A DNA stretch of 64,000 nt from contig NZ_BATQ01000045.1 in the NCBI RefSeq assembly GCF_000739635.1, positions 1 through 64,000 of the forward strand, written 5' to 3'. The notes under the pieces are model-generated. The model worked only from the letters and a program-made list of their open reading frames with translations, did no database searches and was not told the origin of the DNA. The position numbers and the translations under genes were made by a program. Origin of the DNA: Verrucomicrobium sp. BvORR034. Lineage in GTDB: Bacteria; Verrucomicrobiota; Verrucomicrobiia; Verrucomicrobiales; Verrucomicrobiaceae. Position 1 is the stretch's first letter; each line of letters begins with the position of its first letter. Of the stretch, positions 1 to 64,000 are shown in pieces.

Positions 1-1
1 T

Positions 2-23
2 GGGGCGATGCCCCGGCTTTTTT
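2..23 (+). terminator. Probable terminator of a gene left of the window
   Basis: A GGGGC/GCCCC stem with a three-base loop is followed by GGC and six T residues. This is the form of an intrinsic terminator reading rightwards. The left part of the stem may extend outside the window, so the gene it serves cannot be seen. Confidence 0.55.
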
Positions 24-24
24 G

Positions 25-915
25 TGCGTGGGGGGCTTTTTGCAAGATGCCGGGAACAGCATGCAGCAAGGGGGAAACAAGTGCCTGCCAAGGAACCTGG
101 GTGGTGAGACGCAGTCTGGCAGTGTCCTAAAATGGTCTGTGCAGGGGAAGCTTGGGGAGCGCACGCATCCCTGCGTGCTGTTTGCGGCATCCTGCCGCGA
201 ACCTCAGGCAGCTCAGCGCGCGATATCGCATCCGACTGACATGGAGGTGTAGATGGCGATGAAGAGAAAGCGGATGCTGTCGGCCTTCTCACCTGAGCAT
301 CCTCTGTGGTGGTACCCAACGTTGACTCGCTTAGGGCTCGTCCAACCATTGGGCTGTGTTAGAGATTCCCGCAGGGGATCAACTTCGGACTGGGGCGGGC
401 ACCTCCATGTGGTTTCTCGGTGGCCACCCCGAACTCGCGCGGTTGATTGGTTCTGCCAAGTAACCTCGGACGCGCAAGGAGATCAGACCCCCACAACTCC
501 TTCGGAGTAGGCAACTCCAACGTAGGCTCGCCGGAAGCTCGTCAACGTTGGGCTTGTGGCCGTATCCGCTTCGCGGAAAAACCTCTCCTGACTGCCGAGG
601 AATCGGCTCCGGCTTAGTCAGAAGCCAATCCCTGAAGGGGATTTGTAGCACAGCCCAATGGTTGGACGGGCCTTAAGCGAGTCAACCTTGGGTACCTTGC
701 GCAGAGAATGCTCAGGTGGGAAGGCCGACCACATCCGCTTACTTCCCATCGCCGTCAACACCTCCACGTCAGCCACCCTGAGGTTCCTTGGCAAGCACCA
801 ACTGAAGCGGCTGCCAGGTTCGCCTTTGCACCATGTGCCCAAGCTCTCCAGCAACTCACAAGCGAAGCACTACGCCCCAGGGCCAAAGAGGCACCAAGCG
901 GTGAGGCAATGTCAT
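25..915. repeat. Complex inverted-repeat block without a credible gene
   Basis: No open frame here has recognisable protein character. About 130 bases at 235-368 match, as reverse complement and with scattered differences, 638-770; both arms contain the words TTGACTCGCTTA and CCAACCATTGGGCTGTG. The similarity continues in broken form, with CCAAGGAACCT near 90 and its complement near 782, so the left arm seems to carry an insertion at about 100-230. Smaller palindromes lie inside, such as GCACGCATCCCTGCGTGC near 162-180, ACTCCTTCGGAGT near 497 and TCCGCTTCGCGGA near 569. The block abuts the 3' remnant of a porin gene, so it probably entered or grew at the expense of that gene. It could be a non-autonomous element or a degenerate REP-type cluster; no transposase is visible. 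Confidence 0.7.
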
Positions 916-944
916 GGGAGGTTCGGACGGGATCGGGACAAGAC

Positions 945-1088
945 ATCAACGGCGGCCTGAGCTACCGCTTCTACGGCGATAAGCTCAAAGTCATGTCCGG
1001 AGTCGAATACTCTGACATGAACGGAGGCGATGAGGGCGGCAGCTTCAGCGGGTGGACCTGGATTTCCGCCGTCCGGTTGAGCTTCTAA
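945..1088 (+). pseudogene. 3' remnant of an outer-membrane porin gene
   Basis: The last 47 codons of a frame ending at 1088 read as the final beta-strands of a phosphate-selective-porin-like barrel: GLSYRFYGDKLKVMSGVEY, then a GWTW segment and a last strand ending in Phe, the usual C-terminal residue of outer-membrane barrels. Upstream of about 945 the same frame runs into the inverted-repeat block and loses all barrel character, and no signal peptide or body of the gene is present. I read this as a gene truncated by the repeat block. The family assignment comes from motif style and is moderately sure; that it is a fragment is clear. Confidence 0.6.
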
Positions 1089-1200
1089 CCCACCGTTGTG
1101 AGAGGCGATCTGCCTTCCCAGTAGATCATTCAGTGAGTTGTGTTGAGTGGGGGCGGTGCTTCGCCGGGTGGCGGGCGCTGCCCCCTGATTGTTGCAAGTC

Positions 1201-1983
1201 TCAGCGCTTGGGTTCAGGAAGCACGATGAAGCCGTACTTCTGGAAGAGCGCATGGGACTCCGGGGTGTCCAGGTACTCCAGGTACTGCTTGGCCAGATCG
1301 GCGTTCTTCGCGTCCTTCAGGGCGGCCATGGGGTAGGTGATGACCGGTCCTTCAGCGGCGGACACCTCGAAGGCGACCTTCACCTTGGTGGTGATGGCTG
1401 CATCAGTCTTGTACACTACTCCGGCCTCCACATTGCCGGACTCCACGGCTGCCAGCGCGGCGCGGACATTTTCCGTAGCCAGGACCTTGGCCTCCACCTG
1501 AGCCCAGAGACCCAGCTTGGTGAGCCATTCCTTGGTGTACACCCCGGCGGGGACGGCCTTGGGATCGCCCAGAGCGAGCTTGCGAATGTCCGGCTTCAGC
1601 AGGTCCTTGCCACCAGTGATGGCAAGTTTACTGTCGGCAGGCACCACCACCACGAGGGCGTTGGAGAGCTGGTCTTCGCGCGTGGCAGTGTTGATGAGGC
1701 CGGCTTTCTCAAGCTGGTCCATCTTGGGGGCGTCGGCCGAGATGAAGACATCCGCAGGCGCTCCGGCTTCAATCTGCCTGACCACGGCGCTGGAGGCTCC
1801 CAGATTGAGCTCGACTTTGACGCCATGGGCCTTCTCAAACCCAGCGTGAATTTCCTTGAGGACATCGGCCAGGCTCGCGGCTGCGGATACGCGCAGTTCC
1901 TTCGTCTGGGCAGAGAGGGAGTGGGGGATCAGACTGCCCACTGCCAGGGCGGTCAGGACGGATAGCAGAGTGCGTGTTTTCAT
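1201..1983 (-). CDS. modA: Molybdate ABC transporter substrate-binding protein ModA
   Basis: A 260-residue periplasmic binding protein. A signal peptide covers about residues 1-25 (ending LSAQ), followed by the ModA start VSAAASLADVL with the oxyanion-binding serines, then GASSAVVRQIEAGAPADVFI and a late GVVYKTDA segment, all typical of the family. It would capture molybdate (or tungstate) for an inner-membrane ModBC permease. It lies 19 bases downstream of a porin gene and in the same direction as a ModE-type regulator, so the three probably form a metal-regulated locus. The permease and ATPase genes that normally follow modA are absent here; the next DNA downstream is a porin relic on the other strand and a repeat block. 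Confidence 0.92.
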   Translation of the reverse strand: MKTRTLLSVLTALAVGSLIPHSLSAQTKELRVSAAASLADVLKEIHAGFEKAHGVKVELNLGASSAVVRQIEAGAPADVFISADAPKMDQLEKAGLINTATREDQLSNALVVVVPADSKLAITGGKDLLKPDIRKLALGDPKAVPAGVYTKEWLTKLGLWAQVEAKVLATENVRAALAAVESGNVEAGVVYKTDAAITTKVKVAFEVSAAEGPVITYPMAALKDAKNADLAKQYLEYLDTPESHALFQKYGFIVLPEPKR

Positions 1984-2002
1984 TCAGTAGGGCGGGTATC
2001 GG

Positions 2003-3481
2003 TTAGAAGTTGAAAACAGCCTGCACATAGAGCCAGTCGGCCCCGGTGGCACCGCCGTTCCTCGGCACGCTTCCCACTGAGCTCTTGATGTAGTCGCCGG
2101 GGAAGAAGTGACCGTAGCCGAGCTGGAACTCCGTAGCGGGGCTGAAGGCGTACTTGGCCACAATGTCGAGTTCAGAGCCAACGAACGAGCTGCACTGTGT
2201 GTTTTTCCCGTAACCATTGCCGCTGCGGGCAGAGCCGGACTCCGGATAGAAGGAGTCGCTGGTGTCGGCCAGCCAGAAGAGGAGGTAGTCCACCGAGAGT
2301 GTGAGTCCCTTGGCAGGCTTCAAGGAGAAGGAGATCCTCGGGCTGTTGAGGTTGCGCAGACCCACGAGATCCATCACCCCATAGAAGGAGTGGTTGGTGC
2401 CGAAGAGGGGCTCGAATGTCTCGTGATCGCCGTCGCTGCCGTTGGAATCGCCGCTGGCATAGTCGTAGCCGAGGGCGATACGAGGCTTGGCCCAGACGTC
2501 GCGGAGCGTGTAGCCCACCGTGCCCGTGAGGGCGAACGACTGGAGATCGCGCTCCACGCCAGCTGTGACGATGTCGCCAAACTGGCCGGCACCTTCAAAG
2601 GCGAAGTCCCAGGGGCCGAACTTGTCCGGCAGGGACTTGAGGCGCACGCCGTAGGTGTACACGTCGCGCTCCGTAGGACCGCCAATGCCGGGGGCTATGG
2701 CGTTGGGAGACTTGCCGCTCACGTTGCGGGCGAGGAAAAACGCCTGGGTCTCCACTCCGGTCCAGAGACTCTGGGTGGAGGCGTAGAGGCCGGAGAACTG
2801 GTCGTACTCGTTGGATTCATTGAAATAATCGTCCCGGGGGATGATGACGCGGCTCGTGAAGGCATCGATCCAGCTCGTGCTGCTGAAGGAGTAGCGGAGC
2901 ACTGCGGCGTCGAAGCTGCGTCCCGTGTTGCTCCAGTCGCCAATACCGATGAAACGCTGGTCGCCGTAGGTCATCTCCTGGCGACCGAGCTTCAGGGTGA
3001 GGGGGAAGAGCTTGGGATCGCCGAGCTGGAGATAGGCCTGGTGAAGGTCCCAGACATCCTGCTCAGGGCTGGGATCGCGGTCGTCAGATTCCGCCTGAGC
3101 CCCGCGGCCTTCCGCATACAGCTTGAGCCAGGACTCCGGCTGCCAGCCAATGTGCAGCTTCTCGCGAAACAGGAAGACGTCGTTGTCATTGTCCACCCCA
3201 CGGCTGATGAAGTCCTGGCTGGAGATCACTCCGGCGTCGTCCTTCAGCTCGTAGCGAAACCGGAACTGGCCACCGATGTCCCAGGCTTCAAAGGCCGGGT
3301 TTTGGAGGCGCAGCGCATCATTGAGCAATCCGGCGCTGACGGGCTTTTTTTCCGCAGCAGGGGCGGGTGCGGGTGCGGCAGGCGTGCCAGCCTGGAGTCC
3401 GGGTACCGCCGTGTGACCGAGCAGGAGAAGTCCGGCCAGGGCCGGAGACAGCGTTTTGAGGGGCAGATGCCTGTAGTTCAT
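2003..3481 (-). CDS. Alginate-export-type outer-membrane porin
   Basis: A 492-residue protein with a signal peptide (about 1-31, ending LQAG) and then a beta-barrel. The segment FRFRYELKDD near residue 75, alternating aromatic strands and a C-terminal VQAVFNF ending in Phe fit the alginate-export (AlgE-like) porin family, which in Verrucomicrobiota is a broad outer-membrane channel family rather than proof of alginate secretion. It is 19 bases upstream of modA and downstream of a ModE-type regulator, with an inverted repeat in its promoter. From context it may admit molybdate or another oxyanion to the periplasm; that role is inference. The start at 3481 is chosen because it gives a clean signal peptide. 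Confidence 0.82.
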   Translation of the reverse strand: MNYRHLPLKTLSPALAGLLLLGHTAVPGLQAGTPAAPAPAPAAEKKPVSAGLLNDALRLQNPAFEAWDIGGQFRFRYELKDDAGVISSQDFISRGVDNDNDVFLFREKLHIGWQPESWLKLYAEGRGAQAESDDRDPSPEQDVWDLHQAYLQLGDPKLFPLTLKLGRQEMTYGDQRFIGIGDWSNTGRSFDAAVLRYSFSSTSWIDAFTSRVIIPRDDYFNESNEYDQFSGLYASTQSLWTGVETQAFFLARNVSGKSPNAIAPGIGGPTERDVYTYGVRLKSLPDKFGPWDFAFEGAGQFGDIVTAGVERDLQSFALTGTVGYTLRDVWAKPRIALGYDYASGDSNGSDGDHETFEPLFGTNHSFYGVMDLVGLRNLNSPRISFSLKPAKGLTLSVDYLLFWLADTSDSFYPESGSARSGNGYGKNTQCSSFVGSELDIVAKYAFSPATEFQLGYGHFFPGDYIKSSVGSVPRNGGATGADWLYVQAVFNF

Positions 3482-3518
3482 CTGGGAGTGCCGCCGGTTG
3501 TGAGCGGTGTGGCCAATG

Positions 3519-3556
3519 GATAGCGTTGATATATTTTGTCAATGATATCATCTATC
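3519..3556. promoter_or_regulatory. Imperfect inverted repeat, candidate ModE-type operator
   Basis: The sequence has arms GATAGCGTTGATAT and, on the other strand, GATAGATGATATCA, in the gap between the regulator gene and the porin-modA genes. The AT-rich GATAT half-sites resemble the general form of ModE boxes (TATAT half-sites). The word GATAGCGTTG occurs again at about 3991-4000, just upstream of the regulator gene itself, which suggests autoregulation. Binding is inferred, not shown. Confidence 0.5.
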
Positions 3557-3603
3557 AAGTATATTCATCCAAGGCATGAGCGCCTTGCCCTTGAAAACCG
3601 TGA

Positions 3604-3984
3604 CTATTCAGCGGGATCGTTCAGCATGCCTTGCAGCCGACGCCATTGGGTCTTGGTGGCTTTCAGGCACTCGCTCGCCATTTCTTCGTAGAGCTCCAGC
3701 ACTTTCTCCCCGGCAGGAGTGATGACCGCACCGCCTCTGCCCGGACCTCCCCGACTGGCCGATACCACAGGCTCCTTAAAGTGCTGGTTCATCAGTTTGA
3801 TGAGGCTCCAGGCGTGATTGTAGGACATGCCCAGGTTCCGCGCCGCTTCGGCAATGGATCCTGTCTCGTGAACCTGACGCAGCAGCAGGATCTTTCCCCA
3901 GCCCAAAACCATGGCGGATCCCAAGAAGACTCGCAGCCTCGGCTGCAAGTTGAAACCAGGTTTGACGTCGGCGGGTGTTTGCAT
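3604..3984 (-). CDS. modE: ModE-type winged-helix regulator, DNA-binding domain only
   Basis: A 126-residue protein with a LysR-like winged helix. The recognition region SIAEAARNLGMSYNHAWSLI lies at about residues 43-62, followed by a wing with a GGPGRGGAVITPAGEKVLELY motif typical of the ModE N-terminal domain. The C-terminal MOP/TOBE molybdate-binding domains of the roughly 260-residue E. coli ModE are missing, as in many short homologs, so metal sensing either occurs another way or is absent. It sits directly upstream of a porin-modA pair in the same direction, which supports control of molybdate uptake. The start gives a compact domain; the upstream repeat word GATAGCGTTG may be its own operator. 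Confidence 0.82.
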   Translation of the reverse strand: MQTPADVKPGFNLQPRLRVFLGSAMVLGWGKILLLRQVHETGSIAEAARNLGMSYNHAWSLIKLMNQHFKEPVVSASRGGPGRGGAVITPAGEKVLELYEEMASECLKATKTQWRRLQGMLNDPAE

Positions 3985-4041
3985 CGCCTAACGATAGCGT
4001 TGGAACGATGGCAGAGCAATCCTTGTGAGATCGCGGAGCAG

Positions 4042-4695
4042 TCAAATGGGCCGGTGCGCTTCAGCTTTGTCGCGATCTCTCTCCCGCTTCCGGCATTGTA
4101 TGAAGCGGTAGAAAATAGCGAAGTAGTTGATAGCAATCGCGGCAACCCAAAGAATGAACAACGCTGGCTGGGTCCACGCTGGCAGCACCCCCAAATGTCC
4201 GGAATTCAGAGCCGAGTGTGCAGTTTGTGAAGTAGTGCGATGCTGGTCTATGAACAAGGTGGCCAACCAAAGTGCTACAGAGACAACGCAAAGGACATGG
4301 TTTTGCAGGGAACGGGTCCCTAGAAAGCCATCAGAAAACTTGCTGTCTGCCCGGTAGCTGGGAAGGGGAGTTTGACCAGCTACTGATGCATGCCTGTTGT
4401 TGTGAAGTTCACAAGTGAACATGTAGTCGCTCAGACGCTGCATCATCAAGTCATGCAGCAAGAGCATGGCAAACATGGCGATCGCGAGGGCCGGGAGCGC
4501 CAGTGCCGTGGCAATCCCGATATCTTTGGTGAGGTCTTCCTTCGCAAAATAGACAATCAAGGCGGTGGAGCTGCCCATCCAAAGATTGATGATCTGGTGT
4601 CTGGCCGCGATTCGTTGGCCATACTCCTGCCATGCCCCCGTATACCGGCCAAACATGGTTACAACCTCATAGGCTTCGTACTTGGGCTCGTTCAT
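4042..4695 (-). CDS. Hypothetical membrane protein
   Basis: 217 residues from the internal ATG at 4695 (MNEPKYEAYEVV); the frame stays open upstream to 4773 but that extension has no coding character. A soluble N-terminal part is followed by two hydrophobic segments close together (around LWMGSSTALIVYF and ALALPALAIAMFAMLLLHDL), a polar middle, two further segments near the C-terminus (VLCVVSVALWLATLF and LFILWVAAIAINYFAIFY) and a basic tail. The family is not recognised. It is isolated between the modE gene and a divergent beta-propeller gene. Base use is somewhat less GC-rich than in the neighbours. Function unknown. Confidence 0.65.
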   Translation of the reverse strand: MNEPKYEAYEVVTMFGRYTGAWQEYGQRIAARHQIINLWMGSSTALIVYFAKEDLTKDIGIATALALPALAIAMFAMLLLHDLMMQRLSDYMFTCELHNNRHASVAGQTPLPSYRADSKFSDGFLGTRSLQNHVLCVVSVALWLATLFIDQHRTTSQTAHSALNSGHLGVLPAWTQPALFILWVAAIAINYFAIFYRFIQCRKRERDRDKAEAHRPI

Positions 4696-4975
4696 GAGCG
4701 AACAGGGTGTCTGGAAGGTGAATTTTATTCGAAGTGGAGGTGTGATAACTGTCGTGGGGGTGAGGTCTTTCACTTGTGCCTTAAATTGTCAGTATTTTTT
4801 TGCATGTTACTGCAATAAAGTTGTATCGATTGAATTGCAAAATGAATGGGTGCGGGATTTCCGGTGGGCGTTGAACCGATCTCCATTTTGATAAGCCTGG
4901 GGAGGTGCCAGCTGAACCCACGCTGAAAGATCCGTGTTGCACCCCGGTTAATGTCAGCTCACTTCGAAGCTCCTC

Positions 4976-6043
4976 ATGAAGAAAACTGCACCCTCTCCTT
5001 CAATTTTCCACCCTGTCATCAAACGCCGACACTGGCTCGCTGCCGGACTGGGGGTAGCTTGCATCGCTCTGGGGTGCCAGGGCGTGGCGGGAGCCCAAAC
5101 CATCGCCCCTGTGGTGGATGGCACGGTGCTGGTCACCAACAAAGGCGACCGCAGCCTGTCCCTGATCGATCCCAAGACCAACAAGCAGGTCGCGGTGGTG
5201 CCGGAAGAGGGGATCACGGGGCATGAGGTCTCCGCTTCGGCGGACGGCAAGCTGGCATTTGTCCCCATCTTCGGAAACTCCGGCGTGGGCAAGCCGGGCA
5301 CCGACGGCCAGCTCATTCGGGTGATCGACCTGGAGAAAAAGGCCATCGTGGCCACCATTGACTTTGGCAAAGGGGTGCGTCCGCACTGCCCGATCACCTG
5401 CGAGAAGACCGGGCTGCTCTATGTGACCACGGAGCTGGAGAACTCGGTGGCCGTCATCGATCCCAAGACCTTCAAGATTCTGGGCTCTGTGCCGACGGGA
5501 CATCCAGAGTCCCACATGCTGACCGTTTCCAAAGACGGCAAACGTGGCTACACGGCGAATGTGGAATCCGGCACGGTCTCGGTACTGGATCTGGAGGCCA
5601 GAAAGCTCATCACCAGTATCAAGGTGGCACCGCGTACCCAGCGCATCTCCCTTTCTGTGGACGACAAGCTGGCCTTCACCTCGGATCAGGTGCAGCCGCT
5701 CCTGGTGGTGGTGGACACTGCGACGAACACGGTGAAGAACAGCATCGCGCTGCCGGACTACGGCTATGGCACAGCGGCCAACCCTGATGGCAAAACCCTG
5801 CTGGTGGCGATCATCAACCGTAATCAAGTGGTGGAAGTGGATCTGGCGACCATGAAGCTGGGCCGTACCGTGGACGTGCCCGCCGCCCCCCAGGCATTGA
5901 TCATCAGCCCCGATGGGGCCAAGGCTTATGTGTCTTGTGACGCCAGTGCCCAGGTGGCAGTGATCGATTTGAAGGCGTGGAAAGTGGAGTCCCTCGTGGA
6001 CGTGGGCAAAGTGGCCGATGGCCTGGCCTGGGCCAAAAAGTAA
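4976..6043 (+). CDS. Secreted YVTN-family beta-propeller protein
   Basis: 355 residues. A twin-arginine-like or Sec signal (KRRHWLAAGLGVACIALG, about residues 17-34) precedes a seven-bladed propeller made of repeats that each carry a form of VSVLDLEARK or VAVIDPKT, then a strand with the SxDGKxAYV pattern (SADGKLAFV, SKDGKRGYT, SPDGAKAYV). Such proteins sit in the periplasm or on the surface as scaffolds or sensors; no catalytic residues can be pointed out. The gene stands alone and is followed by a strong terminator. Its substrate or partner is unknown. Confidence 0.85.
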   Translation: MKKTAPSPSIFHPVIKRRHWLAAGLGVACIALGCQGVAGAQTIAPVVDGTVLVTNKGDRSLSLIDPKTNKQVAVVPEEGITGHEVSASADGKLAFVPIFGNSGVGKPGTDGQLIRVIDLEKKAIVATIDFGKGVRPHCPITCEKTGLLYVTTELENSVAVIDPKTFKILGSVPTGHPESHMLTVSKDGKRGYTANVESGTVSVLDLEARKLITSIKVAPRTQRISLSVDDKLAFTSDQVQPLLVVVDTATNTVKNSIALPDYGYGTAANPDGKTLLVAIINRNQVVEVDLATMKLGRTVDVPAAPQALIISPDGAKAYVSCDASAQVAVIDLKAWKVESLVDVGKVADGLAWAKK

Positions 6044-6077
6044 GCGAAGGCGAAACTTCGACTCTGAATTTGGCGAT

Positions 6078-6109
6078 GCCAGCCCCGGACGGGGGCTGGC
6101 ATTTTTTTT
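6078..6109 (+). terminator. Intrinsic terminator of the beta-propeller gene
   Basis: A nine-base perfect stem GCCAGCCCC/GGGGCTGGC is followed by A and eight T residues, 34 bases after the stop codon. This is one of the clearest terminators in the window. Confidence 0.9.
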
Positions 6110-6134
6110 CGTCACTTCACATCCAGTTGTAAAA

Positions 6135-6170
6135 GTGAATGCGTATTCAGAAACGTGAATGCTGATTCAC
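6135..6170. promoter_or_regulatory. Tandem palindromic operators over the TetR start
   Basis: Two copies of the palindrome GTGAATNNNNATTCAC (first copy ends in G) begin exactly 20 bases apart, at 6135 and 6155. The second contains the GTG start codon of the TetR gene. Two-turn spacing places both on one face of the helix, the usual pattern for a TetR dimer pair that represses its own operon. Confidence 0.72.
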
Positions 6171-6793
6171 AACTGCAAGCAGCCGATCGCCGGACCCGGG
6201 AACGGGAAAGGAAGATCGAGGGGCTGCTGTCGGCAGCGGCGCAGGAGTTTGCCGCCAAGGGCTATCATCGCACCTCCATGGAGGACATTGCCCGCGCCGC
6301 GGAATATGCCACGGGAGCCATTTATCGTTACTTCTCAGGCAAGGAAGCCCTCTTCATGGGGCTGCTGGAGCGACAGATGTCGGGCGTGACGCGTCATGTG
6401 CAGGAGGCGGTGAAGGCAGCGACAGATCCCCTGGATGCGCTGCGGGTGGTGGTGGAGTCGCAGATCGAGTACGCAAGCCGCGACATTTCCCTGATCCAGA
6501 TTTACTTCTCAGAAGGGGTGGAGGTGATGAAGGAGCCCGCCTCGCAGAAGCGGCTGGAGGCCCTGAGAAACCGGTTTGAATCGTGGCTCGCTGCCCGCAT
6601 CACGGTGGGGCAGAAGGCGGGTGACTTTCGCCCGGGTGATCCCCGGCTTTTTACCATGATCATCCAGGGGATGGTTGTGGCCCTGTTCCGCCAGTGGGCG
6701 TCGGGGCTGCTGTCGCCCAAGTCCTGGAAGTCTCAGGCCCGGTTTGTCTCCGAATGCGCGCTCCGTTCCATCTCCCGATCCACTCCTCCATGA
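6155..6793 (+). CDS. TetR/AcrR-family repressor of the RND efflux operon
   Basis: 212 residues. The N-terminal helix-turn-helix is at about residues 37-60 (YHRTSMEDIARAAE, then ATGAIYRYFSGKEAL), followed by an all-helical ligand-binding domain. Translation appears to start at a GTG inside a palindromic operator; no downstream ATG would keep the DNA-binding domain. The stop codon overlaps the start of the adaptor gene (ATGA), and the pump gene follows, so it is the first gene of an efflux operon that it probably represses. The inducer cannot be read from sequence. Confidence 0.9.
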   Translation: MNADSQLQAADRRTRERERKIEGLLSAAAQEFAAKGYHRTSMEDIARAAEYATGAIYRYFSGKEALFMGLLERQMSGVTRHVQEAVKAATDPLDALRVVVESQIEYASRDISLIQIYFSEGVEVMKEPASQKRLEALRNRFESWLAARITVGQKAGDFRPGDPRLFTMIIQGMVVALFRQWASGLLSPKSWKSQARFVSECALRSISRSTPP

Positions 6794-8064
6794 AACTCAA
6801 CGTCGTTCCCCATCTGGCGGTGGCTCTGACTGCCGCCGTCTTCCTCCCCGCCTGCGGGAAGAAAAAGCCGCAGGCCATGGCCCCTCCGCCACCGGCCGTG
6901 ATCGTGGCCCAAACCATCCAGCGCACGGTGCCCATCTTTGTGGAAAATGTGGCACAAACCCAGGCGGCCGCCACGGTCGAAATCCGGGCGCGGGTGCAGG
7001 GCTTCCTGACGCAGGCGCCGTTTCGTGAAGGGGGGCTGGTGAAAAAGGGCGATCTGCTCTTTGAGATTGATCCCAAACCTTATGAGGCGGCGGTGGCGCA
7101 GGCCAAAGCCAATGTGGCCAAGGCAGAGGCGACTGCGGAAAGGGCCCGGGCGGATGCCAAGCGGCTGGAGCCCCTGGTGAAGCAGAACGCGATTTCCCAA
7201 CAGGATCTGGACACGGCCAATGCCAATGCGCGGGTGGCGGACTCTGAAGTGCTGGCCCTCAAGGCGGCGCTGACCTCGGCGGAACTCAGCCTGGGGTACA
7301 CGGTGATGAGGGCGCCCTTTGACGGGGTCATCGGTGCCCGCCTCGTGGATGTAGGAAACTACGTGGGCAGCAGCTCTGACACCATGCTGCTGGCGGTGGT
7401 CTCCATCGTGGATCCCATGCGTGTGCACTTCAACGTGCCGGAGGGGAACTACATCCGCTTTCAGCGCCGGTTCATGGGGGATGATGAGGCGCGGGACAAG
7501 CACAGCGCGGCCATGCAGTTCCGTCTGCTTCTCAGTGATGGCACGACTTATGAGCATGTCGGAAAGTTCGAGTTCGCGGATCGTGCGCTGGACGCCAAGG
7601 CGGGGACGCTGAAGATTGTGGTGTCCTTCCCCAATGCCGAGGGGCTGCTCAAGCCGGGCCAGTTCGGCCGGGTGCGGGCCATGACCGAGGAGCGGCCGGA
7701 TGTGGTGCTGGTGCCCCAGCGGGCGGTGGTGAGCACACAGAGCGTGCAGTCGGTGATGGTGGTGGGCGAGGGCAACAAGGTGGAGCAGCGGCCCATCGTG
7801 GCCAAGGACCGGTTTGAAGATTATTTCATCGTAACCAGCGGACTGAAAGCTGGGGAGCGCGTGGTGGTGGAAGGGCTGCAGAAGGCGCGGCCGGGCATGG
7901 TGGTGAACCCGCAGCAGGCCAGCACGGACGAGGGTGGCAAGCCTGCTCCGCCCGCAGCACCCGCTCCAGAGAAAGCGCCGGAGGCGGCTCCTGCTCCAGC
8001 CTCTGCACCTGCAGCACCAGCGGCTCCTTCGGGTGACAAACCGGCAGCGAACGACGGCAAGTAA
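6790..8064 (+). CDS. RND efflux periplasmic adaptor (membrane fusion) lipoprotein
   Basis: 424 residues from the ATG that overlaps the repressor's stop. A lipobox LPAC puts the lipidated Cys at about residue 22, so it is anchored in a membrane facing the periplasm. Then come the biotinyl-lipoyl half-motif (RVQGFLTQAPFREGGLVKKG), a helical hairpin (about residues 75-150), the second lipoyl half (YTVMRAPFDGVIGARLVDVG) and beta-barrel and membrane-proximal domains, as in AcrA/MexA. The last 60 residues are an Ala/Pro-rich tail that is unusually long for the family. It links the pump encoded next to an outer-membrane channel not encoded in this window. Confidence 0.92.
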   Translation: MKLNVVPHLAVALTAAVFLPACGKKKPQAMAPPPPAVIVAQTIQRTVPIFVENVAQTQAAATVEIRARVQGFLTQAPFREGGLVKKGDLLFEIDPKPYEAAVAQAKANVAKAEATAERARADAKRLEPLVKQNAISQQDLDTANANARVADSEVLALKAALTSAELSLGYTVMRAPFDGVIGARLVDVGNYVGSSSDTMLLAVVSIVDPMRVHFNVPEGNYIRFQRRFMGDDEARDKHSAAMQFRLLLSDGTTYEHVGKFEFADRALDAKAGTLKIVVSFPNAEGLLKPGQFGRVRAMTEERPDVVLVPQRAVVSTQSVQSVMVVGEGNKVEQRPIVAKDRFEDYFIVTSGLKAGERVVVEGLQKARPGMVVNPQQASTDEGGKPAPPAAPAPEKAPEAAPAPASAPAAPAAPSGDKPAANDGK

Positions 8065-8088
8065 CATCCACCTTCACCGGAGACCTCT

Positions 8089-11000
8089 ATGGCCCAGTTC
8101 TTTATCAACCGTCGCGTGTTCGCGATGGTCATCTCGATTTTGATCCTGCTGGTAGGCTGGCTGGGGTTGCGCTCGCTGCCCATTGCCCGCTACCCCAACA
8201 TGACGCCCCCACCATTCAGGTGACCGCCACCTATCCGGGGGCGAGTTCGAAGGTCGTGGAGGAAACCGTGACCACCCCGCTGGAGCAGGAAATCAACGGC
8301 GCGGAGGACATGCTCTACATGTCCAGCGGCAGCACCAGCGATGGGCAGAGCTCCATCAAGGTGACCTTCAAGGTGGGCAAGAACATTGACGATGCCGCCG
8401 TGGACGTGCAGAACCGCGTGGCCCGGGCCCAGCCCAAGCTGCCCACGGATGTCACGAAGAACGGCATCACCGTCACCAAGCAGTCTCCGGACATGTTGCT
8501 GGTCTTTGCCCTCAGCTCACCGGACGGCACCTATGATGACCTCTTCCTGAACAACTATGCTTTCCTGAACCTGCAGTCTGAGCTGGCCCGCGTGCAGGGC
8601 GTGGGTGCCGTGCAGATCTTCACGCAGAAGGACTACTCCATGCGGGTCTGGCTCCAGCCGGACAAGCTGGCCAAGCTGGGGCTCACGGCCAATGACGTCT
8701 CCAATGCGCTGGCGGAACAAAACGTGCAGGCAGCGGCGGGGCAGATCGGGGCACCTCCAGCGGAGAAAGGCACGGAGTTCCAGTTCTCCGTGAATGTGAA
8801 GGGCCGGCTTGTGCAGCCGGATGAGTTCGGGGAAATTGTGCTGACCACCCTGGCGGACGGCACCGTGGTGCGGCTCCGGGACGTGGCCCGGACGGAACTG
8901 GGGGGCAAGGATTACGCGAGCTTCGGCCGCATCAATGGCTCTCCTGCGGCGCTCATTGGGATTTTCCAGCTGCCCACTGCGAACGCGCTGGATACGGCGG
9001 AGGCCTGCAAGAAGCGCATGGATGAGCTGGCCACCGCCTTTCCGAACGGCATGAAGGTGAAGGTGAGCTTCGACACGACGCTGTTTGTGACTGCATCGAT
9101 TGAGGAAGTGATCCACACACTGGCCGAGGCCTTTGTGCTGGTGGTCGTGGTGGTGTTCATCTTCCTGGGCAACTGGCGTGCCACCTTGATCCCCATGCTG
9201 GCGGTGCCGGTGTCGCTCATCGGCACATTCGCCATCTTTGGCCCGCTCGGGTTCACCATCAACACGCTCACCCTGTTCGCCATGGTGCTCGCCATTGGTC
9301 TGGTGGTGGATGACGCCATCGTGGTGGTGGAGGCGGTGGAGCACCATATCGAGAAAGGATTGAGCCCGCTGGCTGCGACACGAAAAGCCATGCACGAGGT
9401 GTCGGGGCCGGTCGTCGCCATCGCCCTGGTGTTGTGTTCCGTGTTTGTGCCGGTGTCCTTCATGGGCGGCATCACAGGCAAGCTCTACCAGCAGTTTGCG
9501 ATCACCCTGTCGGTCTCGGTGATGTTGTCCGCGCTGGTGGCTTTGACTCTCACCCCGGCACTCTGTGTGATGCTGCTGCGCCACCGGGAGCCTCCCAAGG
9601 GGCCGCTGGGGCGTGGGCTGGCTGCGTTCAACCGCTGGTTTGACCGCATCACCGGGCACTATGTGAGCATCTGCCGCTGGCTCATCCGCTATGCTGTCAT
9701 CACCCTGGTGCTGCTGGCGGGGCTGTACACCGGCACCGTGGGATTGTTGAAACAACTTCCCACCTCGTTCCTGCCCGATGAGGACATGGGTTATCTGTTT
9801 GTGATCACCACGCTGCCTGATGGTGCCTCTCAGGAGAGGACGGACAAGGTGCTCCGCAAGGTGGAGGACATCCTCGCGAAGACGCCAGGGGTCAGCGATG
9901 TCATCACGATCGGAAGTCTGAATCTCCTGAGCGGGGCGCGCAGCTCCAATGCCGGGGTTTGCATTGTCTCGCTGAAGGACTGGAAGGAACGGCCCGACCC
10001 GTCTGAACAGGTGGCACAAATCGTTCCTGCCATCTATGCCAAGGTGAGCCAGATCCCCGAAGCAATGATCATCCCGACCTCACCTCCGCCCATCCAGGGC
10101 CTGGGCAATGCCGGGGGCGTGCAGTTCGAACTGCAGGATCGCAGCGGCCGGTCCCCTGAAGAATTGCAGGAGGTCTCCAACAAGATGCTCGGTGCGGCGG
10201 CGCAGCGGCCAGATCTGGCACGGGTGTTCTCGTTCTACAGCACGCAGGTGCCGCAGACTTTTGTGGATCTGGATCGTGACAAAATCAAGACTCTGGGCGT
10301 GCCCTTGGACAGCGTCTTTGGAGCCCTGCAGAGCTATCTGGGCGGGCTGTATGTGAACGATCTCACCCTGTTCGGCCGCAGCTTCCAGGTGAAGGTGCAG
10401 GCGGAGCCAGCCTATCGCATGGTGCCGGAGGACATCTACAACATCTATGTGCGCAGCGCAGACGGGAGCATGGTCCCCTTCAGCACCTTCGCCAAGGTGG
10501 AGTCCAGCACCGGGGCGGATCTGCTGCCCCACTTCAACCTCTACCGGACCTCGGAAATAACGGCCACCGGGGCTCCCGGCGTCAGCTCCGGGCAGGTCAT
10601 CCAGGCGATGGAAGAGCTCGCCAAGGAGAACCTGCCGGATGGCTACGGGTATGAATGGACGGGAACGGCTTTGCAGGAAAAACAGGCGGCCGGACAGCAA
10701 GGCATCATTCTTGGTCTGGCTCTCTTGTTCGTCTTCCTCGTGCTGGCTGCCCAGTATGAGAGCTGGGCCGTGCCCTTCGCGGTCCTCTTCGGCCTGCCCA
10801 TCGGGGTGTTCGGTGCCTTCTTGGGGGCATGGCTGCGAGGATTGACCAATGATGTGTATGTGCAGATCGGTCTCGTGATGCTCATCGGTCTGGCAGCGAA
10901 GAATGCCATCTTGATTGTGGAGTTTGCCAAGGTGCGACGTGAGGCGGGCATGGGCATTGAGGAGGCTGCGCTGGAAGGTGCGAAGCTCCGGCTGAGACCG

Positions 11001-11264
11001 ATCATCATGACCTCCCTGGCCTTCATCCTGGGGGTGGTGCCTCTGGTCCTCTCCACCGGTGCCGGGGCGGCCAGCCGGCAGAGCCTGGGCACGGCGGTGT
11101 GCTTTGGCATGAGTGCGGCCACCTTGATCGGGGTCTTCTTCATTCCCTGGCTCTATAAGGAGGTCCAGACCCTGGCTGAAAAAATCTCGGGGCCGCCGAA
11201 GAAGGAAGAGGAGGAAACGCCCTCCGTGCCCGCCCCAACGCCTGCATCAGGGCATGCTGGTTAG
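8089..11264 (+). CDS. RND multidrug efflux transporter (AcrB/MexB type), with frameshift
   Basis: The inner-membrane proton-driven pump of the operon. It starts at 8089 (MAQFFINRRVFAMVIS) behind a GGAG ribosome site, but the frame stops at 8221. The rest, from about 8211 to 11264, is in the next frame and continues the AcrB-like N-terminus without loss (ARYPNMTPP, then IQVTATYPGASSKVVEE). One missing C in the C-run at 8206-8210 explains the break; restored, the protein has about 1058 residues, the normal length. TM4 keeps the proton-relay Asp pair (GLVVDDAIVVVEAV), and the late GLAAKNAILIVEFA is typical. The C-terminus is a short acidic/Pro tail. It is either a sequencing error or a recent inactivating mutation. 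No TolC gene follows. Confidence 0.9.
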
Positions 11265-11278
11265 TTGACGAATGAGTG

Positions 11279-11311
11279 CCCCGGCTCCTGCTGTGAAAGG
11301 CGAAGCCGGGG
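11279..11311. other. Hairpin downstream of the RND gene
   Basis: CCCCGGCT at 11279-11286 pairs with AGCCGGGG at 11304-11311 over a 17-base loop. There is no T-run, so it may act as a weak or Rho-assisted terminator or stabilise the 3' end. The 245-base gap before the next gene shows nothing else. Confidence 0.4.
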
Positions 11312-11509
11312 TGCATGGCCTCTACAGGGGCCCGCGGTCGAAGCAGCCGACGAGCACTAGGGGGAATGGATGATACCTCGTTCAGGGTGGGTGCAGGTGG
11401 ATTCTGATGAAACAACTGCACCCAATTGTGGGGTGGCATGCGATTTCCCGCCAAGCGAGAGTGTGCGTGCCATCGGGTGCGATCTCGCTCCTGAAACCCC
11501 ATTTAAGTC

Positions 11510-12094
11510 ATGACCCTCCTTTCCAGCATGCCCCTGCGAGCCCACGCCCATCCGGTGGTGGGAATGGCGCAGTTCCTTTACCTTGATTCCACGGACTCCG
11601 ATGTGCTGAAGGCAGCGTCCTTCGCCAACCGCCATCTGGAAGGATTCCGGCGCGATGACCCGGATGAGCCCGAGGCGGACCATGCGTACCGCGTGGCCAA
11701 CATCGTGCACAATGTCCTGTTGCTGGATGCTCCCGAGTACTCTGTGGTGGCGCTGCTGCATGATGTGGTGGAAAAGACCCCCACGGATCCCGGCCTCGTG
11801 GAAGCTGTTTTTGGCACCAGTGTTTCCCTGGCGGTCCAGGCGCTCACCCGTCAGGAAGACCTGTCTGAAGCTGACTACATCGCCCAGGTCCTCCAGGCCT
11901 CGGATGTGGCTGTGGCGGTGAAAGTGGCAGATCTGATGGACAATCTCATTGCCCGGTTCCACTCGCCCAAGCTGAAGCAGACCATCGGGAAGGCCGAATT
12001 GTTCCTCGATGCCATGAAACGTGCCCCTCTGCCTGCGAATCTCCGGGTGGCGCGGCAGATGCTGGCGAATACCATCCGGCAGGTGAAGCCGTAA
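11510..12094 (+). CDS. HD-domain protein related to RelA/SpoT hydrolases
   Basis: 194 residues. HADHAYRV-type spacing gives a first His at about residue 58 (DHAYRVANIV), the HD pair at 84-85 (ALLHDVVEKT) and a later Asp at 141 (VKVADLMDNL). This is the metal-site pattern of small (p)ppGpp hydrolases, and the size fits the single-domain (MESH1-like) form. The usual HDxxED motif reads HDVVEK, so the second acidic residue is Lys; activity towards (p)ppGpp is therefore uncertain. The gene stands alone. The ATG at 11564 is an alternative start that would remove a short N-terminal extension. Confidence 0.72.
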   Translation: MTLLSSMPLRAHAHPVVGMAQFLYLDSTDSDVLKAASFANRHLEGFRRDDPDEPEADHAYRVANIVHNVLLLDAPEYSVVALLHDVVEKTPTDPGLVEAVFGTSVSLAVQALTRQEDLSEADYIAQVLQASDVAVAVKVADLMDNLIARFHSPKLKQTIGKAELFLDAMKRAPLPANLRVARQMLANTIRQVKP

Positions 12095-12177
12095 GGAGGG
12101 GTTACGAGCTCTCGTAAGGCGAAGAGGTTGAAGCGGGGCGGACTGCCCTGACATTTTGAGTGTTTGGAGGACCTCGC

Positions 12178-12942
12178 ATGAGGAGCCACCACGCCCTCAA
12201 GATGATGAAAAAGAAGATTTTCACATGGCTCGCCGCGCTTCTCCTGGCTGAGGCCAGCACTTCCGTGGTGTCTGGCGCTACCGTGTTGTGGTCGAGCCCA
12301 CAGTCCATTTCCGGGGATGCGGATGTCAGCACCTCAGGGAGCATCATTCTTGCAGCCAACATTGGGTCCGCCACGGCGACAACGGTCAATGGGGTGACAT
12401 TCGCGGCTTACAACAACACGGCCGCGGTCCCGGGACTCACCGACACATTGAATCTGAACCCGGGGGCCGTGTTCGGCAATGCGGCGGCACCCTACAGTGC
12501 TCTGAGCGCAGGATATCAGGCCTTGATCGGTTCTGGCAGGTATACGGATGGTGCCACCCTGGAGACGCTCAACCTGAGCGGGCTGACCATCGGGCAGAGT
12601 TATCTGGTGCAATTCTGGGTCAATGACTCGCGAGGTGGAGGCACCTCTGGCCGGACCCTCGATCTCACTGCCGGAGCGACAGCGGTGCTGGATTTCAACG
12701 TTCAGAATGTGGCAGGCGGTCTGGGGCAGTACGTGATTGGAACCTTCACTGCCAATGCCACCACACAGAGTTTCGACCTCCTGGGCAGTCATAGCGCCGG
12801 GACGACAGACTCCACCCAGATCAACGGGTTTCAGCTGCGGGCCGTACCCGAGCCGTCGCAGGCTTTGCTCGCCATGATGGGAGTTGTTTCCGTAGGCCTG
12901 TGCCGCAGACGGGCTGTCGCGAGGCGCAAAATCGGCTCTTAG
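12178..12942 (+). CDS. PEP-CTERM sorted exported protein
   Basis: 254 residues. The start is set by GGAGG at 12166-12170, seven bases upstream. A basic N-terminus and hydrophobic stretch (KKKIFTWLAALLLAEAST) form the signal peptide. The middle is a Ser/Thr/Gly/Ala-rich beta domain with LDLTAGATAVLDF and TFTANATTQSFDLLGS. The end carries VPEPS, a hydrophobic helix (LLAMMGVVSVGL) and a CRRR basic tail, the PEP-CTERM sorting signal cleaved by exosortase. It should be exported and probably placed at the outer surface. The binding target of the domain is unknown. Confidence 0.85.
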   Translation: MRSHHALKMMKKKIFTWLAALLLAEASTSVVSGATVLWSSPQSISGDADVSTSGSIILAANIGSATATTVNGVTFAAYNNTAAVPGLTDTLNLNPGAVFGNAAAPYSALSAGYQALIGSGRYTDGATLETLNLSGLTIGQSYLVQFWVNDSRGGGTSGRTLDLTAGATAVLDFNVQNVAGGLGQYVIGTFTANATTQSFDLLGSHSAGTTDSTQINGFQLRAVPEPSQALLAMMGVVSVGLCRRRAVARRKIGS

Positions 12943-12946
12943 AGCT

Positions 12947-13603
12947 TCAGGGCCTCACGATCTTTCCCTTCACCGCCACTGAGATCGCGGCCGCCAGGCA
13001 GTTGACCCGCAGCTTGCGGTAGATGGAGCGGATGGTGTAGTCGAGGGTGTGAATGTTAAGGGCGAGGTCATCCACGATCTGTTTGCGGGCACGGCCGCTT
13101 ACGAGCAGTTTTAGCACCGACAATTCCCGCTCACTCAGTTGCTCCATGGGAGTGGCTGCCGGTTCTGGTTGAGCACGGGTCAGCTTGGGGAAGATCTCCA
13201 GAATGCGGCGGGCAATCTTCGGGGTGATGACTGAGCCCCCCGCCTGAACCTGACGAATGGCCTGGAGCAGCTCCTCCGGGGGCGTGCGCTTCAGGAGATA
13301 ACCACATGCCCCTGCCTGAAGGGCGCTGAAAATGAGGTCGCTCTCCTCATACATGGTGAGGACCACGCACTGGACGTCCGGGAGACGGTCGCTGACGGCG
13401 GCAATGAGATCCACTCCGCTGTGGTCCGGCAGGCGCAGATCCACCAGGAGGATCTCCGGCGTGCGGACTGGCAATCCCTCCAGGGCGGTGGCCACGGTGC
13501 CATAGACGTCGAGGCAGACCATGTCCGGAGCCCCGGCGACAAGCTGCTGGAGCTCGCTGGCGAGCAGCGGGTTGTCTTCCACAAGGCTGACGGTGATGGT
13601 CAT
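12947..13603 (-). CDS. NarL/FixJ-type response regulator
   Basis: 218 residues from the ATG at 13603, which overlaps the stop codon of the sensor kinase gene by four bases. The receiver domain has the acidic pocket VEDN at about residues 9-12, the phospho-acceptor Asp in LLVDLRLPDHSG, and a Lys in YLLKRTPPEEL. The C-terminal LuxR-type helix-turn-helix begins at LSERELSVLKLLVSG, with the recognition helix around IHTLDYTIRSIYRKL. It would be phosphorylated by the kinase encoded just upstream. Target genes are unknown; the nearest candidates are the envelope glucan genes alongside. Confidence 0.93.
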   Translation of the reverse strand: MTITVSLVEDNPLLASELQQLVAGAPDMVCLDVYGTVATALEGLPVRTPEILLVDLRLPDHSGVDLIAAVSDRLPDVQCVVLTMYEESDLIFSALQAGACGYLLKRTPPEELLQAIRQVQAGGSVITPKIARRILEIFPKLTRAQPEPAATPMEQLSERELSVLKLLVSGRARKQIVDDLALNIHTLDYTIRSIYRKLRVNCLAAAISVAVKGKIVRP

Positions 13604-15777
13604 GCTGAGGATGGTTGAGGTGGCAAGGGGAGGCGAAAGGTGACGGTGGTGCCTCCAGAGGCGGCGGTCTGGATTTCGCACGAACCACCCGCCTCGCCCA
13701 GGCGCTGGCGCATGTTTTCCACCCCGTCCCCTTTTGTTCCAGAAACAACGCCTCCCGGTAGCCCTAGGCCGTTGTCCGTGAACTGGAGGGTTAGCATGCT
13801 GGAGGTCTGGCGGCAGGCGAAGGTCACAGTGTCTGCCTGGGCGTGCTTGACCGTGTTCTGCAGGGCCTCCTTGGATGCCATGAGCAGAAGGTGCCGTTCA
13901 TGGAGACCAAGGGCGTGTTCCGGCCAGGGCACATCCACCTCCAGGAGGCAATTGATCCCGGCGGTCTGAAGATAGCTCAGTGCATAGTCTTCCAGATGCT
14001 CCACGAGGCTGCCGACGGTGTCGTGGCGGGGATTCACAGACCAGACGATCTCATCCAGCGCCGCGACGGATTCGCGGGCTTCCGTGGCAAGCCGCTGCAG
14101 TGCTTCGGGCGACCCCGTCTTCTGGCACCGGTCTGCGAGCAGGGCCAGTCCCGTGAGGCGGGCTCCCACGTCATCGTGCATGTCCCGGGAGATGCGCAGT
14201 CGCTCCTGGTTGAGAGTGGCCCGCTGCCGGGCAAGGCTCAATTCCGTCTTGATGCGCCGGACTGAAATCGCCCAACCCGTGACTCCCACGAGGAGGATGA
14301 GGGAGGTCAGCAGCGCGAGCACACGACCAGGCCGGCGCCACCAGGGGGGCAGGACAGAGAGGGAGACATTCGCCTCGGACTCATCCCACCGGCCGTCGGT
14401 GTGGCGCGCCTGGACGACGAGACGGTAGTGCCCTTCGTCTGGAAGCGGGGCGATGACCGCCTTGCCTGAGGAATCGATCATTTGCCAGGAGTCGCCCTGA
14501 CCCACCACTTTCCAGCGGTAGGTGATGAGGTCTTTCACCGCCGGGACGGCGGACGTCTGCACGGTGAAGGCGATTCGGCGGCTCCGCGCGGAGACCTCCA
14601 GCTCCGTGCCGGCGGAGACAGGTGTTCCATCCTCGAACCAGTCGGAGAGTACGGGGCGCAACGCGGGGTAAACCTCCACCTCCGCAATCTGTGGAGAGTT
14701 GGCCTGCCTACTCTGGTTGAGAATGCGCAGGTGCCTGCCGCCGAAGGTCCCCTTGCCGTCATGATTCCGGATGATGTCACTGCCGCCCACGCCTGAGTTT
14801 GAGCCATCCGAGCGCAAAGAGGCCTCCCATGCCGGGGTGGCGGAGCCCTCCTGGAGGACCTGCACACGGTAGCGACTCAGCCGGTCTGGGCGTCGCCCAT
14901 CGCCGCGACCACGGATGACAACATGGTCCAATTCCATGTGCCGGCCCAGATCGAAATCGAAGTGGAAGGGCTGTCCCTCAGGATTCTCTGGATGAGTGAA
15001 GGTGCTGTCGAAACCATCCGTGAGATACCAGGCGGGCAGGTAGCCGACGATGGGGCCGGAGCAGGTCGCGACGCGGCCAATGGCGATGTTGGTGGAGCGC
15101 AGCGGATCCGCCTCGACATGGAATTCTGTCAGGATCAGGCTGCCTTGCGCATCGCATCCCAGACTGGCCGGACGGCCCGGTGCACCATCGCTGGTATAAG
15201 GAAACAAGCGCAGGTTGAACGCCGTGACATTGCCCACCGGAGCCGTGGCACGGAAGGTCAGCACGGTGGGGCTGGGATGAGGGCGGATGATGATGCGCCC
15301 GCCTTGAAACTCGATGCCACCCTGTCTGACCTGGCTGAAGTCATTGAGAAATGCTGTCTTGGGGATGAGCGGCGTCCATCGGGAGTTCATGGTGGGTGCG
15401 GAGTCCGTGGTCACGCTCACCGAAAAGCAGGCCGGATGAGCCCCTGAAGTGGCTGCGAGAGAGGAGAGCTGAACCTGGTAGATGGAGGCGGTGACGGGCT
15501 TTTCCAGAATGAAGAGCGCGCCTTGCTGACGATGCTGGCCACCGCGGAGATTCCAGCCGTTGTCTGCGCTGAGGATGCCATCAATAGCCTCGCCAATGCG
15601 CCCCGTTCCATCGGCAGGCTCGTGGGTTGCTACGGCCTCCTTGAACGGCAAAGGGGTGGCTCTTGCGACCTCTGTGGCGGCAAGACACCCAAGTGCCGCG
15701 GCAATCGCTGCCCACCAGGCACGAACGGCCCGGAAGGCTCCTCTCAAACGAGGAAGGGGGAGAAAAATTTCTGACAT
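13600..15777 (-). CDS. Sensor histidine kinase with discoidin-like and Y_Y_Y sensor domains
   Basis: 725 residues from the ATG at 15777. Domains in order: a signal or anchor segment (about residues 15-40); a long extracytoplasmic region containing a discoidin (F5/8 type C)-like part at about 240-370 (LTDGFDSTF, FDLGRHMELDHVVIRGRG); a Y_Y_Y-like Ig domain (YRWKVVGQGDSW, YRLVVQARHTDG); one membrane helix (VLALLTSLILLVGVTGWAI); a HisKA_3 dimerisation helix with the phospho-His in RDMHDDVGARL at about residue 533; and HATPase_c (TDNGLGLPGG). The sensor architecture suggests recognition of a sugar polymer. It is translationally coupled to the regulator gene and is followed upstream by opgG. Confidence 0.88.
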   Translation of the reverse strand: MSEIFLPLPRLRGAFRAVRAWWAAIAAALGCLAATEVARATPLPFKEAVATHEPADGTGRIGEAIDGILSADNGWNLRGGQHRQQGALFILEKPVTASIYQVQLSSLAATSGAHPACFSVSVTTDSAPTMNSRWTPLIPKTAFLNDFSQVRQGGIEFQGGRIIIRPHPSPTVLTFRATAPVGNVTAFNLRLFPYTSDGAPGRPASLGCDAQGSLILTEFHVEADPLRSTNIAIGRVATCSGPIVGYLPAWYLTDGFDSTFTHPENPEGQPFHFDFDLGRHMELDHVVIRGRGDGRRPDRLSRYRVQVLQEGSATPAWEASLRSDGSNSGVGGSDIIRNHDGKGTFGGRHLRILNQSRQANSPQIAEVEVYPALRPVLSDWFEDGTPVSAGTELEVSARSRRIAFTVQTSAVPAVKDLITYRWKVVGQGDSWQMIDSSGKAVIAPLPDEGHYRLVVQARHTDGRWDESEANVSLSVLPPWWRRPGRVLALLTSLILLVGVTGWAISVRRIKTELSLARQRATLNQERLRISRDMHDDVGARLTGLALLADRCQKTGSPEALQRLATEARESVAALDEIVWSVNPRHDTVGSLVEHLEDYALSYLQTAGINCLLEVDVPWPEHALGLHERHLLLMASKEALQNTVKHAQADTVTFACRQTSSMLTLQFTDNGLGLPGGVVSGTKGDGVENMRQRLGEAGGSCEIQTAASGGTTVTFRLPLPPQPSSA

Positions 15778-15859
15778 GGAGCAGTGGAGCAACTCCGCAT
15801 CATTCTAGCCTGAACCGCGTGCGGTGACACTGTTCTTTCTGACCGGTTGCCCGTGCAGG

Positions 15860-17404
15860 CTATAGTGCTGCCCGGGGAGCTCCGCTCCATGGATAGATCC
15901 AGGTTTCACTGACCGGCTTCCCCTCACGGACCAGTCTGACGCGAATCTCGCCAGCGTTGCCGTCCAGGTTGGTGCCGGTATCTTCAGGAAGAACACCAAG
16001 GTGAAGGCGGGTGGTCTTGCCATCCGGCAGAGGCTTGAGATAGGCGAACTGTTTTCTCAGTCCCTCTGGCATCTGGATCTCAGGGGTGGGAAGAGGATCG
16101 ATCGATGCAAGGACAAAATCGACGGTGAGCAAAGTGATGCCTGATTTGTCCGGAAGCTGCCCCACCCGGGTCTGAATGACGCGGGCTGATTGACTGGCGG
16201 GGTCGGCGGGAACGTCGTCGCACCACAAGAGCCGGTAGGCGATGCGCAAGGGCTCGCCGGGAGCAGGCGGGGTCTCGGGCTCGAAGAAGGCCACGATGTT
16301 GTCGTTGTACTCGTTGCCAGTGGGAATCTCGAGCAACTTGATCCGGCCCGAATTCATACCCATGATCGGAATGACCCACGCGGAGGTGCGTCGTTCATAG
16401 CGGGCGACCTCATCCTCATACGCAGCAAAGGATCGCTCACGCTGGATCAGCCCAAAGCCGCGCAGGCCCTGAACAGGAAAACTGGAGTGCCGCAGTTTGG
16501 TGGGATTGGTCAGGACCCTCCAGAAGTGCTCTCCGGCGGTGGTGACGACGGCCAGCCCTTCAGAGTCGTGCACGCGCTCGCGGAAATCTGCCGTGCGGCG
16601 CGCGCTTGCCGGGCTGAACCAGAACATGGAGGAGAAACCAGCGAGGCCGATTCCCACATCGTCCCACCGGAGGCCGGCACGGAGAAAGATGTCCGCATGC
16701 ACCTCCATGATGGCGGGGCTGCCCGGAGTGGAATGAAACCGGAAAGCACCGGTGGTAGAAGGGCTGTTGAGCAGTGCCTGCCACACGAGTTGCGAGCTCT
16801 GGGCGGCGGGTTCTTCGAAGGAGAATCGCTCAAACAAGGGGAACTCTTCTTTGCCAGACCTGCGCAGGATGAGGCCGCGGGCGCTCAGTCCGTAACTGAG
16901 CGTGTCCGGATGGCCCCGGAAGTAACTGGCTCCTCCAAAAGTGAACTGCTCATAGGCTGACCCGCCGATGTGGGTGGGACCTAGAACGCGAAACCCTCCG
17001 TACCCCGGCAGATCGTTGTCTCCCGGAGTGGGAAGATCTTGAGGAAACTTGAAGTAGCTGGCCTGGAAAGGGACGGGATGCGAGAGCCCGTCTTGAAGGA
17101 CATTGAGCTGGATGCCTTTGCTGTTGAAGCTGCCTGCGAGCCGGGGCTCAATGCGGAGGTTGCCAGCGGACTCGTTGAAGAGAAAGTGCTGGCGTTGGAT
17201 CCGGATGCTCCTGAGGGCGTCGTAGTTGAGGTTTCTGGCAAAGGCAGTGGGAGCCTGAAATCCGGGGGCATACGGCAGTGCTGCCAGGCGTTCGGCTTCC
17301 TGTGCGTAGAATTGCTGCTTCGGATCCCGATCGTGAGCGGCAAGCTGGGAACTGGTCAGAAGCAGTAGCGAAAGAAGAAGGGGGCAGGCAGGACTGAGCA
17401 TCAT
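15860..17404 (-). CDS. opgG: Periplasmic glucan biosynthesis protein OpgG/OpgD family
   Basis: 514 residues from ATG 17404, with a signal peptide (LLLSLLLLTSSQLAA). The body follows the MdoG/OpgG pattern: FAYLKPLPDGK late in the protein, GLAGFSSMFWFSPA in the middle and VHDSEGLAVVTTAGEHFWR shortly after, where known family members carry their SMFW and HDSDGL segments. The family acts in the periplasm on beta-glucan backbones to make osmoregulated periplasmic glucans. The partner glucosyltransferase OpgH is not in the window. Neighbouring genes for alpha-glucan enzymes and a sugar-type sensor kinase suggest a carbohydrate and envelope neighbourhood. Confidence 0.87.
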   Translation of the reverse strand: MMLSPACPLLLSLLLLTSSQLAAHDRDPKQQFYAQEAERLAALPYAPGFQAPTAFARNLNYDALRSIRIQRQHFLFNESAGNLRIEPRLAGSFNSKGIQLNVLQDGLSHPVPFQASYFKFPQDLPTPGDNDLPGYGGFRVLGPTHIGGSAYEQFTFGGASYFRGHPDTLSYGLSARGLILRRSGKEEFPLFERFSFEEPAAQSSQLVWQALLNSPSTTGAFRFHSTPGSPAIMEVHADIFLRAGLRWDDVGIGLAGFSSMFWFSPASARRTADFRERVHDSEGLAVVTTAGEHFWRVLTNPTKLRHSSFPVQGLRGFGLIQRERSFAAYEDEVARYERRTSAWVIPIMGMNSGRIKLLEIPTGNEYNDNIVAFFEPETPPAPGEPLRIAYRLLWCDDVPADPASQSARVIQTRVGQLPDKSGITLLTVDFVLASIDPLPTPEIQMPEGLRKQFAYLKPLPDGKTTRLHLGVLPEDTGTNLDGNAGEIRVRLVREGKPVSETWIYPWSGAPRAAL

Positions 17405-17498
17405 GATCCGTAGCGCAGAGCATAGTGCTGCCTGCCACGGCATCACCTGCCTCTGCTTACGAATTCACGTAGGGATGCTGCCGGCCCCCTGGGTATGG

Positions 17499-19631
17499 TC
17501 ATTCAGGCGCGGAGGTGAAGACAGTCAGGCTTCTCGCGGGTAGATTGAGTTCCGCACCACTCGTGACGTTCTCTTTGGGTACCCGGTCACAGGTGGTGAG
17601 GCGGAAGGCCCAGTCACTGGGGCCATCTGCGGCGGGGAGCACCATGTTGAGATCTTCATAGTGCCCATTGATCAAGACGAGCACCGTGTTGCTCTTTTGC
17701 GGGGTGCCATCCTCGTTCTTGAGCTGCAGAGCAGACCCGGGCAGAAGCATGCCGAAGCACCGCGTGAATCCCGCCTCCCAGTCCCGGCCTTCCATCTCCC
17801 GGCCTTCCGGATTCCACCAGATGACGTCCTTAGGCAGATCAGGCCCGTGCGACTGTCCGGTGAGGAAGTACTTGCGGGAGAGGACGGCTTCCTCACGGCG
17901 CAGGGCGATGACACTGCGGGTGAAGTCCCGTATCTCGACGGCGTCGCCCTGCCAGTCCCATGAAAGCCAGGTCAACTCATTGTCCTGGCAGTAAGTGTTG
18001 TTGTTGCCCTGCTGGGTGTGCCAGCGTTCATCGCCAGCCACCAGCATGGGGGCACCCTGCGAGAGGAAGAGGGTGGCGATGAAGTTCTTGGCCTGTTGTT
18101 TCCTGAGCGCCTGCACCTCCGGTGCCGCGGGGTCACCTTCATGGCCGCAGTTCCAGCTCTCGTTGTCATTGGCTCCATCCCGGTTCTCCTCGCCATTGCG
18201 CTCGTTGTGCTTGTCATTGTAGCTCACCAGATCCCGCAGGCAGAAGCCGTCGTGGGCGGTGATGAAGTTGATGCTGGCCTGGGGATGGCGACCACTGTGG
18301 TTGTAGAGGTCCGCGCTGCCGCTGAAGCGGAAGGCGGCGTCGTTGGCGACGTCCACCCCTTTCCAGAAACGGCGGATCTGGTCGCGATAGCGGCCGTTCC
18401 ACTCCGACCAGCCCGTGGGGTAGTTGCCCACCTGGTAGCCGCCCATGCCGATGTCCCAGGGTTCGGCGATGAGCTTGACCTGGCTTAGCACGGGATCCTG
18501 ACCGACGGCATCGAAGAAAGAGCCATACTTGTCCCAGCCGTGCGCCTCCCTGGCCAGGGCGCTGGCGAGGTCAAAGCGGAAACCGTCCACATGCATCTCC
18601 GTCACCCAGTAGCGGAGGCTGTCCATCACCAGCCGGAGTCCGGCGGGGTTCATGGTGTTGACGGTGTTGCCGCAGCCGGTGAAGTCCTCGCAATAGCGGG
18701 CGGACGAGGGCGAGAGGCGGTAGTAGGAGGCGTTGTCCATTCCGCGCAGGGAGAGGGTGGGGCCGCGCTGGCTCCCTTCCGCGGTGTGGTTGTACACCAC
18801 GTCGAGAATGACCTCCAGGCCCGCCTGATGCAGCCGCTTTACCATGCCCTTGAACTCACGCATGGCTTCATGCGGGTCTCGTGAGGCCGCATACTCTGGT
18901 TCAAAGGCAAAGAACGACAGCGTGTTGTAACCCCAGTAGTTCGTGCGGCCGTTCTCCAGCAGGAAGGCGTCGTCAAGATGGTGGTGAACTGGCAGCAACT
19001 CCACCGTGGTGATGCCGAGATCCTTCAGGAACCGGATGGCCTGATCTGAGGCCAGTCCGGCGTAGGTGCCGCGAAGGTGCTCGGGGAGGGCGTTCAGGTT
19101 CTTGGTAAAACCTTTCACATGGGCCTCATAGATGACGGTTTCCCTCCAGGGCACGCGCGGTGGCTCATCGCCGCCCCAGTCGAACCGTGTGTCCATCACC
19201 ATGCCCAGCGGGGCCAGATGAGCGGAGTTTTTCCGGTCAATGCTCAAATCCTCCCTGGCCGCCCCCGTACGGTAACCAAAGAGAGAGGGGCCCCAGCGGA
19301 CCAGAGGACGGCCAATGGCCTTCGCATAGGGGTCCAGCAGCACCTTTTGTGGGTTGAACCGATGGCCCTGCTCGGGCTCGTAGGGACCATGCGCGCGGTA
19401 GCCATACACCTGGCCCGCCTTTATCCCTGGGACAAAGCCGTGCCAGACGTGATCCGTGCACTCTGGCAGGAATATGCGGGTCTCCCGTTGGAGCTTGGGT
19501 CCGTCGAAGAGACAGAGTTCCATGCGCGTGGCATGGGCGGAGTATACGGCGAAATTGGTGCCGTCCAGCGCGGCGGTGGCACCGAGAGGGAAGGGGCGTC
19601 CGGGACGGAGGGGGGCTCGAGTAGGGAACAT
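17499..19631 (-). CDS. glgX: Glycogen debranching enzyme GlgX (GH13)
   Basis: 710 residues, the normal length. The N-terminal CBM48-type domain begins PLGATAALDGTNFAVYSAHA. The GH13 barrel follows, with DVVYNHTAEGS (region I), DGFRFDLASALARE (region II with the nucleophile Asp), LIAEPWDIG (region III with the acid/base Glu) and NFITAHDGFCLRDLV (region IV). It removes alpha-1,6 branches from limit dextrins made from glycogen. It is transcribed in the same direction as opgG and malQ but separated by gaps, with an L,D-transpeptidase gene divergently placed. Together with MalQ it completes the breakdown of short branched dextrins. Confidence 0.96.
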   Translation of the reverse strand: MFPTRAPLRPGRPFPLGATAALDGTNFAVYSAHATRMELCLFDGPKLQRETRIFLPECTDHVWHGFVPGIKAGQVYGYRAHGPYEPEQGHRFNPQKVLLDPYAKAIGRPLVRWGPSLFGYRTGAAREDLSIDRKNSAHLAPLGMVMDTRFDWGGDEPPRVPWRETVIYEAHVKGFTKNLNALPEHLRGTYAGLASDQAIRFLKDLGITTVELLPVHHHLDDAFLLENGRTNYWGYNTLSFFAFEPEYAASRDPHEAMREFKGMVKRLHQAGLEVILDVVYNHTAEGSQRGPTLSLRGMDNASYYRLSPSSARYCEDFTGCGNTVNTMNPAGLRLVMDSLRYWVTEMHVDGFRFDLASALAREAHGWDKYGSFFDAVGQDPVLSQVKLIAEPWDIGMGGYQVGNYPTGWSEWNGRYRDQIRRFWKGVDVANDAAFRFSGSADLYNHSGRHPQASINFITAHDGFCLRDLVSYNDKHNERNGEENRDGANDNESWNCGHEGDPAAPEVQALRKQQAKNFIATLFLSQGAPMLVAGDERWHTQQGNNNTYCQDNELTWLSWDWQGDAVEIRDFTRSVIALRREEAVLSRKYFLTGQSHGPDLPKDVIWWNPEGREMEGRDWEAGFTRCFGMLLPGSALQLKNEDGTPQKSNTVLVLINGHYEDLNMVLPAADGPSDWAFRLTTCDRVPKENVTSGAELNLPARSLTVFTSAPE

Positions 19632-19783
19632 AGGGAGTGGTCAGTCAGCAAGGCCTTTCAAAGGGCTATCGAAGCAATCCTGGCGAACGGTTGGAAGAAT
19701 TGGCGGGCAAGAACTTCTTCGCCGCCACGAGTGGGAACTGAGTCCCTTCCAACCGATGCGAGGTGGCGCCGCGATTCGGGGGC

Positions 19784-20767
19784 ATGAAACGACTGACCTG
19801 TATCCTCGTGGCCGGGACGGCGTTCCTTGTCTTCGGTGCCTTGGCTGAATCCGCTGCCCAGGAGCCGGAGTTCAAGTTCACGCCGGAGGTTGAGTCCATG
19901 CTGCGACTGCAGGTTTTTCTGGATCGGGCGGGCTATGGTCCAGGCAAGATCGATGGGAAGGATGGTCAGTTCACGCGGACCGCCCGGGAGATCTATGAGC
20001 GTGTTCATGGCCCCGTGCCTGAGCAGGAGCTCAAGGCGGATGCCGCCACTCCTGATGCTGGTACCGAGGGATCACTGGCTCTGACCAAATATGTGGTGAC
20101 CAAGGCGGATGCGGCGCTCGTGGGAGAGCTCCCGGAGAAGCCGGAAGATCAGGCAGGGCGTGAATGGCTGCCCTATGCGAGTCTCGTGGAGGCGGTGGCC
20201 GAGAAGTTCCATTGCGATGAGAAATTCTTCCGCCAGCTAAACGGTGGCAAGGCCGAAGCTCTGAAGGAAGGCGACGAGGTGTTGGTGCCCAATGTGGAGC
20301 CCTTTGACGTGAATGCGGTGAAGACTGTCGCGCCCGGCCACGCCATGCCCCAGGGGGAGGTGAAGACGCTGGTGAAAATTCTCAGCAGCAACAACATGCT
20401 GGAGGTGGTTCAAGGAGACAAAATTGCGGCGGCATTTCCCGTGACCATTGGATCCACCGAGACCGGTACACCGACAGGGACCTGGACGATCAAAGGCATG
20501 GAGCGATTCCCCAAGTTTCGTCGCGATGAGAAGATGCTCAAGGAAGGTGAGCGCAGTGGCAAGTTTCTCATGATCCCGCCCGGGCCCAACAATGACGTGG
20601 GCGTGATCTGGATTGAGCTGGATCGCAAAGGGCTTGGCATTCACGGGACCAAGCTCCCCGACTCGATCGGCCGGTCGGAGAGCCATGGGTGCATCCGTCT
20701 GGCAAACTGGGACGTCCTCCGCCTCGCAGGCCTGGTTAAGTCCGGGGTGAAGGTGGAAGTGAAGTAG
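19784..20767 (+). CDS. L,D-transpeptidase (YkuD) with peptidoglycan-binding-like N-terminus
   Basis: 327 residues from ATG 19784, which starts a clear signal peptide (MKRLTCILVAGTAFLVFGAL). After it comes a short peptidoglycan-binding-like repeat (LQVFLDRAGYGPGKIDGKDG), a LysM-like middle (residues about 115-180) and a C-terminal YkuD domain with GIHGTKLPDSIGRSESHGC, whose His and Cys are the catalytic pair, followed by IRLANWD. It should form 3-3 crosslinks or attach proteins to peptidoglycan in the periplasm. It is divergent from glgX and convergent with malQ; the stop is followed by a GTTA-repeat stretch. Confidence 0.93.
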   Translation: MKRLTCILVAGTAFLVFGALAESAAQEPEFKFTPEVESMLRLQVFLDRAGYGPGKIDGKDGQFTRTAREIYERVHGPVPEQELKADAATPDAGTEGSLALTKYVVTKADAALVGELPEKPEDQAGREWLPYASLVEAVAEKFHCDEKFFRQLNGGKAEALKEGDEVLVPNVEPFDVNAVKTVAPGHAMPQGEVKTLVKILSSNNMLEVVQGDKIAAAFPVTIGSTETGTPTGTWTIKGMERFPKFRRDEKMLKEGERSGKFLMIPPGPNNDVGVIWIELDRKGLGIHGTKLPDSIGRSESHGCIRLANWDVLRLAGLVKSGVKVEVK

Positions 20768-20772
20768 GAGGC

Positions 20773-20803
20773 GTTGGAAGTTAAGGGTTAAGAGTTAGAT
20801 GTC
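20773..20803. repeat. GTTA short-repeat stretch (site A)
   Basis: Between the convergent L,D-transpeptidase and malQ genes lie successive units GTTGGAA, GTTAAGG, GTTAAGA and GTTAGAT. The same style of repeat is found at three other intergenic sites in the window (32093-32195, 41789-41884 and 47356-47450). Here only one arm is present. Confidence 0.6.
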
Positions 20804-22519
20804 AGCCTTTTCTGGCTGGCGGTGGGTTCGTTGAATCAACTCTCGAACCCGGGCGATGCGCGGGCCGAAGACGGGGTGATGGGCGAAGGCGGAGAGCGGG
20901 TGGTCCAGCCGTTCGTTCCAGGTCTCGGTACCGTAGCTGCCGGGCAGGTTGAATCGTTGGGGTGTGCCGAGAAGGTCGCTGCTCATGAGCACGGTGAGGT
21001 CACACGGTGTTTTGAAGAGAGCCTCCTGAAGGGCGAGGAGGAGGTCATCGTTCAGAGTGTCTGGTGCAGGGGCCGACCATCCGGCGAAGCCCAGCAGATT
21101 CGCAAGATCTTTGGCGGCATCGCCATTGAGATTCGCCCTGGCACCGGCCTGAAGGTTCGGATACAGCGCGGCCAGGGGGGCGTGGTCATGGTTGGCATAG
21201 GAACCCAGGCTGGGGCGCCGGTAGGTGGTGGGAGGCAGGAGGGTGCGTTCCTCGGTGCGCTCCAGTTGGGGGAAGACAAGATTGGCCACCCCCAGATCAT
21301 CCAGCGTGCGGCGCATGTAGTCCGGCATGTTTCCCATGATCTCGGCGATGAGGTACATGTCACCCGCAGCTTCCTTCATCACGGAGATGATCTCGTGGCC
21401 TTGCAACTCGTTCATGCGAGCGCTGACGGGATCTTCATCGGGGCCAGGGACAAAGCGGGGCATTCGTCCTCCGGTACGGCGCAGCACTTCCTCATCGGTT
21501 AACGTCGCGAACTCGGTATGACGGGCTCCGCCACCCCATGGGAACATGTAGGCCCGGAAATAACCTCTCAGGTGATCCAGCCGGCAGATGTGAAAGAACT
21601 GTCTCTCCGAGGCGATGCGCCCGCGGAGCCAGGCGAAGCCGCTGGAGCGGTGATTCTCCCACCGATAGGGTGGGAGCCCCCAGTTCTGGCCCCACCGCTC
21701 GGAGTCCTTGTTGGTGTCAAAATACACGATGGGCCGGGTGCCCATGTTCCAATCCGCGTCGAACAGCTCGGGGCTGGCCCACACATCCACGCTGGATTTC
21801 GAGACGCCAAAGGACATCTCCCCCATGAGCATCACGCCGCAGGCGTCTGCATGGCGGCGGACCTCCTGCCACTGACGCCAGGCCACCCACTGCACATAGG
21901 CGAAGCCCTGGCGCAGCTCGGTGAGATACCGGCGCTCTGGATGGGACTCGAACCAGCCCTCCGCAGCCTCCACGCGGTGGTGCTCGGGCCGCCACTGGGT
22001 CCAGTTCGGATTGCCCTCATACTCCCGGATGAGGAGACGGTACAGGGTGTAAACCGGCAGCCAGTCGGCCGAGTTCCTTTGAAATTCCTCGAACTCGCTC
22101 CAGAGGTCGGGAGTCTCTGCCTGCGCCGCCTTGAACCGGTGAAATGCTGCCAGAAGGATGTGCAGCTTCAGGAGCTGCACCGTGTGGTGTTTCACCGTCC
22201 CTTCACGGAGCTGTGCCAGCCAGGCCCCAGGGGCGAAGTGGGCGAGCACACCTTCAGTCAATCCCGGCACATTGGCTGGAGAGAGGTCCAGCAGAGCCGG
22301 GGAGAGGGCCCGGGAGGAGATGGGGTTGTATGGACTGTGATCGCCAATCGTCTCATGGATGGGCAGGGTCTGCAGCACCGCGAAGCGGTTTTCCTTGCAG
22401 AAAGTCACGGCTTCTTTCATGGCGAGCGTGTCACCGATGCCGAAGTCATTGGCGTGACGGAGGGCGAAGACGGGCACGAGCAGTCCCGCAAGATTCTTGT
22501 TAAAGGTGGGGGCGGACAT
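20795..22519 (-). CDS. malQ: 4-alpha-glucanotransferase (GH77, amylomaltase)
   Basis: 574 residues from ATG 22519. The family signature HSPYNPISSRALSPALLDLS lies near residue 55; the nucleophile Asp is in ICRLDHLRGYF, the acid/base Glu in LIAEIMGNMPDYMRRTL, and NHDHAPLAAL marks the last active-site segment. Length and order match bacterial GH77 enzymes without an N-terminal starch-binding domain. It transfers maltodextrin chains in the cytoplasm and would act on products of the GlgX-type enzyme encoded nearby. Confidence 0.95.
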   Translation of the reverse strand: MSAPTFNKNLAGLLVPVFALRHANDFGIGDTLAMKEAVTFCKENRFAVLQTLPIHETIGDHSPYNPISSRALSPALLDLSPANVPGLTEGVLAHFAPGAWLAQLREGTVKHHTVQLLKLHILLAAFHRFKAAQAETPDLWSEFEEFQRNSADWLPVYTLYRLLIREYEGNPNWTQWRPEHHRVEAAEGWFESHPERRYLTELRQGFAYVQWVAWRQWQEVRRHADACGVMLMGEMSFGVSKSSVDVWASPELFDADWNMGTRPIVYFDTNKDSERWGQNWGLPPYRWENHRSSGFAWLRGRIASERQFFHICRLDHLRGYFRAYMFPWGGGARHTEFATLTDEEVLRRTGGRMPRFVPGPDEDPVSARMNELQGHEIISVMKEAAGDMYLIAEIMGNMPDYMRRTLDDLGVANLVFPQLERTEERTLLPPTTYRRPSLGSYANHDHAPLAALYPNLQAGARANLNGDAAKDLANLLGFAGWSAPAPDTLNDDLLLALQEALFKTPCDLTVLMSSDLLGTPQRFNLPGSYGTETWNERLDHPLSAFAHHPVFGPRIARVRELIQRTHRQPEKADI

Positions 22520-22709
22520 TTCTCGGAAGGTCGGGTTGGCGGCAGGGATGGCCGCCCGCAAATGAAGCTTGGGCAGGCAGCCTGACTAGAGGGTTCGGGT
22601 GGGAGGCCACGTTCGCGCTTTGCCACTCAGTGACACATATCCACCCGCCCCTTTGGAAACAGCCGACCTGGCAGTGGCACCCGAACCCTTTTTAAAATAG
22701 GAGGATCTT

Positions 22710-22949
22710 ATGTCTGCTGCTGCTTGTGAAACCTGCGGGAATGTCTATGACAAGGCCTTCGAAGTCGTCATCGCTGGTGAGAGCCACACCTTTGACAGCT
22801 TCGAATGCGCGATCCATGCGCTAGCGCCCCAGTGCGGCCATTGTGGCTGCCGGATCGTGGGGCATGGGCTTGAGTCGGAGGAAGGCATCTACTGCTGCGC
22901 CCACTGTGCGAAGCACGCGGGTGAGCAGGGACTCAAGGACCGGGTGTGA
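22710..22949 (+). CDS. Small Cys/His-rich metal-binding protein
   Basis: 79 residues with nine Cys (6, 9, 33, 42, 45, 47, 62, 63, 66) and several His. CxxC at 6-9, CxxCxC at 42-47 and CCxxC at 62-66 suggest two zinc-ribbon-like or metallothionein-like clusters. The start is supported by an AGGAGG ribosome site five bases upstream, one of the strongest in the window. Similar small proteins are often listed as prokaryotic metallothionein-like, but the role (metal storage, zinc-dependent interaction) is not known. It stands alone between malQ and a kinase gene. Confidence 0.8.
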   Translation: MSAAACETCGNVYDKAFEVVIAGESHTFDSFECAIHALAPQCGHCGCRIVGHGLESEEGIYCCAHCAKHAGEQGLKDRV

Positions 22950-22979
22950 CATTCGTTGCACTCTTCGCTCCTGCCGGGA

Positions 22980-24122
22980 TCAGGTGCCTGACCGTGCCAA
23001 TGCGGGATCTGCCGACGAGACCATGGCCGCAGGGAGCGGGAAACTCACGGTGGCGCGGGCTCCTCCTTGGGTGGAATTGCCGATGGCGAAAGTGGCGCCA
23101 ATGCGGTCAGCGGTGCGCTTGGCGGCGGCGAGCCCCAGGCCGAGTGCCGGTGAGTGGGACAGGGCGCGACCGCGCAAGTAGGGGCGGAAGGGTTCGTTTA
23201 AATAATCATCCGGGAAGCCTGAGCCGTTGTCCTCCACTTGAAAGAGGACCTGGCAGCTGTTGTGGCTGATGGTTACCAGAATCATGCCGTCCCTCGGTGT
23301 GTGATGGATCGCGTTGGAAAGGAGCGCATCCACAATCTGCCTCACAGCAAAGGGGGAAGCTGCCACGAGAGGTTGCTGCGAAGGGCTGGTAATGCGCATG
23401 TCCACACACTTCCGCTTGGCCGTGAGGTACCAGCGTCCGGCCAGCGTTTCGAGGTTCGAGGTGATTTGTTCCGTGATGGGAGGGGAGTCGTGCATGCCCG
23501 CCTGCTCCTGCGATTGTTTGTGCAGAAAGCGCTCCACGGAGGTGAGCATGGACTCCACCTGGGCATTGGCCTCCATCGCCAGGGACGTCTCACCTGGCCG
23601 GTGCAGCTCGGCGATCTTTTTTGTCAGGAGGGCGATGTGCTGAAGGGGCTGATGCCATTCCTCAGCAATCATCCCCAGGGTGCGGTTGTGCTCCAGCAGG
23701 TGAGCCTCATGACGGCGCCGGGTTTGCACGAGCTGTACGTGGGTGAGCACCCGGGCGAGCAGTTCGGCTTTGTTGAACGGCTTGGCAATGTAGTCCACGC
23801 CTCCCGTTTCAAACCCGCGCACAATGGAGGACTGGTCAGCGCTGCCGGAAAGGAACACCACCGGGACATGGCTCGTGGCCCGGTTGCTCTTGATCTGGCG
23901 GCAGACTTCGAACCCATCCATCTCAGGCATGATCACATCCAGGAGGATGAGGTCAGGGATCTTGGTCGCCAGGCAGTTCAGGGCCTCCCGACCTCCATTG
24001 GCGGTAATGACCTCAAATCCACGATGCGTGAGCAGATTGGTCACCATCTGAAGGTTGCGGACCTGATCATCCACCACCAGTACCAAACCGCTAATCGCCA
24101 CGCCTGAAGACAAAACCTGCAT
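22980..24122 (-). CDS. Response regulator-histidine kinase hybrid with atypical H-box
   Basis: 380 residues, no membrane segment. The N-terminal receiver domain (about 12-130) has VVDDQ, the phospho-Asp in LILLDVIMPEMDG and the Lys in YIAKPFNKAEL. A helical part follows, then HATPase_c (about 240-370) with an N-box in VDALLSNAIHHTP and G-boxes VEDNGSGFPDD and GLGLAAAKR. Where the H-box should lie the sequence reads MIAEEWHQPLQHIALL: a His is present but the usual HExxxPL context is changed to HQPL. It may be a cytoplasmic signalling protein receiving phosphate at the receiver. The gene stands alone, so its partner is unknown. Confidence 0.87.
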   Translation of the reverse strand: MQVLSSGVAISGLVLVVDDQVRNLQMVTNLLTHRGFEVITANGGREALNCLATKIPDLILLDVIMPEMDGFEVCRQIKSNRATSHVPVVFLSGSADQSSIVRGFETGGVDYIAKPFNKAELLARVLTHVQLVQTRRRHEAHLLEHNRTLGMIAEEWHQPLQHIALLTKKIAELHRPGETSLAMEANAQVESMLTSVERFLHKQSQEQAGMHDSPPITEQITSNLETLAGRWYLTAKRKCVDMRITSPSQQPLVAASPFAVRQIVDALLSNAIHHTPRDGMILVTISHNSCQVLFQVEDNGSGFPDDYLNEPFRPYLRGRALSHSPALGLGLAAAKRTADRIGATFAIGNSTQGGARATVSFPLPAAMVSSADPALARSGT

Positions 24123-24303
24123 GATCGTTTATCGCAAAGTGCCCGGTGGGTGATCGTAGGCAAATGAGAGTGCTATTCAGAAACTCCTGAGCCGTTCCTG
24201 AGGGCTACCGGCTGAGGAGTGACAGATTGGACAACAAAGGATGATTCACCCCATGCGACCGGGTTAGTGCCGCGAGCCGATGCCTGAGGGAAGCCCTCAC
24301 CCC

Positions 24304-24501
24304 ATGAATACGAAACCTCCTGTGACCCAAGAAGATCCGCCCCAGCCGGCCAGCGCGGACAAGCTGGAACTGCGCGCCGTGGAAATCGCCAAACGCGACG
24401 GTCGCGAATCCGTGACAAGTCAAGACCGGCAAGAGGCCTACGAAGAAATGAAGGAGACCAGCCAGCCCAATCCTACGGACCAAGACGAAGCGTCCCATTG
24501 A
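24304..24501 (+). CDS. Small hydrophilic hypothetical protein
   Basis: 65 residues from ATG 24304, highly charged, with a central helix ELRAVEIAKRDGRESVTSQD and a Pro-rich start. The family is not recognised; the central helix faintly recalls DUF2934-type small proteins. It is convergent with the next gene and separated by nine bases. It could be a real small gene or a chance frame; base composition is similar to coding DNA. Confidence 0.45.
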   Translation: MNTKPPVTQEDPPQPASADKLELRAVEIAKRDGRESVTSQDRQEAYEEMKETSQPNPTDQDEASH

Positions 24502-24510
24502 GCATGGCTT

Positions 24511-24930
24511 CTACTCGAGCACATCCACGAGCTGCCGGATCGGCACCCCAGTGCTGTAGAACCAGATGATGCCGCGTGAGGCGTGGGGAACGATCTCAAC
24601 ATCCACCTGATCCTGAGCCCATTGGGCACGATGGGCTGGACTGTCCACCCACTCCCGGGCATTCAGCCACTGGTGATAGGAGTGGGATTTGAAGAAGATG
24701 TACGTGGACGTGACGCCATGCTCCACCGCGTAGTTCTGACAATCGGTCAGCGTGTCGATGTGATCCTGCAAGGCGACAATCGGGGTGAAACCTTCATCCT
24801 GGATGGTGTGGAGATGGCTCGCAGCTTCCAGGTCCTCGTATCGCAGGAACAGGATGCCTTCTACAGGCTCTTCACAGATGTCGAGGTAGGAATCAAAGGC
24901 CGCTTTGAACTCGTCAAAATCAGTTTTCAT
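24511..24930 (-). CDS. Hypothetical cytoplasmic protein
   Basis: 139 residues, acidic, no signal peptide or membrane segment. Notable are the segments FDEFKAAFDSYLDICEEP, IFFKSHSYHQWLNAREW and GIIWFYSTGVPIRQLVDVLE, which read like a compact alpha/beta domain. The family is not recognised. It has its own start ATG at 24930 and a coding-like base pattern. It is placed tail to tail with the 65-residue frame and is upstream of a lone ligase OB-fold gene in the same direction. Confidence 0.6.
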   Translation of the reverse strand: MKTDFDEFKAAFDSYLDICEEPVEGILFLRYEDLEAASHLHTIQDEGFTPIVALQDHIDTLTDCQNYAVEHGVTSTYIFFKSHSYHQWLNAREWVDSPAHRAQWAQDQVDVEIVPHASRGIIWFYSTGVPIRQLVDVLE

Positions 24931-25025
24931 GGCTGTGAGGATGAGAATGAGAATACCCCCACTGAATCGGGCGGTGCTCCACCCATGGATGGAGAGAACT
25001 CACCGCCCGATGAGATGGCAGGGTA

Positions 25026-25445
25026 TCAGGCCGTCAGGAAAGGGGCGAAGTCAGGCAGGTCCTGAGTGCCCGCCGGCGTCAGATCCTCCGCCTTTGCCGT
25101 CAGCTTGAGCGAGGGGAAGAGCCAGCGGGGAGCGGTGCCCTTCGGGAAGATGGCGGAGCCAGATTCCAGGTTGTGAAACGGGCAGCGCTTGAGGGGAATC
25201 TCCTCGATCTGTGCCAGGATCTCCGCCTTCTCACGCTCGCTCCAGTTTTTTTGAAGGCAGCCAATGTAGCGCAGTCCCTTGCGCTCCCACACTCCTACGA
25301 GCAGGGCCTTGAAAGTTTTTCCCGAGGGAATGTAGCCGCCGATCCAGACCGGGAGCTGACCTCCTGTGAAGAGGATGGGGAGAGGGGAGCGTTTCGAAGA
25401 TGAGGGCGGCGGCGCGGCAGGGGCGAGGGGGGTGCACAGGGTCAT
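25026..25445 (-). CDS. Stand-alone ATP-dependent DNA ligase OB-fold-like domain
   Basis: 139 residues from ATG 25445 (MTLCTPLAPAA). After a 35-residue Pro/Ser-rich start comes VWIGGYIPSGKTFKALLVGV, then WERKGLRYIGCLQKNWSE, a CPF (KRCPFHNLES) and PRWLFPSLKLTAKAEDLTPAG. These follow the order of the C-terminal OB-fold of LigD-type ATP-dependent ligases (FVVGGYTP, ALLVG, LRYAGKVG, CPF, W.RPELV). The adenylation domain with its KxDG motif is absent from the window. It may be a separate accessory protein or a relic of a split ligase. It is divergent from the glycosyltransferase gene. Confidence 0.62.
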   Translation of the reverse strand: MTLCTPLAPAAPPPSSSKRSPLPILFTGGQLPVWIGGYIPSGKTFKALLVGVWERKGLRYIGCLQKNWSEREKAEILAQIEEIPLKRCPFHNLESGSAIFPKGTAPRWLFPSLKLTAKAEDLTPAGTQDLPDFAPFLTA

Positions 25446-25567
25446 GAATGGGGGTGGGGTTTTCCGAGCTACGGAGGTGCCTCTTCTATTGCGGGTATCA
25501 ACTTGTGCTTGGTAACGGAAAAGCCACGTGACAGGCGGTCTGATGCGATACGCAGATGAGACATCAC

Positions 25568-26842
25568 ATGAATATTTGCATGATGACCAACACCTACCTG
25601 CCCCATGTGGGTGGGGTGGCCCGCTCGGTGAGCACCTTTGCGGAGGAATACAGGAAACAGCGTCACAAGGTGCTGGTGGTGGCACCTACATTTGAGGGGC
25701 GGCCTCCACCGAAGCGGCTGGAGGCGTATGTGGAGCGCGTGGCGGCGATCCAGAACTTCAACGGCAGCGATTTTTCCGTCTGTCTGCCCATGGCGGGAGC
25801 TCTGAATGAGCGTTTGGACACCTTTCAGGCGGACGTCATACATGCCCATCACCCCTTCTTGCTGGGAGCCACGGCTCTGCGGGTGGGGGCCAGCAAGAAC
25901 GTGCCTGTGGTCTTCACCCACCATACGCGGTACGAGGATTACACTCACTACGTCCCATTTGACTCACCGGCCCTCCGCGAAGTGGCGATCAATCTGTCCA
26001 CCCACTTTGCCAACTTGTGCGACGGCGTGATTGCTCCGAGCGAGAGCATTGCCGCAATGATCAAAGAACGCGGGGTGGAGTCGCCGATCAAGGTGGTTCC
26101 CACCGGCATTGACATCAAGGCCTTCTCCTCCGGGGACGGTCGCGGGGTGAGGAAAAAACTCAAGATCCCCGACGATGCCTTTGTGGTAGGTCACCTGGGC
26201 CGTCTCGCAGCAGAAAAGAATCTCAAGTATCTCGCCGACGCGGTGGGGTTGTTTCTTAAGAACACCCCCGGAGCGCGATTCCTCGTGGTAGGCAGTGGCC
26301 CGGCGGAGGAAACGGTGCTGGAGTCACTCACCCGGCAGGGTGTAGCGGATCGTCTCCACCTGGCGGGCAAGTTGACGGGACCCCGTCTGACGGCCGCCTA
26401 TCATGCCATGGACGTGTTTGCCTTTGCCTCCATGAGCGAGACCCAGGGTCTGGTGCTGGCAGAGGCCATGGCCGCAGGACTGCCGGTGGTGGCGCTGGAT
26501 GCGCCGGGCGCCAGGGAGGTCTTGAAAGACGGGGTGAATGGCATTCAGCTCCCTCCGGATGCGAATGCACAGAGCTTTGCCACCGCGATTGCGCGCCTGC
26601 ACGACGACTCCGGCATGCGAGACTCCTGTACCAAGGCTGCGCGGCAGACTGCCAGTGCCTTTTCAAAAGAGCGTTGTGCAGAAATGGCGCTGGATTTCTA
26701 TGCGGAGATCCGACACGGGACGCTGCGTCAACGCCAGGAGATCGAGCAAAGTCCCTGGGGCACCATGGTGGAGCGGCTCGGCGTGGAGTGGCGTCTTATC
26801 ACCGAACGTGCGGATGCCGTGGTCAGCGCGCTGATGGTATAA
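25568..26842 (+). CDS. Glycosyltransferase family 4
   Basis: 424 residues from ATG 25568 (MNICMMTNTYLPHVGGVARS), the N-terminal acceptor-side GT4 motif. The C-terminal Rossmann domain has VGHLGRLAAEKNLKYL, FLVVGSGP and the donor-binding ALSETQG-type segment FASMSETQGLVLAEAMAAG. It transfers a sugar from a nucleotide sugar, probably to a lipid acceptor (SqdX/PimB-like proteins look alike), but the substrate cannot be read. The following gene starts 40 bases downstream in the same direction, so the two are probably co-transcribed. Confidence 0.9.
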   Translation: MNICMMTNTYLPHVGGVARSVSTFAEEYRKQRHKVLVVAPTFEGRPPPKRLEAYVERVAAIQNFNGSDFSVCLPMAGALNERLDTFQADVIHAHHPFLLGATALRVGASKNVPVVFTHHTRYEDYTHYVPFDSPALREVAINLSTHFANLCDGVIAPSESIAAMIKERGVESPIKVVPTGIDIKAFSSGDGRGVRKKLKIPDDAFVVGHLGRLAAEKNLKYLADAVGLFLKNTPGARFLVVGSGPAEETVLESLTRQGVADRLHLAGKLTGPRLTAAYHAMDVFAFASMSETQGLVLAEAMAAGLPVVALDAPGAREVLKDGVNGIQLPPDANAQSFATAIARLHDDSGMRDSCTKAARQTASAFSKERCAEMALDFYAEIRHGTLRQRQEIEQSPWGTMVERLGVEWRLITERADAVVSALMV

Positions 26843-26882
26843 GGAAATGGCGCGTGGAGTTTGAAGAAAAACACTTTTCAAG

Positions 26883-29297
26883 ATGTTTGACCGCATAGAA
26901 TCCTTCTTTCACCGGCTTCGTCGCCGCGTGAGCCGTAGTGAGTGGGCCATCCGCCATCTGGGGCTTAAGGCCTCTGAGGATACGGGGGAAGAGCCCGGGC
27001 TCCTGCTGATCCAGATCGACGGGCTGGCCCGCCATCAGTTGGAGGCTGCGATGAAAAAGGGGCGTATGCCCTTCCTGAAAAAGCTGGTGGATCGCAGCGA
27101 ATATCATCTTACCACCTTCTACTCGGGCCTGCCCAGCACCACTCCGGCGGTGCAGGCTGAATTGTACTACGGTGTCCACGCCGGTGTCCCAGCCTTCAGC
27201 TTTCGGGACCGGTCCACCGGTGAGACCGGGATGATGTTTTACTCGGAGTGGGCCAAGAAGTTCGAGGCAGAGTTTCAGTCGCGTGCTGAGGGCCTGCTCA
27301 AAGGCGGCAGTTCGTGGTCTAACATTTACTCCGGCGGGGCCGATCTGGAGGAGAGCCACTTTTGCGCGGCAAGCAATGGGCTGGGGGACATGTGGCGGTC
27401 GGGAAAGTTCCGCAACATGCTCTTGTTCGCCGTGCTGAACATCCCCGCGGTGTTGCGCATCCTTGGGCTGTTGCTGCTGGAGCTGGTGATTGCCGTGCCC
27501 CTGGCCCTCATTGGAGTCATCAAAGGGCAGGGCTGGGGGCGGGAGATGTCGATGGTGCTTTCGCGTACCTTTATTGGCATCGGATTGCGCGAGGTGGTGA
27601 CCATCGGAGGGAAGGTGGATGTGACACGCGGTCTTCCCATAGTGCACCTGAACTTCCTGGGCTATGACGAACTCGCCCATCGCCGCGGCCCGGGTTCGCA
27701 ATTTGCGCACTGGTCGCTGAAGGGCATCGACCGCGCCATCAAGAACCTCTATCGCGCCGCGCATCGTTCCCGCCGGCGGGATTATCAGGTGTGGATTTTT
27801 TCAGATCACGGTCAGGAGAGATCGCGGTCTTTTGCCACGGAAATCAAAGGCGGCATTGAGGCCGTGATCGCAGACTGCCTGGGGGTGGATCCTCCGACGG
27901 CACGCAAGAGTGACGCCGCAGTGACCTCCAATCCCTCCTGCAACACCCAGGCGCAAAAGCGGCGTTCCCACCCGGATGCTTCTGTGTCTGAAGGGGAGAT
28001 GAGGCGGGGCTTCACCGTCGCCGCCGTGGGGCCGGTGGGGCATGTCTATTTCAACCGGCCCGTGGAGGACGGGGAGCTCCTCCGTCTGGCCAGACAGCTG
28101 GTTCAGGAAAAACAGGTGCCGGGAGTTTTGATGAAACAAAAGGATGGCCGCATCACTTGGTATCATGCGGGCGGGAAAACTTCAGTCCCAGAGGGGGCGG
28201 CCGATTTGTTCGCCCGGCACCCGGAAGGCATGCGCCAGGTGCTGGCTGAGGATCTGGTCACCTTCTGCAACAATCCCAATGCCGGCGACCTCGTGTTGTT
28301 GGGGTGGGGGCCACAGAACAGGAACTGGACCTTTGCGGAGGAGCGCGGGTCCCACGCCGGGGCTGGGCCGGAGGAGACGCAGGGCTTCCTGCTGGTGCCC
28401 CCTGCCACCCGCGGCCTGGTGGGAGGCGGAGGTTTTGTCCGCCCTGACCGACTCCGCGCGGCCGCCCTGCATCATCTGGGACGTGATAGTGACCTCGAAC
28501 CCCATGCGGATGCCGGGGATGGGCCTGTGCTGCGGGTGATGAGCTACAATGCCCACAGTTGCATCGGCATGGATGGGCGCGTCTCGCCGCGACGCATCGC
28601 CCGGGTGATCAACCATTACTCACCGGATCTCGTGGCAGTGCAGGAACTGGAGCACGGGCGATCCCGCTCTCGTGGAGAGGACCAGGCCACGAGGGTGGCA
28701 GAGCTGACGGGGTACGAGGTGGTGTTCTGTCCTACGGTCACCCGCGCCGCGGAGCGTTATGGCCATGCCTTGCTGAGTCGTCGTCCAGTGGAGGTGGTGA
28801 AGACCGGGCAGCTCCCTGCCGATCCGGGAAACTGGTGGCCGGAGCCGCGGTCCGCCATCTGGGTGCGGACGAAGCTGGAGGGGCAGGTCGTCAATATGGT
28901 GGCCACGCACCTTGGGCTCAGTAGCAGGGAGCGTGTGGCCCAGATGCTGGCCCTGCTGGGGCCGGACTGGCTCGGTCCCGTCGTGGACAAGGAGCCAGTC
29001 GTGCTTTGTGGTGACTTCAACTTCGGGGTGGGGAGCCCTGGCTATAAACTGGCCATCACCACCCTGCGGGATGTGCAGCGGATCACGAAGGGGTGGCGTC
29101 CGGTGAACACCTTCAGCTCTCTGCAGCCGTTCATCCGGCTGGACCATGTCTTCGTTTCCTCGCACTTCGATGTGGAAAAGCTGCGCGTGCCTCGCACCCA
29201 GGTCACGCGGGTGGCTTCGGATCATCTTCCGCTGGTGGCCGACCTGCGGCTATCTTCTTCCGCAGCCGCTGAAACGACCACGCCGAAAGCACCATGA
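26883..29297 (+). CDS. Fusion of alkaline-phosphatase-fold phosphodiesterase and EEP-family domain
   Basis: 804 residues. Part 1 (about 35-480) is a type I phosphodiesterase/nucleotide pyrophosphatase-like domain: metal Asp in LLLIQIDGLARHQLE (residue 46), a probable Thr nucleophile in LPSTTPAVQAELYYG (86-87), YDELAHRRG and FSDHGQER. It is interrupted at about 178-218 by two adjacent hydrophobic stretches (LLFAVLNIPAVLRILGLLLL, LVIAVPLALIGVI), so the protein may be membrane-bound. Part 2 (about 548-790) is an endonuclease/exonuclease/phosphatase domain with MSYNAHSCIG, VAVQELEHG, MVATHLGLS, LCGDFNFG, LDHVFVSSHF and ASDHLPLVADL, all catalytic positions kept. It sits between a GT4 gene and a VTT gene. 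Both halves cleave phosphodiesters; a phospholipid or glycolipid substrate is inference. Confidence 0.88.
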   Translation: MFDRIESFFHRLRRRVSRSEWAIRHLGLKASEDTGEEPGLLLIQIDGLARHQLEAAMKKGRMPFLKKLVDRSEYHLTTFYSGLPSTTPAVQAELYYGVHAGVPAFSFRDRSTGETGMMFYSEWAKKFEAEFQSRAEGLLKGGSSWSNIYSGGADLEESHFCAASNGLGDMWRSGKFRNMLLFAVLNIPAVLRILGLLLLELVIAVPLALIGVIKGQGWGREMSMVLSRTFIGIGLREVVTIGGKVDVTRGLPIVHLNFLGYDELAHRRGPGSQFAHWSLKGIDRAIKNLYRAAHRSRRRDYQVWIFSDHGQERSRSFATEIKGGIEAVIADCLGVDPPTARKSDAAVTSNPSCNTQAQKRRSHPDASVSEGEMRRGFTVAAVGPVGHVYFNRPVEDGELLRLARQLVQEKQVPGVLMKQKDGRITWYHAGGKTSVPEGAADLFARHPEGMRQVLAEDLVTFCNNPNAGDLVLLGWGPQNRNWTFAEERGSHAGAGPEETQGFLLVPPATRGLVGGGGFVRPDRLRAAALHHLGRDSDLEPHADAGDGPVLRVMSYNAHSCIGMDGRVSPRRIARVINHYSPDLVAVQELEHGRSRSRGEDQATRVAELTGYEVVFCPTVTRAAERYGHALLSRRPVEVVKTGQLPADPGNWWPEPRSAIWVRTKLEGQVVNMVATHLGLSSRERVAQMLALLGPDWLGPVVDKEPVVLCGDFNFGVGSPGYKLAITTLRDVQRITKGWRPVNTFSSLQPFIRLDHVFVSSHFDVEKLRVPRTQVTRVASDHLPLVADLRLSSSAAAETTTPKAP

Positions 29298-29982
29298 TGA
29301 TGACGCCATAGAGCAGAAACAGGCTGACGGTCAGCGGACTCAGGCGGTCGCTGAATTCGCCGAACGCGATGCCGACAATGCTGCGGGCGACATTGATGGG
29401 CAGGCTCCATGCGAGATACACATTCAGCGGCACCCCCACCAGAGGCAGCACATAAATCTGTGCCGAATACGGGGCTCCCGGCAGCAACATGGTGAAGATG
29501 GTCAGGGGCTGGTGCGCCGCGTCCGGCAGACGTCGGCGCAGGGCGTTCAACCGGCGGGCGAAGAAGTTCGGCGCCAGGCCAACGATGCGATGCGCAGCGA
29601 GCAACTGTAGCAGGATGGAAATCGCCACTAGAGCAAATCCCCACCCCAGTCCGAAGCGCACACCCGCCACGGCGTGAAGCACACTCACGGGAAATCCCAG
29701 CAGAGGCAGCACGGTCATAAGGATGAACACCACCGGCCCATTGATGTGGGCGGCGCGGTCATGGAGTGCCGCGACATCGATCTGGCGGTATATCCAGGAG
29801 AGCAGCAGCAGGGCCGCGACCAGAATAGCCGCCAGCCGCCACTGTTGAGGCGTGACTTTGATGCGGCGGCATTTCTCCCACCAAGTGGGAGCTTGCTGGC
29901 GGAGGATGATACCCGGCCCCTGGTGATCCTCGGGGGTGGGACTGGAGGCTGGGGGCGGCATGATGGCTGGCAAAGGTTGCAC
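29203..29982 (-). CDS. TVP38/TMEM64 (VTT/DedA-superfamily) membrane protein
   Basis: 259 residues. After a Pro-rich cytoplasmic start and a first helix (LAAILVAALLLLSWIY) comes the VTT core: VLPLLGFPVSVLHAVAGVRF, re-entrant helices, PGAPYSAQIYVLPLVGVPL and LPINVARSIVGIAFG. Proteins of this superfamily move lipids between membrane leaflets or affect lipid carriers. Its 3' end overlaps by 95 bases the 3' end of the phosphodiesterase/EEP gene on the other strand. The neighbourhood suggests a link with lipid or glycolipid handling, as an inference. Confidence 0.87.
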   Translation of the reverse strand: MQPLPAIMPPPASSPTPEDHQGPGIILRQQAPTWWEKCRRIKVTPQQWRLAAILVAALLLLSWIYRQIDVAALHDRAAHINGPVVFILMTVLPLLGFPVSVLHAVAGVRFGLGWGFALVAISILLQLLAAHRIVGLAPNFFARRLNALRRRLPDAAHQPLTIFTMLLPGAPYSAQIYVLPLVGVPLNVYLAWSLPINVARSIVGIAFGEFSDRLSPLTVSLFLLYGVIIMVLSAWSFQRLRKKIAAGRPPAEDDPKPPA

Positions 29983-30087
29983 CCTTCAATCATCCATCGC
30001 GTGGCTTGATGGGGACGGTTGCTGCGGACTTGCCCAGTCCGAAAATCATGAGACAACCACCCCACAGGCATGTCTCGAATCAGAGGC

Positions 30088-30273
30088 ATGACAACTCTAC
30101 AAATGAAAGGCACTTGGAACGAGGTCAAAGGCAAGCTGAAACAGAAATATGGTCAGCTGACCGATGATGACCTCCAGTTTGAAGAGGGCAAAGAAGACGA
30201 ACTTCTGGGCCGGCTTCAAAAACGACTTGGCAGAAGCAAGGAAGATGTCCGCAAGTTCATTGCGGACCTTTGA
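30088..30273 (+). CDS. CsbD-family stress-response protein
   Basis: 61 residues from ATG 30088, chosen because MTTLQMKGTWNEVKGKLKQ aligns with the family start. The motif KQKYGQLTDDDLQFEEGKE is the CsbD core, followed by the amphipathic helix ELLGRLQKRLGRSKEDVRKF. CsbD proteins accumulate under general stress, with no known enzyme activity. The gene stands alone between convergent neighbours and ends at a strong terminator. Confidence 0.93.
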   Translation: MTTLQMKGTWNEVKGKLKQKYGQLTDDDLQFEEGKEDELLGRLQKRLGRSKEDVRKFIADL

Positions 30274-30303
30274 TTTTGGTTTTGCCAGGCGTAAACTATT
30301 TGT

Positions 30304-30338
30304 CCTGCCCGTGACGTTTGTTGCGGGCAGGTTTTTTT
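30304..30338 (+). terminator. Intrinsic terminator of the csbD gene
   Basis: CCTGCCCG at 30304-30311 pairs perfectly with CGGGCAGG at 30324-30331, followed at once by seven T residues. It reads rightwards, 31 bases after the csbD stop. Confidence 0.9.
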
Positions 30339-30347
30339 AACCCCGTT

Positions 30348-30668
30348 TCATTCTGTTCCTGAGGTTCGGTTCCTCAGACGTTTTTGCCACCTCGCCGGAT
30401 CTTGAGAACAATGAAATACGGAGTAGACGACGATACTCCCCTCGCTCGCTTCGTAAAAGAGCTCGAACGGAAATCGTCTTATCAAACCTCGACGAAATTG
30501 ATCAACGGCAACAGGAAAGATTTCGGGGTGCCTTTGAATCATGTCCGTACATGCCTCGATACAACGGAGGAACTCTTCTCCCAATCCGGGTTCCCGGCTC
30601 TCGTACCACTCAAATGCAGTGGAGACGTCGATAGCAGCTTCTGGGGTGTACCTTAAAGCCTTAGTCAT
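30348..30668 (-). CDS. RelE/ParE-family toxin
   Basis: 106 residues. The family start YTPEAAIDVSTAFEWYE, the middle GLGEEFLRCIEACTDMIQRHP and the core RRGLIRRFPFELFYEASEG followed by VYSVFHCSQDPARWQKR match ParE-type toxins. The start overlaps the end of the antitoxin gene by eight bases, the usual order and coupling of a type II pair. ParE toxins target gyrase and RelE toxins cut mRNA; the target of this one is unknown. GC content is a little lower than in the surroundings. Confidence 0.92.
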   Translation of the reverse strand: MTKALRYTPEAAIDVSTAFEWYESREPGLGEEFLRCIEACTDMIQRHPEIFPVAVDQFRRGLIRRFPFELFYEASEGSIVVYSVFHCSQDPARWQKRLRNRTSGTE

Positions 30669-30891
30669 TCGCAGTCCGAGCGATCTGCTTCACTTGTTCC
30701 CAAGAGAGCGAAGACGCTGGATTCTGCGTCAGCGCATCTTTGCGTCTCCGCAGTTCGTCCATCTTCCAGCTTGAAAGATCTGGCACCGCAGCACCTGATT
30801 CCTCGTTGGCAATGCTATCCCACAGATCTTCAACCAACTGGAGGCGCTCAGCCCGGCCAAGCTTGAAGAGGGGGGCAAATTCAGCCTTCAT
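30661..30891 (-). CDS. Addiction-module antitoxin of the RelE/ParE pair
   Basis: 76 residues. LGRAERLQLVEDLWDSIANEE is the signature of the putative addiction-module component family (PF09720 type), which pairs with RelE/ParE toxins; the C-terminal part SWEQVKQIARTAND is short. It lies upstream of and overlaps the toxin gene, so antitoxin is made first. It would bind the toxin and likely repress the shared promoter. Confidence 0.9.
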   Translation of the reverse strand: MKAEFAPLFKLGRAERLQLVEDLWDSIANEESGAAVPDLSSWKMDELRRRKDALTQNPASSLSWEQVKQIARTAND

Positions 30892-30946
30892 TGGGTGACG
30901 ATTAGCCTAAAAAGAAGCTTTGATCAAGTAAATGCGGGGTGCCCCG

Positions 30947-32083
30947 TCAATCCAGCGTCATCTTGTACCGCTTGAGCGCCAGGGAGGAGGCGACCAGGAC
31001 AAAGGCGAGGATGGGCCAGACGTGGGGCAAAACTTCATACATCGTGTTGTCCTTGAGCAGGATGCCGCGGACGATGCGGAGAAAGTGAGTGAGCGGGAAG
31101 ACGCTGCCGACGTACTGTGCCCACTCCGGCATGCCGCGGAAGGGGAACATGAATCCTGAGAGAAGAATGTTCGGGAGGAAAAAGAACATGGTCATCTGCA
31201 TGGCCTGCAACTGACTTTTCGCCAGGGTGGAAAACGTGAACCCTACGGCCAGGCAGGCGACGATGAAGAGACCTGCCGCACCTGCCAGCAGGGCGAGCGA
31301 TCCCAGCATGGGTACCTGAAAAAGCACCTTGGCGGCCACCAGAATGACGCCCACCTGCACGTAGCCAATGACCACATAGGGGATGATCTTTCCCACCATG
31401 ACCTCGAGCGGGCGGGCGGGAGTGGCCAGCAGATTTTCCATGGTGCCCTTTTCCCGCTCGCGGGTGACGGAGAGCGCGGTCATCATGATCATGGTCATGG
31501 TGAGGATCACGCCCATGAGGCCGGGTACGATGTTATAACTCGTCAGCCCCTCGGGATTGTAGCGCCGCTGCACGCGCACCTCAAAGGGGTCTTCACTGGT
31601 CTTCAGCGAGGCCAGAGGTCCGCTCAACTCCCGGTTGATGGACTGGCGGCCCAGGGTGCTGATCACGCTAAGGGCATTCCCGGTCGCCGAAGGGTCAGTG
31701 GCGTCCGCAGCGAGCAGGACGTTTGGTCGCTCTCCGCGTTGCAAGCTGCGATCGAAGCCTGAGGGGATCACCAGGAGAAATTGCACCTCCCCGAGGGCCA
31801 GCAGGCGGTCGCCCTCGTCCTCGCTGGCGGGCTTGTGGGTCACTTCAAAGTACGCGGAGTTCTCCAGCGCACTCACCATGCTTCGCGCAAATGGACCGGG
31901 ATCCGCACAGACCACCGCCGTGGGCAACTGTTTGGGATCGGAGTTGATCGCGTAGCCAAAGAGCAACAGCTGCAAGAGCGGCACGCCGATCATCATCGCA
32001 AACGTGAGTCGATCCCGGCGCACCTGGATGAACTCCTTGATGAGGACGGCCCGGACTCGTGCGAGGGAGAAGCGGTGGCTCAT
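30947..32083 (-). CDS. ABC-2 type exporter permease
   Basis: 378 residues. The first membrane helix (LTFAMMIGVPLLQLLLFGYAI) is followed by a large extracytoplasmic loop (about 45-175), then five helices with the ABC-2 signature YNPEGLTSYNIVPGLMGVIL and TVTREREKGTMENLLATP. It matches YbhS/YbhR-type permeases that extrude drugs or hydrophobic compounds with a HlyD-type adaptor. Only one permease gene is present, so it may work as a homodimer. It is the last gene of the operon, separated from the ATPase gene by a 107-base stretch of GTTA repeats. Confidence 0.92.
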   Translation of the reverse strand: MSHRFSLARVRAVLIKEFIQVRRDRLTFAMMIGVPLLQLLLFGYAINSDPKQLPTAVVCADPGPFARSMVSALENSAYFEVTHKPASEDEGDRLLALGEVQFLLVIPSGFDRSLQRGERPNVLLAADATDPSATGNALSVISTLGRQSINRELSGPLASLKTSEDPFEVRVQRRYNPEGLTSYNIVPGLMGVILTMTMIMMTALSVTREREKGTMENLLATPARPLEVMVGKIIPYVVIGYVQVGVILVAAKVLFQVPMLGSLALLAGAAGLFIVACLAVGFTFSTLAKSQLQAMQMTMFFFLPNILLSGFMFPFRGMPEWAQYVGSVFPLTHFLRIVRGILLKDNTMYEVLPHVWPILAFVLVASSLALKRYKMTLD

Positions 32084-32092
32084 GGGGGGGAG

Positions 32093-32195
32093 GAGTTATG
32101 GGTTAGGAGTTGGAAGGCGGAGTGGAGTCTGAAGTGGGGATGGTGCATGTGGCATCTAACATCTAACTCATAACTTTTAACCTCTAACCCCTAGC
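32093..32195. repeat. GTTA short-repeat inverted pair (site B)
   Basis: A left arm (GAGTTATGGGTTAGGAGTT, 32093-32111) and a longer right arm of the complementary type (32153-32195, units TAACATC, TAACTCA, TAACTTT, TAACCTC, TAACCCC) face each other inside an operon. The TAG stop codon of the ATPase gene lies in the right arm. The arms could fold into a long imperfect hairpin in the mRNA. Confidence 0.65.
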
Positions 32196-33111
32196 CAAAA
32201 TTATCGACACTCTTGTCCATCAGACTAATGAACACGTCTTCCAGGCCCGGCTTGATGCGATGCAGCGTCAGGTCAGAACGCTGGCGGAAGGGGGCCAGTG
32301 CCTTCTCCAGGGCATCGTGGTTGCGCCCGCTCACGTGAAGGGTCAGGCCAAAAGGAACCACCATTTCCACCTCGGACAGCTGCCTGAGTTCACGGGAGAG
32401 CTCGGGAAGGTCTGAGCCGGACACTTCCCAGATGTCCAGTCCGGAGCGGTCCACGACCTCTCCGGCGGTGCCTTCCACCACCTTCCTGCCGTAGGCCATG
32501 TACACCAGTTCATGGCACTGCTCGGCCTCGTCCATGTAGTGGGTGCTGACTAGCACCGTCATGCCTTCTGAGGCGAGCTGGTGAATGTTCTCCCAGAAAT
32601 CTCGACGGGCCTTGGGGTCCACGCCAGCGGTGGGCTCGTCCAGCAGCAGCAGCTTGGGTTCGTGGAGCAAACAGGCGGCGAGCGCCAGGCGCTGCTTCCA
32701 GCCTCCGGAGAGGGAACCGGCGAGTTGCTGTCTGCGGGTGGCCAGGCCAAGACGTTCAAGGGTCTTTGCCACCACCTCTTTTCTTCGCGGCACGGCATAG
32801 ATGCGGGCTATGAAGTCGAGGTTTTCTGAAATGCTCAGATCCTCGTAGAGACTGAACTTCTGGGTCATGTAGCCGACGTGCTTTTTAATCTCGGCAGTCT
32901 GGGTGCGAATGTCGAAGTCCAGGCAGGTTCCTTCTCCCGCATCCGGGGTCAGCAGCCCGCACAGCATGCGGATGGTCGTCGTCTTGCCACTTCCGTTGGG
33001 TCCCAGGAAGCCGTGAATGCGGCCGCCTTCCACCCGGATGGAAAAGTCATCCACCACCTTGCGGCCGTCGAAGGCCTTGGTGAGGTGTCGGACGTCGATG
33101 ACAGCACTCAT
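32191..33111 (-). CDS. ABC exporter ATP-binding protein
   Basis: 306 residues. Walker A in FLGPNGSGKTTTIRML (about 36-51), the signature LSGGWKQRLALA and Walker B LLLLDEPTAGVDPKAR are intact, with the switch His in VLVSTHYMDEAE. The C-terminal extension is of the DrrA/YbhF type. It powers the adjacent permease. It is a single ATPase unit, whereas E. coli YbhF is a tandem fusion, so a homodimer is expected. Confidence 0.95.
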   Translation of the reverse strand: MSAVIDVRHLTKAFDGRKVVDDFSIRVEGGRIHGFLGPNGSGKTTTIRMLCGLLTPDAGEGTCLDFDIRTQTAEIKKHVGYMTQKFSLYEDLSISENLDFIARIYAVPRRKEVVAKTLERLGLATRRQQLAGSLSGGWKQRLALAACLLHEPKLLLLDEPTAGVDPKARRDFWENIHQLASEGMTVLVSTHYMDEAEQCHELVYMAYGRKVVEGTAGEVVDRSGLDIWEVSGSDLPELSRELRQLSEVEMVVPFGLTLHVSGRNHDALEKALAPFRQRSDLTLHRIKPGLEDVFISLMDKSVDNFG

Positions 33112-33135
33112 GGTCGCGATCCTTGGGGTTGTTTC

Positions 33136-34083
33136 CTAATGGAGGTGCACTTCCACCGGCTGACCGGGGTGCAGTTTAGGGGCATCCGCAGCCTGTGGGC
33201 GGGCCTCACACAGAAAGACAAGCTTCTCCCTCGTCTCCCGGCTGTAGATAACAGGGGGCGTGTACTCTGCCTGGCTGGAGATGAAGCTGACCGTCGCCTG
33301 CACGGGGGCGGCTCCGTCCATGTGGATCGCGACGCTGGCCCCCTTGGACAGGCGGGCCAGCTGAGCCTCCGGCACATAGAAGCGGATTTTCACGTTCGCC
33401 GGTGGCAGCAGGGTTACCACAGGTGTGCCTGCGGGGATCCATTCCCCGGCTTCATAGAGGGTGTCTTCCACCCGGGCGGCGGCTGGCGCAGTCTGCGTCT
33501 TTTCCTTTAACCTCCACTCCGCCCCGGCGAGCTGATCACGAGCCGCCTTCACTTCGGACTGCGCGGCTTCGATGGCGTCGGGCCGACCACCAAGTTTGGC
33601 CACCACAATCTGTGCGGAGAGCTCAGCCACCCTGGCCCGGTCCCGGTGCTCATTGGAGCGGGCCTGATCCAGGTCTGCGGCCGCCAGCGCTTTGGACCGT
33701 ACCAGCGGCTCCACGCGTTTCAACTCGGCCGAAGAAAGGTCCAGCGCAGCCTGCGCCTGCCGGAGGCTTGCATCCTTTGCCGCAAGTTCCTCGGTGCGAT
33801 CACCCTTCAGCAGGTCGGCCAGCCGGGCCTCCGCGGTGGCCACTCTTGCAGCCGCCTCGTTGCGCGCGGCCAGTTCGTCATCCGTGTTCAGGGAGAACAG
33901 CGGCGCTCCGGCAGTGATTTCATCGCCCCGCATGACATCGCGTTTCACCAGGCGGCCCGCCACCGGGGCCGCCACCCGGACGTAGTCGGCCTCCACATAG
34001 CCGTTGAGCAGATTGGGATCGCTCTTGGTGCATGCAGGGAGGGCCAGCAAAGTGGCCAGGAGCATGGGAAGCCGAGTTTTCAT
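33136..34083 (-). CDS. HlyD/YbhG-type efflux adaptor lipoprotein
   Basis: 315 residues. A lipobox ALPAC puts the lipid on Cys at about residue 18. Then GYVEADYVRVAAPVAGRLVK (lipoyl half), a long coiled-coil hairpin (about 70-200, rich in Ala, Glu, Arg) and the second half APAAARVEDTLYEAGEWI followed by the barrel VKIRFYVPEAQLARL. It bridges the ABC exporter to an outer-membrane channel. Its start overlaps the stop of the TetR gene (ATGA) and the ATPase gene follows after 24 bases. Confidence 0.92.
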   Translation of the reverse strand: MKTRLPMLLATLLALPACTKSDPNLLNGYVEADYVRVAAPVAGRLVKRDVMRGDEITAGAPLFSLNTDDELAARNEAAARVATAEARLADLLKGDRTEELAAKDASLRQAQAALDLSSAELKRVEPLVRSKALAAADLDQARSNEHRDRARVAELSAQIVVAKLGGRPDAIEAAQSEVKAARDQLAGAEWRLKEKTQTAPAAARVEDTLYEAGEWIPAGTPVVTLLPPANVKIRFYVPEAQLARLSKGASVAIHMDGAAPVQATVSFISSQAEYTPPVIYSRETREKLVFLCEARPQAADAPKLHPGQPVEVHLH

Positions 34084-34742
34084 GTGGGTTTCTGGTTGGT
34101 GATGGCAGCTGGAGGCAGGGCCGATTGCAGCCCTGCTAGCGCCATGTCGATGCGTTGGGAAATGGCCTCATCACTGAAGACAGCGTTCTCCAGCCCCTCG
34201 AGAAGCGGTGCAGGTACGAGGTCAAACTTGGACATCACCGTGCCCACCACGAAGGGCATGGTGATGCTGCCAGCGATGAAGCCAATCAGCTGGGGCACAG
34301 CAATCGCCGGAAGCTGCCCCGCAGCCTGCGCAGCCATCATACGGGGCACCATGGTACCGATGATGCGGGGCTGGTTCTTGACGAAACCGTTGACCACCAC
34401 CTGTTCGCCCGCCATCGCATCAGCCGCGAGCCGCATGAGGAGCTCGCGATGGTCTCGGGCCCAGCGGCCGAGGGCATTGAGTGCCGTTCGCAGGTTCTCC
34501 AAAGGGGAGGCGTCGGGCTGGGAGGTGTGCTCCAGCCTCGCCAGGATCTCATCGTAGGTGCGGCTGATGAGCGTCTCCAGAAACGCCTCCTTGTTCCCAA
34601 AATGGTAGTGGAACATCCCCAGGTTGACCCCGGCGTGGCTGGCCACCTGGCGGAGGCTGAGTTTGTGGCAGCCCGTCGTGGGGAGCAGTTCCCGAGCAGC
34701 GGCCAGGAGCTTCTCATCGACGTGGGAGGAAGGGCGGGGCAT
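34080..34742 (-). CDS. TetR-family repressor of the ABC exporter operon
   Basis: 220 residues from ATG 34742 (MPRPSSHVDEKLLAAARELL); the frame stays open upstream but crosses the operator and has no coding character. The helix-turn-helix LSLRQVASHAGVNLGMFHYHF lies at about 29-49, followed by the CecR (YbiH)-type ligand domain. It is the first gene of the exporter operon, with a 20-base palindrome just upstream, so autorepression is likely. E. coli ybiH/ybhGFSR has the same gene order. Confidence 0.92.
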   Translation of the reverse strand: MPRPSSHVDEKLLAAARELLPTTGCHKLSLRQVASHAGVNLGMFHYHFGNKEAFLETLISRTYDEILARLEHTSQPDASPLENLRTALNALGRWARDHRELLMRLAADAMAGEQVVVNGFVKNQPRIIGTMVPRMMAAQAAGQLPAIAVPQLIGFIAGSITMPFVVGTVMSKFDLVPAPLLEGLENAVFSDEAISQRIDMALAGLQSALPPAAITNQKPT

Positions 34743-34747
34743 GGGGG

Positions 34748-34767
34748 AATTATACAAGTGTATAATT
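34748..34767. promoter_or_regulatory. Perfect palindrome, probable TetR operator
   Basis: AATTATACA and its exact complement TGTATAATT are separated by AG. The site begins six bases upstream of the TetR start codon and lies in the divergent promoter region shared with the methyltransferase gene, so it may act on both. Confidence 0.72.
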
Positions 34768-34861
34768 ATACGCGCGACTAAAAAAATGAGTTTTTTTGCT
34801 GACGGCTGTTTAGGGGTCTGTTTTTTGAACAAGAGGACCCTGAAGTGGCACCCACTCCTTT

Positions 34862-35599
34862 ATGCGACTGCTTCCACTAGGCTGCGCATGTCTTCTGGCC
34901 ATGAACGCAGGTTGTGATCCGGTGCTGCCCACCGCCAGTCAGGCGGCGGACGGGGAAGGGGGCTTTGCGGTGGAGAGGCGACGCATGGTGGAGGCCCAAC
35001 TCCAGGCCCCGGACCGAGGCATCCGGCATGAAGGGGTGTTGAAGGCCATGCTAGAGGTGCCCCGGCATGAGTTCGTGCCTGCCAAGTTCAGATCTGACGC
35101 CTACGATGACCGTCCCCTGCCCATTGGCCATGACCAGACGATCTCGCAGCCTTTTATCGTGGCCTTCATGACGGAGGCGCTGGATCCCAAGCCCACCCAT
35201 CGCGTGCTGGAGATCGGTACCGGTTCCGGCTATCAGGCCGCGGTCCTGGCCCGGCTGGTCAAAGAGGTGTTCACGATCGAAATTGTGGAGCCGCTGGGTC
35301 GCCGGGCGGAAGCTGATCTGAAGCGTCTAGGGTATAACAATGTGCAGGTGCGCGTCGGCGACGGCTACGCCGGGTGGCCGGAGCATGCCCCTTTTGACAC
35401 CATCATCGTCACCTGCGCGCCGGATCACGTGCCCCAGCCGCTCACCGACCAGCTCAAGGAAGGTGGTCGCCTCATCATCCCCGTGGGAGGGCAAGGCGCC
35501 CAGTCCCTGGTGCTGATTCGCAAGAAAGACGGCAAGCTGAAGCGGGAGCAAGTGATGGACGTGCGGTTCGTGCCTATGACGGGGAAGGCGGAGGAGTAG
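34862..35599 (+). CDS. pcm: Protein-L-isoaspartate O-methyltransferase with lipoprotein-type signal
   Basis: 245 residues. The catalytic domain is intact: MLEVPRHEFVP, the substrate loop IGHDQTISQPFIVAFMTEAL and the SAM motif VLEIGTGSGYQAAVLARL. The N-terminus MRLLPLGCACLLAMNAGC looks like a lipoprotein signal with Cys at about residue 18, which would send the enzyme out of the cytoplasm, where no SAM is expected. An internal start (MVEAQLQAP) would give a normal cytoplasmic enzyme. The enzyme repairs isoaspartyl residues in aged proteins. It is divergent from the TetR/exporter operon. Confidence 0.9.
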   Translation: MRLLPLGCACLLAMNAGCDPVLPTASQAADGEGGFAVERRRMVEAQLQAPDRGIRHEGVLKAMLEVPRHEFVPAKFRSDAYDDRPLPIGHDQTISQPFIVAFMTEALDPKPTHRVLEIGTGSGYQAAVLARLVKEVFTIEIVEPLGRRAEADLKRLGYNNVQVRVGDGYAGWPEHAPFDTIIVTCAPDHVPQPLTDQLKEGGRLIIPVGGQGAQSLVLIRKKDGKLKREQVMDVRFVPMTGKAEE

Positions 35600-35615
35600 T
35601 GACCTCCCGCCTCTA

Positions 35616-36956
35616 CTAGGCCTGCGCCCGCAAGACCCGCAGCATGTTTTGCCCTAGAACTGCTCGGATGTCGTCATCCTTGTGGCCCCGCATGACCAGC
35701 CCCAGGGTGAAGAGGGGCCAGTTGGTCCAGGCCAGGCTCTGCTCCGCCTCCAGGGTGGTTTGAAAGTCATCCTTGGGCCAGAGGTGCTCCCAGGAGGGGC
35801 CGGGGGTGCTGAGTGGGGAGCTGCCGTCCGCGCGACGTTTCACTTTGAGACGCTCCGCTTTGTCAAAACGTGAGAGGTACCCCACATCTGTTCCAATGGC
35901 CACATGGGTGGGGCCAAACTTTTTCAGCAGATGGTCGAGGTGATCCATCATTGCCACGATGTCCCCTTTGCCGCCCAGAAAGCGTGAGATGCAGCAGATG
36001 CCCACGAGCCCGTCCGTGTCGCAGATGGCCTGGATGACTTCATCCGGCTTGCCGCGGAAGTGTTTGTAAAGGCTGGCGCACGAGGTGTGACTGGCCACCA
36101 TCGGCTTGGTGGAGGCTTTGGCTGCCTCCAGACTGGTTCTCCACCCGGAGTGGGCCACATCCACAATGACGCCAGCTCGGTTGAGTTCCGCCACCGCCTG
36201 ATGTCCGAAGTCGCTGAGGCCGCCATTGTCGGGCTCGCCCGCGCCATCGCCCAACGGATTGCGGCGGTTGTAGGTGACGTGCATCATGCGCACCCCGAGT
36301 TGCTGGAAGATGCGCACAAGGCGGAGTTCATCACGGGTGCTCTCCCATGCACCCCGCAGAGGCACGCCGTTGGTGGTGAACAGGAGGCAGATTCCGCCAG
36401 CCTTTCGAGTGTTCTCCACGTCCTCTGCAGTCACCGCCTTAGTCACCTCCGGCTTCATGAGGTCCGTCTTCTGGGTGAACCGGGCCAGCCGCTTGATCAA
36501 GCGAAGGGGATCGTTGCCCTCCTCACCTGCATTCTGAAAGATGCAGGTCACCCCTGCCGCTCGGAAGGCCTCCATGAACTCCTTTCTTTCAGCAGGATCG
36601 GTGGCGCTCCGCGTCATGGACATCTCCTCACGCAGGTCCACCAGTTCTGCTGGGCTTGCCCCGGCCTCCACAGCGGCTTGAAATTTCTCCCCATCGATGG
36701 CGGCGCGTGGGGCAAATGCGTAGCTGTCCAGCACCAGCGATTGGTGATGGAGTTCCCATGCGCGGTCCATTTGAGCCTGCGTCGGCTTGAGCAGATTCAG
36801 GGCAGTTTCCCGGGCGCGATCAATCACGTCGTTCCCGGTTCGCCAGATACCTCCGGCTTCCTGAGCCCGGACATGAATGTTGAACAACGGGGCAGCAACA
36901 AGGGCCGAGGCGGTGTGAACGGTGCGACGAAGCAACTGACGGCGGGAGAGTGACAT
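35616..36956 (-). CDS. Exported peptidase M19 (membrane dipeptidase-like), altered metal site
   Basis: 446 residues from ATG 36956. A twin-arginine signal (SRRQLLRRT) leads. The M19 barrel is recognisable by MMHVTYNRRNPLGDGA, the metal ligands in VIVDVAHSGWR and MVASHTSCASL, and HVAIGTDVGY. The N-terminal HxD metal motif, normally DGHNDL-like, reads LVLDSYAFAPR (about 75-84), so the His and Asp ligands are replaced by Tyr and Phe. It may bind one metal or act on another substrate. It lies 43 bases downstream of an exported amidohydrolase in the same direction, probably one operon for use of small amides or peptides. Confidence 0.85.
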   Translation of the reverse strand: MSLSRRQLLRRTVHTASALVAAPLFNIHVRAQEAGGIWRTGNDVIDRARETALNLLKPTQAQMDRAWELHHQSLVLDSYAFAPRAAIDGEKFQAAVEAGASPAELVDLREEMSMTRSATDPAERKEFMEAFRAAGVTCIFQNAGEEGNDPLRLIKRLARFTQKTDLMKPEVTKAVTAEDVENTRKAGGICLLFTTNGVPLRGAWESTRDELRLVRIFQQLGVRMMHVTYNRRNPLGDGAGEPDNGGLSDFGHQAVAELNRAGVIVDVAHSGWRTSLEAAKASTKPMVASHTSCASLYKHFRGKPDEVIQAICDTDGLVGICCISRFLGGKGDIVAMMDHLDHLLKKFGPTHVAIGTDVGYLSRFDKAERLKVKRRADGSSPLSTPGPSWEHLWPKDDFQTTLEAEQSLAWTNWPLFTLGLVMRGHKDDDIRAVLGQNMLRVLRAQA

Positions 36957-36999
36957 GGGAGCAGAGGCGGACAAAGTGAGTGGAAGGGGGTTTTTGAAA

Positions 37000-38745
37000 C
37001 TAGGGGGCCTGATAGACCAGCTGACCAGCCAGCCAGGTCTTGAGTACCTTGGTTTGCGCCAGGTCATTGATCGGGCAGGTGAGGGGATCGCGATCCAGGA
37101 GAATCATGTCCGCCTGTTTGCCGTTCTCAAGGGAGCCTGTTTGGGATTCAAGGAACAACAAACGCGCATTGTTGATCGTGTACATCTGGATGGCCTGCTC
37201 GCGGGTCAGGCATTCCTCGGGATGCATGGGTTCATCGAGGAATCGCGCCGTTCGGGTGACGGCGATCCACATGCCCAGCCAGGGGTTGTAGGGGTTCACG
37301 GAGCGGAAGGAGCCGATCTTCTGCATGTGGTCACTGCCGCCTCCCACAACACCGCCTGCGGCGAAGATGCTCTTGAGCGGCTGAAACCAGCGGGTGCGCT
37401 CCTGGCCGAACTGCCCCAGCAGGGTGCGGGAGTCCAGGTGCAGCCAGATGGGCTGGATATCCATCATCACTCCCAGTGCCGCAGCCCGGCGGACGGCTTC
37501 TTCACTCATGAAGTTGCTGTGGGTGATGCAGGCCCGCGTGTTGCGAACCGGGTGCTCGGTGTTGACCTTTTCGTATGCATCCAGCAGCGTGTGAACCGCG
37601 CCATCGCCCACACTGTGGGCGGTGAATTGCAGCCCTGCGGCGGTCACCTTGTCCACCATCCTTTGCAGTGTCTCCGGCTGGATGTTCAGCGTGCCGCGGT
37701 AGGCGGGATCAGAGATGCCGTACACCTGGCTGATGCCCCAGGGCTGGCGCATGTAGGCGCTGCCGGTGAGCATGCCGCCGTCCAGCCAGACCTTGGTGCC
37801 GATGATGCGGAGGCGGTCATCGCCTTTGCACAAGGGGTGGGCGATCACTTCATCAATGCCCTGCTCGATGGTGCGCCACATGCCGACGGTATTGAAGGTG
37901 TGCGAGCACATGACGCGCAGGCTCAGCTCTCCCCGCTTCTTCATTTCCTCGTACCGGTCGAGCGACGCCCGGCCCGCGCCACGGTCTCCAATCGCGGTCA
38001 GCCCCACGGAGTTGTAGTCCTGGAACAGGGCCCGCGTGCGTTCATAGACCTCGGCAGGGCTCGGGGACTTGACCTTCTGCTTCATTTTCACAAATCGCCC
38101 CATTTCACGGAGCAGTCCGGTGGGTTCGCCCGTGATGGGGTCGATCTCCACCTTTCCAGGGCCCCCGTCCGTGATCTTGAAATCGCGAGTGATGCCGCTC
38201 AATTGGAGCGCCAGACTGTTAAGCATGCAGTCCGGTCCCGTGGAGAAGTTGACCGCGTGATTGGGCGCGGCCTGGTCCAGCTCTTGCCGGGTGGGGTAGC
38301 GCTGCTCCTTCAGCCGGGTGATGAAGACCTGCCGGACGTAGATCCACGAACCCTCCGGCGTGGCTTTGGCCCGGGCTGCGATGTAGCTGAGGACGTCCTG
38401 GATGGTCTCCATCACAGGGATCTCGTGGTCATACTCCGTGAGCGCGGCAGACGGGTGGACGTGGGAGTCCATGAGCCCGGGCATGACTGTCTTTCCGCCC
38501 AGGTCGATCAGCTGGGTGCTGGATTCTTTGAGCGCGAGCACCTCTTGATTGCCGCCGCTGGCAAGGATGCGGCCGGTGGCATCCACGGCCAGCGCTTCCC
38601 GGATGCTGAATCCTGCATCGACCGTGAGGATCCTGCCATGGTGAAGGATGAGTGAGGGGGCCGTCGTCTGGCCCCAGCCGAGGCTGAAGGTGGATGACAG
38701 CAGCGTGGCGGCGAATGCCGTGCGCAGGATGGGAAGCGGACGCAT
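37000..38745 (-). CDS. Exported amidohydrolase, YtcJ-like
   Basis: 581 residues with a signal peptide (about 1-25, ending LGWGQ). The amidohydrolase 3 fold is shown by LILHHGRILTVD, the metal motif HxH in VMPGLMDSHVHPSAAL, HSVGDGAVHTLLDAYE and the late GGSDHMQ, followed by the composite-domain end KQADMILLDRDPLT. All metal ligands expected for the family appear present. The substrate is unknown; enzymes of this group hydrolyse amides or carbamates. It is the first gene of a pair with the M19-type gene. Confidence 0.93.
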   Translation of the reverse strand: MRPLPILRTAFAATLLSSTFSLGWGQTTAPSLILHHGRILTVDAGFSIREALAVDATGRILASGGNQEVLALKESSTQLIDLGGKTVMPGLMDSHVHPSAALTEYDHEIPVMETIQDVLSYIAARAKATPEGSWIYVRQVFITRLKEQRYPTRQELDQAAPNHAVNFSTGPDCMLNSLALQLSGITRDFKITDGGPGKVEIDPITGEPTGLLREMGRFVKMKQKVKSPSPAEVYERTRALFQDYNSVGLTAIGDRGAGRASLDRYEEMKKRGELSLRVMCSHTFNTVGMWRTIEQGIDEVIAHPLCKGDDRLRIIGTKVWLDGGMLTGSAYMRQPWGISQVYGISDPAYRGTLNIQPETLQRMVDKVTAAGLQFTAHSVGDGAVHTLLDAYEKVNTEHPVRNTRACITHSNFMSEEAVRRAAALGVMMDIQPIWLHLDSRTLLGQFGQERTRWFQPLKSIFAAGGVVGGGSDHMQKIGSFRSVNPYNPWLGMWIAVTRTARFLDEPMHPEECLTREQAIQMYTINNARLLFLESQTGSLENGKQADMILLDRDPLTCPINDLAQTKVLKTWLAGQLVYQAP

Positions 38746-38834
38746 GCACGAACAAACGCGCTCACAGGCGCTGTTCGTGCATGGTGTGGAGAATCAGTTC
38801 ACGCGACCGTTCCTCACCGGTAAAAACGGCGGGT

Positions 38835-39356
38835 TCAGGACTGCACGGATTCGTCGCTCTTGCCAGTGATCGTGCGGATGAGGTAGCGGCCGAAAAGAAT
38901 GGTGCTGAAACTCATGCCCATGAGCAGCAGCGCGTCCTTGGCTAGCACGATTTCACGATTCTTGAAATCGTTCGCGACGGGGATCGCCGTGGCTACCATC
39001 ACGGCCAGGCAGGCCAGCATGGCGAGTGCCGACTTGCCGCGAACGGAGCCGGATTGCCGCTTCCTGGCCTTCTCAATGTAAGCTGCTGCTTCGTCACCCA
39101 CGATGCCATGTTTGGCACCCAGCCACACACGGATTTCGAACTCCGGCGTCTGCAAGTCCACCTTGTTGTTCACCTGCTCTTGGATGGTCCATTGATGAGG
39201 GGCCGCCTTGGGGGCATTGGGATCGGTTTTGGTGTCCTCCTCCGGAAGCGGCGCGAAGAGGGGATCGATCTGTCGGTCCACGAACCAACGCGTCACTCCT
39301 TTGGCCATCGCGAGGGCGATGAATGCCAAAGCTCCGAGGCCGAGAATGAGCATCAT
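38835..39356 (-). CDS. Hypothetical membrane protein, member A of a paralogous pair
   Basis: 173 residues. One N-terminal membrane helix (MLILGLGALAFIALAMA), a polar linker with WTIQEQVNNKVDLQTPEFEI, RVWLGAKHGI and GDEAAAYIEKARKRQ, then two C-terminal helices (ALAMLACLAVMVATAIPV, LLLMGMSFSTILFGRYLI) and the end RTITGKSDES. The same plan and many identical positions occur in the 168-residue protein at 39942-40448. The polar domain could be a small helical fold on the cytoplasmic side. Family and function unknown. Confidence 0.75.
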   Translation of the reverse strand: MMLILGLGALAFIALAMAKGVTRWFVDRQIDPLFAPLPEEDTKTDPNAPKAAPHQWTIQEQVNNKVDLQTPEFEIRVWLGAKHGIVGDEAAAYIEKARKRQSGSVRGKSALAMLACLAVMVATAIPVANDFKNREIVLAKDALLLMGMSFSTILFGRYLIRTITGKSDESVQS

Positions 39357-39475
39357 ATGACTGAACTCCTAGCACAGAGCGTGCGAAATCCCAGAAGAAA
39401 GACGTCCTTCTCCCGGGGATTCCGCAGCCCGGTTGTGGCTCACTCTGATGTCTCACAACCGGCTCGCAGTCTGGG

Positions 39476-39910
39476 CTATTGCAACTCCGCCGTCACTGCC
39501 ACCGTGGTCGCGGCCGGACCGCCGCCAGGGCTGGAGAGTTCCACCTTCGTGAAAGGGGAATCGGGTTGAAGTGAAACCGTAAACCAGCGCAGGCTCTTGT
39601 TCTTGACCAGGCCATCCGCGAACTTGGAACCTGGCACCTTCACATCACCCACGTAGTCTGTAAAGACGATGCCATCACGAAGATCCACTTCGTCGACCTT
39701 GCCGTTTGCGTACGTCAGTTTCACGGTCATTGCTTCTTCGCTGCATAGCCCACCGGGATCTCCACACGCTGGGGGAGTGTGTTGGCGAAGGACTCGGGTG
39801 GCCCGCCTTTCAGCACGATGACATTGCCACCCAGCGAGCTCTTTTCCGGGTCCATGATGTCGAAGGGGATGCCCTCTACATTCACGATACCGAACTTTAG
39901 AAAGGGCTAG
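39476..39910 (-). pseudogene. Relic of a PVC-type secreted-protein C-terminal domain
   Basis: Two consecutive pieces can be read. The upstream piece (39910 down to about 39728) gives KFGIVNVEGIPFDIMDPEKS, then GGNVIVLKGGPP and LPQRVEIPVGYAAKKQ, then a stop. The downstream piece (39730-39476, 84 codons) gives MTVKLTYANGKVDEVDLRDG, FTDYVGDVKVPGSKFADG and VTAELQ. Together they follow a C-terminal domain known from large planctomycete and verrucomicrobial exported proteins (PFxLxDP, ILLYG, MPxSVxxP, then VRLHYADGK, DYxRRVDVPGSK). The middle part that normally reads like AIHLLSGVSGWG is lost at the join and no 5' part exists. The relic sits between two paralogous genes. Confidence 0.65.
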
Positions 39911-39941
39911 GTGTCACCGGTTTGCTCTTGGCTCTGAGCTA

Positions 39942-40448
39942 TCAATCAACCGGCGCACTGGTGTTGCCGGTGATGAGACGTAGCAGACACTTGAGAAACC
40001 AGAAGGCACAGATGCAAAAGACGGCAAGCAGTGCCAGCGTCCTCCCTCCTAGAAGCACCCCTCCCACTGCGGCGAAGGCGGTCGGAACGCCAGTGGCAAC
40101 CATTCCCACTCCGGAGATCAACATGCCGTAGAGTGCCCTCTCCCGCACCGCCAGTTTTCTCTTTCGCTGGGCGATGGCGAGCATGCGGTCAGCGTCTTTT
40201 CCGGAGATGTAATGTTTTTCCTCCAACCACGCCCGCACTTCGTCCACCGGAGTGTTCCAGTGGATCTTGGACGTCACCAGCTCCTGAATGGTCCAGCTCT
40301 TGGACCCCGGGGGAGGGGAGGGGGGCTCATCCGTGGGTGACTCACGAAACTCAGGGGCCTCCGTGCGATGTGCGATCCACTTTGTCAGAAGATGGGCTGC
40401 TACCCCTGCGGCGGCCAGGGCAAAAATGATGAAGGGAAACGAGTCCAT
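39942..40448 (-). CDS. Hypothetical membrane protein, member B of a paralogous pair
   Basis: 168 residues. An N-terminal helix (FPFIIFALAAAGVAAHLL), a Pro-rich acidic linker, then SWTIQELVTSKIHWNTPVDE, VRAWLEEKHYI and a Lys/Arg-rich helix, and two C-terminal helices (LISGVGMVATGVPTAFAAVG, LALLAVFCICAFWFLKCLL) with the end RLITGNTSAPVD. It shares the WTIQE, TPxxE, RxWLxxKH, MVAT and ITG positions with the protein at 38835-39356, so the two arose by duplication. A gene relic separates them. Function unknown. Confidence 0.75.
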   Translation of the reverse strand: MDSFPFIIFALAAAGVAAHLLTKWIAHRTEAPEFRESPTDEPPSPPPGSKSWTIQELVTSKIHWNTPVDEVRAWLEEKHYISGKDADRMLAIAQRKRKLAVRERALYGMLISGVGMVATGVPTAFAAVGGVLLGGRTLALLAVFCICAFWFLKCLLRLITGNTSAPVD

Positions 40449-40713
40449 GGAATCTGTTGCTCAGCTCGGTGTATGATGACTACAGTTGCAGGTTCATCGA
40501 GGCAGGTGGCACGACTTTTCCTGCTGTATTCGGTAGTTTGTGTCTGCCTTCGTGAGAGCGCGGAGGGCGCTATGTTCCAAAAGGACGACGTAGCTAGTTT
40601 AGGTCGTTCTTGTATAACAGATCGAGTGCTTGAGCGAGACTGATGGTTTCTTCGTTGACGGAAGCCTGCGTGAACATTCTGCTGGATTCAGCAATCACAG
40701 TCCCCAGATTTCG

Positions 40714-41082
40714 ATGAGAGCAATCTTCGCCAAAATGTACTCCTTGTATCTCCTGATGTCGTTGATCACTTTGTCGCTAGCTATGGGCTACATCGTGACG
40801 CAGTCCGCCGGAAGATACCCCTGTCCCCACGTGGGAACTCAACCCCGAATGCTAGCCTTCTATCTGGTTCCTACATGTTTGGTCGTTTTTGGTGGGGCTA
40901 AGAGCAGGCTGCATGGCCTCGCTCGGGCGGCCTGGGTCGGGCTGTTGGTGGTTTTGATGGTTATGGATCAATTCAATTTCCTGGTTGAATATGAAACGTG
41001 GCTGTATCGTGCTGGACCAAAATCAGGCACGCCTCCATGGAAGGTTTATCGTGAAGGTCGAACGATTTGGCAAGAGTGGTGA
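40714..41082 (+). CDS. Hypothetical membrane protein
   Basis: 122 residues from ATG 40714 (MRAIFAKMYSLYLLMSLITL); the frame is open upstream to 40630 without clear coding. Three or four hydrophobic segments are visible (YLLMSLITLSLAMGYIV, MLAFYLVPTCLVVFGG, AAWVGLLVVLMVMDQF), with a polar C-terminal end. GC content is clearly lower than in surrounding genes, which may point to acquired DNA. The 265 bases upstream hold nothing recognisable. Family unknown. Confidence 0.5.
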   Translation: MRAIFAKMYSLYLLMSLITLSLAMGYIVTQSAGRYPCPHVGTQPRMLAFYLVPTCLVVFGGAKSRLHGLARAAWVGLLVVLMVMDQFNFLVEYETWLYRAGPKSGTPPWKVYREGRTIWQEW

Positions 41083-41104
41083 GATCCGGTAGCCCCTTGC
41101 ACGT

Positions 41105-41779
41105 CTACGGAACAATCTCCCGCCACTCCCCCGGCCGAAAATCCGGCGGCAGCGCCAGTGATCCAATGCTTTCGCGGTGCAAGGAAACGACACGATTGCT
41201 CACCCGGTGAAACATGCGCTTGATCTGGTGATAGCGTCCTTCATGCAGGGTAACTCTCGCCAGCCGCTCTCCGAGGATCTCCAGCTCTGCCGGCAGGGTG
41301 GTCAGGTCTTCGGTGTGAAAATAGAAGCCTCTGGCAAACAGCTCCACGGCCTCGGGCGCGATGGGTTCGGCGGTTCCGACCAGATAGACCTTGGCCACCT
41401 TTTCATCCGGCTCAGTAAGGCGTTTCGACCAGCGTCCGTCATTGGTCAGCAGCAGCAGGCCTGAGGAGCTGCGGTCCAGTCGACCGGCAATGTGAAGGGT
41501 TTCCCTCGCGGGATGGTCGATCAACTCCAGGACCGTCGGATGCTGGGGATCGCTGGTGGCGCTGAGGTAGCCCACCGGTTTATGCAGCATGATGTACAGG
41601 GCCTGCTCGCCCTGTTGAACCAGGGTGTCATCGAGCCAGACAGTGGAAAAGCGATCCACCTCATGTTGCCCATCCGTCACCACCCGATCATCCACCTTCA
41701 CCTTTTTCCCCGCAATGGCCTGCATCGCGGCCGTCCTCCCCATGCCCTTGTGCTTGGCAATCAGTCGGGAGAGGAACAT
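41105..41779 (-). CDS. rsuA: RsuA-type 16S rRNA pseudouridine synthase
   Basis: 224 residues. The N-terminal S4-like RNA-binding domain (about 1-60: SRLIAKHKGMGRTAAMQAI) is followed by the synthase core with HKPVGYLSAT, the catalytic Asp in IAGRLDRSSSGLLLLTNDG, KVYLV, and the C-terminal LHEGRYHQIKRMFHRVSNRV. The short form and the sequence around the catalytic Asp fit RsuA, which modifies the position equivalent to U516 of 16S rRNA. It is separated from the phosphatase gene upstream by a GTTA-repeat hairpin. Confidence 0.92.
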   Translation of the reverse strand: MFLSRLIAKHKGMGRTAAMQAIAGKKVKVDDRVVTDGQHEVDRFSTVWLDDTLVQQGEQALYIMLHKPVGYLSATSDPQHPTVLELIDHPARETLHIAGRLDRSSSGLLLLTNDGRWSKRLTEPDEKVAKVYLVGTAEPIAPEAVELFARGFYFHTEDLTTLPAELEILGERLARVTLHEGRYHQIKRMFHRVSNRVVSLHRESIGSLALPPDFRPGEWREIVP

Positions 41780-41788
41780 GAAAGGGGG

Positions 41789-41884
41789 AGGTTAGGAGTT
41801 AGGGGTTATGAGTTAAGAGGGGCTGTAGTTGAGCGTAGCACATGGGGCGGCCAGCTCATAACGTCTAACCCTTAACGCCTAACC
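41789..41884. repeat. GTTA short-repeat inverted pair (site C)
   Basis: The left arm (41789-41820: units GTTAGGA, GTTAGGG, GTTATGA, GTTAAGA) and right arm (41855-41884, read in reverse GTTAGGC, GTTAAGG, GTTAGAC, GTTATGA) are imperfect complements around a 34-base centre. The right arm contains the TAG stop codon of the phosphatase gene. Confidence 0.7.
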
Positions 41885-43822
41885 TTGCTTTCTTCCCACA
41901 TACCCTACCGCCAGCACGGTCAAGTCATCCGACGCCTCATGGTTCAGGCTGTGGAGTTGCACGTCGGCAATCACCGTCTGGGTAAGCTGGTCCACGCTGA
42001 GGTTGCCGTTGGCCACCAGCAGGTTTTCCAGGCGTTGATGAGTGTAGAGTTCCTTGGCGGTGTTGAAGGCCTCGGTGACGCCATCGGTGTAGAAGAAGAG
42101 CCGGTCTCCGGGGGTGAGCTGGAAGCTGCCGGTGCTGAAGTCGAAATTGCGCACCAGGCCCAAGGCAGGGTTGCGGTCGCTCTTTATGGTATCGAGTTCT
42201 CCGGCGGCGCTGAGGCGGTAGGGTGGGGGATGACCGGCATTGCAGATCTCCAGGGTCCCGGTACGCACGTTGAGCACGGCGTAAAGCAAGGTCACAAACA
42301 TGCCCGTGTGAGACTCGTCGCAGAGGGCGTCATTGACCCTGGTCATGATGCCTGAAACGGTGCGCTCCGGGCTGGCATGCGCCTGGAAGAGTGTCTGGGT
42401 CATGGCCATGAAGAGGGCGGCCGGCACCCCTTTACCGGAGACGTCACCGATGAGGATCGAGAGCCTTTCGGGATCCAGGAAGCGATAGTCGTAGAAATCG
42501 CCCCCCACTTCGCGGGCCGGCTGAATGATGGCGTGCAGGGCGATCGAGGCGTGCTCCGGCCAGTCGGCGCGGTCCGACCACTGCTTGGGCAGCATGCTCA
42601 TCTGGATGCGGCGGGCGGCGTTGAGTTCCCCCTCCATCCGCTCGCGCAGGGCGGAGGTGTGGCGCAGCTCTTCCATTCGCATCTTTAGATCCCGCGTCAT
42701 CTTCGTGAAGGCCGAGGCAAGGTCGTGCACTTCATCGATGTTCACCGCCTCGTTGAACCGGTGGTCCAGATCGCCCCCGGCGATCCTGCGTGCCGCTGCG
42801 GCCAGCTTGTTCACCGGGCGGCTCACTGAGCGTGCCACCAGCCAGAGGCTGACAAAGAGGCCCGACACCGCCACAAAGACAATGATGAGCATTTCCCCCA
42901 GCAGCCGGTAGGCATTGCGAAAGACCTCATCAGCCGGGTACACCAGAGCCAGCATGAAGTTGGCCGTCTGCACAGGGGCGAAGGCCACCCACGCCTCCTT
43001 CTGGTCGAGCGGGTTGAACGTGTTAATGAAGCCCTCGCTGCCCGGCATCATGGAATGGGCCAGCACCGGATTGAGGTCCTCCAGTCGCACCTTCATCACC
43101 TTGGAGGCATCTGGGCACGCGATGATGCGTCCCTCAGTGCTCAAGAGCATCGCGTAGCCCGTTTCACCCACTTTGACGGAACTCAGCCCGGCGGTGATCT
43201 GGTCGAGGGAGATGTCGATCGTGGCGACGCCTTTGAAATCGCCCTTCGAGCCATCCGGCTTGGTGTGGTAGAACGGCACCGCCCGGGTGATCATGAGCAC
43301 ATTGCCGCCGCCTTCATCAAAGAAGGGCTCAATCCACATGGCGTGCCCCAGCCGCTTCGGCTGCTGGTACCAGTCCCAGAGAAAGTGGTCGTAGGCGGGT
43401 GGCGTTAGCAGCGAGAACTCCGTCTTGCCTCCGGAGCGGTAGGCGTAGGGGCAGTAGTTGCGCTCCTCGGGGGCGAACGTATTGGGCTGGAAGGCGAGAC
43501 AGCTCCCGTAAATGCCCCCTGTCCGCGAGACCACGTCCGTCAGATAGCGATGCAGGGTCTCCTGATCCTCGATCAACCCGCTCTCCAGCAGACGGGCGTG
43601 CATGTCCGGCACGCGGGCGGCCTCGGCCAGAGCCCGGTCCAGCTTCGTGGCATGGATGCGGGCGAGATTCAGAGCCGCGGCCTGGGCCTGCTCCACGGCG
43701 CTCCGGAAAATACGGACCGTCACCAGACCCAGCACGAGCAGCAAAAAGGCGGCCGAGGGAATGACGATCAGCCGCGTGAACCGCGATTGAAGAGATCCCT
43801 GAAGCAGCCGCCTGAACAACAC
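41879..43822 (-). CDS. Membrane PP2C (SpoIIE-type) phosphatase with dCache and HAMP domains
   Basis: 647 residues. An N-terminal helix (LIVIPSAAFLLLVLGLVTV), a large extracytoplasmic cache-type sensor (about 40-310, with GVATIDISLDQI and GETGYAMLLSTEGRI), a second helix (LLGEMLIIVFVAVSGLFVSL), HAMP (SRPVNKLAAAARRIAGGD) and the phosphatase with LIGDVSGKGVPAALFMA, CNAGHPPPYRL and LFFYTDGVTEAFN. Such enzymes dephosphorylate a STAS-domain antagonist, here probably the protein encoded 18 bases upstream. The sensor would couple an outside ligand to the partner switch. Confidence 0.93.
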   Translation of the reverse strand: MLFRRLLQGSLQSRFTRLIVIPSAAFLLLVLGLVTVRIFRSAVEQAQAAALNLARIHATKLDRALAEAARVPDMHARLLESGLIEDQETLHRYLTDVVSRTGGIYGSCLAFQPNTFAPEERNYCPYAYRSGGKTEFSLLTPPAYDHFLWDWYQQPKRLGHAMWIEPFFDEGGGNVLMITRAVPFYHTKPDGSKGDFKGVATIDISLDQITAGLSSVKVGETGYAMLLSTEGRIIACPDASKVMKVRLEDLNPVLAHSMMPGSEGFINTFNPLDQKEAWVAFAPVQTANFMLALVYPADEVFRNAYRLLGEMLIIVFVAVSGLFVSLWLVARSVSRPVNKLAAAARRIAGGDLDHRFNEAVNIDEVHDLASAFTKMTRDLKMRMEELRHTSALRERMEGELNAARRIQMSMLPKQWSDRADWPEHASIALHAIIQPAREVGGDFYDYRFLDPERLSILIGDVSGKGVPAALFMAMTQTLFQAHASPERTVSGIMTRVNDALCDESHTGMFVTLLYAVLNVRTGTLEICNAGHPPPYRLSAAGELDTIKSDRNPALGLVRNFDFSTGSFQLTPGDRLFFYTDGVTEAFNTAKELYTHQRLENLLVANGNLSVDQLTQTVIADVQLHSLNHEASDDLTVLAVGYVGRKQG

Positions 43823-43840
43823 CTGGAGAAAAGAGGGGTG

Positions 43841-44197
43841 TTAGGCGGCCTGCGCCTGGGGTGGGGCTATTTGCTCAAGCGCCACAGCCCTGTTTTCGTA
43901 CAGCTTGAGGATGCGGTCGAATCCGATGGTCTCGAACACGAGGCGCACGTTCGGGGTCAGGCTGCAGAAGGCGCAAAGGCCACCAGCCGTTTCCATCTTC
44001 TTGGCCACGATCAGGAAGACCCGCAGGCCCGCGCTGTTGATGTAGGTGAGATCCGAGCAGTCCACCAGGAGAGCGCGTTTTGTCACCTCAGCAAGGTCCC
44101 CGAGTTTCATTTCCAGTTCCGTGGCAGTCAGGGTGTCCACTTGGCCACTCAGCTTGGCCAGCGTCAGATCGGGCAAAATTTCGGATTCGAGGGTCAT
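43841..44197 (-). CDS. STAS-domain anti-sigma factor antagonist
   Basis: 118 residues, the size of SpoIIAA/RsbV. LTLAKLSGQVDTLTATELE opens the fold, and the phospho-acceptor Ser lies in DCSDLTYINSAGLRVFLIV. The start overlaps the stop of the kinase gene by four bases (ATGA), and the phosphatase gene follows closely. In its unphosphorylated form it would bind the anti-sigma kinase encoded next to it. Confidence 0.93.
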   Translation of the reverse strand: MTLESEILPDLTLAKLSGQVDTLTATELEMKLGDLAEVTKRALLVDCSDLTYINSAGLRVFLIVAKKMETAGGLCAFCSLTPNVRLVFETIGFDRILKLYENRAVALEQIAPPQAQAA

Positions 44198-44640
44198 GGC
44201 AGTTCGACGGCGGAGGACTGAGTCACTTTCTTGGACAGGACGAGCAGATTGCGCTGGCCAATGCGCTTGTAATTGACCCGGTCCATCAGACTGCGGACGA
44301 GGTGAATGCCGAGGCCGCCCGGGGAGCGATCCTGCAGGGGCGCGGCAACATCCGGGATGGGGAGATCCAGGGGGTTGAAGGCGCAGCCGTCGTCCTCCAC
44401 CTCCGCCCAGAGTTCGTGCTGGTTGGTGGTCAGGCGGAGCACAATCTCCCGCACGCAGGGGATTTGTCCGGCGGAGTGGACCACGATATTGGTCACCAGC
44501 TCATCGAGCGAGAGCTTGACCAGAAACACCGTCTGCTCTGGCACATCGTGCCATTGGCCGAACTCCCGCACAATCTTGCCCACCAGTTCCGTCTCGCGGA
44601 GGTGGACATTGAGCTTGGTGCTGAGGCTACCGGGCCGCAT
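44194..44640 (-). CDS. Serine kinase/anti-sigma factor, RsbW-like ATPase
   Basis: 148 residues of the HATPase_c_2 type. The N-box is LSLDELVTNIVVHS, then VEDDGCAFNPLDLP and GGLGIHLVRSLMDRVNYKR. This protein would phosphorylate the STAS protein and sequester a sigma factor or other target. It is the first gene of a three-gene partner-switching operon. No sigma factor gene is in the window, so its target is elsewhere or is not a sigma factor. Confidence 0.92.
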   Translation of the reverse strand: MRPGSLSTKLNVHLRETELVGKIVREFGQWHDVPEQTVFLVKLSLDELVTNIVVHSAGQIPCVREIVLRLTTNQHELWAEVEDDGCAFNPLDLPIPDVAAPLQDRSPGGLGIHLVRSLMDRVNYKRIGQRNLLVLSKKVTQSSAVELP

Positions 44641-44726
44641 GGCGGAATTATTGCTTGCTTAAGGGTTTGTGCAAGCAGGCATTCCGAGGCGCGCGAGGGA
44701 CTTCACAAGTTCCTTGGGTTCCTTGC

Positions 44727-44754
44727 TTGACGCTTGAGCGCCAGTTTCCATAGT
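44727..44754 (+). promoter_or_regulatory. Candidate housekeeping promoter of the suc operon
   Basis: TTGACG at 44727-44732 and CATAGT at 44749-44754 are 16 bases apart, close to the sigma-70 pattern, about 50 bases upstream of the sucC start. It is the only such pair noticed in that gap. Confidence 0.45.
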
Positions 44755-44806
44755 CGCGGTCTCCCGTACAAGGTGCAGTTCACCGCAGATTCAACGGCAT
44801 TTTTCC

Positions 44807-45994
<1,188 letters not shown>

Positions 45995-46019
45995 CTCTTA
46001 ACCTCTTCCCACCACCGCC

Positions 46020-46397
46020 ATGCTCAAAGTCACCGAATTTGCCTTCACCGGTTACGCTGTGACCGACTTGGTTCGAGCCCGTGAATTCTACGAAACGGCG
46101 CTCAATCTCACCCCGGCTTCTGTGTTCGAACACGATGGCCACGGGTGGGTTGAGTATGAAGTTGGCCCTCATGTCCTGGCGATCACGGACATGAGTATTG
46201 ACTGGAAGCCCAGCAAGGATGGCGGTGGCGTGGCCCTTGAGGTGGAGGACTTCGACAAAGCCCTGGAATGGCTGAAGTCCAAGAACGTCACCTTCTATAG
46301 CGAGCCCTTCGAATCTCCCGTGTGCCACATGGCGCTCATCAGCGATCCCGACGGCAACTCCATCTGCATCCATAAACGAAAAGCGGGACATTCTTAA
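46020..46397 (+). CDS. VOC-family (glyoxalase/bleomycin-resistance fold) protein
   Basis: 125 residues. The two beta-alpha-beta-beta-beta halves start FAFTGYAVTDLVRAREFYE and GGGVALEVEDFDKALEWLK, and the end has CHMALISDPDGNSICIHKRK. At the position of the last metal Glu, usually in NxIEL, the sequence reads NSICIH, so the metal site may be changed. It lies between sucC and sucD in the same operon. It might act on a CoA-linked or aldehyde by-product near this TCA step (methylmalonyl-CoA epimerases share this fold), but that is inference. Confidence 0.87.
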   Translation: MLKVTEFAFTGYAVTDLVRAREFYETALNLTPASVFEHDGHGWVEYEVGPHVLAITDMSIDWKPSKDGGGVALEVEDFDKALEWLKSKNVTFYSEPFESPVCHMALISDPDGNSICIHKRKAGHS

Positions 46398-46439
46398 TCC
46401 AGCCTTTTGCCTTGACCCTTTTCCCTTATCCCTTTCCCC

Positions 46440-47348
46440 ATGTCTATTCTCGTTGATCCCTCCACCCGTATTCTCGTCCAGGGTATCACTGGCGACTTTG
46501 GTTCACGCCACGCGAAAGCGTCGCTCGATTATGGCACTCAGCTTGTGGCGGGTGTCACTCCCGGCAAGGGCGGCCAGACGTTCGATCACGGCACCCACAA
46601 GGTGCCGGTTTATGACACCGTTGATGAAGCGGTGAAGCAGACCGGGGCGACCGTCAGCGTCATCTTTGTGCCGCCGCCCTTCGCTGCCGATGCCATCTTG
46701 GAAGGCGTGGACGCCGGACTCGATCTCGTGGTTTGCATCACGGAAGGCATCCCGGTCAATGACATGATCAAGGTGAAGTCCGTCATGCAGGGCAGCAAGA
46801 CCCGCTTGATCGGACCGAATTGTCCCGGCCTCGTCACTCCTGGCACTGGCGACAAGTCCTACGGCGGCTGCCGCATCGGCATCGCTCCGGGTTATATTCA
46901 TAAGCGCGGCAATATTGGCGTGGTCTCACGCTCCGGCACCCTCACTTATGAGGCTGTCTGGCAGCTGACCACCCGCGGCTACGGCCAGAGCACTTGCGTC
47001 GGCATCGGTGGCGATCCGGTGAACGGGACCTCCCACCTCGACGTGCTGAAGATGTTCAACGAAGACCCGGAAACCGAAGGCATCATCATGATCGGTGAAA
47101 TCGGTGGAAGCGCCGAAGCTGAGGCTGCCCGCTGGGCCAAGGAGAACTGCAAGAAGCCCATCGCTGGCTTCATTGCTGGAGCCACCGCCCCTCCCGGGCG
47201 TCGCATGGGCCACGCCGGTGCCATCGTGGGCGGTGAAGAAGACACCGCAGAGGCCAAGAAGAAGATCCTCGCCGAGTGTGGCATTGCCGTCTCGGACTCC
47301 CCGGCTGACATGGCCGTGACCCTCCTTCGGGTCATGGGCAAGTTGTAG
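46440..47348 (+). CDS. sucD: Succinyl-CoA synthetase alpha subunit
   Basis: 302 residues. The CoA-binding Rossmann part has [20 protein letters not shown], then [34 protein letters not shown] and the phospho-His loop [15 protein letters not shown]. It pairs with the SucC-type subunit encoded upstream. The gene ends seven bases before a GTTA-repeat hairpin that lies between it and a convergent gene. Confidence 0.97.
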
Positions 47349-47355
47349 AAGGGGT

Positions 47356-47450
47356 TGGATGTTAAGCGTTGGGTGTTAGGGGTTAAGAGTGGGCTGGCGC
47401 TGTGGTGCCGAAGTTCAACTCCTAACCCTTAACCCATAACGTCTAACGTT
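47356..47450. repeat. GTTA short-repeat inverted pair (site D)
   Basis: The left arm (47356-47390: GTTGGAT, GTTAAGC, GTTGGGT, GTTAGGG, GTTAAGA) faces a right arm (47414-47450) that reads in reverse GTTAGAC, GTTATGG, GTTAAGG, GTTAGGA, GTTGAA. It lies between the convergent sucD and YjdF-type genes and includes the last bases of the latter. Confidence 0.7.
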
Positions 47451-48192
47451 TTCCCCTCTTCACCCTCAGGCTCGCCGCCCATTCGCGGGCAAAGTCGCGG
47501 TGATACCGCCAGTTGATGATGGCGGTGACGGCCATGGCGATCAAGGCTCCTAGAGCCGCCAGTGCCATGTCCTTGTGGGCATCCCAGGGATCTCCTTGGG
47601 TGCCCAGATAGGCCGCTCCGAGGTCTCCTCCAAAGACCTCTGCCGCGGCCCACTCGATGAGTTCGAACAAGGCGGAGGTGGACAGGGTGAGATCCAGGGG
47701 AAGGAAATAACCCCAGAACCCCCGGGCATTGGCGAGGGAGAGGAAAATCTCGCGGATCGGGTACGCCAGGAGGAAGCCGTACATGAAGTGGATCACGCGG
47801 TCGAAGTTGTTCCGCTGCCACCCCAGAGCGTCGTTGAGCGAGAAGCCGAAGGTGTTCTGGAAAAAGGCATCGTAGGGCACCTTTGCGTAGGTGTAGTGGG
47901 CACCCAGTTCGTGCAGGCAGAGAAAGATGCAGACCAGGGTCCAGGACAGACGCGAGAAGGGGAGCTTCCGGTAGATGGCGTAGAGCACTGGGATCGCGAC
48001 CAGGATCAGGGCATTCTCCAGCAGCCAGTCGTGACGGTAGTGGGGACCCCACCCAGAAAGCAGGATCGCCAACAAAAAGATCCCGGCCAGCCGCAGGACA
48101 TGGCGGCGGTGTTTCTGGTTGGCGGCGAGTGTTGCGCCCCCGTTGTTGGTTGGCGGTGATGCTGCCGCGTTACCTGCCATGGCTACAAGCAT
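47443..48192 (-). CDS. YjdF/DUF2238-family membrane protein
   Basis: 249 residues. After a soluble start there are six or so helices. The family motifs are LCLHELGAHYTYAKVPYD, WQRNNFDRVIHFMYGFLLAY and LSTSALFELIEWAAAEVFGG, with GDPWDAHKDMALAALGALI late. The conserved His and Asp in the membrane may bind a metal. The function is unknown in the family; no gene nearby gives a clue. Confidence 0.88.
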   Translation of the reverse strand: MLVAMAGNAAASPPTNNGGATLAANQKHRRHVLRLAGIFLLAILLSGWGPHYRHDWLLENALILVAIPVLYAIYRKLPFSRLSWTLVCIFLCLHELGAHYTYAKVPYDAFFQNTFGFSLNDALGWQRNNFDRVIHFMYGFLLAYPIREIFLSLANARGFWGYFLPLDLTLSTSALFELIEWAAAEVFGGDLGAAYLGTQGDPWDAHKDMALAALGALIAMAVTAIINWRYHRDFAREWAASLRVKRGKR

Positions 48193-48238
48193 GGCAGGGC
48201 GGTGGTCCCGGCGTCAAGCGGGCAGTTCTCAGCGACGT

Positions 48239-49492
48239 CTATCTGGAGGAAACTGACGGAGGGGTGCCGTCGGCAGTAGCCTGGAGCTTCTGGGCACTGG
48301 CTTGCAGATCGTAGAAGGCGTTCTGTAGGGCCATTCGTTTCATCGCCGCAGCCCGCTCGAGTCCGGCAGAGCCAAACCGCCCCATCTGGAGCTTTTGAAA
48401 AGCTGCTGCGAGGGCAGGAGTGGCGCGTTCTGTCACGGCTTGGTCCAGCAAGGCGGCCAGCGCCTTTTCCTGTGAAGGGGGAAACACTTCCATTCTCGCG
48501 ACAAAGACCCGTTTTACCTTCGTGGGTGTCGGGGACAGCTTCAGGGGAAGCACCGCGTTGACCCAGCTTTCGGGCAGCAGGGCCAGGACCCGTGTGCCAG
48601 GCTCCTTGAACCAGGCTTCCTTCCAGGTGGCGACCATCGCGGCAGCTTCGGCAGAGGTCAGTCCCGCGGAGGTGAGCTCCTGCTTCACGGCTTCTGCCAA
48701 TGAAGTGGCCGCCTCGTCCACGGCAGTGGCCGGTGGCTCAATCGCCAGCGCTGGAGAGTCCTTCGGTGCCACAGGCAGGGCGTCCAGCTTGCGCCAGGAG
48801 GCCCGGTTGTTCTCCACTCGCAGCAGGAATGCTCCGGTGATGGGCTCGGAGTAGGTGTTGATCAGTCGCAGTTCCGTATCCGAGGGGGCGGTGACAAGCA
48901 GGGGGATTCTCAAGTCCGCAGCACCACGATAGAAGATGAACTTGTCTGCCTGCGTCGAGCCGGTGGGGTAGGTGGAGCGGACAATCCAGGCGTCGGGCAC
49001 CTCCCGGGCGTGAGCATAGTGATCGCCCCGGCCGCGAGGCGCGGGGGGAATCTGGGCAAGTGCCGTCTTGTCATCCGGAGGCAGCAGCTCAAACCGCCAC
49101 TCCACTGGGGTCGCAAGGTTGACTGGCTCGCCCGTCTTCGCGGTGAGGGCGAAAGGGAACGTTGCGGGATAAGGGAACCACTCGGTGATCCGGCCGCTCT
49201 CCATGGTCACGCCGGCCGTGGCCTTCATGGGAGCCTGAGGATAAAAGTACAACACCGGCGTCTCCATGCGCAGCAGAGTGCCGGCTACGCTTTTGCCCTG
49301 GAAGGGGTTGTTCCCGACGAAGATTGGTAACCCGGCGAGATCTGCCGAGGGTTGGTACCATTGGAGAGGCGCTCCGTCTGATCCCGCGACTTGGGTCATC
49401 GTTCCCCACTCATGGACGTAGTAGTTTTCGGCCGACAAGGCGATGGCATTTGCCGCGATGACTGCCACCAGGGTCAAGATCGAGGTTTTCAT
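48239..49492 (-). CDS. Secreted hypothetical protein
   Basis: 417 residues with a signal peptide (TLVAVIAANAIALSA). It starts YYVHEWGTMTQVAGSDGAPL and contains LRMETPVLYFYP, ITEWFPYPATFPF, KFIFYRGAADLRIPL and LLPESWVNAVLPL. The first half looks like a beta-sandwich and the second is largely helical. Proteins with this HEWGT start are seen in Verrucomicrobiota and other environmental bacteria, without a known role. It stands alone. Confidence 0.75.
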   Translation of the reverse strand: MKTSILTLVAVIAANAIALSAENYYVHEWGTMTQVAGSDGAPLQWYQPSADLAGLPIFVGNNPFQGKSVAGTLLRMETPVLYFYPQAPMKATAGVTMESGRITEWFPYPATFPFALTAKTGEPVNLATPVEWRFELLPPDDKTALAQIPPAPRGRGDHYAHAREVPDAWIVRSTYPTGSTQADKFIFYRGAADLRIPLLVTAPSDTELRLINTYSEPITGAFLLRVENNRASWRKLDALPVAPKDSPALAIEPPATAVDEAATSLAEAVKQELTSAGLTSAEAAAMVATWKEAWFKEPGTRVLALLPESWVNAVLPLKLSPTPTKVKRVFVARMEVFPPSQEKALAALLDQAVTERATPALAAAFQKLQMGRFGSAGLERAAAMKRMALQNAFYDLQASAQKLQATADGTPPSVSSR

Positions 49493-49753
49493 GATCCTAG
49501 CGTAGTCTTTGCCGGGGAATCAGGGGAAATCGGAAATTGTAAGAAGAATGTCTGTAGAGGCCGCCGTATGCCTCAGGTTTGCCAAGGTGGAAGTTGGGGG
49601 AATAAGCGCAAATCGGGGCTCGGATGGCGCGGTTTTCGCTTGAGTGAAATCCGCCCCGCAGTTAACACAATCCTGACGTGACCGCGCTTGGATCAGGATC
49701 TCCAAGCGGAGGCATCATGGGCATACTTTTTCAACGTTCACCAACTCTCTGTC

Positions 49754-50878
49754 ATGGCTGTCGTATCAAAAGGTCTCGAAGGTGTGGTTGCTGCGGAAAC
49801 GCGGCTCGGCGAAGTGAAGGGTGCGGAAGGCATCCTGTTTTATTGCGGGTACGACATCAATGAGCTGGCTGGCAAAGTCTCATACGAGGAAGTGGTGTAC
49901 CTCCTCTGGCACCAACGCCTGCCCAACCGGACAGAGCTGGACGCGCTGACCACCGCCCTCCGTGCGGAGCGTGAGTTGCCCCAGGGCGTGATCGATTTCC
50001 TCGTTAATGCTCCGAAGTCGGCCAAGCCCATCGACATCATGCGCACCGCCGTGTCCATGCTTGGCTGTTATGACACTCAGCGTCATGACTTGAACATGGG
50101 GGCGGAACTCGCCACCGCCATCAAGCTCGTTTCCCAGATCGGGATTGTCGCCGCCTACTTCCATCGCTCCCGCCAAGGCCTGTCCCTGCCGCCCGTGCGC
50201 AAGGATCTTGGTGAGGCTGCGCATTTCCTTTATCTGATCACGGGTGAAGTACCCAGCAAGGAGGCTGAGCAGACGCTCGACGTAGCCTACGTGCTGCATG
50301 CCGAGCACGGCTTCAATGCCAGCACTTTCACGGCTCGCGTGGTGGCCTCCACGCTTTCGGACATGTTCTCGGCCATCAGCGCCGCGATTGGAGCCCTCAA
50401 GGGGCCGCTTCACGGTGGTGCCAACGAGGGGGTGATCCACATGCTTGAGGAAATCGGCGACGTGGACAAGGTGGACTCCTGGGTGGAGGACGCCCTGGCT
50501 CAGAAGAAGAAGATCATGGGCATCGGCCACCGCGTGTACAAGGTGCTGGATCCCCGTGCGCCTCACCTCAAGGAAATGGCGATCAAGCTCAGCAACCAGC
50601 TGGGCGAGCCCAAGTGGATTCAGATGTCTGAGCGCATCGCCTCCATCATGCGCGACCAGAAGGGGCTCAATGCCAACGTGGATTTCTACAGCGCCACGGT
50701 TTACTACAGCCTCGGCATCCCGACCGACCTGTTCACTCCCATCTTTGCCATCTCCCGTATGAGCGGCTGGACCGCGCATGTGCTGGAGCAGTGGTCCGAA
50801 AACCGCCTGTTCCGCCCGTTGAGCGAGTACGTGGGCAGACCCTATGGGCAGAAAGTGCTTCCCATTGACGAGCGCTAG
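49754..50878 (+). CDS. gltA: Citrate synthase
   Basis: 374 residues from ATG 49754 (MAVVSKGLEGVVAAETRLG); the frame is open upstream but without coding character. The short (Gram-positive/archaeal-type) citrate synthase pattern is clear: GILFYCGYDINELA, LHAEHGFNASTFTARVVAST with the first active-site His, LKGPLHGGANEGVIHML with the second, GIGHRVYKVLDPRAPHLKEM and the Asp in NVDFYSATVYYSLGIP. It condenses oxaloacetate with acetyl-CoA; a 2-methylcitrate synthase activity is possible in this subfamily. It is monocistronic and ends at two terminators. Confidence 0.93.
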   Translation: MAVVSKGLEGVVAAETRLGEVKGAEGILFYCGYDINELAGKVSYEEVVYLLWHQRLPNRTELDALTTALRAERELPQGVIDFLVNAPKSAKPIDIMRTAVSMLGCYDTQRHDLNMGAELATAIKLVSQIGIVAAYFHRSRQGLSLPPVRKDLGEAAHFLYLITGEVPSKEAEQTLDVAYVLHAEHGFNASTFTARVVASTLSDMFSAISAAIGALKGPLHGGANEGVIHMLEEIGDVDKVDSWVEDALAQKKKIMGIGHRVYKVLDPRAPHLKEMAIKLSNQLGEPKWIQMSERIASIMRDQKGLNANVDFYSATVYYSLGIPTDLFTPIFAISRMSGWTAHVLEQWSENRLFRPLSEYVGRPYGQKVLPIDER

Positions 50879-50894
50879 GACGAGGTGGATGTAG

Positions 50895-50925
50895 CGCCCT
50901 CGGACCGGCTGGTCCGGGGCGTTTT
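50895..50925 (+). terminator. First terminator after citrate synthase
   Basis: CGGACC at 50901-50906 pairs with GGTCCG at 50911-50916; the stem extends outward with a mismatch (CGCCC against GGGCG), followed by TTTT. It starts 17 bases after the stop. Confidence 0.8.
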
Positions 50926-50930
50926 GAATC

Positions 50931-50967
50931 AAAGGGCCCTGGATTTATCTGGGCCCTTTCTTTTTGT
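50931..50967 (+). terminator. Second terminator after citrate synthase
   Basis: AAAGGGCCC and GGGCCCTTT pair perfectly across an 11-base loop and are followed by CTTTTTGTTT. Its end is 16 bases from the nitroreductase start, so it also isolates that gene. Confidence 0.88.
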
Positions 50968-50982
50968 TTCGTATCCCCGTCC

Positions 50983-51633
50983 ATGACTCCCATTGCTTCC
51001 TCATCCATCATTGAGGCCCTCCAGTGGCGCTACGCCACCAAGGTGTTTGATCCCTCGAAGAAGATCCCAGCAGAGACTTGGGCGGTGCTGGAGGAGTCGC
51101 TGGTCTTGACGCCTTCCTCCTACGGGCTTCAGCCCTGGAAGTTTCTGGTCATCACCAACCCCGAGGTGCGGGAGGCCTTGGTGCCTCACGCCTGGCGTCA
51201 GCGGCAGGTGGCGGATGCCTCACACCTCGTGGTCCTGGCGGTGCGCAACGGCTATGCCGAGGCGGATGTGGATGCCAACATCTTCCGTATGGCGGAGGTT
51301 CGGGGCGGTACTCCAGACGCGCTCATGGGCTTCAAAAACATGGTCATGAAGACATTGGTGCATGGATTGCCTCAGGAGGACCTCACGCAGTGGGCCAAGT
51401 GCCAGGCCTACATCGCCCTGGGCCAGTTCATGACGGCGGCGGCCCTTTTGGGCATTGATACCTGTCCCATGGAGGGATTTGTTCCCGCAAAGATGGACGA
51501 AGCGCTGGGACTTGCCGCCCGCGGCTACACCACTGCGGTGCTCTGTCCGGCAGGCTATCGATCAGAGGATGACCGCTATGCCTACTTGCCCAAGGTGCGG
51601 TTCAAACCCGAAGATGTGATCGAGCATATCTGA
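50983..51633 (+). CDS. Nitroreductase-family NAD(P)H flavoprotein
   Basis: 216 residues. The FMN-binding start ALQWRYATKVFDPSKKIP and LTPSSYGLQPWKFLVITNPE are typical of NfsB-like enzymes, as are AYIALGQFMTAAALLGIDTC and PMEGF later. It would reduce quinones or nitro compounds using FMN. It has no close operon partner; the next gene begins after a 132-base gap. Confidence 0.93.
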   Translation: MTPIASSSIIEALQWRYATKVFDPSKKIPAETWAVLEESLVLTPSSYGLQPWKFLVITNPEVREALVPHAWRQRQVADASHLVVLAVRNGYAEADVDANIFRMAEVRGGTPDALMGFKNMVMKTLVHGLPQEDLTQWAKCQAYIALGQFMTAAALLGIDTCPMEGFVPAKMDEALGLAARGYTTAVLCPAGYRSEDDRYAYLPKVRFKPEDVIEHI

Positions 51634-51664
51634 AATCCACGGCGTTTTAGCGCAAAAAAGTCCT

Positions 51665-51684
51665 TGGATTCCCGTGGGAATCCA
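51665..51684. promoter_or_regulatory. Perfect inverted repeat upstream of the coiled-coil gene
   Basis: TGGATTCCC and GGGAATCCA flank GT, between the nitroreductase gene and the start of the coiled-coil/TPR gene. There is no T-run, so an operator is as likely as a transcript end. Nothing else is seen in the gap. Confidence 0.4.
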
Positions 51685-51765
51685 CAAATATCAGGGAACC
51701 GGGTGGCATTCCGCTTGATAGACAAGCGGAGGGCGGCAGTTTATGATCCCGACTCCTTTCCCATC

Positions 51766-54700
51766 ATGCGCACTTATCTTTCCCTTATACTGTGCTGGCT
51801 GGCCATCGGCCCGCTTGCCGTCCTGGCGCAAAGCGGTGGAGGCGAGGCCGGCGAGCTCTACTTCAGGGGCTACATGCTGAAAAACGAGGCGGAAAAGCTG
51901 GAGCAGTCAAACGATCTGGCTGGTGCTCAAGCTAAATACGAAGAAGCCCGGCAACTGGTCGCCAAGGTTTCGCAAAATTTTCCGCAATGGCAGCCAGAAG
52001 TGGTGACCTATCGCCTCAAGGCGATTGAACAGTCCCTGGAACAGCTTTCCGCCAAACTCGGCGGAGCCAGGCCTGCTCCCGTAGCGGCCGCGCCGACGGC
52101 TCCGGCTCCGGCTAGCCCCAAGACGGTTTCCCCTGGAGCAACCGGCGGCGGCGGTGTGTCGCGTCCTCCAGTTGGTGAGATCCCTCCTGCATTGCCCCCG
52201 GGCAATATGGCAGTGGAAGACCTCACCAAGCAGTACCTTGCCCTGCAGCGCAAGAACGCGGAGATGGCCGCCCAGATCAAGGCCTACGACGAAAGCTACA
52301 ACGCTACCCTTCAGGAAAAGAACCGCGCCCAGCAGGAGAAAATGCTCCTGGAGCGCCAGATGAAAGACCTCAATGAGAAGGTCGATTCCCTGAGCCAGGC
52401 GACCAAGACTCGCGACACGACCTCCAAGTCCGAACTGGAGAAGGCGCGCAACGAGGTGAAGATGGTGTCGGATCTTCTGGAAAAGACCACCAATCAGCTC
52501 ACGGAGTCCACCAAGGTGATGGATTCCTTGCTGAAGGAGAAGGAGTCCCTTCAGGAAACTCAGCGTCGTTTGGAAAACGAGATCGACGTCATCAAGAAGG
52601 ACAAGCCGGAAGACTTCAAAAAGCTCCTGGCGGACAAGGACACTGCCCAGAAGAAACTTGAGGCTGACCTCGTCGAGGCGCGCAAAGGGGCTCAGGAAGC
52701 GCTCGATCTGCGCAAGACCATTGCGGAAAAGGAAACCGCTCAAAAGAACCTGGAAGGTGAGATCGAGACGCTGAAGGGGGAGTTGCGCAGTGCAAAGAGC
52801 GGATCGCCGATGTCCGTCCAGCTTAAGAAAAACGTGACCGAGAAGGAAACACTCCAGAAGCAGCTGGAGTCTGAACTCGCCGATGCCAAGCTGAAGGCCA
52901 AGGAGAACGAGGATCTAAAAAAGACCATGGCCGAGAAGGACGTGGCCCAGCGTCGCCTGGAAGCTGAGCTCGCCTCCGCCCGTCGGGACGCCATGTTGTC
53001 CGATGAGCTCAAGAAGACCATTGCGGAGAAGGATCTCGAGCGCCAGAAGCTGGAAAACGATCTGGCCCGGGTGGAAGTGGACCTCGCCGAAGCTAAAAAA
53101 GGCGTGGTGATGTCCGCTGAACTGCGTCGCACCGTCACGGAAAAGGAAGCGCTTCAAAAGAAGCTGGAGACCGAACTGGCCGACGCCAAGAAGTTTGCCC
53201 AGGAAGTGGACGAGCTAAAGGCCTCGATCGCCACGAAGGATGCCGCCGGCAAGAAACTTGAAACGGAGCTGGCCACGGTGAAGTCGGATCTGGAGTCTGC
53301 CCGCAAAGATCTGACGACGGCCAAAGCTGATGCGGCAGGTGCCTCCGCCCTGCGCAAGACCATCAAGGAGAAGGAAACCTTGCAAACCAAGTTGGAAGGG
53401 GAGCTTGCTGCCGCCAAAAAGACCGCAGGAGAAGTGCCCGGCTTGAAGTCCTCCATCGAGGAGAAGGATGAGGCCAGTGAAAAACTTTCGGCAGAGCTCA
53501 CCAAGGTGAAGTCGGACCTGGCCGCTGCCCGCAAGGAGTTGACCACGGCGAAAACCGATGCGTCCACGGCATCGACCCTCAAGAAGTCCATCAACGAGAA
53601 AGAAGCCGCCCAGAAGAAGCTGGAGGCGGATCTGGCCCTGGCCCAAAAAGGGGCGAAAGAGGCAGCCGAGTTGAAGAAGACGATCATGGAGAAGGATGCG
53701 CTCCAATCCAAGCTTGAAGGTGATCTGGCGAGGCTGCGGGTGGAGCTGGCATCAGCCAACAACACGGCCGTGAAGTCCACGGACCTGAAGAAGAGCATCG
53801 CCTCCATGGAGGCCACCCAGCAGAAGCTGGAGGCTGAACTCACTGCGGCCAAACAAGGTGCCGCTGAGGCTGAAGCGTTGCGCGTGGCCATGGTGGACAA
53901 GGACGTGCTGCAAAAGAAGCTGCAGGATGAGCTGACCCGTTTGGAGGCCGAGCTCGTGGAGGCCCGTCGTGGTGCGGCGCTGGCGGAGGAAATGAAGCGA
54001 ATGATTGTCGAGAAGGATGCCACCCAGAAGCAGATGGAGGCAGATCTTGCCAAAGTGCGCCAGGAGCTCGAAAGCACCAAGAAGGAGAAGTTCCAGTCCC
54101 AGGAGATGGCCAAGCTCTCCGCCAGCAAGGCGGCCACGGAAAAGAAGCTTGAGTCAGACCTCGTGAAGATGGAGATCGATCTGGCAGCGGCTCGCCGCAT
54201 GGCCCAGCAGGCCGACGAACTCAAGAAGCAGCTTGCTGACAAAGAAGCGCTCTACAAGCAGCTCCAGCAGGAACTGGCCGAGACCAAGCTTGAAGATTCC
54301 ATTCGCAGCGATGACTTCCGTATGCAGCTTGCGGAGAAGGATGCCTCGCACCGGAAACTGGAGGCGGCTCTTGCTGCCGCCACCAAGGATGCTCCCAAGC
54401 CCGAGGACCTGCGCCGTCTGATGACGGAGAACCAGCGCCTCAAAGATCAGCTCGAGGAGGCCTCTCTCCACGTGGCCAATCTAAAAGACGAAGGGTTGCG
54501 CAAGGACGCGGAAATCACCGCTCTGAAGACTCAGATCACCGGCATCCAAGGGGAACTGGTCCGGCTGCGCCAGGAAAACACCGTTTACCAGACCCAGGTG
54601 GCAGATCTCACCGTCAAGCTCAAGGAACTGAGCCGTGAGCTGGACAAGCAGCCGAAGACCCAGGTGGCTGGCGCGGTCAGTCCGGGAGAATCGGCCCGAC

Positions 54701-55635
54701 TTTCCCAGGAAAACGAGATGCTCCGCAACATCATCATGCGCCAGCTGCGCCAGCAGGAGCGCCAGCGTCAGGCGAAGGAGATCGTCATTGGCGAGATGAA
54801 GAAGCTTGAGAGCTCCTCCATCGCCCTCATGCAGAATCTTGAGGAGATGACGGCAGGCAAGATCATGGTCACCGTGGAGGAAGAGCCTCTCTTCAGCGAA
54901 CCCCAGTTGAAGGAGATCTTCGCTGCCAGCGGGGTGAATGTGACGCTAGAGACCACCAGTGGTCGGTCTCCCGCCTCAGCCGGTGCCGCTGCGGCCCCCC
55001 GCCGCGTGCTTGCTTATGATGCGTCTGAGGAAGAGCGCCTCATGGCCCATGCGGAAGAGGTGCTGATTCGCAGCGACTACGCGGGGGCCGCTGTCGCCTA
55101 CCAGGACGTGCTCCGTGCCAATCCCAAGAACATCACCGCGCTCACCAGCCTGGCTGGCATTCGCCTGCAGGAAGGCAAGTATGAGGAGGCGGAGGTTATG
55201 CTGCAGAAATGCCTCGTTTATGATCCCGAGAATCCCGTGGCCTTCTACCGCCTGGGCGTGAGCTACTTCCAGCAGAGCCGGATGGACGAGGCCTATGCCA
55301 TGTTCGCCAAGAGTGTGGAGAAGAGCAATGACAACGCCCGCTCCCGTCACTACATGGGCATCATCGCCACCAAGATGGGCAACCGCGCGAAGGCGGAGGC
55401 CGAGTTCAAGGGGGCGCTGGCCATCGATCCTGGCTACGGAGATGCCCACTTCAATCTGGCAGTGCTCTATGCCACTGCGAATCCTCCCAACTGGGCTCTC
55501 GCCAGACAGCATTACAAAAACGCCCTGGCTCGCGGAGTGAAGGCTGATCCTACAATGGACAAGCTGATCCGGGACACCCAGGCCCCCAACCCGGCGGTGC
55601 AGACCCGGGAAACCGCCGCCACTGTCCCCTATTAA
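51766..55635 (+). CDS. Exported coiled-coil protein with quantised modules and C-terminal TPR repeats
   Basis: 1289 residues from ATG 51766, which begins the signal peptide MRTYLSLILCWLAIGPLAVL; the frame is open further upstream. A Pro/Ala-rich part (about 105-145) is followed by continuous coiled coil. Residues 315-881 consist of 16 modules, each starting like LKKTIAEKDxxQKKLExELA: seven are 31 long, six 38, two 45 and one 32. A further helical part and a Val/Pro linker lead to TPRs from about 1090 (VLIRSDYAGAAVAYQDVLRA, CLVYDPENPVAFYRLGVSYF, ALAIDPGYGDAHFNLAVLY). It may be a long periplasmic spacer or scaffold. It is followed by a foldase gene in the same direction. No known family is recognised for the whole. 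Confidence 0.9.
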   Translation: MRTYLSLILCWLAIGPLAVLAQSGGGEAGELYFRGYMLKNEAEKLEQSNDLAGAQAKYEEARQLVAKVSQNFPQWQPEVVTYRLKAIEQSLEQLSAKLGGARPAPVAAAPTAPAPASPKTVSPGATGGGGVSRPPVGEIPPALPPGNMAVEDLTKQYLALQRKNAEMAAQIKAYDESYNATLQEKNRAQQEKMLLERQMKDLNEKVDSLSQATKTRDTTSKSELEKARNEVKMVSDLLEKTTNQLTESTKVMDSLLKEKESLQETQRRLENEIDVIKKDKPEDFKKLLADKDTAQKKLEADLVEARKGAQEALDLRKTIAEKETAQKNLEGEIETLKGELRSAKSGSPMSVQLKKNVTEKETLQKQLESELADAKLKAKENEDLKKTMAEKDVAQRRLEAELASARRDAMLSDELKKTIAEKDLERQKLENDLARVEVDLAEAKKGVVMSAELRRTVTEKEALQKKLETELADAKKFAQEVDELKASIATKDAAGKKLETELATVKSDLESARKDLTTAKADAAGASALRKTIKEKETLQTKLEGELAAAKKTAGEVPGLKSSIEEKDEASEKLSAELTKVKSDLAAARKELTTAKTDASTASTLKKSINEKEAAQKKLEADLALAQKGAKEAAELKKTIMEKDALQSKLEGDLARLRVELASANNTAVKSTDLKKSIASMEATQQKLEAELTAAKQGAAEAEALRVAMVDKDVLQKKLQDELTRLEAELVEARRGAALAEEMKRMIVEKDATQKQMEADLAKVRQELESTKKEKFQSQEMAKLSASKAATEKKLESDLVKMEIDLAAARRMAQQADELKKQLADKEALYKQLQQELAETKLEDSIRSDDFRMQLAEKDASHRKLEAALAAATKDAPKPEDLRRLMTENQRLKDQLEEASLHVANLKDEGLRKDAEITALKTQITGIQGELVRLRQENTVYQTQVADLTVKLKELSRELDKQPKTQVAGAVSPGESARLSQENEMLRNIIMRQLRQQERQRQAKEIVIGEMKKLESSSIALMQNLEEMTAGKIMVTVEEEPLFSEPQLKEIFAASGVNVTLETTSGRSPASAGAAAAPRRVLAYDASEEERLMAHAEEVLIRSDYAGAAVAYQDVLRANPKNITALTSLAGIRLQEGKYEEAEVMLQKCLVYDPENPVAFYRLGVSYFQQSRMDEAYAMFAKSVEKSNDNARSRHYMGIIATKMGNRAKAEAEFKGALAIDPGYGDAHFNLAVLYATANPPNWALARQHYKNALARGVKADPTMDKLIRDTQAPNPAVQTRETAATVPY

Positions 55636-55745
55636 TGGCTGATGGAGGGCATTTGACCGCTCCAAGCCTGCGCTTCCCTGTAAAAACTGATTGACCGTGA
55701 CTGCGGGCGGCATTTCTTCGCCGCTCGCTCTACACCCCGCTTCCC

Positions 55746-57302
55746 ATGCTCGAGTTTCTTCGCCGCCAGACCAAGCCCATCATGATCTCGCTTGCCGCGA
55801 TCATCATCATTGCGTTCACCTTCTGGGGAGGGCAGACCAATCGGAAAGAGCCGGGCATGCATTCCGCTGAGGACACGGCGTTCACGATCTACGGCAAGGA
55901 ACACACCTTTGCCGAACACTCCCGCCTGGATCGCCTGTACCGTCTGGCCTACGGCATGGGGCTTTCTTCTCCCACGGGTCGCGGCGACTTCGCCAGCACC
56001 ATGGGCTTTGTGGTTCAGAAGTATCAGGCTGAGGGGATGATCCCGGTGGACTTTGCGTTCAACCTCCTGGTGCTGCGTGAGGAACTGGAGAAGAACGGGG
56101 TGCAAGCCACCAACGAAGAGGCTCGTGAAGCCTTCCGGAAGCTTCCTATTTTCCAAAGCAAAGATGGCAACTTTGATGGCAATGTGGCTGAACAGTTCCA
56201 AAACAACATCGGTGCGTTGGGGCTGCGTGACACCGATGTCTTCGATGTCCTGCGTGACTGGATCGGCTTCCAGCGCCTGCATGAGATCGTGGCTGGCAAC
56301 GCCGTGCTGAACAACAACGTTTCCAAGCAGCTCTACGCTTCCACGTTCCAAACCGTCAAAGCGGCCTCCATCCCTTTCGTCACGGACGACTTCAAGAAAG
56401 ACGCCAAGCCGACGGATGAAGAGATCGCCAAGTATTACGAAGAGAAGAAGGAAATATTCAAAACCGCACCCAAGCGCGCCATTTCCTATGTGCTGTTCGC
56501 AAAGCCGGATGTGGAGAAGCTCAATGCAGAAGACACCGTCAAGGCCCGCAACGAGTTTGCTGCCAAGGTGAACGACTTCGGTGTGGCGGCAATTGCCCCA
56601 GGAGCAAAGCTTGAAGACGTGGCCAAGAACGCCAAGGTGGAGCTCAAGACGGAGGCCCTCTTCACCATGGAAGCTCCTCCTGAGGCTCTGAAAGAAGAAC
56701 CCAGCCTCATCAGCGAGATCTTCCGCATTGATCCCAAGAACCGTCCAGTGAGCGATCCGGTGGAAGGCTCGAAGGGCTACTACTTCTTCAGCGTGACGCA
56801 GGAAGAAGAGCCCAAGCAGCAGGAACTGGCTGACGTGAAGGAAAAAATCACGGAACAGCTCACCGCCCAGAAAGCCCAGGAGCTGATGACGAAGGCGGCC
56901 AGCGAGGCCCGCAAGAAGCTGGAAGAAGCCATCAAGGGTGGCAAGACGTTCGAAGAGGCGGCCAAGGAGGCCAACCTCACACCGCAACAGCTGCCTGAGT
57001 TCTCCCCGTCCAATCCGCTGATGGACCGCACCAACGGCCGCGAAATCGCTGCCGAGACCCGCACCACCCCGGCTGGCAGCTTCACGAAGCCCCTGCCGAC
57101 CGAGAACGGTGTGCTGCTCGTGTACGTGATCTCCAAGGAGCTTCGCAAGCGCGAAGACGGCGCTACCACCAAGGCCAACATTGAGAAGTCCCTCGACGGC
57201 ATGATGCAGGGTGATATTTTCCGCGCTTGGTTCCAGCGTCGCCGTGACGAGGCCAAGGAAAACGCCGACCCGCTTCAGCGCCGCCTTCTTGGCCTTCAGT
57301 AA
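55746..57302 (+). CDS. SurA/PpiD-like periplasmic foldase
   Basis: 518 residues. A single N-terminal helix (PIMISLAAIIIIAFTFWGG) anchors it in the inner membrane, as in PpiD. A SurA_N-like helical chaperone part (about 60-220, REELEKNGVQATNEEAREAF) is followed by a parvulin-type segment whose start RAISYVLFAKPD departs from the usual xAxHIL consensus, then long helices with GGKTFEEAAKEANL and a second PPIase-like end (AGSFTKPLPTENGVLLVYV). It probably assists folding of exported proteins, with doubtful isomerase activity. It lies 110 bases after the coiled-coil gene and just before a TPR gene, perhaps one operon. Confidence 0.83.
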   Translation: MLEFLRRQTKPIMISLAAIIIIAFTFWGGQTNRKEPGMHSAEDTAFTIYGKEHTFAEHSRLDRLYRLAYGMGLSSPTGRGDFASTMGFVVQKYQAEGMIPVDFAFNLLVLREELEKNGVQATNEEAREAFRKLPIFQSKDGNFDGNVAEQFQNNIGALGLRDTDVFDVLRDWIGFQRLHEIVAGNAVLNNNVSKQLYASTFQTVKAASIPFVTDDFKKDAKPTDEEIAKYYEEKKEIFKTAPKRAISYVLFAKPDVEKLNAEDTVKARNEFAAKVNDFGVAAIAPGAKLEDVAKNAKVELKTEALFTMEAPPEALKEEPSLISEIFRIDPKNRPVSDPVEGSKGYYFFSVTQEEEPKQQELADVKEKITEQLTAQKAQELMTKAASEARKKLEEAIKGGKTFEEAAKEANLTPQQLPEFSPSNPLMDRTNGREIAAETRTTPAGSFTKPLPTENGVLLVYVISKELRKREDGATTKANIEKSLDGMMQGDIFRAWFQRRRDEAKENADPLQRRLLGLQ

Positions 57303-57343
57303 TCGCCAGATCCCTGAGATCGGGGTGGCCAACGCATGTGAAC

Positions 57344-57700
57344 ATGAGTGACAACCCCGATCGCGACTTCCTCTATGACGAGGCCAGCGGCCTCGTCGCC
57401 ATTGGAGAAATCGAGGAGGCCGTGACCCTCTACCGACGCTCGGTGGAGCTGGATCCGGCCTACTTTGACGGCTGGCATGCCTTGGGCATGGCCCTGCTGA
57501 AATCAGGACAGGTCAAAGAGGCCATCGGTGCTGGATTGATGGCCACCACCCTCCGCCCCAACGACCTTCTGGCCTGGACCGCCCTGTCCCAGATGTACGT
57601 GAAGAATGGCCAGATTGCCGAGGCAGAAGACGCCAAAGGCAAGGCCCGGATCCTCTCCCTGGGTGGCAAAGTTGTGCAGGCTCCCAAAGACGGAGCCTAG
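57344..57700 (+). CDS. Small TPR protein
   Basis: 118 residues from ATG 57344; a GTG two codons earlier is an alternative. Three TPR-like units are visible: DEASGLVAIGEIEEAVTLYR, FDGWHALGMALLKSGQVKEA and LAWTALSQMYVKNGQIAEAE. There is no signal peptide, so it should be cytoplasmic, unlike the two exported proteins encoded upstream. It may be an adaptor. It starts 41 bases after the foldase stop. Confidence 0.83.
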   Translation: MSDNPDRDFLYDEASGLVAIGEIEEAVTLYRRSVELDPAYFDGWHALGMALLKSGQVKEAIGAGLMATTLRPNDLLAWTALSQMYVKNGQIAEAEDAKGKARILSLGGKVVQAPKDGA

Positions 57701-57759
57701 TCGCCAGCGACCGTTCGGGGGCGTTTTTCCCCATGACAGAGGCAGCTTTTTGCAGCATG

Positions 57760-57767
57760 GAAGGAGG
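57760..57767 (+). promoter_or_regulatory. Near-perfect ribosome-binding site of metG
   Basis: AAGGAGGT lies three bases upstream of ATG 57771. It decides the start, since the frame is open for another 165 bases upstream into the TPR gene. Confidence 0.85.
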
Positions 57768-57770
57768 TCC

Positions 57771-59354
57771 ATGCCCAAGCCCTATTACATCACGACCGCC
57801 ATTGACTACACCAATGCACCGCCGCACATCGGCCATGCTTATGAGAAGGTGTTGGCGGACGTCATGGCCCGCTTCCAGCGGCTGAACGGGCGTGAGGTGT
57901 ACTTCCTCACCGGGGTGGATCAGCATGGCCAGAAGGTGCAGAAGAGCGCCGACAAGGCTGGCATCAGCCCTCAAGACTTCGTGGACGGGATTTCGCAGAA
58001 GTTCATTGAGCTCTGGGACAAGCTGGGTGTCCGCTATGATGGTTGGGCTGCCACCACCGCGGAGCCTCACAAGAAAGTCGTGCGGGCCATGCTGCAGAAG
58101 CTGCATGATGCCGGTCAGCTCTACAAACAGAGTTACACGGGCTTCTACAGCGTGCGCCAGGAACAGTTCCTCACGGACAAAGAACGTGGTCCAGACGGGA
58201 CCTTTGGTGAGGAATGGGGCGAAGTCGTGGAGTTGGAGGAGTCAAACTGGTTCTTCAAGCTCAGCGAGCACGTGGACTGGCTGCGTGCCTACATCAAGTC
58301 CCACCCGGATTTCATCTTCCCGGCCTTCCGCACCAACGACGTGCTCAATGCCCTCGAAAACTCAGTGGGACAGGACCTGTGCATTTCCCGGCCGGTTGAG
58401 CGTCTGAGCTGGGGCATCCCGCTGCCTTTTGACGAGGGGTTTGTCAATTTCGTGTGGTTCGATGCGTTGACGAACTATATCAGCTTCGCCGGGTACCTCT
58501 CGGATGAGGTCGGCAATGAGGGGCTTCCTGAGTTCAAACGCATCTGGCCTGCCGATGCCCATGTCATCGGCAAGGACATTCTCGTGCCGGCGCATGCCAT
58601 CTACTGGCCCATCATGTTGCATGCCTTGGGCTTCGCAGATGACCAGATGCCCAAGCTCATTGTCCACGGCTGGTGGAACATCAAGGGGCAGAAGATGAGC
58701 AAGACGCTCGGGAACGTCGTGGACCCCAACGAGGTGTCCAACGTGTTTACTCCTGAAGCCCTGCGCTATTACCTCATGAGGGACATGGCCACGGGTTATG
58801 ATGCCGACCTCAGCGAGGAGCGCATGCAGATTGCCTACAATGAGCTTGCTCGCGGACTGGGCAATCTCCTGAACCGTGCGCTCAACATGTCCCAGAAGTA
58901 CCGTGAGGGCGCGCTCTCCACGGGCGGCGGCTACGACGATGAGATCAACCAGGCCCTGCGCCAGACGGTGGCAGCGGCTCCGGCGGCGTATATCGAGGAA
59001 ATGAACAACTGGGCAATCCACAACGGCATCGCCGAGGCGTGGAAGATCGTGACCCATGCGAACCAGTTCGTGGACCTGACCCAGCCGTTCAAGCTGGCCA
59101 AGGATCCGGAGCAGGCCGCCCGTCTGGACAGTGTGCTCTACCATCTGGCAGAAGCCCTGGCACACGTGAGCATCCTGCTAAGCCCCATCATGCCTGAAGC
59201 CTGCAAGAAGCTTCAGACCCAGCTGGGCTGGACTCCTGCCGAGGGGTTCCAGGTAAAGGATCTTGCCTGGGGACTCCTGCCCGAGGGGCATCAGCATGGC
59301 CTGCCGGTTCCGTTGTTCCCCCGCATCGAGTTTGGGGAGGCTGAGGCCAAGTAG
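57771..59354 (+). CDS. metG: Methionyl-tRNA synthetase
   Basis: 527 residues from ATG 57771. The HIGH motif is in TNAPPHIGHAYEKVLADV, followed by YFLTGVDQHGQKVQKSA; WGIPLP and VNFVWFDALTNYISF mark the active site, and KMSKS reads GQKMSKTLGNVVDP. The C-terminal part is the anticodon-binding helical domain. The four-Cys zinc knot of the E. coli enzyme and the C-terminal dimerisation domain are absent, as in short bacterial forms. It charges tRNA-Met. A palindromic repeat block follows. Confidence 0.96.
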   Translation: MPKPYYITTAIDYTNAPPHIGHAYEKVLADVMARFQRLNGREVYFLTGVDQHGQKVQKSADKAGISPQDFVDGISQKFIELWDKLGVRYDGWAATTAEPHKKVVRAMLQKLHDAGQLYKQSYTGFYSVRQEQFLTDKERGPDGTFGEEWGEVVELEESNWFFKLSEHVDWLRAYIKSHPDFIFPAFRTNDVLNALENSVGQDLCISRPVERLSWGIPLPFDEGFVNFVWFDALTNYISFAGYLSDEVGNEGLPEFKRIWPADAHVIGKDILVPAHAIYWPIMLHALGFADDQMPKLIVHGWWNIKGQKMSKTLGNVVDPNEVSNVFTPEALRYYLMRDMATGYDADLSEERMQIAYNELARGLGNLLNRALNMSQKYREGALSTGGGYDDEINQALRQTVAAAPAAYIEEMNNWAIHNGIAEAWKIVTHANQFVDLTQPFKLAKDPEQAARLDSVLYHLAEALAHVSILLSPIMPEACKKLQTQLGWTPAEGFQVKDLAWGLLPEGHQHGLPVPLFPRIEFGEAEAK

Positions 59355-59425
59355 GACTTTGGGCCCTGAGGCTGGTTCCCACCGTGGGGGCCAACGATCG
59401 GAAGCTGAAGTCCCAGCGGGGGAAA

Positions 59426-59904
59426 ATGCATCCTGAAGCGAGATGTTAGATCTGCGGCGTTTCTCGTCCGCGGCCACGCCTCTGGCACCCCTTTCAGGGG
59501 GGCACAAATTGAACGCGTTTCGCAGTGGTATCGCTACGCTCAAGCCCTGGCAACCATGTGGAATGCCTTCGGCATATCGGCCCGTGGTTGAATGGTGTAT
59601 TTTTTGGCACATCTCACTCGAAGCAGGCGGAGCACCTGCTCCACAGTGCGTCCGGGGAGTCGAAGTCCAGACCATCTTTCGCAAAGCGGGCCACTCCATG
59701 CCGAAGGTAGCTAGGGGCCGGGCGAGTTTGACGAGCCCATGCCCCTGGAAAGCAGAGTTATTCCCTGCACCCTGAAAGTGGTGCCAGACGAGAGACGCCG
59801 CGGTTCTGGCGTCCTTTCAGGATGCATTCAATTCACGGACGTCCAGGGGTTTTCGGTCGTGTTGCTCCCTCGACCCCTGGCTACCGTCTGAGATGCCTTC
59901 GGCA
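59426..59904. repeat. Palindromic repeat block after metG
   Basis: The 572-base gap holds no gene. A left arm at 59426-59500 (ATGCATCCTGAA, GCGGCGTTTCTCGT, CTGGCACCCCTTTCAGGG) is matched in reverse at 59771-59826. A direct repeat also occurs: CCCTGGCAACC with ATGCCTTCGGCAT (59545-59575) and CCCTGGCTACC with ATGCCTTCGGCA (59874-59904). So the block contains several copies of one short unit in mixed orientation, each with small palindromes. This is the form of REP/BIME-like elements. Confidence 0.75.
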
Positions 59905-59926
59905 ATCGGTCAGAGGGACAACTACC

Positions 59927-60484
59927 TCAGTTCAACGACGGATCCGCCGGCATGCGGGCCAGGAGCTTGTAGTAAGGGCCGAGGTCATCCAGCACCGTGG
60001 TCCACAAGTCGGTGGACGGTTGGGCCGTCACGATCTTGGAGAGCGGGGCGCAGGTGATCCAGGAGTTCTGTTCCAGCTCATTCTCCAGCTGGCCCTCTGA
60101 CCATCCGGAATAGCCGACGAAGCCCCGCACGGAGCGGCCCTTGTCGAGCTCCTTCATGGCCTGTTCCGTGGACAGGTGGGTCTGCATCCGCAGCTCCCGT
60201 TTTTTGGAGTTCCAGTTGAAGGCGGCAAAGGAAAGTTTGTTGGTGCCCACGGGGCCGCCGAGGAACACGGGAACCTCACCGAGACGTCCCAGATCCTTGT
60301 CATCCAGAAGGTCGGCCACCCGCTTGTCCAGCGGCCGGTTCAGGATGTAGCCAAACGCTCCGTCCTCGGTGTTGTGCGAGGCAAGCAGAAGCACCGTGTG
60401 AAAGAAATTGGGATCCCGCAATGCGGGTGAGGCCACCAGCAGCGAACCACTGAGGGACTCAGGCTTGCTGTCGTCAAGATTCAT
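59927..60484 (-). CDS. YqgE/AlgH-family protein
   Basis: 185 residues from ATG 60484 (MNLDDSKPESLSGSLLVASP). The family pattern is clear: LRDPNFFHTVLLLASHNTED, GAFGYILNRPLDKRV, FLGGPVGTNKLSF, and VRGFVGYSGWSEGQLENELE followed by NSWI. The fold is a conserved cytoplasmic domain whose biochemical role is not established, although named for an effect on alginate genes in Pseudomonas. The gene is divergent from trpD. Confidence 0.92.
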   Translation of the reverse strand: MNLDDSKPESLSGSLLVASPALRDPNFFHTVLLLASHNTEDGAFGYILNRPLDKRVADLLDDKDLGRLGEVPVFLGGPVGTNKLSFAAFNWNSKKRELRMQTHLSTEQAMKELDKGRSVRGFVGYSGWSEGQLENELEQNSWITCAPLSKIVTAQPSTDLWTTVLDDLGPYYKLLARMPADPSLN

Positions 60485-60649
60485 GAGGGTATGACAGAAA
60501 AAGGTTGGCCCTGCGGCAGAATAATGTGCATTGCCCGGCATGGCAAGAAGCCTCCGGTAAATCTACATCAAGGATACGACTCTCGGAGATGACGCGAAGT
60601 TTGATGTTTGAGGCTTGAGCGCCTCTCCGCCCTGTCCCAGTATTCTCGC

Positions 60650-61687
60650 ATGCAAGAACTGGAGAAACATCTGAAAGCCGGAAACGATCTGACGCCCGCC
60701 CAGGTGAGGGAAGCTGCCGCCTTCCTCCTTGATCCGGAGCCTGAGGCCACCTGCAAGGCGTCATTTCTGCGTACTCTGGCCCAGAAAGGGGAGAAGCCTG
60801 CCGAGATTGCCGGGTTTGTGAATGAGTTTCTGGAGCATGCGCTGTCTCCCGGGATCGATCCGGCCACGCTCTCCGGACCCATGCTGGATGTCGTAGGCAC
60901 AGGTGGGGACAAACTGAACCTGTTCAACGTCTCCAGCACCGCCATGTTCATCCTCGCCGCTGGCGGGGTGTCAATCGTCAAGCACGGGAACCGTGGCATC
61001 ACTGGCAAGAGCGGCGGAGCGGATGTGCTGGAGGCTCTGGGCGTGAAGATTGATCTTCCTCCCGCGGAGCTCGCCCGCTGTGTGCGTGAAGTGGGGATCG
61101 GCTTTGTTTTCGCCCAGATTTATCATCCCGCTTTCAAGGCAGTGTTGGAGGCCCGGAAACTCCTGGCCGCAGAGGGGCAGCGCAGCATCTTCAACATTCT
61201 GGGCCCCTTGCTGAATCCTGCGCGGCCGCCTTACCAACTGGTAGGGGTGTTTGATGAAAAGCTGGTGCCAGTGTTTGCAGAGATTCTGCAGCGTCTCGGC
61301 CGCAAGGCGGCGTGGGTTGTCTATGGGCGTACCGAAGACGGTCGCGGCATGGACGAGATCTCCACGCTTGGGAACAACACCATCGCCAAGGTAGAGAACG
61401 GTACCATCAGCCAATTTGAAATGAATGCCGCTGACCACGGCTTCCCCAAGGGAAGCCTGAGCGAGCTGGAAGGTGGGGCGGCTTCTGAAAACGCCAATGT
61501 TCTGGAAGGCGTGCTCGCCGGGACCATCAAAGGAGCGCGTCGGGATCTGGCGGTGCTCAACGCTGCCGCGGGCTTTGTCATTGTGGGCAAGGCTGAGGAC
61601 CTGAAACAAGGTCGCGCCATGGCCGAGGAACTCCTCGATCGCGGTGCCGCTCACGCCAAGTTGCGGGCGCTGCACGATTGGATGTAG
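60650..61687 (+). CDS. trpD: Anthranilate phosphoribosyltransferase
   Basis: 345 residues from ATG 60650 (MQELEKHLKAGNDLTPAQVR). The PRPP site is MLDVVGTGGDKLNLFNVSST, followed by SIVKHGNRGITGKSGGADVL, FAQIYHPAFKAV, FNILGPLLNPARP and GRTEDGRGMDEIS. It joins anthranilate to PRPP in tryptophan synthesis. No other trp gene is near, so the pathway genes are scattered. A purine-rich stretch follows the stop. Confidence 0.95.
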   Translation: MQELEKHLKAGNDLTPAQVREAAAFLLDPEPEATCKASFLRTLAQKGEKPAEIAGFVNEFLEHALSPGIDPATLSGPMLDVVGTGGDKLNLFNVSSTAMFILAAGGVSIVKHGNRGITGKSGGADVLEALGVKIDLPPAELARCVREVGIGFVFAQIYHPAFKAVLEARKLLAAEGQRSIFNILGPLLNPARPPYQLVGVFDEKLVPVFAEILQRLGRKAAWVVYGRTEDGRGMDEISTLGNNTIAKVENGTISQFEMNAADHGFPKGSLSELEGGAASENANVLEGVLAGTIKGARRDLAVLNAAAGFVIVGKAEDLKQGRAMAEELLDRGAAHAKLRALHDWM

Positions 61688-61785
61688 GGGAGAGAGGGAA
61701 GAGGGGGGAGGGAAAAGGGATAAGGAAGACGCAGTCAAGGGTCCGTATCGCTCGTGATGTGGACCTTGGCTGGCACAGTCCGATT

Positions 61786-63129
61786 TCACCCCAGTCTCTC
61801 AACCTTCCAGCCGTCCCGGTAGGAGCGCTTGATGTGGTGCTGGAGTTCCGGGTGGTGCGGCACGGTCATGCTGGTGCGATCCCACTCCAGCCATTGACCG
61901 GGGACGTGCTCGGCGAGGGTGCCTACCAGGACGATCTCCGTGAGCCGGGCGGCATGGGCGAAGTCGGCGCAGGACTTCCGGTCCTGCAAAATGGCGTCCA
62001 CCCAGTCGTAGTAGTGATCCTGGCGGCCGAATCCTTTGGGATACTTTTCCGCGGGGAAGCTGCTCTCCGGCATCACGAAAGGCCGGACGGTGTAGGGTTT
62101 GAAGATCGATCCCTTGGTTCCTATCCAGAGTCCACCCGCGAGAGGAAATTTGGTCATGCCTTGAGGCAGGGGAATGCGGGAGGTATCAGGAGTCAAATCT
62201 CCGTCGGTCCAGGACAGTTTCAAGGTGTCGCCTTCGATCAGGTCGTTGGCGCCTTGTCCGGCGAACTCAAACTCCACCCGCCGGTGCTTCGCCCACAGGC
62301 CTTCACCGGACTCGCCCGTGGCGGTCTGTCGGACGCGGGTGGGAGGGGACAGGTTGAGTCCGTCCACGGTGCTGTCAAAGTGGTGGCAGCCCATGTCGCC
62401 CAATTCTCCGACGCCGAAGTCGCGCCATGCGCGCCACACTTGGGGGTGGTAGGTGCTGTCGTGGTAGGGGCGGGCATCGCGAACGCCCACCCAGGCATCC
62501 CAGTCCAACTCATTGGGAATAGGATCGGGTCGCTTGCGCAGGTTCGTATTGGCGGGCCACCAGTTGAGCGGTTTGTTCTCCCACAGGATCACTTCCTTGA
62601 TGGGGCCGACGGCCTTGGTGCGGAGCAATTCAGCCATCATGCGGCTTTCGATGCTGGACCGCCCCTGATTGCCCAGTTGAGTGACGACGCCCGCTTTGGC
62701 CGCCTCCCGGGCGATCACCCGGCACTCATGCACGGTGGGGGCCATGGGCTTCTGGAGATAGACATGCTTCCGGGCACGCAGCGCCAGAACGGCCATGGGC
62801 GCGTGCATGTGGTCCGGCGTGCCAATCGTGACTGCGTCGAACTGGTCGGCGTGGTTGGCGAGCAGCTCACGCCAGTCGCGAAATTTTCTCGCTTTGGGAA
62901 ATTCCCGGGCACCTTGGGCAAGGTGGCGCTCGTCCACATCGCACAGGGCCACGATCTGAACCTTCCCATGGGTGGAGACGCTCCGCATGGTGTTGCCTCC
63001 CATGCGGGCCACACCAATGGACGCCACCTGCAGTTTGGAATTAGGGGCCGCGCACCGGACGACGGCAGGAAACGCCAGGGGGCTCAGAGCGGTGGCTGTA
63101 GCTTTGGCAAGAAAGCGGCGGCGTTTCAT
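61786..63129 (-). CDS. Exported Gfo/Idh/MocA-family oxidoreductase
   Basis: 447 residues with a twin-arginine-type signal (MKRRRFLAKATATALSPLAF). The Rossmann part gives VASIGVARMGGNTM, IVALCDVDERHLAQ, VTIGTPDHMHAPMAVLALRA and the catalytic Lys in KHVYLQKPMAPTVHE. The C-terminal half has WRDFGVGELGDMGCHHFD. Such exported sugar oxidoreductases are very numerous in Planctomycetota and Verrucomicrobiota and act on sugars or inositols with a tightly held NAD(P). It faces trpD tail to tail. Confidence 0.93.
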   Translation of the reverse strand: MKRRRFLAKATATALSPLAFPAVVRCAAPNSKLQVASIGVARMGGNTMRSVSTHGKVQIVALCDVDERHLAQGAREFPKARKFRDWRELLANHADQFDAVTIGTPDHMHAPMAVLALRARKHVYLQKPMAPTVHECRVIAREAAKAGVVTQLGNQGRSSIESRMMAELLRTKAVGPIKEVILWENKPLNWWPANTNLRKRPDPIPNELDWDAWVGVRDARPYHDSTYHPQVWRAWRDFGVGELGDMGCHHFDSTVDGLNLSPPTRVRQTATGESGEGLWAKHRRVEFEFAGQGANDLIEGDTLKLSWTDGDLTPDTSRIPLPQGMTKFPLAGGLWIGTKGSIFKPYTVRPFVMPESSFPAEKYPKGFGRQDHYYDWVDAILQDRKSCADFAHAARLTEIVLVGTLAEHVPGQWLEWDRTSMTVPHHPELQHHIKRSYRDGWKVERLG

Positions 63130-63249
63130 CGGTTCTCACAAACGCGAGAACCGCGCCACTACTGACACAATCGCCAGAAATACAACGGTATAGTGGAGGA
63201 ACCATCCACCTTTAGATGACGGGACCGATGTTTCAGGGGCGAGGCTCTC

Positions 63250-64000
63250 TCACGGTTCTGCCAGCTTGAGGGCCAGGGTGGGGGGAGGCAGGTACGGATG
63301 CCTGGAGGAGGCCATGCCGTGTACCAGGCCGTTGTCGTTGATCTCAATCGTCTTGCGGAAGATCATCAACGTCACCTGACCGTTGGCATCCTCCCGGAGG
63401 AAATCCCGCAAGGCTTCGCTTTGGAGGGTGAATTCACCTTTTTGGACCCCTCGGGGGACCGTGAAGCTTCCCAGCAGACGGGCAGCGGAGAGGTCCACGG
63501 CATTGCCCTTGGTCACGTTGGCCGGTGCTGAGTCCCACGGGAGGTGGCCGGGTTCCCAGTTTTCGAGCTCCTCCTTGGTGATGGCATAGACTTCAAATTC
63601 GCAGTCAGGGACGGCGGAGGCCAGCCCCCAACCTGTGGGTTCAAAGGTCAGGATGAGCTCCGCGGCGGTGATGTTTTGGCGAGGGACAGCGGAGAGGTCA
63701 AAGCCAAGGTAGGCTTTGCGACGGGGGCCGCTCTTCTGCTCAGACGATTTCACCAGCAGTTGTGTGGTGGAGGTGTGCTCGTTGATGCTGGATGCGGTGT
63801 ACCCGTCTTTGCCCCGTCCGTCCCGGGTGGAAATCAGTCTCCATTCCTTGCCCCGTTGCAGCACTGTAGCGGGTTGGGCGGACCAGCGTTCCTCCACGGG
63901 TCCCAGGCTCACGGGATCCAGATGATCTCCTTCCACCCGATTCTTTTGGCCGGTGCGGAGCTGCACCACCTTGTCGGTCGTGGGGTGCTCTACCTCCACC
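63250..64000 (-). CDS. DNRLRE-type (CBM96-like) domain protein, C-terminal part only
   Basis: At least 249 codons, running out of the window at its right end; the N-terminus is outside. The visible part has DGYTASSINEHTSTTQLLVK, RRKAYLGFDLSAVPRQNITA, AELILTFEP, and a repeated beta pattern ending LTLMIFRKTIEINDNGLVHG-like strands. This resembles the DNRLRE/CBM96 module of secreted carbohydrate-active proteins. The catalytic part, if any, lies beyond the edge. The 120-base gap to the oxidoreductase gene holds nothing recognised. Confidence 0.72.
   Translation of the reverse strand, partial: VEVEHPTTDKVVQLRTGQKNRVEGDHLDPVSLGPVEERWSAQPATVLQRGKEWRLISTRDGRGKDGYTASSINEHTSTTQLLVKSSEQKSGPRRKAYLGFDLSAVPRQNITAAELILTFEPTGWGLASAVPDCEFEVYAITKEELENWEPGHLPWDSAPANVTKGNAVDLSAARLLGSFTVPRGVQKGEFTLQSEALRDFLREDANGQVTLMIFRKTIEINDNGLVHGMASSRHPYLPPPTLALKLAEP

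Follow-up and report, generated by a model that had tools for sequence, protein, structure and literature searches.

CpoB (YbgF) is a periplasmic trimeric coiled coil with TPRs that regulates PBP1B together with Tol-Pal; it is a 28-kDa protein whose coil is short and which has three TPRs, and it is encoded in the tol-pal operon (PMC7391070). Natural variation of coiled-coil length in heptad steps has been described for phytochrome-linked diguanylate cyclases: the lengths of their linkers differ for the most part by multiples of seven, and a −4 class was explained by overwinding, with 10 residues in 3 turns (PMC9587094). The insertion of three residues into a heptad coil, the stammer, occurs naturally in L1ORF1p (PMC5940361) and in the stalks of trimeric autotransporters (PMC4786415). 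In natural coils, stutters outnumber stammers, which are strained, and where a known coil departs from the heptad its period mostly exceeds 3.5 (PMC4786415, PMC5940361).

The window analyzed here, a stretch of 64,000 nucleotides of Verrucomicrobium sp. BvORR034, contains an open reading frame of 1,289 codons starting with the ATG at 51766 (51766..55635, + strand), which codes for a predicted exported coiled-coil/TPR protein, and a match to this protein was obtained in all 57 of the related genomes searched. Like CpoB, the protein is predicted to be exported and has its TPR domain at the C terminus with the coiled coil ahead of it, but it differs in an additional hairpin and linker at the N terminus, in a coil of 230 to 900 residues, and in its gene neighborhood; the genes around it encode citrate synthase, a nitroreductase, a PpiD-like protein, a small TPR protein, and MetG rather than the Tol-Pal components. 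The CpoB/YbgF family model was absent from the Pfam and NCBIfam matches, and the architecture resembles that of CpoB without membership in its family. Whereas the diguanylate cyclase linkers are short signaling linkers between two domains, a long tandem array is present here, and while L1ORF1p and the autotransporter stalks contain single stammers, the +3 offset in this protein recurs per module. MamA (PDB 3vty) and other bacterial TPR proteins have a fold like that of the C-terminal TPR domain, but MamA is devoid of the coil, and identity with MamA was rejected (49.5 bits versus an NCBIfam equivalog cutoff of 200 bits). In literature searches, neither this protein nor a matching array was found to be described. 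The explanation that we prefer, with a probability of roughly two in three, is that of an exported coiled-coil/TPR protein in which an array of hinge-bearing segments forms a segmented rod, most likely as a scaffold of the cell envelope.

Domain layout and gene neighborhood

The protein begins with a putative signal peptide (residues 1 to 21, MRTYLSLILCWLAIGPLAVLA, with QS following the cleavage site; 51766..51828, +), which was read by eye and has similar N termini in the homologs; a lipobox cysteine at the cleavage site was absent when the sequence was read by eye. Alignment then delineates a conserved TPR-like helical hairpin (residues 28 to 95; 51847..52050, +), a variable Pro/Ala-rich linker (residues 96 to 150; 52051..52215, +; omega, 0.28 to 0.41), and an N-terminal coil common to the short relatives (residues 151 to 283; 52216..52614, +), the latter of which has a hydrophobic period of 3.52 over residues 190 to 283. 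A Pfam scan of residues 1 to 283 gave no matches, and the hairpin (NEAEKLEQSNDLAGAQAKYEEA...FPQWQPEVVTYR) is recognizable across the order despite this. Residues 284 to 881 (52615..54408, +) constitute an array of 17 modules that was delimited with a position-specific scoring matrix (PSSM) and is present only in three Verrucomicrobium genomes. The hinge DAPKPED immediately precedes the C-terminal coil, which was defined by alignment together with the conserved helix ENEMLRNIIMRQLRQQERQRQAKE (residues 882 to 1030; 54409..54855, +), and the AlphaFold model breaks the helix at residues 875 to 878.

The TPR domain (residues 1088 to 1270; 55027..55575, +) was matched above the cutoff by Pfam TPR_19 (4.5e-15), TPR_17, TPR_1, and TPR_2, and AlphaFold folded the same residues into hairpins with a pLDDT of ~90. 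The first-pass annotation had offered a TPR head as part of one reading; the domain is real, but its position is the C-terminal end. Searches of PDB by sequence and by fold returned TPRs only, with MamA (PDB 3vty) as the best fold match. Matches of the coil to SMC, rootletin, and HC2 in Pfam, NCBIfam, and PHROGs were rejected as low-complexity coil similarity, and the matches were otherwise to TPRs only.

Downstream of the gene lie a PpiD-like peptidyl-prolyl isomerase (55746..57302, +; Pfam Rotamase_2 and SurA_N_3), which has one apparent N-terminal membrane helix, and a small TPR protein (57338..57700, +) followed by metG, all in recurrent synteny. The order of coil-TPR, PpiD-like, small TPR, and metG genes is complete at L054, L059, L066, and L067 and extends up to the small TPR gene at L053 and L056; of these, L066 and L067 come from another family, and the synteny is thus present in some genomes of two families. 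It was not seen in the other sampled relatives, including L055 and L057 (large genus g8) and L058. The small TPR frame runs into the long metG frame (57606 to 59354). The metG domain match starts at residue 41 to 43 of the frame from 57657, and the true metG start is probably downstream of the long-frame start. Elsewhere in the window, 48239 to 49492 (−) encodes a 417-residue protein with a signal-peptide-like start and without a Pfam match.

The module array, its register and its origin

Residues 315 to 881 had been cut into 16 modules in the first-pass annotation, and this cut is exact, with the listed lengths reproduced and a sum of 567. However, a 20-column iterated PSSM built from the heads converged immediately on 17 heads, confirming the 16 and adding one at residue 284 that had been missed. 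The heads are located at residues 284, 315, 353, 384, 415, 453, 484, 529, 560, 605, 636, 674, 705, 743, 781, 819, and 851, and the module lengths in order are 31, 38, 31, 31, 38, 31, 45, 31, 45, 31, 38, 31, 38, 38, 38, 32, and 31 residues; as had been claimed, they equal 3 modulo 7, with 32 (4 modulo 7) as the only exception among the 17. The heads scored 12.5 to 37.3 bits (leave-one-out), compared with 3.6 for the best nonhead position in the protein and a maximum of 11.2 when the array was shuffled 300 times with its composition preserved. The array is genuine. Mean pairwise identity between modules over the 31 shared positions is 40% for amino acids and 53% for nucleotides, and Tandem Repeats Finder did not detect the array at the DNA level because the modules are too diverged there.

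For the examination of register, the modules were set in a common frame of 31 columns (20 for the head and 11 for the tail), with any additional 7 or 14 residues placed between head and tail. Hydrophobic residues fill columns 1, 5, 15, and 19 in 17, 16, 17, and 17 of the 17 modules, respectively, and Ala occupies column 22 in 15 and column 26 in 13 of them. Columns 8 and 12 are expected core positions too, and with Lys in 16 of 17 modules at the former and mostly Gln at the latter, these two would weaken the coil. Layers thus placed at columns 1, 5, 8, 12, 15, 19, 22, 26, and 29, and then at 32, amount to 9 layers per 31 residues. Columns 20 to 31 contain much A, G, S, and T and an occasional P, and G or P is retained in the tails KSGSP, EVPG, and DAPKPED. 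The hydrophobic periodogram peaked at 3.45 for the array (residues 284 to 881) and at 3.52 and 3.49 for the flanking coils.

AlphaFold modeling covered the window sequence and that of L031, and two sequences went into the models of the C-terminal part and of the array. The C-terminal part was modeled with a pLDDT of 76.7 and a clear TPR domain, whereas the array was modeled, as a monomer and with low confidence (pLDDT, 70.6; pTM, 0.27), as all helix. The periodogram and this all-helical model agree on the helical, coiled-coil-like region of the first-pass annotation, and no globular fold was predicted for the array, again at low confidence; with a period of 3.45 to 3.52 the region is a predicted coiled coil. 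Helix breaks were modeled at residues 343 to 347, 445 to 450, 557 to 560, 665 to 667, 774 to 778, and 875 to 878, and by hand mapping all six lie within module tails or reach into them, the tails accounting for 31% of the array. The low-confidence model breaks 6 of the 17 tails and keeps most junctions helical.

Apart from the window's own genome, the array was found in only two (G002 and G003) of the 57 related genomes, at 94% identity, and a search with the array alone in 387 genomes of the order (three candidates per genome scored) returned G000, G002, and G003 only. A second copy was searched for in the window's own genome, and none was found. Widespread in the family is a short form with a coil of about 230 to 285 residues, which in G001 and the other family members examined has an open frame of roughly 690 to 830 amino acids; these relatives align as residues 1 to 283 joined to residue 851 and onward. 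G001 (L007) belongs to the same genus by placement, lacks the array, and shows ~55% identity in the C-terminal part; its genome is small and incomplete (2.5 Mb, 76% complete). In another family, the coil of L043 (G044:C20:102000-105300) has ~447 residues and is independently lengthened.

The short forms contain the raw material of a module in the segment LxxDLxxAKKGxxKPEE-LKKLIAENxRLKKELE, in which the head Leu usually follows the LE helix end at a spacing of 17, as it does in 16 of the 17 modules, and the last array tail, DAPKPED, retains the ancestral hinge form. In other species the hinge spacing is 16 to 20 and does not change by sevens (segments read by eye). Shift similarities within the array and the presence of the hinge segment in short relatives bear out the growth by duplication suggested earlier, and the array arose when an ancestral segment carrying a helix hinge (AKKG..KPEE-L) was duplicated in tandem. 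Because the short forms hold the hinge with the same spacing of 17, the three-residue offset was inherited and copied with each duplication: the discontinuity that had been noted does recur per module, but as an inherited hinge rather than a ruler mark.

Longer-range duplications were detected at shifts of 76 amino acids over residues 453 to 569 (66% nucleotide identity), 69 over 604 to 692, and 100 over 317 to 394, and these show copying also in units of two or three modules. Modules of the same length are more alike than others (permutation P = 0.009). The lengths were therefore, as judged from these two observations, partly copied and not independently changed, and the array would have taken, at a minimum, about two heptad events (31 to 38 and 38 to 45) and one single-residue event (32). 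Concerted evolution of the modules was rejected, since orthologous modules are 89 to 94% identical compared with ~40% within one protein.

The +3 offset of the hydrophobic seam, with 16 of 17 modules at 3 modulo 7, is that of a stammer-containing coil. Each module boundary could then be a genuine stammer within an uninterrupted coiled coil (31, 38, and 45 residues in 9, 11, and 13 turns, respectively) with an overwound left-handed supercoil of ~3.45 residues per turn, a reading that we regard as doubtful. The sharp 3.45 peak across 598 residues speaks for it, as do the mostly helical junctions of the AlphaFold model and a hinge spacing of 17 in 16 of 17 modules though it is 16 to 20 in relatives. 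A comparison of hinge constraint between the array and its relatives gave very small counts, the hinge having changed in 1 of 17 array modules and in roughly 2 of 5 to 7 close lineages. Against the stammer, duplication alone can pass on a constant spacing, and the ancestral junction often contains Pro/Gly and is as free in length as a loop. Moreover, several tails keep G or P, the modeled helix breaks fall at six tails, and a stammer puts strain on the helix (PMC4786415, PMC5940361). A mean period of 3.45 would be lower than the heptad value and in a regime described as uncommon (PMC4786415, PMC5940361). It is unlikely, in our estimate, that the array is a natural coil of ~600 residues with a stammer every 31, 38, or 45 residues and a continuous supercoil of mean period 3.45.

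Length change in the coil across the family

From an alignment of 72 homologs and a tree of their C-terminal part, we chose 31 nonoverlapping pairs and used those with a coil identity of at least 40%. The coil indels in these independent pairs were of 1 to 4 residues, mostly at the hinge or the coil end, and of 7 (seven times), 14 (twice), 21 (once), and 34 (once) residues. Among indels of at least 5 residues, 10 of 11 in the coil were multiples of seven, whereas for the linker and C-terminal part this was true of 4 of 29 (Fisher P = 1.1e-5; one 74-residue linker gap was left out as a boundary artifact). The net coil lengths of close pairs, 233/226, 277/270, and 281/260, give sevens without dependence on gap placement. 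Heptad-quantized change of coil length is thus real and family-wide; the heptad steps proposed in the first-pass annotation recur in independent lineages against the linker and C-terminal control, although the module lengths on which they had been based are not independent events. Close pairs of short forms often have no coil indel at all.

The 34-residue indel, in L107 (G067:C31:115800-119200), consists of a 17-residue hinge unit present in two additional copies (IDSAEIKRLVAAGERLK and TSEQEVKRLTAENVRLK) and is an independent amplification of the segment that became the Verrucomicrobium array. A coil expansion of 35 residues in G028 (L030) reads by eye as pieces of 21 and 14 residues.

Alternatively, the array could be a neutral repeat expansion, the heptad steps coming only from slippage between heptad-coding DNA repeats and the register being free of selection. 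KERDxAV heptad repeats immediately N-terminal of the hinge vary in copy number among species of the large neighboring genus g8 (L116/L117, L119/L124, L014 to L016, and L100), and for 7-residue events inside such near-identical repeats plain slippage alone may suffice. The expansion and contraction of these repeats, as well as the longer-range duplications in the array, speak for the neutral reading, but heptad indels occur also in nonrepetitive coil, as in L005/L006 (EFEESGKVIESL versus EF-------ESL), and selection on the array, described below, is opposed to it. Neutral expansion is quite improbable as the whole explanation.

Array conservation and the proposed rod

Among the three array species, dN/dS was 0.05 to 0.07 for the array, 0.28 to 0.41 for the linker, and 0.01 to 0.02 for the TPRs, with a synonymous divergence in the array of about 0.4 to 0.9. 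Core columns of the array were variable less often (5 of 102) than other columns (67 of 496; P = 0.012). The array is thus maintained under strong purifying selection with its core columns protected, which argues against neutral expansion.

When the homologs were aligned and their modules listed, module lengths were identical in the three array genomes, and length differences were confined to linkers outside the array; the variation between strains that had been looked for was not found among these species. Module lengths shared at such a synonymous divergence could be taken as the mark of a molecular ruler, its length selected for a fixed distance between envelope layers. Yet close pairs of short forms often lack coil indels, so that constancy needs no ruler; the coil lengths of short forms range widely, and the array is absent from all other relatives, including one in the same genus. 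As a continuous rod the array would measure about 89 nm (598 × 0.1485 nm), which exceeds the usual width of the Gram-negative periplasm. A hinge-rich rod would be a poor ruler, and about 89 nm fits no simple periplasmic width. With most of the family lacking the array and a rod of misfitting length, the earlier suggestion of a ruler-like periplasmic spacer is unsupported, and we hold a ruler to be very improbable.

The comparison shows that the ancestral short form consisted of the hairpin, the linker, a coil with a helix hinge, and the C-terminal TPR domain, and that only in Verrucomicrobium was the hinge-bearing segment repeated, the 598-residue array bearing traces of copying by one, two, and three modules. 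According to the segmented-rod explanation, heptad steps would persist since other lengths break the hydrophobic register, and slippage on heptad-coding repeats may supply part of them. Each module would comprise a coiled-coil segment of 20 to 34 residues and then a weaker Ala/Gly/Ser-rich hinge, making the array a rod in segments, probably flexible and at most about 89 nm long, which may extend the distance spanned from the N-terminal hairpin to the TPR domain. From its architecture, the latter may bind partner proteins, possibly with the neighboring PpiD-like chaperone. Architecture and gene neighborhood together suggest a cell-envelope scaffold role.

In Verrucomicrobium spinosum, transposon-saturation data and targeted mutagenesis exist (PMC12283558) and make the function testable; TPR proteins are not mentioned in the main text of that report. 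If the junctions were true stammers, the coiled coil would be regularly overwound over an unusual length. Quantized coil indels and free indels in the hinge, linker, and TPR part occur side by side in the same protein, a contrast that offers a direct test of selection on register. The family further provides a natural case of coiled-coil rod growth, in which the short relatives, the array, and a second amplification of the hinge unit are all present.
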